Of a stretch of DNA of 24,552 nucleotides, positions 1 to 24,552 are shown piece after piece (the first letter of the stretch is position 1; each line of letters starts with the position of its first letter). The DNA comes from a virus: positions 1 through 24,552 of IMG/VR virus record IMGVR_UViG_3300031951_001156, one strand, 5' to 3'. Position numbers and translations under genes: made by a program. Below the pieces are notes generated by a model, which searched no databases, was not told where the DNA came from, and saw nothing but the letters and a program-made list of their open reading frames with translations.

Positions 1-78
1 ATATCTATAACTATACCATTCTTTCTTTTTTTCAATTTTGATTTCATCAAATTGAATTAAATCTAATACATTATTCAT
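1..78 (-). CDS. Partial hypothetical protein, N-terminal 26 residues
   Basis: This reading frame starts with ATG at 78 and runs leftward off the window with no stop. It begins MNNVLDLIQFDEIKIEKKKE. Its ATG overlaps the TGA of the preceding leftward gene (ATGA), the same coupling seen elsewhere in this operon, which is the main reason to believe it. The visible part is charged and lysine-rich after residue 12. There is too little sequence to assign a family. It shows that the leftward operon continues beyond the window. Confidence 0.6.
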   Translation of the reverse strand, partial: MNNVLDLIQFDEIKIEKKKEWYSYRY

Positions 79-425
79 AATTTCACTTGCAATTTAGGTT
101 GATTTTCTTGTTGTGTACGGATGTATTCCGTCAATTCGGGTAGCATCCAGTAGCCATATTCCGCCAAAACTGCTGTAAATTCCGACATTTGGCGAGTTAT
201 GTCTGGCAGCAATGCACCGTCTGCGTCCCATAAAGCTGTTATTGTCTTACCGTGTTCACGCTGAATAGACTCATTGAGTCTCTTTAATAGCATCTTTGTT
301 TGGTGATTGTAAAACCATTTGATGTCTTCGCATTCATCACCTGCATACAATGAAGCCTGTAACCACATTAATAGGTTTAGCACCTTGATTTTTTCAAGGT
401 CGTCTTTTGAAATTTCTGTTTTCAT
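75..425 (-). CDS. Hypothetical phage protein, 116 aa
   Basis: I chose the ATG at 425 (MKTEISKDDLEKIKVL) rather than the upstream in-frame ATG at 515. It follows the stop of a small upstream gene by one base, and the leader before it is A-rich, as at most starts here. The protein is soluble and mostly helical by eye, with a Trp/Tyr-rich C-terminal half (EYGYWMLPELTEYI). I do not recognise the family. It is co-transcribed leftward and its stop overlaps the next start by ATGA. Confidence 0.7.
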   Translation of the reverse strand: MKTEISKDDLEKIKVLNLLMWLQASLYAGDECEDIKWFYNHQTKMLLKRLNESIQREHGKTITALWDADGALLPDITRQMSEFTAVLAEYGYWMLPELTEYIRTQQENQPKLQVKL

Positions 426-426
426 T

Positions 427-591
427 TTATTTTGTTTTATTAGTTGTTTCCCAGTACATATCGCACTCATCATTTTTGATTGGAACATTAACAAAGTAAG
501 CCTGATAGAACTCATCTTCTTTTGCTGTGTAACGATAACAAGATTCTTTCATTGGGCAATTTGTACCCATACATTTTGTGATGTCTGCCAT
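427..591 (-). CDS. Small Cys-rich protein, 54 aa, putative metal-binding
   Basis: This short leftward frame runs from ATG at 591 to TAA at 429-427. It begins MADITKCMGTNCPMKESCYR and has cysteines at residues 7, 12, 18 and 43. The CX4CX5C cluster followed by YRYTA resembles small zinc-ribbon-like proteins often present in Bacteroidetes phages (family recollection, not a search). One base separates its stop from the next ATG, and only 33 bases separate it from the terminase stop. That spacing fits a genuine operon member. Function unknown; a Zn-stabilised fold is an inference from the cysteines. Confidence 0.75.
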   Translation of the reverse strand: MADITKCMGTNCPMKESCYRYTAKEDEFYQAYFVNVPIKNDECDMYWETTNKTK

Positions 592-624
592 AGTTATTTA
601 TTTAGTTATTAGATTGCTAATTTA

Positions 625-1917
625 TTAAGCGAATGCGTACTTTCCAAAATTCTTTTTGAGTTCGTAGAATGCCCTCATCATTATTGCGTCTGCAAAGTCA
701 GGAGAGATACCGTGCCTCTTTTTCAAATCTTCTTTATTTGTCACTCGCAGCTTTCCATCACTATCAATCTTTTCCCTTCTAATCATTTCAAGTTCCTTTA
801 CAATTGTGTCCTTGTGAGTGGACTCAAATGTGATGGCGTTGCTACTTATCAATTCGCCTAACTTGAAATAGCAGTCACTTTTGAGATTCATATAATTGTC
901 ACGCACCGCTTTTGATCCGTTCAAGAACCCTTTGCAATGGAGATAATCTTTGCAACCCCCTCCAATACCATCCTCATCAACCAGTACGTTAGAAAGTCTT
1001 ACGGAGTGATTTTTGATAAGGTCATTGATGGTATCCACAACCTCATTAATTGGTTTGTGTTTTAACACCACGAACTTTTCAGCGTGTAAATTATTCCACA
1101 CAACTATAACTGTCCTATCATCTCCCATTCGGGCAATGTCGGCAGTGATAAATTTGTCTCCCAAATTAGTGGATGGTCGGAAGCATCGGAGTAAATCATC
1201 GTATTCGTAAAGTCTATCTTTGGTCTCATCATAGTCCCAATCACCTTCCAATAATCTTTTGCGGTCAATGTCGGGAAGGAGTTGTAATGATTGAAGATAA
1301 ACAGGTGAAATGTGGGGGTTGTCAGTGGGTAAGGCCTGTATAAATTCACGGTCACTCCTTATCGTGCCATTTCTTTTCGCATTATAGAAATCATTGTATA
1401 ACCATCCTTTGTGTGGGTTACAAGTTAGCAGTCCTTTCGGTTTATCATTTATCAATTTATAGCGCACACGTGAGGCAAGAATCGCAATACACTTTTCGCT
1501 CACCTCTCCTGCCTCATCAACGAAGTAGTCTGTGATTTCAATCGATCCAAAACGCTGAAATTCTGCATCGGATGGCATATCTGCCAAGTCCATTAGAATT
1601 GTTTGTGATCCATTATACCAATTGATAACATGGTCTTGACCATTGTACGTATAATCCCTTCCTGCAACTAATCCATATTGAGCGCACAATTCAAAAAAAG
1701 TAGCCATAGTGGATAACCTTAATTTCTTCAACTCTGCGCGGCCTATTAGGCCTCGGGTACCTGGGTATTTAAGTCTGCGTTTAATCTGCCAATCGCAACC
1801 AAGAAATGACTTTCCACCTGATGCAGCTCCGCCATATAGCACCTGCCAAATATCACTCTCAATAGATAGATATTTTAATGCTAATTTTTGTTTGTCATTA
1901 TAGACTATTTCACGCAT
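625..1917 (-). CDS. terL: Terminase large subunit (DNA-packaging ATPase/nuclease)
   Basis: This is the motor that cuts concatemeric DNA and pumps it into the prohead through the portal. An N-terminal ATPase carries Walker A GGAASGGKS (residues 29-37), Walker B YFVDEAGE with D134/E135, and a coupling-motif-like TCNP (165-168). The C-terminal RNase H-like nuclease shows ITAD (D260), LVDEDGIGGG (312-321) and a late DFADAIMM with D407 and D410. At 430 aa the length is normal for the family. The start overlaps the upstream gene by 13 bp. It is unusual that the gene sits at the downstream end of a leftward replication/regulation operon, opposite in strand to the portal and capsid genes. Confidence 0.95.
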   Translation of the reverse strand: MREIVYNDKQKLALKYLSIESDIWQVLYGGAASGGKSFLGCDWQIKRRLKYPGTRGLIGRAELKKLRLSTMATFFELCAQYGLVAGRDYTYNGQDHVINWYNGSQTILMDLADMPSDAEFQRFGSIEITDYFVDEAGEVSEKCIAILASRVRYKLINDKPKGLLTCNPHKGWLYNDFYNAKRNGTIRSDREFIQALPTDNPHISPVYLQSLQLLPDIDRKRLLEGDWDYDETKDRLYEYDDLLRCFRPSTNLGDKFITADIARMGDDRTVIVVWNNLHAEKFVVLKHKPINEVVDTINDLIKNHSVRLSNVLVDEDGIGGGCKDYLHCKGFLNGSKAVRDNYMNLKSDCYFKLGELISSNAITFESTHKDTIVKELEMIRREKIDSDGKLRVTNKEDLKKRHGISPDFADAIMMRAFYELKKNFGKYAFA

Positions 1918-2681
1918 AACCCATCCTTTATCTTTTGTTGCAAAATATGACTATCCATTATATCAGCATAAATGAGGCGAGACAATTCACACTGGTAATC
2001 ATCTTTGAATCTTTGGCGAGTAATCTTATCCAATCTTTTGGCCTTATACGCACTCATTGATTGCGCATCCAATGTTTTTTTATACGCCATAAATTGCCAC
2101 TTCTTCCATTCATCTTCACTCCACATTTCATCACGCAGAATCTTTTTATCGTAGAACGTGCGAACCTTCATTGGTGCTAACATCAAGACAAAGTCTCTTT
2201 TGTTTTCTCTCCACAATCGAATGTCTTCATTGAAGGTCTCAGTCCAATCAACTGGCTCATCACTTGTGTTAGATGGCAATTCAATTTTAGCTTTCTTTTT
2301 ATCGAGTGCTAAATTCGTTTTCATCTTGAATTCATTGTACGATTTCAAGACATCGGAAAGGAAAGCAACCGACATCATCCCAAAACACTCCACACGTGTC
2401 CATTCGCTACCAACCGCATTCAGTTGAAAAGCCAATGCCATTTCGCCTGTGGTGAGGTATGGGTAGTGCGTCTGCATTGTCACGTAAAGAAGATTAGTTT
2501 CTTCATCGGATGGCAGGTTTTTTATACCATATAGTACTATACCATACGCTATACTTTGCTTGAAAATAGATAGCGTAATATCGCAAATCTTTGAAGATTC
2601 AAGACTTGTTATGTATGCCTTTTCGTTATGCGTTAACCCACTCGTGTAGGCTGTTTCGTTGTATACGACCAATTGTGTCAT
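1905..2681 (-). CDS. Hypothetical protein, 258 aa, phage replication/packaging neighbourhood
   Basis: The protein begins MTQLVVYNETAY. A central segment, LPSDEETNLLYVTMQTHYPY followed by LTTGEMALAFQLNAVG, resembles conserved hypothetical proteins found between replication genes and terminase in Bacteroidetes phages (recollection). The C-terminal half is rich in Lys, Arg and Trp and predicted helical. It sits between a replication-protein-like gene (overlap 56 bp) and terL (overlap 13 bp). A small-terminase-like or DNA-binding role is possible from position and charge but is not shown by any motif. The long upstream overlap leaves some doubt about the exact start. Confidence 0.75.
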   Translation of the reverse strand: MTQLVVYNETAYTSGLTHNEKAYITSLESSKICDITLSIFKQSIAYGIVLYGIKNLPSDEETNLLYVTMQTHYPYLTTGEMALAFQLNAVGSEWTRVECFGMMSVAFLSDVLKSYNEFKMKTNLALDKKKAKIELPSNTSDEPVDWTETFNEDIRLWRENKRDFVLMLAPMKVRTFYDKKILRDEMWSEDEWKKWQFMAYKKTLDAQSMSAYKAKRLDKITRQRFKDDYQCELSRLIYADIMDSHILQQKIKDGLCVK

Positions 2682-3000
2682 TGTGATTGTTTTTAGTTGT
2701 TACAAATTTAGTTAAGTCCCAAGCGGATCGCATTGCTGCCTTCCAGTCCTTCATCTTGTTCTTGCCATACTTCCAACCGGTATTGGTGTAATGGCTGATA
2801 AAAACATCAGCGAAATGAAGGGCATCTTCGGAGTGTGCATTGGGCATACGTTCAAGGAAATAATCAGCGACTTCTTCAAGAGATGGCGCAGTGAAAAGAC
2901 ATCCTTTCGATTTTATTTGTTGGTTGTTCAACTGACTTTCCAACTGGATCACTCTCTCTTTTAGTGAGAGTACCTCGCATATTAAAGTATTGATGTCCAT
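2626..3000 (-). CDS. Replication-protein-like C-terminal domain protein, 124 aa
   Basis: Residues about 8-27 (LSLKERVIQLESQLNNQQIK) look like a short coiled coil. The rest, with PSLEEVADYFLER, FISHYTNTGWKYGKNKMKDW and KAAMRSAW, matches a C-terminal module common in Bacteroidetes phage and plasmid replication proteins ('GWKxGKNxMKDWKAAxRxW', family recollection). It probably binds DNA or a replication partner. Here the module is free-standing, without a primase or helicase domain. The start at 3000 lies inside the 3' end of the DnaA-domain-IV-like gene, an unusually long 125-bp overlap discussed in the findings. Confidence 0.75.
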   Translation of the reverse strand: MDINTLICEVLSLKERVIQLESQLNNQQIKSKGCLFTAPSLEEVADYFLERMPNAHSEDALHFADVFISHYTNTGWKYGKNKMKDWKAAMRSAWDLTKFVTTKNNHNDTIGRIQRNSLHEWVNA

Positions 3001-3433
3001 CGTTCAAATATTGTTTAGTTGTTGTGCAATTATAGCCATTATTTTCGAATGCCTCAAAAAAATCATTCACTATGAATCTCCATTGCGGATCAATCTTGTA
3101 AAGGTCACAGAACTTTTTAATTGAGTGGAGGACAGTTGAATGGTCAACTCCAACTGGCGCACCAATATCTCTCAAAGTCTTTTTGTTGTTCGTGAAATAG
3201 TTGAAGGCAATCACAATAGCACGTGCATCAACTACATCCCTTCTGCGTGTTCTACTTTGAATCTCGCTATATTTCACATTCATCAAATTAAGACACGCAT
3301 CGCTTATGATGTCATCAATGACTTTTGTTTCTTCAATTGATTTCATTTCTTCTGGTTGGTTAACCACCAACTGACGCAGGTGTGCAAGTTGTTTTTCGAT
3401 TGAATCAATTGCGTTTAGTATCATCTCATTCAT
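2876..3433 (-). CDS. DnaA domain-IV-like helix-turn-helix protein, 185 aa
   Basis: A segment at about residues 60-110, with TRRRDVVDARAIVIAF followed by LRDIGAPVGVDHSTVLHSIK, closely resembles the DNA-binding C-terminal domain of DnaA (Bac_DnaA_C), including the DHSTVLH signature (about 96-102). No AAA+ ATPase domain is present, so it is probably a phage origin-binding or regulatory protein. The ATG at 3433 was chosen because GGAGG lies five bases upstream (3443-3439) and the preceding gene ends at 3426. The last about 50 residues overlap the next gene in another frame and look less protein-like. A T7 run at 3052-3058 could shift the frame to an earlier stop. Confidence 0.8.
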   Translation of the reverse strand: MNEMILNAIDSIEKQLAHLRQLVVNQPEEMKSIEETKVIDDIISDACLNLMNVKYSEIQSRTRRRDVVDARAIVIAFNYFTNNKKTLRDIGAPVGVDHSTVLHSIKKFCDLYKIDPQWRFIVNDFFEAFENNGYNCTTTKQYLNDGHQYFNMRGTLTKRESDPVGKSVEQPTNKIERMSFHCAIS

Positions 3434-3629
3434 CTTGACCTCCGTATGTTTTAATAAAATACTCATCTGCAAAATACATTTGGTGGTGGTCATTTCTTGC
3501 ACTATTATAAGCATCAATAATCTGCTCTCGTTCGATTTGTAGTGCTATTGCTATTTCTTTTGAATAAAATGATACATCCGAAGTTGTCATAGATTCTACC
3601 AATATTTGCACTGCTGTTTGTTTACTCAT
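3426..3629 (-). CDS. Small 'QTAVxxLVE' family protein, 67 aa (paralogue 1)
   Basis: It begins MSKQTAVQILVESM, has a central EREQIIDAYNSAR segment, and ends YFIKTYGGQDE. This matches a short acidic family very common in Bacteroidetes phages ('QTAVEWL...KEQIIDAY...', recollection), whose function is unknown. A second member lies at 5704-5877. Its ATG follows the TAA of the upstream HTH gene by one base, and its stop overlaps the start of the DnaA-like gene, so it is translationally coupled on both sides. It contains the GGAGG that precedes the next gene. Confidence 0.8.
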   Translation of the reverse strand: MSKQTAVQILVESMTTSDVSFYSKEIAIALQIEREQIIDAYNSARNDHHQMYFADEYFIKTYGGQDE

Positions 3630-3630
3630 C

Positions 3631-3858
3631 TTACAAATAATTTACAGGTTCGTGTTCATTTTCATTTTCAGCCACAGCCAATGAGATCAATTGGCATTTG
3701 TCAACTCCAATCATCTTGGATAGTTTATCAATGTGCTGAATAGACATTGTGATTGGATAGGTTTCGTACTTCCTTCCAGTAGGCCAAGTCACTCCCATTG
3801 CTTTTGCAAATTCGTAGGTAGATGGGTAGTGCGTTCTTATAAGTGTTCTAAATTTCAT
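3631..3858 (-). CDS. Cro/XRE-like helix-turn-helix regulator, 75 aa
   Basis: The pattern STYEFAKAMGVTWPTGRKYE, followed by MSIQHIDKLSKMIGVDKCQL, matches a small Cro-like HTH fold: helix, turn (MGV), recognition helix (TGRKYE), then the supporting helix. Such proteins in Bacteroidetes phages often act as DNA-binding regulators. The spacing to neighbours is four bases upstream and one base downstream, so it is embedded in the operon. No dimerisation domain is present beyond the HTH. Its target is unknown. The inverted repeat in the divergent control region at 6211-6244 is one possible site (speculation). Confidence 0.7.
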   Translation of the reverse strand: MKFRTLIRTHYPSTYEFAKAMGVTWPTGRKYETYPITMSIQHIDKLSKMIGVDKCQLISLAVAENENEHEPVNYL

Positions 3859-3862
3859 TTCT

Positions 3863-4249
3863 TTATAGTTTACCAGTGAATAATACTTTTAATCTTTGGA
3901 CAATTCCAAGCGTTGCTTTTTTGCGAGGTGCTACCATTCTTGGCTCAACCTTAATTATTTTTTTCGGATCAACCTTAACTTTTGTTTTAGTGAATAAAGT
4001 TGGTTGCGATGGTGTAAAATAATTGGATTGATATTTTTTGAATTTCAAAAATCTATCCTCGTGTATTCTTTCAAGACCTCTCCAATAACCATCTTTTTTC
4101 CAAATGATTCCAGCTTGTTGGAAATAAACAGGAGAATGCTTACCCATTTTATGACGAACCATCACTTGACCTATATTGGTGTAATTATGGTTATTTAAAT
4201 CTTTGCACATAGCATTGATTCGTTCCTTTGTCATTTTTCTACGTTGCAT
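3863..4249 (-). CDS. Basic hypothetical protein, 128 aa, possibly nucleic-acid binding
   Basis: The protein is strongly basic, with Lys/Arg-rich N and C termini (MQRRKMTKERINAM; RMVAPRKKATLGIVQRLK). The first half resembles a small HTH-like unit (YTNIGQVMVRHKMGKHSPVY). The middle is a proline/lysine linker (PTLFTKTKVKVDPKKIIKVE). I do not recognise a named family. The start at 4249 follows an A-rich leader; an in-frame ATG at 4234 is the alternative. It is the first gene after the hairpin region that follows the SSB-like gene. Confidence 0.7.
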   Translation of the reverse strand: MQRRKMTKERINAMCKDLNNHNYTNIGQVMVRHKMGKHSPVYFQQAGIIWKKDGYWRGLERIHEDRFLKFKKYQSNYFTPSQPTLFTKTKVKVDPKKIIKVEPRMVAPRKKATLGIVQRLKVLFTGKL

Positions 4250-4279
4250 AATTTTTTCTTAAATAGTTAAATAAATCTT

Positions 4280-4326
4280 GGGGACTCTCAAACGTGATGT
4301 CCCCCCTTAAAAAGGGAGGTCATCAC
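4280..4326 (-). promoter_or_regulatory. Pair of mutually exclusive RNA hairpins at the 3' end of the SSB-like gene
   Basis: Bases 4294-4308 and 4312-4326 form an imperfect 15-bp inverted repeat (two mismatches) with a 3-base loop, spanning the SSB-like stop codon. Alternatively 4280-4285 (GGGGAC) pairs with 4299-4304 (GTCCCC). The two stems share 4299-4304 and cannot coexist. There is no U-tract, so this looks like a processing, stability or translational element rather than a simple terminator. Confidence 0.55.
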
Positions 4327-4759
4327 TGTTGTTTAATTTACCATCAGCAATCGCATCTTTGTACGGATTTTCACCGCTTGTAAGATAGATTTCAAAAGCC
4401 TGAGCAGTTGCGCATATCATCCCTATCTGTTGGTTGATGGGTTCGCCTTCGCCTTTGTGAAGGTCAACTGCTGCCTTCAATGCTACCGCACGTGCAATAT
4501 CTGCTGACTTATCTTCTTTTACAAAGGACTTGCCACCTCCACCATTCCACGCAGGTTTCTGCTCCTTTGCAAATTTGATATTCCAGTACCTACCATTTTG
4601 AGTATAGTCATACTGCTTTTCGTCTCCAACTTTGAAGGGAGGTTCCTGCGATGCAGCGAAGCATCCACCGACATCTCCATTTTCCATTTCTACCTCGAAC
4701 TTAAAGAGGTCTTTCCATGTGCCATTGTTTTGAATGGACTTGATTTTACTTGTTTTCAT
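4307..4759 (-). CDS. ssb: Single-stranded DNA-binding-like protein, 150 aa
   Basis: From the ATG at 4759 the protein reads MKTSKIKSIQNNGTWKDLFK and ends with the acidic tip NNSDDLPF. Such a tip is the hallmark of SSB C-termini that recruit replication and repair partners. The N-terminal half is compatible with an OB-fold (FKFEVEMENGDVGGCF...DEKQYDYTQNGRYWNIKF). A glycine-rich linker (AWNGGGGKSF) is followed by a helical domain. This resembles OB-fold proteins of Bacteroidetes phages rather than canonical bacterial Ssb. The start was preferred because it overlaps the upstream stop by ATGA. A hairpin covers its own stop codon, hinting at post-transcriptional control. Confidence 0.7.
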   Translation of the reverse strand: MKTSKIKSIQNNGTWKDLFKFEVEMENGDVGGCFAASQEPPFKVGDEKQYDYTQNGRYWNIKFAKEQKPAWNGGGGKSFVKEDKSADIARAVALKAAVDLHKGEGEPINQQIGMICATAQAFEIYLTSGENPYKDAIADGKLNNSDDLPF

Positions 4760-5094
4760 ATTTCTATGGTTTTGATTTTTACTTGTTTTAATTCGTTGTA
4801 AACTGATAACAACTGCGGTGGCATTATACCTTCCCAAATTTTCATCGAAGATGATGCGGTTTTGTCTTTATTGATCCCTCTCAATCGCATAAATTTATCT
4901 TGGCAATCGTACCACACAACAAATTTGTTATCTAATTTGTGTCCGTGTACCTGTGCAATTGGCATAATCCATTCCCAAAATTCGCCATTGATGGAGTTAA
5001 CTATGTAGGTCGCACCTCCATAACTGCCTTTGACATTGAGCGCATCCATCCTTTGAATGCAGTCCTGCTCATCCAATTCTTTCCAATCTCTCAT
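4756..5094 (-). CDS. Hypothetical protein, 112 aa
   Basis: It begins MRDWKELDEQDCIQRMDALN and contains a Trp/Gly-rich central segment (GEFWEWIMPIAQVHGHKL). It ends with a basic helix (NELKQVKIKTIEI). No family is recognised. It is coupled by ATGA both to the 57-aa gene upstream and to the SSB-like gene downstream, so its product is probably made in step with SSB and may act in the same DNA transaction. That is inference from context only. Confidence 0.7.
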   Translation of the reverse strand: MRDWKELDEQDCIQRMDALNVKGSYGGATYIVNSINGEFWEWIMPIAQVHGHKLDNKFVVWYDCQDKFMRLRGINKDKTASSSMKIWEGIMPPQLLSVYNELKQVKIKTIEI

Positions 5095-5264
5095 CGCTTA
5101 TAGGTTTTTTCGGTGAGTAATGCCTCCATTCTTTCAAATGGTTTGCGTGGTGATGAGTCAGCTATGTGCTGAGCAATTGCGTTAAAATCTAATTGCTCAC
5201 TTGGATAACTGGATGATTGAACGCAGATGAACTTGCGTGGGTAGGTTAGGTTAACACTTTTCAT
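5091..5264 (-). CDS. Small hypothetical protein, 57 aa
   Basis: This short frame runs from ATG at 5264 to TGA at 5093-5091. It starts MKSVNLTYPRKFICVQSSSY and ends EALLTEKTYKR. Its stop overlaps the next ATG (ATGA) and its start overlaps the upstream gene by 14 bp, filling what would otherwise be a gap of more than 150 bases in a gapless operon. Predicted soluble and mixed charge. No family recognised. Confidence 0.7.
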   Translation of the reverse strand: MKSVNLTYPRKFICVQSSSYPSEQLDFNAIAQHIADSSPRKPFERMEALLTEKTYKR

Positions 5265-5490
5265 ATGCGATAAAATTTTTTAATTTGACTTTCAAATCTT
5301 CTGCTTCTTCCACTGACAACAACCATTGATTGGTATCACCTTTTAAGAATTCGTTGACCAAAAATGTTATTGCTACGGTTTGATTAACGGTCAATACGTG
5401 AACAGTTGAATTGAGTGGACATCTGTCCTTATCGAATTGGCTCAAATCAGTGCCATAGATTTCGACTTTTTTGTACTGCATCTTTCCCAT
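5251..5490 (-). CDS. Hypothetical protein, 79 aa
   Basis: I placed the start at ATG 5490 (MGKMQYKKVEIYGTDLSQFD), one base after the TAA of the upstream gene, instead of the longer in-frame extension that overlaps that gene by about 100 bp. An internal ATG at 5481 is also possible. The C-terminal half (WLLSVEEAEDLKVKLKNFI) is an amphipathic helix. Family and function are not recognised. Confidence 0.65.
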   Translation of the reverse strand: MGKMQYKKVEIYGTDLSQFDKDRCPLNSTVHVLTVNQTVAITFLVNEFLKGDTNQWLLSVEEAEDLKVKLKNFIAYEKC

Positions 5491-5491
5491 A

Positions 5492-5692
5492 TTAGATAAT
5501 TTGAAAGATAAATGCCTCAACTCCATTAACGTGATACGTGCCAGAATAAGCATGGCAGTAACCGTGTTCATCAGTGTGGTATTTGATACCACGTTGGTTA
5601 GCGTAATCCATAACAGTTGCGTTCGCCTGTTCCAATGATTCGCAGTTGATGGCTTGTTGATGAAAGCCTTTGAAAATGTGAACTTGATACAT
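5492..5692 (-). CDS. Hypothetical protein, 66 aa
   Basis: It begins MYQVHIFKGFHQQAINCESL and contains a His/Tyr-rich segment (YHTDEHGYCHAYSGTYHVNG), which could be a small beta-rich fold. The start follows an A-rich leader containing ACAACTTAAA, similar to the leaders of other genes here. Its stop is one base from the next start. No family recognised. Confidence 0.65.
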   Translation of the reverse strand: MYQVHIFKGFHQQAINCESLEQANATVMDYANQRGIKYHTDEHGYCHAYSGTYHVNGVEAFIFQII

Positions 5693-5703
5693 ATTGTTTT
5701 TTT

Positions 5704-5877
5704 TTAAGTTGTTTTAATTGCTATTGTTCTAAATCCATCCCACCAAGCATCGGTAGCTTGTGATTGTTCCTTTTTTTTTGCAGTATCCCAAATTGAATCT
5801 TCAATGATTAAGTTGTTTTTTTCGTGAATCTCTTTGAGTTGTTGTTCTAACCATTCCACTGCTGTTTGTCTTTTCAT
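5704..5877 (-). CDS. Small 'QTAVEWL' family protein, 57 aa (paralogue 2)
   Basis: The ATG at 5877 (MKRQTAVEWLEQQLKEIHEK) was chosen over an in-frame ATG at 5910. It overlaps the TGA of the upstream 46-aa gene by ATGA, and the family normally starts with M-x-Q-T-A-V. The remainder is charged and helical, ending AWWDGFRTIAIKTT. It belongs to the same small Bacteroidetes phage family as 3426-3629, so the family occurs twice in this operon. Function unknown. Confidence 0.75.
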   Translation of the reverse strand: MKRQTAVEWLEQQLKEIHEKNNLIIEDSIWDTAKKKEQSQATDAWWDGFRTIAIKTT

Positions 5878-6014
5878 TTTTTTAAATAAAGTTTTAAAAT
5901 CAAATTGCAATACTTTTTATCCTTACAAATATCAGTTTGCGTTATTTGTAGAATGTAATGAGCCATTTCAATTCGACTCATTACATTTAATTCTTTTTCT
6001 GTTTTATATGCCAT
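5874..6014 (-). CDS. Small hypothetical protein, 46 aa
   Basis: This short frame runs from ATG at 6014 to TGA at 5876-5874. It begins MAYKTEKELNVMSRIEMAHY and carries two cysteines near the C-terminus (residues 30 and 36). It overlaps the upstream gene by 11 bp and the downstream start by ATGA, accounting for the only otherwise empty stretch in the first part of the operon. No family recognised. Confidence 0.65.
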   Translation of the reverse strand: MAYKTEKELNVMSRIEMAHYILQITQTDICKDKKYCNLILKLYLKK

Positions 6015-6186
6015 ATCCATTCGGAGTGACATCTTCAATGCTATAAGATTTTAGCTCTGCTGTAACTGATTTCAATTTTTTTACAGCATCCACATTCAAA
6101 GATATTTCTACTTTATTATTAGCTTCGATTTGAGCCTGTTCAAAGAATGCTTTGAATTCTGCAAGAAGTTGTTGTTCTGTTTTCAT
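6004..6186 (-). CDS. Hypothetical protein, 60 aa, first gene of the leftward operon
   Basis: It begins MKTEQQLLAEFKAFFEQAQI and is an acidic, mostly helical protein (LKKLKSV-type helix, then SYSIEDVTPNGYGI). It is the first gene downstream of the leftward promoter at 6215-6244, with a leader of about 25-30 bases. As the promoter-proximal gene it should be the most abundantly made early product. Family not recognised. Confidence 0.65.
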   Translation of the reverse strand: MKTEQQLLAEFKAFFEQAQIEANNKVEISLNVDAVKKLKSVTAELKSYSIEDVTPNGYGI

Positions 6187-6214
6187 TTGTTTAATTGTTT
6201 CGTTGTTTGTTTGA

Positions 6215-6244
6215 CAAATATAGAAATAAATTTTAATATGTCAA
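6215..6244 (-). promoter_or_regulatory. Leftward promoter, Bacteroidetes type
   Basis: On the minus strand, TTGACA (6244-6239) and TATATTTG (6222-6215) are separated so that 19 bases lie between TTG and TATATTTG. This matches the Bacteroidetes -33 TTG / -7 TAnnTTTG consensus. It lies just upstream of the first leftward gene. A second TTGACA on the plus strand at 6211-6216 makes an inverted repeat with the -33 box. Confidence 0.8.
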
Positions 6245-6343
6245 GAAAAAAATTAAAATATTTTTAGTTTTCCAATGTTTTCGGGGGTTTCCAGATGCAT
6301 TTTTTTTTGTCCAACCTATTAAATTTCATCTTAATTTAGTCCA

Positions 6344-6739
6344 ATGAAAGGAAAAATTCTCCAATCAATGAAGCCAAGAGCCAAAAAACCATTGGCAGGG
6401 GAGGCGGGTGTTCAGTTTACAATAGTCCAATATATCAAAGTAATGTACCCAAATGCACTTTATTGCGCCTCAGCAGGGGGAATGTTCACGAGTATGAAGC
6501 AGGCCATCAAGATGAAGATGACTGGCTACGTTAAAGGGTTTCCCGACCTTCAAATATGCGAACCAAACGAAAAATATCACGGGTTATTCATCGAAGTTAA
6601 GACGGATAAAGGTGTTGTAAGCAAGGAGCAAAAGGAATGGATTAAGCAATTGAACAAACGTGGCTATTATGCTACTTATGTAAAAGGCTCGGAAGATGCC
6701 ATTAAATTGATAGATGCATATTTCAAGAACGCAATATGA
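6344..6739 (+). CDS. VRR-NUC domain nuclease, 131 aa
   Basis: This is a small PD-(D/E)XK-type nuclease of the VRR-NUC family. The motifs are GFPDLQI (D68), GLFIEVKT (E84, K86) and SKEQKEWI (Q96), the expected D...ExK...Q catalytic arrangement, followed by the typical terminal EDAIKLIDAYF. Such stand-alone domains are common in phages and may process branched DNA or assist packaging. It is the first rightward gene. A weak promoter-like TTTG...TAATTTAG lies directly upstream, leaving only a few bases of leader. Confidence 0.85.
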   Translation: MKGKILQSMKPRAKKPLAGEAGVQFTIVQYIKVMYPNALYCASAGGMFTSMKQAIKMKMTGYVKGFPDLQICEPNEKYHGLFIEVKTDKGVVSKEQKEWIKQLNKRGYYATYVKGSEDAIKLIDAYFKNAI

Positions 6740-7196
6740 GCAGCATAGGCGGTTAGCCATCAATCTTTGTAGCGGTAACGTTTACGAAGCGGATGACCTT
6801 CTGCACGATACTTTACTTTGCATTTTTGAAAATGGCAATGAGATAAGGAATAGTGAGCATTACATCAATCACGCATTAAAGATTGCGCACTGGTCTAATC
6901 GCAGTCACTACCACAACACCATTCGCAAGTTCAACCAGATGAGTGATGAACCAACGGAATCACAATTGCGAGACTACGAATCGGTTACTGTGTGGTTAGG
7001 TGATCGCATTACAAATGAACAATTAGATATATTGATTTCTCGCCTTCCTTTCTTTGAACGTGAGGTGTTTTATTTATATGCCTTAAATGACTTTTCATAT
7101 AATGATTTGAGCATTGATACAGGCATACCAAAGAAAGTCCTTTATAACGCCGTTAAATACGCTAAGAACGAAATTAAAAAAGCAATAGTGATATGA
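6714..7196 (+). CDS. Sigma-70-like (ECF-type) transcription regulator, 160 aa
   Basis: Residues 24-39 (YEADDLLHDTLLCIFE) resemble sigma region 2. The C-terminal part, with LPFFEREVFYLYALNDFSYN followed by DLSIDTGIPKKVLYNAV, resembles the region 4 HTH (LPxxEREVF...SYxELS...). The length fits a minimal two-domain ECF sigma factor. It could redirect host RNA polymerase to late phage promoters, but divergence means an anti-sigma or HTH-only role cannot be excluded. The start overlaps the nuclease gene by 26 bp. The stop overlaps the next ATG by ATGA. Confidence 0.7.
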   Translation: MHISRTQYEQHRRLAINLCSGNVYEADDLLHDTLLCIFENGNEIRNSEHYINHALKIAHWSNRSHYHNTIRKFNQMSDEPTESQLRDYESVTVWLGDRITNEQLDILISRLPFFEREVFYLYALNDFSYNDLSIDTGIPKKVLYNAVKYAKNEIKKAIVI

Positions 7197-7681
7197 ATAA
7201 AATCATTGAGATGGCCAATATGCGAATGGCTATTTGTCGAGAGTGTCCAGTTTACAATTCCACAACACGAACTTGTGGCACTCCATTAAATAAACTTAAT
7301 CCATTCGCTACACCTGTAACTTTGGATGGTGTGACCTTCAAACCTTGTGGGTGTTTCTTGGATTTGAAAACAAAGATGACCTTCCAAGATTGCCCTGCGG
7401 GTAAATGGCCTGTTGTGGTAGACGCAGAAAAGAAAGGACAAGCAAAAGAGTTAGTGGAGTCCGTTAAGGCAACCAATGTATTGACTGATCCACAGCGCAG
7501 ACTTCTTGCTGAATTTGATGAGATGATGAAGGGTAGTAAAGGAAAGGTGAGCAGTTGTATTCCTTGCGTTAAAAAGATGGTGGATGACCTTCACAACCAA
7601 CTCAAAAGCGAGGAGGTGCTACTTATGGAGGAGGAGCAACCTAAAAAGAAAAAACGTGGAAGAAAATCTAAATCTCAATAG
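7193..7681 (+). CDS. Cys-rich phage protein with basic tail, 162 aa
   Basis: The N-terminal 72 residues carry C15-X2-C18, C28, C52-X-C54 and C67 ahead of PAGKW, a pattern known from small Bacteroidetes phage proteins and suggesting a zinc-binding fold. A CIPC pair lies near residue 125. The C-terminus is a lysine/arginine tail (KKKKRGRKSKSQ), which points to DNA or RNA binding. It is translationally coupled to the sigma-like gene. The precise function is unknown. Confidence 0.75.
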   Translation: MNKIIEMANMRMAICRECPVYNSTTRTCGTPLNKLNPFATPVTLDGVTFKPCGCFLDLKTKMTFQDCPAGKWPVVVDAEKKGQAKELVESVKATNVLTDPQRRLLAEFDEMMKGSKGKVSSCIPCVKKMVDDLHNQLKSEEVLLMEEEQPKKKKRGRKSKSQ

Positions 7682-7683
7682 TG

Positions 7684-7881
7684 ATGAGCAACCTTGTAGC
7701 TTCTTTTTTTATGTGGCATTCACTGATCGCCTTATTACTTACTGGCTTGATGCTGGCAGCAATCCGGTACCACTCCCTACCTTTTACTCGTGAAAATATT
7801 TTGGGAGTAATCTTTACCGCTATTTGTTGGCCTGTTGTGTTGGCAATGACAATTGTGGAATTGTTTAAAAATAATGAGTAA
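7684..7881 (+). CDS. Small membrane protein, 65 aa, two transmembrane segments
   Basis: The protein has two hydrophobic stretches, LVASFFMWHSLIALLLTGLM and ILGVIFTAICWPVVLAMTIV, separated by a short polar loop, with a charged end (ELFKNNE). I chose ATG 7684; a GTG at 7681 overlapping the previous TAG is an alternative. Two-TM topology and small size fit a class II holin, but no endolysin is nearby, so that remains a guess. It is the last gene before the non-coding region at 7882-8443. Confidence 0.65.
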   Translation: MSNLVASFFMWHSLIALLLTGLMLAAIRYHSLPFTRENILGVIFTAICWPVVLAMTIVELFKNNE

Positions 7882-7896
7882 AAAATAAAATATTTT

Positions 7897-7927
7897 TTTG
7901 AAATATAATATTTAATTTCTATATTTG
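7897..7927 (+). promoter_or_regulatory. Rightward promoter of the RNA locus, Bacteroidetes type
   Basis: TTTG at 7897-7900 and TATATTTG at 7920-7927 are 19 bases apart. The stretch from TTG through TATATTTG and the next two bases matches the leftward early promoter at 26 of 32 positions by hand alignment. No plausible gene starts soon after it, so the transcript begins with the structured RNA region. Confidence 0.8.
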
Positions 7928-7951
7928 TGCCGTTGAGTGGTTACACGTTTT

Positions 7952-8004
7952 CCCCCTTTCGTTATAACCCTCAACAAGTTAATACGATTGGGGGAGTTTT
8001 TTTT
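7952..8004 (+). terminator. Attenuator-like terminator with competing upstream hairpin
   Basis: CCCCC (7952-7956) plus TCGT (7959-7962) pair with ACGA (7984-7987) plus GGGGG (7990-7994), optionally extended by TAAC/GTTA (7965-7968/7978-7981), and are followed by eight Ts (7997-8004). An upstream stem, GTTGAG/CTCAAC (7932-7937/7970-7975) with GGTTA/TAACC (7939-7943/7965-7969), uses 7965-7968 and encloses the C run in its loop. The two folds therefore compete or form a pseudoknot. Confidence 0.6.
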
Positions 8005-8096
8005 AGTCAGGTGGCGGAATGGTAGACGCTATAACGAATAAGAGAGCAAGGCTACACGTTGATCCTTGCGTACAGGTTCGAATCCTGTCCTGACTA
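8005..8096 (+). tRNA. tRNA-like element, Leu-type D arm, no canonical anticodon arm
   Basis: AGTCAGG (8005-8011) pairs with CCTGACT (8089-8095) as a perfect 7-bp acceptor stem, followed by discriminator A8096. The T arm ACAGG-TTCGAAT-CCTGT (8072-8088) is perfect. The D arm GCG...CGC (8014-8029) with GGTAGA is typical of tRNA-Leu. Between them a strong GCAAGG/CCTTGC stem (8046-8051/8064-8069) has a 12-base loop, but 8030-8045 do not form a 5-bp/7-base anticodon stem-loop in any register I tried. CCA is not encoded. It may be a degenerate type II tRNA or a tRNA mimic. The amino acid cannot be assigned. Confidence 0.5.
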
Positions 8097-8315
8097 CAAC
8101 TCAATCATTGGCGGTGTAAATACGTTTGGGTGATTGTTTTAAGCGTTACAAGGGGATGATGGCACAGCGCAGCGGTAGCATTAAGGACAAAGCCGCAAGA
8201 CCATCACACGAGCCGAGAATCGTGTTAAAGTAGTGTCCATGTCAAAGGTCAACGGTGATACTTTGAAACTTGAAAGCGAAAGGACTCATTCGACGGATTG
8301 AATGAACTTTTAAGC

Positions 8316-8371
8316 AAAGAGAGTGAATGACAACTGATGTAACTATCAGTGGGATATTCTCATTCTCTTTT
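8316..8371 (+). terminator. Terminator-like long hairpin closing the RNA locus
   Basis: AAAGAGAGTGA (8316-8326) pairs with TCATTCTCTTT (8360-8370) over 11 positions including one G-U. The loop contains a second stem, ACTGAT/ATCAGT (8333-8338/8345-8350). The T tract is short (TTTTA), so it may be a weak terminator or simply the 3' domain of the structured RNA. Confidence 0.5.
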
Positions 8372-8387
8372 AGCTCAGGATCTATTC

Positions 8388-8416
8388 TCTGGATTAAATT
8401 ATATTAACTATATTTG
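8388..8416 (+). promoter_or_regulatory. Probable promoter of the ParB-methyltransferase gene
   Basis: TATATTTG (8409-8416) lies 28 bases before the ATG at 8444. TCTG (8388-8391) is 17 bases upstream of it, a one-mismatch -33 element. It lies just after the terminator-like hairpin, which makes a separate transcript for the next gene plausible. Confidence 0.55.
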
Positions 8417-8443
8417 AATAAAATATAGATTTTTATCTACTTA

Positions 8444-9634
8444 ATGAATATGAATAAAATTGCCAAAATTGAATACGTTCCAATATGGAAAGTAAAGAAC
8501 AATCCAAATAACCCTCGTCTTGTTAAAGATGATAAGTTCAAAAAGTTGGTGAACTCAATTAAAGAGTTTCCCGATATGTTAGACAAACGACCAATCATTG
8601 TTAATGAAGATATGATTGTATTGGGTGGCAATATGCGATTGAAAGCTTGCAATGAAGCAGGACTAAAAGAAATTCCAATCATTGTAACCAACTGGACTGA
8701 GGAACAACAGCGCCAATTTATTATTAAAGACAATCTTGGTTATGGTGAATGGGATTGGGATATGATAGCCAATGAATGGGATGAGAATGAGTTAAATGAA
8801 TGGGGCTTAGATATTCCAAACTTTGAAGGCGATATGGTAGAGTTGGATGCAGTGGAAGATGATTTCGATGCACCAGAAGGAGGTCTTGAAACTGATATTG
8901 TATTGGGAGACTTATTTGAGATAGGTGAACACCGTTTACTATGTGGTGATAGTACTGATAGTGATTCAGTGGCAAAGTTAATGGATGAACAAAAAGCTGA
9001 TATGGTTTTTACTGATCCACCATATAATATCAACTACGGCAATATAAAACACCCAAAATTTAAACAAAGAGATATTGAAAACGATAATATGAGTAGTGCA
9101 GACTTTAAAAACTTTTGCAATTCTTTTGTATCAAATATTAAATTATTTTGTGATGGGGTTGTATATTGTTGGGCAGGTCCAGGAAAAGACGGTAGAATTA
9201 TGTTCACAGCGTTAGATGAAGCATTGCATAATTCAACAATGATAGTATGGAATAAAGATCAATTTACATTAGGTAGAGGTAAATATCAAAATAAAAATGA
9301 GGTGTGTTGGTTTGGTTGGAATAAATCAGGTGAAACTTTCACAGATGATAGAACTTTAACAAATGTGTGGGATTTTGAAAGACCTAAAAAGTCTGAATTA
9401 CATCCAACAATGAAACCTATAAAATTGGTTGAAAACGGATTAAATCATAATCCAAAAGCAAAATCAGTTCTTGATTTATTTTTAGGTTCAGGTTCTACAA
9501 TGGTTGCAGCGCACCAACTAAAACGCAAATGCTATGGTATGGAACTTGACCCAAAGTATTGCCAAGTGATTGTAGATAGAATGAGAAAGCTTGACCCTGC
9601 ATTAGTAATCAAAAAGAATGGGCAGGTTATATAA
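8444..9634 (+). CDS. ParB-like domain / DNA methyltransferase fusion, 396 aa
   Basis: Residues 1-125 are a ParB/Srx-like domain (VLGGNMRLKACNEAG, 59-73, and the IKDNLGYGEWDWD segment). Residues about 150-385 are an amino-methyltransferase of the N6-adenine/N4-cytosine type. It has TDPPYNINYG (190-199, catalytic DPPY), HPTMKP (320-325) and the SAM-binding VLDLFLGSGSTM (342-353) near the C-terminus, with the catalytic motif preceding the SAM-binding motif. Such fusions are frequent in phages and may protect DNA from host restriction. The start could be 8444 or 8450 (MNMNK). The methyltransferase half is more AT-rich than the ParB half. Confidence 0.93.
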   Translation: MNMNKIAKIEYVPIWKVKNNPNNPRLVKDDKFKKLVNSIKEFPDMLDKRPIIVNEDMIVLGGNMRLKACNEAGLKEIPIIVTNWTEEQQRQFIIKDNLGYGEWDWDMIANEWDENELNEWGLDIPNFEGDMVELDAVEDDFDAPEGGLETDIVLGDLFEIGEHRLLCGDSTDSDSVAKLMDEQKADMVFTDPPYNINYGNIKHPKFKQRDIENDNMSSADFKNFCNSFVSNIKLFCDGVVYCWAGPGKDGRIMFTALDEALHNSTMIVWNKDQFTLGRGKYQNKNEVCWFGWNKSGETFTDDRTLTNVWDFERPKKSELHPTMKPIKLVENGLNHNPKAKSVLDLFLGSGSTMVAAHQLKRKCYGMELDPKYCQVIVDRMRKLDPALVIKKNGQVI

Positions 9635-9636
9635 AT

Positions 9637-9666
9637 AAAAAAAGGGGGCAAATGGCTCCCCCTTTT
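9637..9666. terminator. Bidirectional intrinsic terminator
   Basis: AAAAGGGGG (9640-9648) pairs with CCCCCTTTT (9658-9666) around a 9-base loop. The leftward reading has the longer U-tract (seven Ts, then ATTTATATA), the rightward only four. It therefore ends the methyltransferase transcript and would end a leftward RNA even better. Confidence 0.85.
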
Positions 9667-9700
9667 GAGTATATGTTGAAACATCACTCCGTTGAATGAT
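9640..9700 (-). ncRNA. Candidate leftward small RNA, about 60 nt
   Basis: A minus-strand promoter (9734-9705) is followed about 40 bases later by an intrinsic terminator with a strong leftward U-tract, with no gene between them. The predicted RNA would contain a small hairpin CATCA/TGATG (about 9697-9678) and the terminator stem. Its 5' GGCTC (9704-9700, if included in the transcript) is complementary to GAGCC in the terminator loop region. The start site is an estimate. Confidence 0.45.
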
Positions 9701-9704
9701 GAGC

Positions 9705-9734
9705 CAAATATAATATAAAACAATGAAAAAACAA
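9705..9734 (-). promoter_or_regulatory. Leftward Bacteroidetes-type promoter in the methyltransferase/TerS-like gap
   Basis: On the minus strand TTG (9734-9732) and TATATTTG (9712-9705) are separated by exactly 19 bases, the same geometry as the promoters at 6215-6244 and 7897-7927. It points away from the downstream rightward genes and into the bidirectional terminator. Confidence 0.55.
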
Positions 9735-10093
9735 TGGCTAAAGAAGATAATTTAAAGTCTTGGAAGAAAGGACAATCAGGCAATCCAAATGGCAGGCCTC
9801 GAAAATATGTATCTTTGCTCAAAGAACACGGATATAAATTATCAGAGGTCAATGATACTATTCAGGCAATGATGGCAATGAGTATGGATGAACTTAAATT
9901 GGTATGGGATAATCAAGATGCAACTGTCTTGGAAAAGACCATTGCTAATGCGATGCGTAAAAGTATTGAGAAAGGTTCGCTTTATTCGATTGAGACATTA
10001 TTGAGCCGAGTATATGGTAATCCAAAACAAATGACTGAGTTGACAGGTGCGCATGGTGACCCAGTGCAAATAATCATATCGGACAAATTGTAA
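9734..10093 (+). CDS. DUF5681-type protein, possible small terminase subunit, 119 aa
   Basis: The N-terminus has the KKGQSGNPNGRP signature (12-23) of the DUF5681 family, a short basic DNA-contacting motif often found in phage packaging neighbourhoods. The rest is helical (VLEKTIANAMRKSIEKGSLY; LLSRVYGNPKQ). Because it opens the virion gene cluster, a TerS role is plausible, but the large terminase is on the other strand far away, so this is inferred. It starts after an A-rich leader. ATG 9734 overlaps the -33 element of the opposing promoter. Confidence 0.7.
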   Translation: MAKEDNLKSWKKGQSGNPNGRPRKYVSLLKEHGYKLSEVNDTIQAMMAMSMDELKLVWDNQDATVLEKTIANAMRKSIEKGSLYSIETLLSRVYGNPKQMTELTGAHGDPVQIIISDKL

Positions 10094-10110
10094 GCAATTC
10101 ACTGAACAAA

Positions 10111-10344
10111 ATGAGAGCAATAATCGAATTTGATTTAGACGAGCCAACAGACATTGAGGCGCACAAAAGATTCACCAACTTGAATGGGGTGTATATTGCG
10201 TTATGGGAATTCGACCAAGAGATGAGAAGACAAATCAAGTACAATAGCGAAAACTATACAGGTGAGCAGGTGGATGCGATTGATAAGCTGCGAGAAAAGT
10301 TCTACGAGATATTAAATGATAATCAAATAAAGATAGATGGATAA
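10111..10344 (+). CDS. Hypothetical phage protein, 77 aa
   Basis: It begins MRAIIEFDLDEPTDIEAHKR and contains YIALWEFDQEMRRQIKYN and DKLREKFYEILNDNQI. This matches a small protein family ('ALWEFDQxLRxxIKY...LRxxFYEIL', recollection) seen in many Bacteroidetes phages near structural or replication genes. Function unknown. It overlaps the next small gene by 8 bp. Confidence 0.75.
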   Translation: MRAIIEFDLDEPTDIEAHKRFTNLNGVYIALWEFDQEMRRQIKYNSENYTGEQVDAIDKLREKFYEILNDNQIKIDG

Positions 10345-10513
10345 CGAACAAGCAAAAGATACAGCCAAACACACTTACACTATGTGTGTGTTATTCGGGT
10401 TGTGGTTACAACAAAAAGAGCAACGCAAACGCCTTGCTAAAACTGAGATGAGTGTACTATTTGACGAATGGATAAACAAAGTATTGGAGGAGGTTAACAA
10501 TGCAAAAGATTAA
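10337..10513 (+). CDS. Small hypothetical protein, 58 aa
   Basis: The frame runs from ATG 10337 to TAA 10511-10513. It begins MDNEQAKDTAKHTYTMCVLF and ends VLEEVNNAKD. It contains a short hydrophobic segment (CVLFGLWL) followed by a very basic helix (QQKEQRKRLAK). It overlaps its upstream neighbour by 8 bp and the chaperone-like gene by 14 bp, and fills an otherwise empty 155-base gap. Its own 3' end supplies a GGAGGAGG sequence before the next start. Confidence 0.65.
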   Translation: MDNEQAKDTAKHTYTMCVLFGLWLQQKEQRKRLAKTEMSVLFDEWINKVLEEVNNAKD

Positions 10514-11078
10514 AGTATCACTTGACTATAACACCATCACTGTTAAGCAATACGTTGACTTCCTGAATAATGAAGGAAATGATGTAGGCCAAGTGTCCGC
10601 TATCTTGGGACAACCAAAAGACTTCGTGAGGCAACTTACTCCCGAAGATATGGAGAAAGCTATCACTGCCTTTCGTGAGGTCATTGCTAATCCATTTGCT
10701 AATCATCAGCTCAAATGGAAGGGATATGGATTCATTCCCGACATCAATAAAATGTCATTTGGTGAATGGCTTGACCTTGACAGTAATAATAAGGACTATC
10801 CCAAGAGCTTACCCAAGTTACTTTCAATCCTTTACCGACCAATCAGTTCGGAGATTGGAACAAAGTACAAGATTGAGCAGTACACTGCGGATCACTTAGC
10901 GAACGCAAAGGACTTTGAGTCTATGCCGTTATCAATTGCGAATGGTGCGCTGCTTTTTTTTTCGAATATCGAAAAAGAATTGGTGAACACTTCCCTCTCT
11001 TTTTTAGAGTCGCAGATACAGGAGAACTTGACGAAGGCGATGAAGATGATGGAGGAAGCGTTGCAACAAGCGAATTAG
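10500..11078 (+). CDS. Tail-assembly-chaperone-like protein, 192 aa (zero-frame product)
   Basis: The protein resembles conserved Bacteroidetes phage proteins located before tail genes. Recognisable segments are GYGFIPDINKMSFGEWLDLD and LPKLLSILYRPI. By position it is a candidate tail-assembly chaperone, like lambda gpG. The GGAGGAGG at 10486-10493 is a good ribosome-binding site for ATG 10500. At 10953-10963 a C followed by nine Ts sits in the zero frame as CTT TTT TTT TCG. The zero frame continues for 38 further residues (NIEKELVNTSLSFLESQIQ...), while the -1 frame opens a conserved-looking extension. The assignment is by context and partial family memory. Confidence 0.7.
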   Translation: MQKIKVSLDYNTITVKQYVDFLNNEGNDVGQVSAILGQPKDFVRQLTPEDMEKAITAFREVIANPFANHQLKWKGYGFIPDINKMSFGEWLDLDSNNKDYPKSLPKLLSILYRPISSEIGTKYKIEQYTADHLANAKDFESMPLSIANGALLFFSNIEKELVNTSLSFLESQIQENLTKAMKMMEEALQQAN

Positions 11079-11245
11079 CGGAAAGATACGGATGGTTTCA
11101 CATAATTGAAGAACTTGCCGACAGAGATATAACCAAGTTCGATGCCATTACAGAGACACAAGCGTCTACCATCTTTGCACACTTATCGTACCGGATAGAT
11201 TATTACAACTTTCAAAAACAATTGATGTCTAAAACAGACCATTAA
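10961..11245 (+). CDS. -1 frame extension of the tail-assembly-chaperone-like gene
   Basis: From the T9 run the -1 frame is open to TAA at 11243-11245. It reads EYRKRIGEHFPLFFRVADTG, then an acidic linker (ELDEGDEDDGG), then a helical domain (ERYGWFHIIEELADRDITKF ... FAHLSYRIDYYNFQKQLM). No good independent start precedes it and it looks protein-like throughout. A -1 slip on T TTT TTT would fuse it to the first 154 residues, giving about 248 aa, analogous to lambda gpG-T. A homopolymer sequencing error is the alternative explanation. Confidence 0.65.
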   Translation, partial: FEYRKRIGEHFPLFFRVADTGELDEGDEDDGGSVATSELAERYGWFHIIEELADRDITKFDAITETQASTIFAHLSYRIDYYNFQKQLMSKTDH

Positions 11246-11260
11246 AGCTACTTAAATAAT

Positions 11261-11731
11261 ATGAGCGCATCTTCACTATACACATACAATGTTGTTATTG
11301 GCAAATTCGAACAATTCGCCAATACACACGCACTCCTTCGCAGGTTCACACACGGACAAATATCACAAGCTGACTTGGAGAAAGAAGGCGAATGGCCGTG
11401 GATGCACGTTACACCAACATCATTTTCATTTGATGCAGGTGCGTTGACCTATTCATTTGATGTTTATTTCGCTGACCTTCCACGTGACAAAGATGATAAG
11501 ACGGAGTATCAAAGGCAGTCAATGAGTGAGTGCATCCAGTTGGCAGGTGACTTTGTTGCGATGTTGGAGAATGGGAGCATCTTTGATGAGTCAGTAGTCT
11601 TGGGAAAACCAATCAGCGCACAACCATTTATCGAAGAATTTAGCCACGTGTTGACAGGTGTTCAATTGTCCATTGACATCACAGTAGATTACGAGTGGAA
11701 TGCGTGTGAGATACCATATATTGGAGAGTAA
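11261..11731 (+). CDS. Neck/tail-completion-like structural protein, 156 aa
   Basis: The segment WPWMHVTPTSFSFDAGALTY, followed by SFDVYFADLPRDKDD and MSECIQLAGDFVAML, matches a Bacteroidetes phage structural family (recollection) found between chaperone and fibre genes. It resembles tail-terminator or completion proteins in size and mixed beta/alpha content. The name of the function is inferred from position. The TAA shares its last A with the next ATG (TAATG). Confidence 0.65.
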   Translation: MSASSLYTYNVVIGKFEQFANTHALLRRFTHGQISQADLEKEGEWPWMHVTPTSFSFDAGALTYSFDVYFADLPRDKDDKTEYQRQSMSECIQLAGDFVAMLENGSIFDESVVLGKPISAQPFIEEFSHVLTGVQLSIDITVDYEWNACEIPYIGE

Positions 11732-12891
11732 TGAAAAAACTGCAATACACAACCAATGATCCTGCATCCTCTACCGATTACTTGGCAGGGGATAACACGT
11801 GGAAACCAATGTCGGGGGGTGGGGGTGGTGTGCCTTACACAGGTGCGACTTCAAATGTTGACTTGGGCGAATATGGATTAGATGCTGGGTTCATTAACTT
11901 TGATACCACACCAACAGGCACTCCAACCACGCAAGGTACAATGTCTTGGGATACTGACCATAATACCGTTCAACTTGTGATGAATGGCACAACAGGGAGA
12001 ATTCTTGAAGATGTTTTTTATATTGCCAAAAATCAAACTGGTAGCACTATTCCAAAAGGAACGGTAGTACGTGCAGATGGTACACTTGGCGCAAGTGGTC
12101 GAATTAAGATAGCACCTTTTTTAGCAGATGGAACTTACCCAAGTGAATACTTGATGGGTGTCACTGCCGAAGCTATTTTAGATGGAGCGGATGGAATGGT
12201 TGTTCACTTTGGACAAATTAGAAATGTAAACACATCTGCGTATGTAGATGGGGATATTCTTTACGCAAGTACAACAAGTGCAGGTGCATTCACTACTACA
12301 ATTCCAAGCGCACCAAATAATATAATTGAGGTTGCTATTGTTATTCACGCAGCAGCGAATGGCACATTGCAGGTTAGACCAACCATAGGTAGTAACATCA
12401 ATAAAGATGAAGGGGTGCTAATTACATCTCCATCGAATGGTCAAATATTAACTTACAATTCAACGAGTGGGTTGTGGGTTAATACAACTCCATCGGTATC
12501 CACTTCAAAATCTTTTTTAGTCACCTTTTTAGATAATGCTGTCAATGCATCAACTACCACTTATATAACTTTTGGCAGTGCGACTTTTTCAACAACAGAA
12601 GCTAACAGGCTCACCGTTGCTCCTGCTGCCTCTACATTCTCAAAATTTTACGTAAAAATTTACACCTCACAAAGTGCTACTGGTTCTTTGGTTTTGACAT
12701 TAAGAAAAAACCAAGTTGACACCTCAGTGGTTACAACCATTGCAGCAGGTAGTGCAAGTGGAACGGAAGCGAATAGCGGTGCAAATTCAGTATCGTTTAG
12801 CGCAGGGGATGACATCAGTATAAAGGCAGTTAATAACGCAACTGCAACCAGTGGAAGGGTGATGAATTTATCATGTCAGGTAGAAATATGA
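11731..12891 (+). CDS. Tail fibre / receptor-binding-like protein, 386 aa
   Basis: A glycine stretch (about 29-33) leads into VPYTGATSNVDLG (34-46), a motif typical of phage fibre N-terminal regions. The middle is a beta-rich shaft-like region (KGTVVRADGTLGASGRIKIA; YVDGDILYASTTSAGAFTTT). ILTYNSTSGLWVN (about 240-255) is a common fibre linker motif. The C-terminal about 120 residues are a Ser/Thr/Ala-rich beta domain that may bind the host surface. There are no enzymatic motifs. Unusually for a fibre, it sits between small neck-type genes, ahead of the tape measure. Confidence 0.75.
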   Translation: MKKLQYTTNDPASSTDYLAGDNTWKPMSGGGGGVPYTGATSNVDLGEYGLDAGFINFDTTPTGTPTTQGTMSWDTDHNTVQLVMNGTTGRILEDVFYIAKNQTGSTIPKGTVVRADGTLGASGRIKIAPFLADGTYPSEYLMGVTAEAILDGADGMVVHFGQIRNVNTSAYVDGDILYASTTSAGAFTTTIPSAPNNIIEVAIVIHAAANGTLQVRPTIGSNINKDEGVLITSPSNGQILTYNSTSGLWVNTTPSVSTSKSFLVTFLDNAVNASTTTYITFGSATFSTTEANRLTVAPAASTFSKFYVKIYTSQSATGSLVLTLRKNQVDTSVVTTIAAGSASGTEANSGANSVSFSAGDDISIKAVNNATATSGRVMNLSCQVEI

Positions 12892-13085
12892 GATATACAA
12901 TTAATGAAAAAAATGGTGTGACAACCATTCACGTTTTAGAGTACAATATCTTTTTTGGATTCGATGCGAGTGATGATTACGCACCATTCCGCAATGCACT
13001 AACTGACAAAGGTATTGATGCCTTTGTTGACCTTTTAATTCAAGATAGTAATACCGCATTCTTAAATTTCACCAATGGCTACTAA
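12888..13085 (+). CDS. Hypothetical structural-module protein, 65 aa
   Basis: I chose ATG 12888 (MRYTINEKNGVTTIHVLEYN) because it overlaps the fibre gene's TGA as ATGA. An in-frame ATG at 12873 is possible. Predicted to be a small alpha/beta protein. It overlaps the next gene by 11 bp. Not recognised as a family; probably a virion or assembly accessory by position. Confidence 0.6.
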   Translation: MRYTINEKNGVTTIHVLEYNIFFGFDASDDYAPFRNALTDKGIDAFVDLLIQDSNTAFLNFTNGY

Positions 13086-13650
13086 TCCAATCACTGCATT
13101 GATGAATGAATTTGGGCAGGAGGTTGTTGAACGTGCGATGCTCAATCTTGGGGTATATCGTACGGTGAATGGAAAGAAGCGTAGAGCAGTGGCGAGTGAT
13201 AACTTACGTAAGTCACTAACTTATCGTTATGACAATAAATACAAGCGCATTGACTTCTTTGCGAAAGGAACAGCAAGTGAGTATTCAGTATTTGTTGAGG
13301 AAGGTGTGAATGGTTATCAGGTTAATAACAATTCTCGATTTTCATTTAGAAAAAAGTCAGTTGATGTGGATGCAATTCGTAACTGGATGAAGATTAAACG
13401 TATTCAACCACGTGAGCCAAATGGGGCATTTAAGAAATTCGCAACTCCAAAAGCGAAAGAAGATGCTACCGATTGGATGGCAAGTAAGATAGCAAGGTCA
13501 ATAGCACGGAGAGGAATCAAACCATTGTTCTATTTTAGAGATGCAGTGAACGAGACGGTGGTGGATTTTAATGATAGATTTTTAGCTGCATTAAAGGGTG
13601 AGATAACAATAGCAATTGAGGAAAATTTACAAGGTAAAATAAAATTATAA
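13075..13650 (+). CDS. HK97 gp10-like neck/tail-completion protein, 191 aa
   Basis: The arrangement DNLRKSLTYRYDNKYKRIDF, then YSVFVEEGVNGYQVNNNSRF, then IARSIARRGIKPLFYFRDAV, matches the HK97-gp10/neck protein pattern: an initial helix, a central strand pair with 'Y-x-x-F-V-E-x-G', and a late 'R-G-I-K-P-x-x-F' motif. Such proteins sit at the head-tail interface. The protein is basic, as usual for the family. The stop overlaps the next start by one base (TAATG). Confidence 0.75.
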   Translation: MATNPITALMNEFGQEVVERAMLNLGVYRTVNGKKRRAVASDNLRKSLTYRYDNKYKRIDFFAKGTASEYSVFVEEGVNGYQVNNNSRFSFRKKSVDVDAIRNWMKIKRIQPREPNGAFKKFATPKAKEDATDWMASKIARSIARRGIKPLFYFRDAVNETVVDFNDRFLAALKGEITIAIEENLQGKIKL

Positions 13651-15500
13651 TGGCATATAGTACAGCATTAACAGGGTTAACCGCACAAGGATCAAGTGAA
13701 TTCAAGGGTTTGTGTTATTCAAACAACGATACATCGTTTACAATGACCTCATCCGAGTTCGCCAATAGTGGGTTTAAGTACGTGGTAAACATAGTTGATA
13801 ACGCAACAAATAACGAATACAAATTTTACATTGCACCAAACGCAGCAGGTAGTGGTGTGTTCAATGCTAAAACTATATTTAATCAGTTAGTACCAACATC
13901 ATTGGTTATACCGGATAGCGATGATATTCTCATTCAAATAACCGAACCTCTGTTGAGTGACAAAATGATGGTCAACACTTTTGAAATTGAATTGTATGAA
14001 GGTTATGATGTCGCAGGGGTATTTACTGAGGATTTATCTGTGATGGTCACATATGATTTGATGTGCATATACGGAAAGGGCAAAGGAAACTTTTTGGTGA
14101 TGGGTAGCAATGAAACTTTACCCATTGCACTAAGCGAATGTTTCGACAATACAATAGGCTTCAACGCTGAGACCATAGCGTCACGCATCAACATTCCTTT
14201 GGCATTACAACAAGAGGTTATCAATTGGCAAAGAGTATCAAGGTCAAACGTGACAGGCGCAGAAGATAGCGCATTTAAGATTCTCAGTTGGATAGGTGAT
14301 GATTCAACTTATTTGAATAACAATTACATCTTTCCGAGTGGGACAGTTACTGGCTTTCAATTCGACCTTTATGATAACGAATACAATGTAGTGACATCAT
14401 TTAACATTCCTTACAACTATGGCGCAGGTTCATTGTATCATTTGCCAGTTGGTTTGAAGAATTTATTGGGGGGATATATAGACCAAGACGAAGCGGATGC
14501 GACTACATTTTGGACAGTCTTTGCATATGGTGGGCTAACAAATATTCAGATATCTGCGAAATATGGATTTTATATAGATGATGATTGTAAGCACAATCCA
14601 GTCCACGTTTATTGGTTAAACCAAAAAGGTGGATGGGATAGTTTCTCTTTCATCAAAAAGAACGAGCGTAGCATTGAGGTAGAAAAGAAACGCTATAAAC
14701 AATATCTTGGTGACTATAATGGTGCGACTGCATCAAGTCCATTTGAGACCAAGAACTATTCAAGGTCACTCACTGAAAGAGAGCCTATTGTTAAGACATT
14801 CATTAACTTAACAAGCGATTGGGTAACGGAGTCCGAGTTTAAATTTATGAAAGATTTATTCCAATCGAAATCGGTGTGGATGGTTGATGATAACGTGGAT
14901 GGTTACAACATCTTGCCAGTTGTAGTTGAGGACAATAATTTCTTGATGAGACGCGAGAGGAATAGTCGCAAATATAACCAACAATTGAGACTGCAATTAG
15001 CGAACGAATATGATACGCTGAATATCACTGCTTCCGAGTATCCAATACCAGGCCCTGATCCCTGCGTCTTCTTTGATACATTTACAAAGAGTGGTGGCAG
15101 CACTCAAATAACAGTGGGTAGTAATTATGGTGATGCTTGTAATTTAGTGGTTACAAGTGCAACTGCTGGGCGTTTCATAACCGTTACAGTTAGTGATGGT
15201 GCAGTTGGCCCAGTAGCAGGTGAGACTTATTATGTACAAATAGATTACACCAATAACACTCCTGCACCTGCAACAACAAGTGCTAAATTGGGATGGATTA
15301 AGTTAGGTAGTCAATTGGGAGGAGGTTCGATAACTTATTTTGATTTACAAAATGCAGGAACTCCAATAATTGCCACAGGTGTATGGGGTACATCAGCAAC
15401 AGCTCCATTGAATTACTTTGATTTAAAATTACCTTCATGGGGAACGGGAACATATAGCGGCAATATCTATGTAACAATTGGATTCGGTAACTGCCCATAA
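13650..15500 (+). CDS. Large virion (tail) protein, 616 aa
   Basis: A characteristic segment of Bacteroidetes phage tail proteins is present: DDDCKHNPVHVYWLNQKGGW, then DSFSFIKKNERSIEVEKKRY. The N-terminal half is beta-rich and asparagine/threonine-rich. After a proline/glycine hinge (YPIPGPDPC, about 464-472) the last about 140 residues form a separate beta-sandwich-like domain (TATAGRFITVTVSDGAVGPV), resembling carbohydrate-binding modules and possibly involved in surface binding. Family recollection supports a distal-tail role; the enzymatic state is unknown. Its neighbour at 15510 is typically associated with it. Confidence 0.75.
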   Translation: MAYSTALTGLTAQGSSEFKGLCYSNNDTSFTMTSSEFANSGFKYVVNIVDNATNNEYKFYIAPNAAGSGVFNAKTIFNQLVPTSLVIPDSDDILIQITEPLLSDKMMVNTFEIELYEGYDVAGVFTEDLSVMVTYDLMCIYGKGKGNFLVMGSNETLPIALSECFDNTIGFNAETIASRINIPLALQQEVINWQRVSRSNVTGAEDSAFKILSWIGDDSTYLNNNYIFPSGTVTGFQFDLYDNEYNVVTSFNIPYNYGAGSLYHLPVGLKNLLGGYIDQDEADATTFWTVFAYGGLTNIQISAKYGFYIDDDCKHNPVHVYWLNQKGGWDSFSFIKKNERSIEVEKKRYKQYLGDYNGATASSPFETKNYSRSLTEREPIVKTFINLTSDWVTESEFKFMKDLFQSKSVWMVDDNVDGYNILPVVVEDNNFLMRRERNSRKYNQQLRLQLANEYDTLNITASEYPIPGPDPCVFFDTFTKSGGSTQITVGSNYGDACNLVVTSATAGRFITVTVSDGAVGPVAGETYYVQIDYTNNTPAPATTSAKLGWIKLGSQLGGGSITYFDLQNAGTPIIATGVWGTSATAPLNYFDLKLPSWGTGTYSGNIYVTIGFGNCP

Positions 15501-15509
15501 ATTTAAGAA

Positions 15510-18500
15510 ATGGAAACAGCATTAATACTTTACACTCAGGGCGACCTTACACCTTATTTGGTTGACCTTTATGAGAACGAAAACATCTCATTGAATTACT
15601 CGTTTAATGACATCAAAGACCTCACCCCAAGAGGTAACTATTCAAGGACTTTTCGCATTCCATTTACTGAGACCAATGCCAAGATTTTTGGATTCATACA
15701 AGAAAACACTTTTCAATTCAGTGGCTTCAATCCAAAGCGAAAAATCAACGCATCAATCACAGTTGATACTATTCCCATTATAGATGGATATGTGCAGTTT
15801 AAAGCTGCGTATACAACCAATGGAGAGGTAACTGATTTGGAGATTGTTTTCTTTGGTAACGTGGTGGATTTCTTCAAGACCATTGGAGATGCTGACTTTA
15901 AAAACTATATAGCAGGTGAGTTGCAAACTGACTTTGATTTTGTTGTCTCTTACGATACTATAACCGATTTTAATACCACAGATGACGTATATCTTGGTTT
16001 AACCGATAAAGGCCAAAATTGGGTAATGAATGTCAGTGATAGCGGAACTCGTAATATAATGAGTGAGTTAGCTTCGGTTGTTCCAAAGGTTGGTGAACTT
16101 ACTCCATTTGTAAGGTCAAGATACATATTTGATAAGATATTCGCATTAAGTGGATTCCAATTTAATGATGGAGATAGCACTACAATTGTAGAGCAGCTTG
16201 ATAAAATGTGGATTCCTTGGATTGGAGAAAGTGATTTAATAGCACAACAAGGAAATCCTGATACGGCACGGTTTAAATTAACCAATAGCGGTACAATTAC
16301 TATTGATACAAATGATTTTACATTAACAAATTTTACAAATGGTGGAAGTTCATTCGTTGCTGAATTACCAACTTTAAATATTGATATAGACACAGGTTCA
16401 AATGTAAGTGCAGGAAATATATATACAGCCCCATTTAGTGGTAGTTACGTTGTTTCTGGAAATATGACTATTCAAACAGATTTGCCAATTTCGTCTATAA
16501 AGATGGGTTTTATATTAAGCGATGGTACGTCTAATTATTTTATGATTAATTCAGCATATATAAATTTGGTATCAATAGACCCAAATACTGGAGATAATAT
16601 TTATAATACAAATACAGATGTAACATTATCAACTGGAACTTCATCATCTTTTGTTCAACAAGGTTGGACAATTAAACCTATGATTTATATTCCAAATGAT
16701 GTTTACCAACAAGCATTAAATCTAAATCCTTTAATAACATTTACTATTTCATCATTTGAGGTAGGTACATTGGACATATCAAAACCATTGTATGGTAATA
16801 TTATTGATTGGAGTGCAAACGCACCTGTAATGAAATGCAGTGAGTTTATGTCATCATTATTCAAGATGTTTAATCTTGTTGTGATTCCAGATGATGTTAA
16901 CCCAAAACTATTGACATTTTTGCCCATTCAAGAATATTTATCGCAAGGCAATTCAAAAGATTGGTCGAATAAATTAGACATTAGCAAAGACATCACATTA
17001 ACATCAACTGCTGATTATCAAGCGCAACAAAATACGTGGACATATAAGGCAATGAATGACTATTACAATCAGCTTTACAATGCGCAAGGTGAGCGTGTAT
17101 ATGGTAGATTGTTATTGATTGATCCCGAAAATGACTTTGCTACAAAAGAGCAAAAAACTGAAATAATGTTTGGTGCTACTCCTTTAAATACAATTAAAGG
17201 TAGTGACTATCCAATACCTAAATTTCAATCCGCAAATGGACAATTCGCTGCACCTGGGCCTCGAATTCTTTACAAGACCAATGACCAAATCACATTCAAA
17301 ATCTTTAATGATACGTTGCAAGGATATGTATTAATCACATTGGAGTTGTTTAGCCATTATACAACTGTTATTCCAACCATTGCTGATGAAGATTTGAACT
17401 TTGGTCAAGAAACTCCATTACACTACGTTGATACTACTCCGTGGAAAACACTTTACGCACGTTATTGGAACGATTACATAGCTGACATTTACGCACCTGA
17501 TGCACGAGTATTAGAGGCATATTTTGCGCTCGAATTTGCAGACATTTATCAATTCAAGTATAATGACCAAATCTTTATTAAAGATGCGTATTGGAGAATT
17601 CTTGAAATTAGTGATTATGTGGTAGGTATGCAGGAGAGTGTGAAGGTGAGACTCATCAAGGTAGTGAGCGCACAACCCGATTGCTTACTTATTCCAGGGC
17701 CAACAATAAATATAGATGGATCAGTAAACTTTTTAGATAGTGAAGGCGCACCTGCGGAAGCTACTCAATCGTGCTGTGATGCGTATGGTTACTATTGGGT
17801 AGGTAGTGAATGCTATGCAACTCCAAGAGATGCAAAAGGTAGAGGAGGAAGAACTAAAATGTTTTCCGATGTTACCACTACTCTTTCAAATTTTGAAACA
17901 ATACCAGTTAATAAAGCAGCATATATCGCTGATAATGCAATTGTTCAAGAAACTAATGAAAGAACTTTTGTAAATGGTAGTAATGTTTTTGTTGGTGGAT
18001 CAAATGATGGTTCAATTGTTAGTGGGTCAAATAATGTAGTTGTTGCTAATTTGGGAAGTGTATTTGTACTTGGAGATTCAGCAAGGGCAATCAATAGAGG
18101 TGTGACCATTGGTAGCGGTGGCACGTATGCAGGTGAATACCAAACTGGAATAATTCAGCTAAATGGTAGCGGTGATTTCACCAATGATACCACACCAATA
18201 ACGCTAACCAATTCGGGTACATACATCACTATGCCAGATGATTCTGTTTGGTATGCTAAACTGATGTTGACAGTGGGACAAATCAATCTCGGTATTGATG
18301 GCAATGGAGTAGTTGAATTCAACCTTCATTTGGCTACATCAGCAGGGGTGTTATCTATCAAAGATGCGATTATCGTTAGCGAAAATCTTGAAACATTCTC
18401 AGGCAATTTTGAATTCGATATTGACATTAGCGGATTGACTTTTGCACCACGTTTACTCTTAAAAAATGACACGTATCCACAAGACAATATTTTTGTTGGC

Positions 18501-18536
18501 GGTCAATTAATTTACAATCAGTATCACTATGAATAA
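15510..18536 (+). CDS. Very large virion/minor tail protein with adhesin-like C-terminus, 1008 aa
   Basis: The N-terminus, with YLVDLYENENISLNYSFNDI then RGNYSRTFRIPFTETNAKIF, is a signature of large minor tail proteins in Bacteroidetes phages. A beta-rich insert occupies about residues 250-417 (nt 16260-16760) and is distinctly AT-rich. Near residue 753 there is a CCDAYGYYWVGSEC cysteine motif common in these tail proteins. Residues about 820-870 (GSNVFVGGSNDGSIVSGSNN, then GDSARAINRGVTIG) resemble the left-handed beta-roll repeats of trimeric adhesin heads. It probably forms part of the baseplate or tail tip. It starts after a 9-base gap. Confidence 0.78.
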   Translation: METALILYTQGDLTPYLVDLYENENISLNYSFNDIKDLTPRGNYSRTFRIPFTETNAKIFGFIQENTFQFSGFNPKRKINASITVDTIPIIDGYVQFKAAYTTNGEVTDLEIVFFGNVVDFFKTIGDADFKNYIAGELQTDFDFVVSYDTITDFNTTDDVYLGLTDKGQNWVMNVSDSGTRNIMSELASVVPKVGELTPFVRSRYIFDKIFALSGFQFNDGDSTTIVEQLDKMWIPWIGESDLIAQQGNPDTARFKLTNSGTITIDTNDFTLTNFTNGGSSFVAELPTLNIDIDTGSNVSAGNIYTAPFSGSYVVSGNMTIQTDLPISSIKMGFILSDGTSNYFMINSAYINLVSIDPNTGDNIYNTNTDVTLSTGTSSSFVQQGWTIKPMIYIPNDVYQQALNLNPLITFTISSFEVGTLDISKPLYGNIIDWSANAPVMKCSEFMSSLFKMFNLVVIPDDVNPKLLTFLPIQEYLSQGNSKDWSNKLDISKDITLTSTADYQAQQNTWTYKAMNDYYNQLYNAQGERVYGRLLLIDPENDFATKEQKTEIMFGATPLNTIKGSDYPIPKFQSANGQFAAPGPRILYKTNDQITFKIFNDTLQGYVLITLELFSHYTTVIPTIADEDLNFGQETPLHYVDTTPWKTLYARYWNDYIADIYAPDARVLEAYFALEFADIYQFKYNDQIFIKDAYWRILEISDYVVGMQESVKVRLIKVVSAQPDCLLIPGPTINIDGSVNFLDSEGAPAEATQSCCDAYGYYWVGSECYATPRDAKGRGGRTKMFSDVTTTLSNFETIPVNKAAYIADNAIVQETNERTFVNGSNVFVGGSNDGSIVSGSNNVVVANLGSVFVLGDSARAINRGVTIGSGGTYAGEYQTGIIQLNGSGDFTNDTTPITLTNSGTYITMPDDSVWYAKLMLTVGQINLGIDGNGVVEFNLHLATSAGVLSIKDAIIVSENLETFSGNFEFDIDISGLTFAPRLLLKNDTYPQDNIFVGGQLIYNQYHYE

Positions 18537-18711
18537 TCCACAGCAAACCTTTAAGAACATTTGCGAGATGCAAAAGATGGGCATTAAGTCAACCCATCCA
18601 TCGCACGAAAATAAGCTACCAAATTGGCTAACAAAAGGCATCAATTATACGATTGTTGCTACTTTAATTTGGGGAACATATCAATTATTAAAAATGATTT
18701 TCAATGGCTGA
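18529..18711 (+). CDS. Small membrane protein, 60 aa
   Basis: It begins MNNPQQTFKNICEMQKMGIK and has one hydrophobic segment near the C-terminus (INYTIVATLIWGTYQLLKMI). It overlaps the preceding large gene and the tape measure by 8 bp each, so it is clearly part of the cluster. A single C-terminal TM in a gene next to the tape measure could mean a tail or lysis accessory. The function is not recognised. Confidence 0.65.
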   Translation: MNNPQQTFKNICEMQKMGIKSTHPSHENKLPNWLTKGINYTIVATLIWGTYQLLKMIFNG

Positions 18712-20380
18712 CAATAAGGTAGTTTTAGAATTCGAATTACAAGGTAACGCAACCGAAAAAACGCAATCATTAAGGGCGCAAATGCGTCAATTAAGGGAAG
18801 AACTTGCAAGGCTTCCAGAAGGTACTGCGGAATACAATAAGATTCAACGTGAACTTGGAGCGTTAACTGATAAGGTTCAAGATTTAGGAAGGTCTGTTAA
18901 TACAGTTGCAGGTGATCCATTGGAGAGATTGAATAATTCTTTTTCAATGGTGGGTTCATCATTGATGAATTTAGATTTTGGCGCAGCAATTACGGGACTT
19001 GATGGAATGGCATCTGCAATTACAGATGTCAAGATGGATGACATCATCAGTGGTATTCAAGGTCTTGGAACTGCCTTTGTGAATCTTGGAAAATCATTAT
19101 TGACAAATCCAATTTTTTTAATTGCAGCAACATTAACAGCAGTTGGTCTTGCGTTATATGAGTATGGTCAAACAATGCCTTTTGTAACTGATCAAACTAA
19201 ACAACTATCGGAGGCAACAAGACAAGCCAGTGCAGCAAGTACAGAAGCCCTTAAAGCATTTGATTTAGAAGAAAGAAAATTACGTGCATTGGGTGTTGCT
19301 GAAAAAGAAATTATTGCTATTAGAAGGCAAAGAACTGCACAAGCGTTAAAGGATTCTAAAAACCAATTGGAAGCTGAATTAAAAGTATTAGAAGAACAGG
19401 AGGCCTCGCAAAAAAAATCATCAGAAAGACAAGCCAAATATATCATCGGAGGTCAAGCCTTGATTGGTATGGCATTGGAAAAGACTGGGGAGTTATTTGG
19501 ATTGGTGGCGAGTAAAGAAAAAGTTGATGAACAAAAGAAAAACATTGATTCGTTAAAAGGAAAGATTGCTGAATATGAAGTACAAATTCTTGAATTAAAT
19601 AAGAAGGAAACTGATTTAACTAAAAAGCAAGAGTCAAATAGTCAGCAAAAATTACAAACACAAGAAAAGGAAAGAGAATCAGCAGTTGGTGCGTTAAAAG
19701 AAATTCAAAGTAGAAACGCTACACGTTTAGAAGTTGAAAGAACAGCAGGTCTTGACTTATCCAAGATGAGTGAGGATTTAGCAAAATCAAGAGCAGCAAC
19801 TGAAATAGCAATTGAAGAAAAAAAGAGGCAAACAATTTTAGAGGGGGAAATCGCATTAAAAAATGCAAGATTACAAATTGCTCAACAAGTTCTTGGCGGT
19901 CTAATGGACTTGAATAGTCTACTTACTGATAGCGGTATAGTTAATGCTAAAAAATCTTTCCAAATAAACAAGGCCTTAGGTATAGCACAAGCATCCATCG
20001 CAACCTATGAAGGTGCTGCGAACGCATTTACAACAGCAGCAAAATCTCCAATTACAATAGGTTTTCCAGGTTATCCTGCGGTGATGGCAGCAATAGCAGT
20101 GGCAGCAGGTTTAGCAAGAGTTGCTAAAATTGCAGCGACTAAATTTAATCCAAGCGGTGGCGCATCTGCTCCATCAGGTGGAGGTATGAGTGGCGGTGGC
20201 GGTGGTGCAATGGGTGGAGGCGGTGGTGGTTCTACATCTGCACCTGCATTGGATTTATCTTTCTTGAACAATGGACAAACGAAAGCTCAACCGTTACAAA
20301 CCTACGTTTTAGCTACTAACGTAACCAGCGCACAAGATGCACAACAGAAGATTTTAGACCAATCAAAATTAATTAAATAA
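18704..20380 (+). CDS. Tail tape measure protein, 558 aa
   Basis: The N-terminal about 70 residues are a helical coiled coil (LRAQMRQLREELARLPEGTA). A hydrophobic segment at about 132-153 (LTNPIFLIAATLTAVGLALY) is followed by long Lys/Glu/Gln-rich helices to about residue 400. A second alanine-rich hydrophobic stretch (MAAIAVAAGLARVAKIAA) and a glycine-rich linker (about 480-510) precede a conserved end (LQTYVLATNVTSAQDAQQKI). This layout is typical of Bacteroidetes phage tape measures. With about 0.15 nm of tail per residue the length would imply a tail of roughly 85 nm, suggesting a short siphovirus tail or a myovirus (inference). Confidence 0.9.
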   Translation: MADNKVVLEFELQGNATEKTQSLRAQMRQLREELARLPEGTAEYNKIQRELGALTDKVQDLGRSVNTVAGDPLERLNNSFSMVGSSLMNLDFGAAITGLDGMASAITDVKMDDIISGIQGLGTAFVNLGKSLLTNPIFLIAATLTAVGLALYEYGQTMPFVTDQTKQLSEATRQASAASTEALKAFDLEERKLRALGVAEKEIIAIRRQRTAQALKDSKNQLEAELKVLEEQEASQKKSSERQAKYIIGGQALIGMALEKTGELFGLVASKEKVDEQKKNIDSLKGKIAEYEVQILELNKKETDLTKKQESNSQQKLQTQEKERESAVGALKEIQSRNATRLEVERTAGLDLSKMSEDLAKSRAATEIAIEEKKRQTILEGEIALKNARLQIAQQVLGGLMDLNSLLTDSGIVNAKKSFQINKALGIAQASIATYEGAANAFTTAAKSPITIGFPGYPAVMAAIAVAAGLARVAKIAATKFNPSGGASAPSGGGMSGGGGGAMGGGGGGSTSAPALDLSFLNNGQTKAQPLQTYVLATNVTSAQDAQQKILDQSKLIK

Positions 20381-20381
20381 A

Positions 20382-20978
20382 ATGAAAGAAGAAGAAGTTA
20401 AAGTTATTGAGTACACCATTGATGATAGTGGATATCTTGGAGTACACGCAATGAGCCTTGTTGAAAATCCTGCTATTGAGGTGGATTTTGTAGCACTATC
20501 CAAGACACGCAAAGTCCAACAGGCTGCGGTTGAAGAAGGTGAGCGCAAGATGGTGTATGGTGCGGTGATGATTCCCGAACAATTGATCTACCGAGTTGAT
20601 GCCGTTGGACGGGAGTATTATTGTAAATATAGCAAAGACACCATCAATAAGATAGCACAAGAATATCTTAAACGCAATATGCACCATAACTCCAATTTAG
20701 AACACGAGATACCAGTTGCAGGATGTACAGTTGTGGAGTCTTGGATAACCGAAGGTCAATATGATAAGAGCCAAAACTTTGGATTCTCCTTTCCGGAAGG
20801 TACTTGGTGCATTGGGATGAAGATAGATAACGATGAGGTGTGGGCATCTATTAAGCAGGGCGATGTAAAAGGCTTTTCACTTGAAGGTTTCTTTACAGAA
20901 ATCAGCGATGAATATATGACGCAGCAGGAGATTGAAAAAATAATGAAAGAACTCGAAAATGAGTTAAGCGGTCTGTAA
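20382..20978 (+). CDS. XkdF-like prohead protease/structural protein, 198 aa
   Basis: The family resembles PBSX XkdF / putative phage serine protease (S78-type). The segments are YGAVMIPEQLIYRVDAVG, then HHNSNLEHE (101-109), VVESWI (117-122), GTWCIGMKIDN (140-150) and GDVKGFSLEG (160-169). S166 and a histidine in 101-108 are candidate catalytic residues. It would mature the prohead by cleaving scaffold and capsid. Its position directly before the scaffold-like and capsid genes supports this. It starts one base after the tape-measure stop. Tandem hairpins follow it. Confidence 0.8.
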   Translation: MKEEEVKVIEYTIDDSGYLGVHAMSLVENPAIEVDFVALSKTRKVQQAAVEEGERKMVYGAVMIPEQLIYRVDAVGREYYCKYSKDTINKIAQEYLKRNMHHNSNLEHEIPVAGCTVVESWITEGQYDKSQNFGFSFPEGTWCIGMKIDNDEVWASIKQGDVKGFSLEGFFTEISDEYMTQQEIEKIMKELENELSGL

Positions 20979-20981
20979 GAT

Positions 20982-21000
20982 TACACCGAGTGCAGGTGTA
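20982..21000 (+). terminator. Small hairpin after the protease gene
   Basis: TACACC (20982-20987) pairs with GGTGTA (20995-21000) around a 7-base loop and is followed by TTGTTT. It may be a weak terminator or a stability stem placed in front of the stronger terminator at 21015-21044. Confidence 0.45.
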
Positions 21001-21014
21001 TTGTTTACCCGACA

Positions 21015-21044
21015 AAAAAGCCCTCCACGTTTGGGGGGCTTTCT
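21015..21044 (+). terminator. Intrinsic terminator between protease and scaffold genes
   Basis: AAAGCCC plus CC (from 21017) pairs with GGGGGGCTTT (21033-21042) around a short loop and is followed by CTTGTT. It would partially separate the tail/protease transcript from the highly expressed scaffold-capsid transcript. No clear TAnnTTTG promoter was found in the 100 bases after it, so read-through or an atypical promoter is needed. Confidence 0.75.
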
Positions 21045-21063
21045 TGTTGTAACAACTAAACAA

Positions 21064-21138
21064 ATGAACCTAAACAAAAACTATGCGGGAACAAAAGTAG
21101 TGGTTTTGCTACTTATAATTAGAAAAACAAAAAAGTAG
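21064..21138 (+). CDS. Possible 24-aa leader peptide upstream of the scaffold gene
   Basis: After the terminator, an AACAACTAAACAA leader precedes ATG 21064, giving MNLNKNYAGTKVVVLLLIIR plus KTKK and a TAG two bases before the scaffold ATG. A hairpin AAGTAG/CTACTT (21095-21100/21109-21114) lies inside the frame. It is too short to be sure of. It could be a leader peptide or just the 5' UTR of the scaffold-capsid message. Confidence 0.3.
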   Translation: MNLNKNYAGTKVVVLLLIIRKTKK

Positions 21139-21140
21139 AT

Positions 21141-21731
21141 ATGAACAAAGTCACAGAAATCGTTTCAAAGTATGCAGATAGATTGAAGGCATTCGGCATT
21201 CAACTTTCAGCAGACGGAGAAATCAAAAAAGAGCAACAGATGGCAATGGCCATTCTTGCTGATGGCACTGAGGTTTACTCTCCCGATGCTGAATTCAAAG
21301 TTGGTAGCGAACTATTCGTAATGGATGCAGACGGAAATCCCGTTCCTGCTCCCGATGGAGAACACACAACTGCTGAGGGTAAAGTAATCGTGGTAAGCGG
21401 TGGAGTCATTGCTGAAATCAAAGAGCCAGTTGAAGAAGAGCCAAAGGTTGAAATCGAAATCGAAGAAGAAAAACAAGCTGCTTTCGATGGAGTAAGTCGC
21501 GAAGAGTTCGAATCAACAATCAACTCTTTGGTTGAAGCGTTTGAAGCGAAGATTGCTTCTTTGAATGCTGAGAAAGAAACTCTTTCTGCTACCATCGAAA
21601 AGATGTCAAAGCAACCTGCTGTTGATTCAGTAAAGAAGTCTGTTGCAGTTGCTCAAAAGAGCGCACCAATTGATTTGGCTAAAATGGATTCTAAAAACAG
21701 AATCTTCTCAATTATAAACAAATACAAATAA
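21141..21731 (+). CDS. Scaffold-like head assembly protein, 196 aa
   Basis: The N-terminal half contains AILADGTEVYSPDAEFKVGS and EGKVIVVSGGVIAEIKE, a small beta domain seen in Bacteroidetes phage proteins just before the major capsid gene (recollection). An acidic stretch (EPVEEEPKVEIEIEEEK) is followed by a coiled coil at about 118-154 (SLVEAFEAKIASLNAEKETL) and a basic C-terminus. An acidic, coiled-coil protein between protease and capsid fits a scaffold. Codon use is more regular than in the tail genes, suggesting high expression. Confidence 0.75.
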   Translation: MNKVTEIVSKYADRLKAFGIQLSADGEIKKEQQMAMAILADGTEVYSPDAEFKVGSELFVMDADGNPVPAPDGEHTTAEGKVIVVSGGVIAEIKEPVEEEPKVEIEIEEEKQAAFDGVSREEFESTINSLVEAFEAKIASLNAEKETLSATIEKMSKQPAVDSVKKSVAVAQKSAPIDLAKMDSKNRIFSIINKYK

Positions 21732-21750
21732 TAAATAAAAAAGAAAAAAA

Positions 21751-22686
21751 ATGGCTGATTCATTGACCATTAACAATTCAACCTACGCAGGTGAATTAGC
21801 GTTACCGTACATCAACGCTGCCATCCTTTCAGGGGATACATTGGCAAAAGGATACGTTACTCTTAAAGAGGGTGTAAAATACAAAGCTGTCTTGAAGAAG
21901 TTGTCAAACGCTGCTTCTTTGGTTCAATCTGCTTCTTGTGATTTCTCACAAGTTGGATCATTGAACTTGGATGAGGCAGTATTGACTGTGAGTGATTTGA
22001 AAGTTAATTTGGAGTTGTGCAAAAAAGAATTTGCACGTGACTTTGAAGCTTCTCAAACTGGTCGCGGTTTCATCAATGATGTAGTTCCTGCTAACTTTCA
22101 AGATTTCTTGATTGGATATGCTGCTGCAAAAGTTGCTGAAAACATTGAGTACACAATCTGGCAAGGTAACACCACTGTTGGTTCTACTTACCCTGCATTC
22201 GATGGATTCGAAAAAGTAGTTAACGTAGCTTCTACTTACTATCGTGCAGGTTGGTCTGCAACAGGTGGAGTAATGACTGTTGGAACTATCATCGAAAACT
22301 TGAATCAAGTAATTGATAACTTGCCAACTGCATTGATTGGAAGTCCATCAACTAAGTTGTATATGAATCGCCAGTCTGCTCAGTTCTATCGTCAAGCAGT
22401 TGCTGCCGAAGGTTATTTGCAACAATTCCAAGCTTCATCCGATTTCAATTTGCAGTTCAACGGATATGACATTTATGTTTGTCCTGGTATCAGCAATGGA
22501 ACAGTAATCGCAGCACAAGACACTAACTTGTTCGTAGGTGTTGATGCTAACTCCGATTTCGCTGAGGTGAAAGTTGTAGATATGTCTTTGACTGACGCAT
22601 CCGATAACGTACGTATGGCTATGAGATTCCGTGTTGGAGTTCAAGTAGGTGTATTGGGTGACGTTGTTTATTGCTACAACGATTAA
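21751..22686 (+). CDS. Major capsid protein, HK97-fold-like, 311 aa
   Basis: Following the protease and scaffold-like genes, this is a moderately sized protein with a capsid-like pattern. It has an N-arm (MADSLTINNSTYAGELALPY), a central P-domain-like region with a long helix (LIGYAAAKVAENIEYTIWQG), and a C-terminal half ending in beta strands (MAMRFRVGVQVGVLGDVVYC). Its codon use and G/C content (30 of 60 in 21781-21840) differ from the tail genes, consistent with a very abundant product. The ATG is preceded by an A-rich AAAAAAGAAAAAAA leader typical of Bacteroidetes highly expressed genes. An intrinsic terminator follows. Confidence 0.85.
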   Translation: MADSLTINNSTYAGELALPYINAAILSGDTLAKGYVTLKEGVKYKAVLKKLSNAASLVQSASCDFSQVGSLNLDEAVLTVSDLKVNLELCKKEFARDFEASQTGRGFINDVVPANFQDFLIGYAAAKVAENIEYTIWQGNTTVGSTYPAFDGFEKVVNVASTYYRAGWSATGGVMTVGTIIENLNQVIDNLPTALIGSPSTKLYMNRQSAQFYRQAVAAEGYLQQFQASSDFNLQFNGYDIYVCPGISNGTVIAAQDTNLFVGVDANSDFAEVKVVDMSLTDASDNVRMAMRFRVGVQVGVLGDVVYCYND

Positions 22687-22699
22687 TATAACCACAAGT

Positions 22700-22737
22700 A
22701 AAGGGGAAGGTGGTTAACTCTGCCTTCCCTTTATTTT
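22700..22737 (+). terminator. Intrinsic terminator after the major capsid gene
   Basis: AAAGGGGAAGG (22700-22710) pairs with CCTTCCCTTT (22723-22732) with one bulged G and a 12-base loop, followed by ATTTTA. It would lower transcription into the next structural genes relative to capsid. Confidence 0.75.
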
Positions 22738-22764
22738 AACTAACTATAAAAAAATTATAATAAT

Positions 22765-23313
22765 ATGTGTCCTCCTTGTGAATTAACCGCAGGATTTACC
22801 CTTGATTGTAAAGACACAATCGGTGGTATCAAAGCAATCTACTTGCAACAACACGCTGACTTTTTGAGTGGTGTTGCATTTAATGGTGATGAAGAAGTAG
22901 ATACTTTGCCTACCGCATCCATCTACAAATATACTTGCCCTAAGCACACTGGTAGCTTCAATGAGGAAGTAGCTTCAAGCGTTGAGAATGGTACAATATT
23001 CTATACGCAAACTGTTGCCGCTACATTCTTTGCATTGAGTGCTGCACGCAGAAAGCAATTAGAATTAGTTGCTAAAAATCGTCTTATTGTTTTTGTTCAA
23101 GATAACAACAACAACATCTGGATGGTTGGAAAGGCTGATGGTGCAGAAGTTACCGCTATGACTACATCAACAGGAACTGCAAAAGGTGACTTGAATGGTT
23201 ACACCATTACCTTCACTGCTGAGGAAGCGCACAAAGCATATCGCTTGGAATCTTTCACAAGTACTCCTTTCGATAACTTTGCTTCTATCACTGTTGTAGC
23301 ACCAACTATTTAA
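22765..23313 (+). CDS. Structural protein, 182 aa, tail-tube- or decoration-like
   Basis: It begins with a Cys pair (MCPPCELTAGFTLDC) and contains TGSFNEEVASSVENGTIFYT, a helix (ALSAARRKQLELVAKNRLIV), then VFVQDNNNNIWMVGKADGAE and DLNGYTITFTAEEAHKAY. I recall this pattern in Bacteroidetes phage structural proteins, where it resembles tail-tube or head-decoration proteins: a beta-sandwich plus helix with a late 'NGYTxTFTAEE' strand. The position right after the capsid gene allows either role. Codon use is of the highly expressed type. Confidence 0.7.
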   Translation: MCPPCELTAGFTLDCKDTIGGIKAIYLQQHADFLSGVAFNGDEEVDTLPTASIYKYTCPKHTGSFNEEVASSVENGTIFYTQTVAATFFALSAARRKQLELVAKNRLIVFVQDNNNNIWMVGKADGAEVTAMTTSTGTAKGDLNGYTITFTAEEAHKAYRLESFTSTPFDNFASITVVAPTI

Positions 23314-23323
23314 TTTATATTTG
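23294..23323 (+). promoter_or_regulatory. Rightward Bacteroidetes-type promoter before the head-completion/portal genes
   Basis: TTG at 23294-23296 and TATATTTG at 23316-23323 are separated by exactly 19 bases, the geometry of the other strong promoters in the window. The -33 box lies in the 3' end of the upstream gene. The next start codon (GTG 23330) is only seven bases downstream of the -7 box. Confidence 0.65.
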
Positions 23324-23329
23324 TAGGTA

Positions 23330-23734
23330 GTGAATTACTTACAGACTAATACCGCCTCGCAAACCCTTCTTCTTTCATTAGAGGAAGGGGTTTTGCTTTT
23401 ACCTTCCTTTACGGACTATCTGTTAATCTTACAAAATGAGATTACATTAAAATTATTTGCGGTTATTCCATCGGTTATTGATACAAATGAAAGAATTACT
23501 ACGCTATCCATTAGCACTGATGTTGACGATGCTGTCAATGGTAGTATTCTTATTGTTGATGGTGGCCGCTATAACTATATTATTTATGGTCAAAATTCGA
23601 ATAGCAACATTGATCCTACTTCTGTTGATGTGGTTGGTGAGATTAAAAGAGGTTATATCGAATTTACTACGCTGACGCAATACTTTGACCAACCAACATT
23701 AACCATCCCAAACGATATTGAATACAATGGCTAA
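23330..23734 (+). CDS. Head/neck-region structural protein, 134 aa, GTG start
   Basis: It begins (GTG) MNYLQTNTASQTLLLSLEEG and continues YLLILQNEITLKLFAVIPSV, with a C-terminal GEIKRGYIEFTTLTQYF. This matches a short beta-rich family found beside portal genes in Bacteroidetes phages (recollection). I retain the GTG start because no in-frame ATG lies nearby and the N-terminal motif fits the family. The transcript from the promoter at 23294-23323 may be leaderless. It overlaps the portal start by 8 bp. Confidence 0.7.
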   Translation: MNYLQTNTASQTLLLSLEEGVLLLPSFTDYLLILQNEITLKLFAVIPSVIDTNERITTLSISTDVDDAVNGSILIVDGGRYNYIIYGQNSNSNIDPTSVDVVGEIKRGYIEFTTLTQYFDQPTLTIPNDIEYNG

Positions 23735-24552
23735 CATTGACGAAATAAAACAACGCATTGGTGCAACTCAAATAGAGATGTCCAAGTACGTTAAAATTGA
23801 TCCTATTGAGAAAGAAGATAGAAAGGGATGGGTTAACTATGGGGAGAGCAATGCCTTTCCACAATATTTGATTGAACTTTACAATGAGTCACCTGTTCAC
23901 GGCGCACTGGTTAACTCAATTAGTTATATGATTGCAGGTCGAGAATTGACTGCATCCACACCACAAGCGGTTAAAGAAATTCAGCGTTTGAAGTTGGATT
24001 CAATTATCCATCCAACATCTCTTGATTTGAAGCTACATGGAGGATTTTATTGGGAGATTATTTGGTCAATGGATAGAAGCACCATCGCACAAATTAATCA
24101 CCTTCCTTTTGAGAATTGTCGCCTTGCTTGTAGTGATGAAGAGGATGATGTTGTGGGTGTGTGGTATTCACGTGATTGGTCGGATATGCGGAAAAAGAAA
24201 AACACACCGCATTATATTCCTATGTTCGATGTCAATACCAATGAAGCTGAACCAAAGCAAGTATTGTTTGTGCATAGCTTGATGGTTGGTAGCGAATACT
24301 ATCCAAAGCCTGACTATGTTGGTGCGATAAATGAGATTGAAAAGATGAGGCAGTTGAGTGAGTATCAGGTTAACTTGATTCTCAATGGATTCTTTCCATC
24401 TTTGATTGCGTCTTTCAACAATGGCATCCCATCATTGGAGGAACAGCATATGATTAAAAATCAATTGCAAATGTCTTTGGGTAGTGCTGAAAATGCAGGG
24501 AAGGTGTTGACATTCTTCAATGAGGAAAGAGATAGAGGTGTTGAATTCACTC
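23727..24552 (+). CDS. Portal protein, N-terminal 275 residues (runs off the window)
   Basis: The frame starts at ATG 23727 (MANIDEIKQRIGATQIEMSK) and stays open to the window end. The segment KGWVNYGESNAFPQYLIELY, then NESPVHGALVNSISYMIAG, is a strong signature of the portal proteins of Bacteroidetes phages. LVNLILNGFFPSL-like and GSAENAGKVLTFFNEER follow in the expected order. It forms the 12-subunit ring through which the terminase packages DNA. Its position downstream of the capsid gene is unusual. Confidence 0.9.
   Translation, partial: MANIDEIKQRIGATQIEMSKYVKIDPIEKEDRKGWVNYGESNAFPQYLIELYNESPVHGALVNSISYMIAGRELTASTPQAVKEIQRLKLDSIIHPTSLDLKLHGGFYWEIIWSMDRSTIAQINHLPFENCRLACSDEEDDVVGVWYSRDWSDMRKKKNTPHYIPMFDVNTNEAEPKQVLFVHSLMVGSEYYPKPDYVGAINEIEKMRQLSEYQVNLILNGFFPSLIASFNNGIPSLEEQHMIKNQLQMSLGSAENAGKVLTFFNEERDRGVEFT

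What the first reader, a model, noticed from the sequence alone, without database searches (positions are those of the whole stretch)
7928..8371. Dense structured RNA locus with an embedded tRNA-like element
About 440 bases downstream of a strong promoter contain no credible gene but hold at least eight mutually compatible or nested stems in sequence, a tRNA-like domain and a closing long hairpin. Local G/C is raised (34 of 60 in 8161-8220) in an AT-rich genome. Phages carry large ornate RNAs beside tRNAs (GOLLD, ROOL families, established knowledge). This could be a member or a new class. I cannot match it to a known family by eye.
Basis: partly seen in the sequence, partly recalled or inferred. 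Interest (0 to 1): 0.76.

Follow-up and report, generated by a model that had tools for sequence, protein, structure and literature searches.

The report
Pseudoknot-capped modular phage RNA locus
A family of freshwater viruses that probably infect Bacteroidota carries, at one fixed genome site, a strongly structured RNA of about 445 bases made of swappable parts, one of which is a tRNA look-alike without an anticodon; apart from that tRNA fold it matches no described RNA family, and what it does is unknown.

Summary
Window 7928-8371 encodes a real structured RNA behind the window's only exact Bacteroidota promoter consensus. Homologues from IMG/VR show covariation far above shuffles. The locus is modular.
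(A) 7928-8004: a 5' H-type pseudoknot ending in a U-tract.
(B) 8005-8097: a tRNA-like insert with acceptor, D and T arms but no anticodon arm.
(C) 8099-8371: a pseudoknotted 3' domain.
In related phages the same site carries A, or a version with one helix's strands exchanged, followed by C or by one of two unrelated RNA domains (D, E). Identical A sequences occur before different 3' domains; B is optional. Only B matches Rfam (tRNA); GOLLD and ROOL membership is not supported.
B belongs to a large phage family: 177 distinct tRNA-like chassis with about 145 unrelated inserts, absent from 395 sampled Bacteroidota genomes. Flanking bases T(-1), A73 and C74 are conserved, as for RNase P substrates.
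Best explanation: a trans-acting modular RNA from which RNase P/Z release B, leaving A and C as stable RNAs. That it is RNA is shown; the function is inferred (about 0.4). No transcript data exist.

The parts
7897..7927 (+). Bacteroidota-type promoter: -33 TTTG (7897-7900), 19-nt spacer, -7 TATATTTG (7920-7927)
   Evidence: Only exact TTTG-N19-TAnnTTTG in the window, 0.20 expected; consensus as cited in PMC7366714 and PMC2483708. The -7 box TATMTTTG is kept in most relatives, the -33 TTTG is not.
7928..8004 (+). Module A: 5' H-type pseudoknot plus U-tract. S1 7932-7937/7970-7975, extended by 7939-7943/7965-7969; S2 7952-7956/7990-7994 and 7959-7962/7984-7987 with a conserved UU/UU internal mismatch; U-tract 7997-8004
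   Evidence: 54-sequence alignment A2, 99.1% of cells paired, covariation 0/500 shuffles; gapless recount agrees.
8005..8097 (+). Module B: tRNA-like element. Acceptor 8005-8011/8089-8095, D arm 8014-8029, T arm 8072-8088, A73 and C74 at 8096-8097; anticodon arm replaced by insert 8030-8071 with hairpin 8046-8051/8064-8069
   Evidence: Rfam tRNA 39.5 bits; not called by ARAGORN. Optional: 95-99% identical copies in relatives with or without C, and elsewhere in the genome.
8099..8371 (+). Module C: pseudoknotted 3' domain. P1 8102-8108/8130-8136; PK1 8122-8125/8143-8146; P3 8157-8162/8201-8206; P4 8172-8175/8193-8196; PK2 8185-8189/8234-8238; P5 8207-8211/8220-8224; P6 8242-8251/8256-8266; P8 8286-8291/8296-8301
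   Evidence: 25-sequence alignment A1. Two-sided changes in P1, P3, P4, PK2, P5, P6. PK1 rests on nearly invariant pairs; P8 shows no two-sided change and is only 86% paired.
8319..8371 (+). P9, terminal hairpin of C (8319-8330/8360-8371, inner stem 8334-8337/8346-8349), ending in UUUU; candidate terminator
   Evidence: 93.6% of cells paired, two pairs with two-sided changes, inner stem also covaries; the simple terminator scan did not call it.

Best explanation
The locus makes a phage noncoding RNA of about 445 nt from its own Bacteroidota-type promoter. SHOWN by comparative sequence: a 5' pseudoknot (A) and a pseudoknotted 3' domain (C) are selected as RNA; B is an optional tRNA-like insert; in related phages C is replaced at the same site by an unrelated structured RNA (D) or a third domain (E). 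INFERRED: the transcript acts in trans. A is a 5' cap that stabilises the RNA or ends it early. Where B is present, host RNase P and RNase Z cut it out as a stable tRNA-chassis RNA, leaving A and C as separate RNAs. C, D and E are alternative effector RNAs that act on host or rival-phage machinery, which would explain why they are swapped at a fixed site.
For: Covariation: C, A, D (28 pairs with two-sided changes, 0/500 shuffles), E weaker. Of 65 distinct A copies all are followed by C, D or E (the one listed as 'other', L152, is a divergent C). Five A cores of about 62-65 nt are identical in front of different 3' domains, so the parts reassort. The site is conserved between the TM65 gene and the MIILPA or methyltransferase gene in the genomes compared. 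Of 17 near-full relatives, 14 have A and the other 3 have a strand-exchanged pseudoknot at the same place followed by E. Excision: in loci without an insert the 5' strand of helix P1 is A's U-tract; in the loci with B or another insert it has been rebuilt 3' of the insert, so C folds without A. B-family flanks: T(-1) 150/177, A73 159/177, C74 173/177, bases favoured by bacterial RNase P (own knowledge).
Against: No transcript, processing or phenotype data. The downstream genes are on the same strand, so a cis leader role is not excluded. A's U-tract could terminate transcription before B and C. Flank conservation in the B family could partly reflect shared descent. The effector role is argued only from modular swapping and position. 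No target is known, and complementarity to the rest of the window is at most 12-13 nt.
Confidence: 0.4

Rival explanations
1. Cis-acting leader: the 5' pseudoknot plus U-tract is an attenuator or antitermination element (like the put RNAs of phage HK022) controlling read-through into the downstream late operon, with C, D or E as part of the switch.
For: A looks like a terminator-type stem plus U-tract right after a promoter, next to a sigma-factor-like gene and before a long same-strand operon. In loci without B the U-tract pairs with C (P1), so alternative folds are plausible.
Against: C ends in its own hairpin with UUUU; the next gene differs among relatives (methyltransferase, MIILPA, others). 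Interchangeable unrelated 3' domains and tRNA-like inserts are unusual for one switch. The simple terminator scan found none.
Confidence: 0.25
2. RNA-only assembly: like GOLLD and ROOL the RNA multimerises into a cage or ring, with the tRNA-like part held in a linker.
For: GOLLD also has one conserved and one less conserved region and sometimes tRNAs in its linker (PMC12286853). This RNA is compact and pseudoknot-rich.
Against: About 445 nt against more than 800 for many GOLLD members; no Rfam match; no kissing-loop candidate was tested; C, D and E show no common fold in the structures proposed here.
Confidence: 0.12
3. Superinfection-immunity or antisense RNA: C, D and E are specificity types acting by pairing with a phage or host transcript, like P1 c4 or P4 CI RNA.
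For: Several mutually exclusive types at one locus; short RNA next to a regulatory gene.
Against: Longest complementarity to the rest of the window is 12-13 nt, at unconnected genes. Conservation follows helices.
Confidence: 0.1
4. B is only a decaying tRNA gene that hitch-hikes in the locus.
For: No anticodon arm; ARAGORN calls B-family copies no more often than shuffled-insert controls (38 of 177 against 38.3).
Against: Acceptor, D and T arms and flanking T(-1), A73, C74 stay intact while inserts differ completely. Inserts hold longer helices than shuffles (5.12 against 4.60 bp, sd 0.05). Recurrent insert types keep stems through paired changes (read by eye from the listing). Random decay would hit all parts.
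Confidence: 0.1
5. The region encodes small proteins (25-aa frame MMAQRSGSIKDKAARPSHEPRIVLK, or a -1 frame) and the structure is secondary.
For: Both frames are open in nearly all homologues.
Against: Substitutions show no clear third-position excess (3/7/7 and 11/9/16 by codon position); changes follow base pairs; the longer reading has stops or lacks a start in several homologues. No Pfam match above cut-off, no PHROG match.
Confidence: 0.03

Closest known systems
GOLLD RNA (phage/prophage, Lake- and Lactobacillales-Derived)
   Same: Phage-encoded, strongly structured, function unknown; one conserved and one less conserved region; tRNA sometimes in the linker (PMC12286853).
   Different: No Rfam match; about half the size; here the 5' module is constant and the 3' domain is exchanged for unrelated ones; the linker element is tRNA-like, not a tRNA.
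ROOL RNA
   Same: Phage RNA with several pseudoknots, often near tRNA islands (PMC12286853).
   Different: No Rfam match; modular build with exchangeable 3' domains.
Transfer RNA (Leu-type) and the engineered tRNA scaffold
   Same: B has acceptor, D and T arms and RNase P-type flanks; replacing the anticodon arm by cargo is what the laboratory tRNA scaffold does (own knowledge; PMC3753655, listed, is from that method's authors).
   Different: No anticodon arm, so it cannot decode; natural, phage-borne, with about 145 insert types.
tmRNA
   Same: tRNA-like part joined to other RNA with pseudoknots (own knowledge).
   Different: No tmRNA call by ARAGORN or Rfam; the tRNA-like part is a continuous insert, not formed by the two ends of the RNA.
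put RNA of phage HK022
   Same: Structured RNA at the start of a phage transcript (own knowledge).
   Different: Larger, with pseudoknots, exchangeable 3' domains and its own end hairpin.

Membership tests
GOLLD RNA | Match to the Rfam covariance model | tested here: not met
   No match in the window at gathering scores nor in 7880-8445 at E<=10.
GOLLD RNA | Length, many members over 800 nt | tested here: not met
   Promoter to terminal hairpin is about 445 nt.
GOLLD RNA | Self-assembly into a closed cage | not testable with these tools
   Needs cryo-EM or native mass.
ROOL RNA | Match to the Rfam covariance model | tested here: not met
Transfer RNA (module B) | Acceptor stem, D arm, T arm with TTCRANT loop | tested here: met
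   Rfam tRNA 39.5 bits over 8005-8096.
Transfer RNA (module B) | Anticodon arm, 5-bp stem with 7-nt loop | tested here: not met
   No ARAGORN call for B; over the family, calls equal the shuffled-insert control without introns (38 vs 38.3) and nearly so with introns allowed (123 vs 113.9, range 108-123).
tmRNA | tmRNA model match with tag peptide | tested here: not met
Betaproteobacteria-1 RNA (RF02932) | Gathering score 49.4 bits, kept in homologues | tested here: not met
   24.2 bits in the window, no hit in L010 or L152.
JUMPstart/ops element (RF01707) | Gathering score 35 bits | tested here: not met
   16.2 bits, E 1.1 in the window; 16.2 bits at the same place in L010, where the motif is conserved; none in L152.
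put antitermination RNA | Makes RNA polymerase resist terminators in cis | not testable with these tools
   Needs a transcription assay.

The most novel reading that the evidence does not exclude
These phages use a modular RNA-effector platform. One site carries a universal 5' pseudoknot followed by exchangeable structured effector RNAs, and a widespread phage-only tRNA chassis without an anticodon arm carries hypervariable RNA cargo that host RNase P and RNase Z release as stable small RNAs: a natural counterpart of the engineered tRNA scaffold.
Probability: 0.4. Interest if true: 0.92.

Novelty: categorically new. Interest (0 to 1): 0.8.

Why it matters
If true, it adds several unrelated structured RNA domains (A, C, D, probably E) that occupy one site in a phage clade and reassort like protein cassettes, and a very large family of natural tRNA-chassis RNAs that gene finders miss or misname. 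It makes testable the open question of why phages carry ornate RNAs and odd tRNA-like genes: the parts are short, can be made in vitro, and give clear predictions for processing, stability and function.

Tried and rejected
Rfam families, including a sub-threshold Betaproteobacteria-1 hit: not reproduced in homologues. Sub-threshold microRNA-family hits on module A: far below gathering scores, taken as chance. A JUMPstart-like 'GCGGTAGC' match: sub-threshold; taken as chance. Domain E read as an F-rich protein: rejected because the hairpin and G-run change length by single bases among relatives and no Pfam match. Domain C as a protein or frameshift gene: see rivals. A-pattern hits in bacterial genomes: inspected, judged chance. 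Known phages by DNA: mostly short tRNA-gene or other short matches. Flavobacterium phage 11b, the nearest isolate by terminase (45% identity), has no A match. Model R1 in 148 Bacteroidota genomes: none (the model does find its targets in 14 phage records). Insert of B as a tRNA intron: ARAGORN calls with introns allowed do not clearly exceed shuffled inserts. A first version of that count was wrong (one search counted header lines) and was redone; the helix statistics are unaffected. Literature: searches of the PMC open-access library found nothing on such a tRNA-like family or this RNA; subscription papers were not searched. A-B complementarity TTCGTTATA (7958-7966)/TATAACGAA (8030-8038): associated with B (5 of 7 B loci, 1 of 58 others), but haplotype linkage explains it as well; left open.

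Full report
WHAT WAS CHECKED. The window is a 24,552-base IMG/VR virus record. Terminase_3, head-protease and tail-tape-measure matches mark it as a tailed phage. The promoter type and a terminase 45% identical to Flavobacterium phage 11b suggest a Bacteroidota host, which is an inference. In 7928-8371 there is no convincing gene. The only exact TTTG-N19-TAnnTTTG in the whole window, 0.20 expected, sits at 7897-7927; this is the consensus cited for Bacteroides, with the -7 part confirmed in Flavobacterium (PMC7366714). MFE folding is only modestly better than shuffles (z -2.1). The whole-window Rfam scan gives nothing; the small-region scan finds only tRNA, 39.5 bits at 8005-8096.

HOMOLOGUES. 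A terminase query and DNA patterns brought in about 160 viral loci. Local BLAST showed at once that the region is modular: positions 7914-8005, 8004-8097 and 8109-8416 match different sets of phages, and the middle part is often missing, sometimes elsewhere in the genome at 95-99% identity while the flanks are mostly 75-92% identical.

MODULE A. Sixty-five distinct copies were found. They fold into an H-type pseudoknot, S1 across S2, followed by a U-tract. On 54 sequences 99.1% of cells pair, covariation score 0.322 against 0.092 in shuffles (0/500), and slid partners fall to 33-55% paired; a gapless recount agrees. S2 keeps two U-U mismatches. Three relatives without A carry at the same site a version in which the S2 strands are exchanged (ATTCCGttGGGG first, CCCCttCGGAAT second, S1 GTGGAC/GTCCAC), again with UU/UU and a U-tract (read by eye, three sequences). 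All 17 near-full genomes examined thus carry a 5' pseudoknot here. A-pattern hits in the genome collection were judged chance; model R1 found none in 148 Bacteroidota genomes.

MODULE C. Twenty-five homologues. A 66-pair structure with pseudoknots pairs in 96.7% of cells; 23 pairs change on both sides (9.4 in shuffles, 0/500; 1-5 when slid). Key compensations: P3 GATGG/CCATC to GATTG/CAATC; P4 GCGG/CCGC to ACGG/CCGT and to ACCG/CGGT; PK2 GGACA/TGTCC to GGGTA/TACCC; P5 CACGA/TCGTG to CGAGA/TCTCG; P6 TCAAAG/CTTTGA to CTAATT/AATTAG. PK2 crosses P3 and P4, so it is a true pseudoknot, though its covariation rests on one divergent homologue (L152). PK1 rests on nearly invariant pairs and is weaker. 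The structure was drawn by eye from these sequences, so the paired percentage is biased upward; the shuffle test and the number of two-sided changes carry the argument. The sequences are related, so the counts are not independent events.

MODULES D AND E. Downstream of A, 17 copies have D and 21 have E in place of C. D is about 340 nt; RNAalifold predicts 90 pairs, 28 with two-sided changes (0/500 shuffles). E has a proposed pseudoknot (TCTCC/GGAGA with TTGCC/GGCAA) with few but consistent compensations, and one hairpin that I placed badly on the alignment; length changes exclude a conserved reading frame. Neither has a relevant Rfam match. Five A cores are identical in front of different 3' domains, so the parts recombine. 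Neighbours are constant: VRR nuclease, sigma-factor-like protein, Cys-rich protein, 65-aa membrane protein, RNA locus, then the MIILPA gene or methyltransferase.

MODULE B. Acceptor AGTCAGG/CCTGACT, Leu-type D arm, canonical T arm; where the anticodon arm should be there is a 42-nt insert with a 6-bp hairpin. Relatives have the same chassis with unrelated inserts. The scan required only the 3' half, yet the 5' half is kept too (AGTCAGGTGG in 138 of 177; the collection step did require a pairing acceptor beginning RGTYRGG, so the D-arm part is the independent evidence). ARAGORN finds anticodon arms no more often than with shuffled inserts. Inserts hold longer helices than shuffles. T(-1), A73 and C74 are conserved in 85%, 90% and 98%. 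The 24-mer is absent from 395 Bacteroidota genomes, and no INPHARED record matches more than 45% of B. Some copies lie in RNA islands among real tRNAs (L181).

HOW IT PROBABLY WORKS. In loci without an insert, the 5' strand of P1 of domain C is A's own U-tract (for example CTTTCTTTTA/TAAAGGAAAG in L010), so A and C form one structure. In loci with B or another insert, P1's 5' strand is found again 3' of the insert (CTCAATCA in the window, L008, L015, L021, L103; TTCTTTTAA in L013, L020). Thus C can always fold alone after an insert, as expected if B is cut out by RNase P and RNase Z. I therefore favour a trans-acting RNA: promoter, 5' pseudoknot, excisable tRNA-chassis RNA, 3' effector domain. 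Excision is inferred; the effector role is the least certain step. Rivals (cis leader, RNA cage, antisense immunity, decayed tRNA, hidden protein) are listed with tests.

NOVELTY. Membership in GOLLD, ROOL, tmRNA and Betaproteobacteria-1 was tested and not met; B meets the tRNA fold but fails the anticodon arm. The locus resembles GOLLD in layout (constant plus variable region, tRNA in the linker) but not by homology. Searches of open-access papers found no description; subscription papers were not searched. I rate it categorically new on present evidence, with the caveat that function and transcription are untested, and that a reader who counts 'large structured phage RNA of unknown function' as one kind could call it a new variant of that kind.

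Noticed in passing
   Followed up: partly
L181:1-3838 (minus strand): RNA island of nearly 4 kb with genuine tRNAs, at least six chassis-type tRNA-likes and many other apparently structured spacers, no clear gene.
   Followed up: partly
L300:4060-4155, L302:10390-10480, L305:2105-2005 (minus): Version of module A with the strands of helix S2 exchanged and the UU/UU mismatch kept, in three relatives lacking A.
   Followed up: partly
L047, L056, L076, L119, L138 and others: Domain D, about 340 nt, strongly covarying structured RNA with no Rfam match, in place of C.
   Followed up: partly
L004, L009, L032, L080 and others: Domain E is followed by a nearly invariant pyrimidine tract of about 60 nt after a G-run, unexplained.
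   Followed up: no
window 7958-7966 and 8030-8038: Nine-base perfect complementarity between module A (TTCGTTATA) and the insert of B (TATAACGAA); associated with B across loci (5 of 7 against 1 of 58), possibly only haplotype linkage.
   Followed up: partly
L013:3240-3364 (minus), L192:260-235 (minus), L103:5725-5781: Other small structured-looking elements (e.g. GACAGCTCGGAATAGACGAG) inserted near the tRNA-likes or between A and C in some relatives.
   Followed up: no
window 6714-7196: Gene upstream of the RNA encodes a sigma-70 region-4-like protein (PHROG 1740 E 4e-9, Pfam below cut-off), a possible phage sigma factor for this promoter.
   Followed up: no
window 8155-8229: A 25-codon frame (MMAQRSGSIKDKAARPSHEPRIVLK) is open in nearly all homologues without third-position bias; probably a by-product of RNA conservation.
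   Followed up: partly
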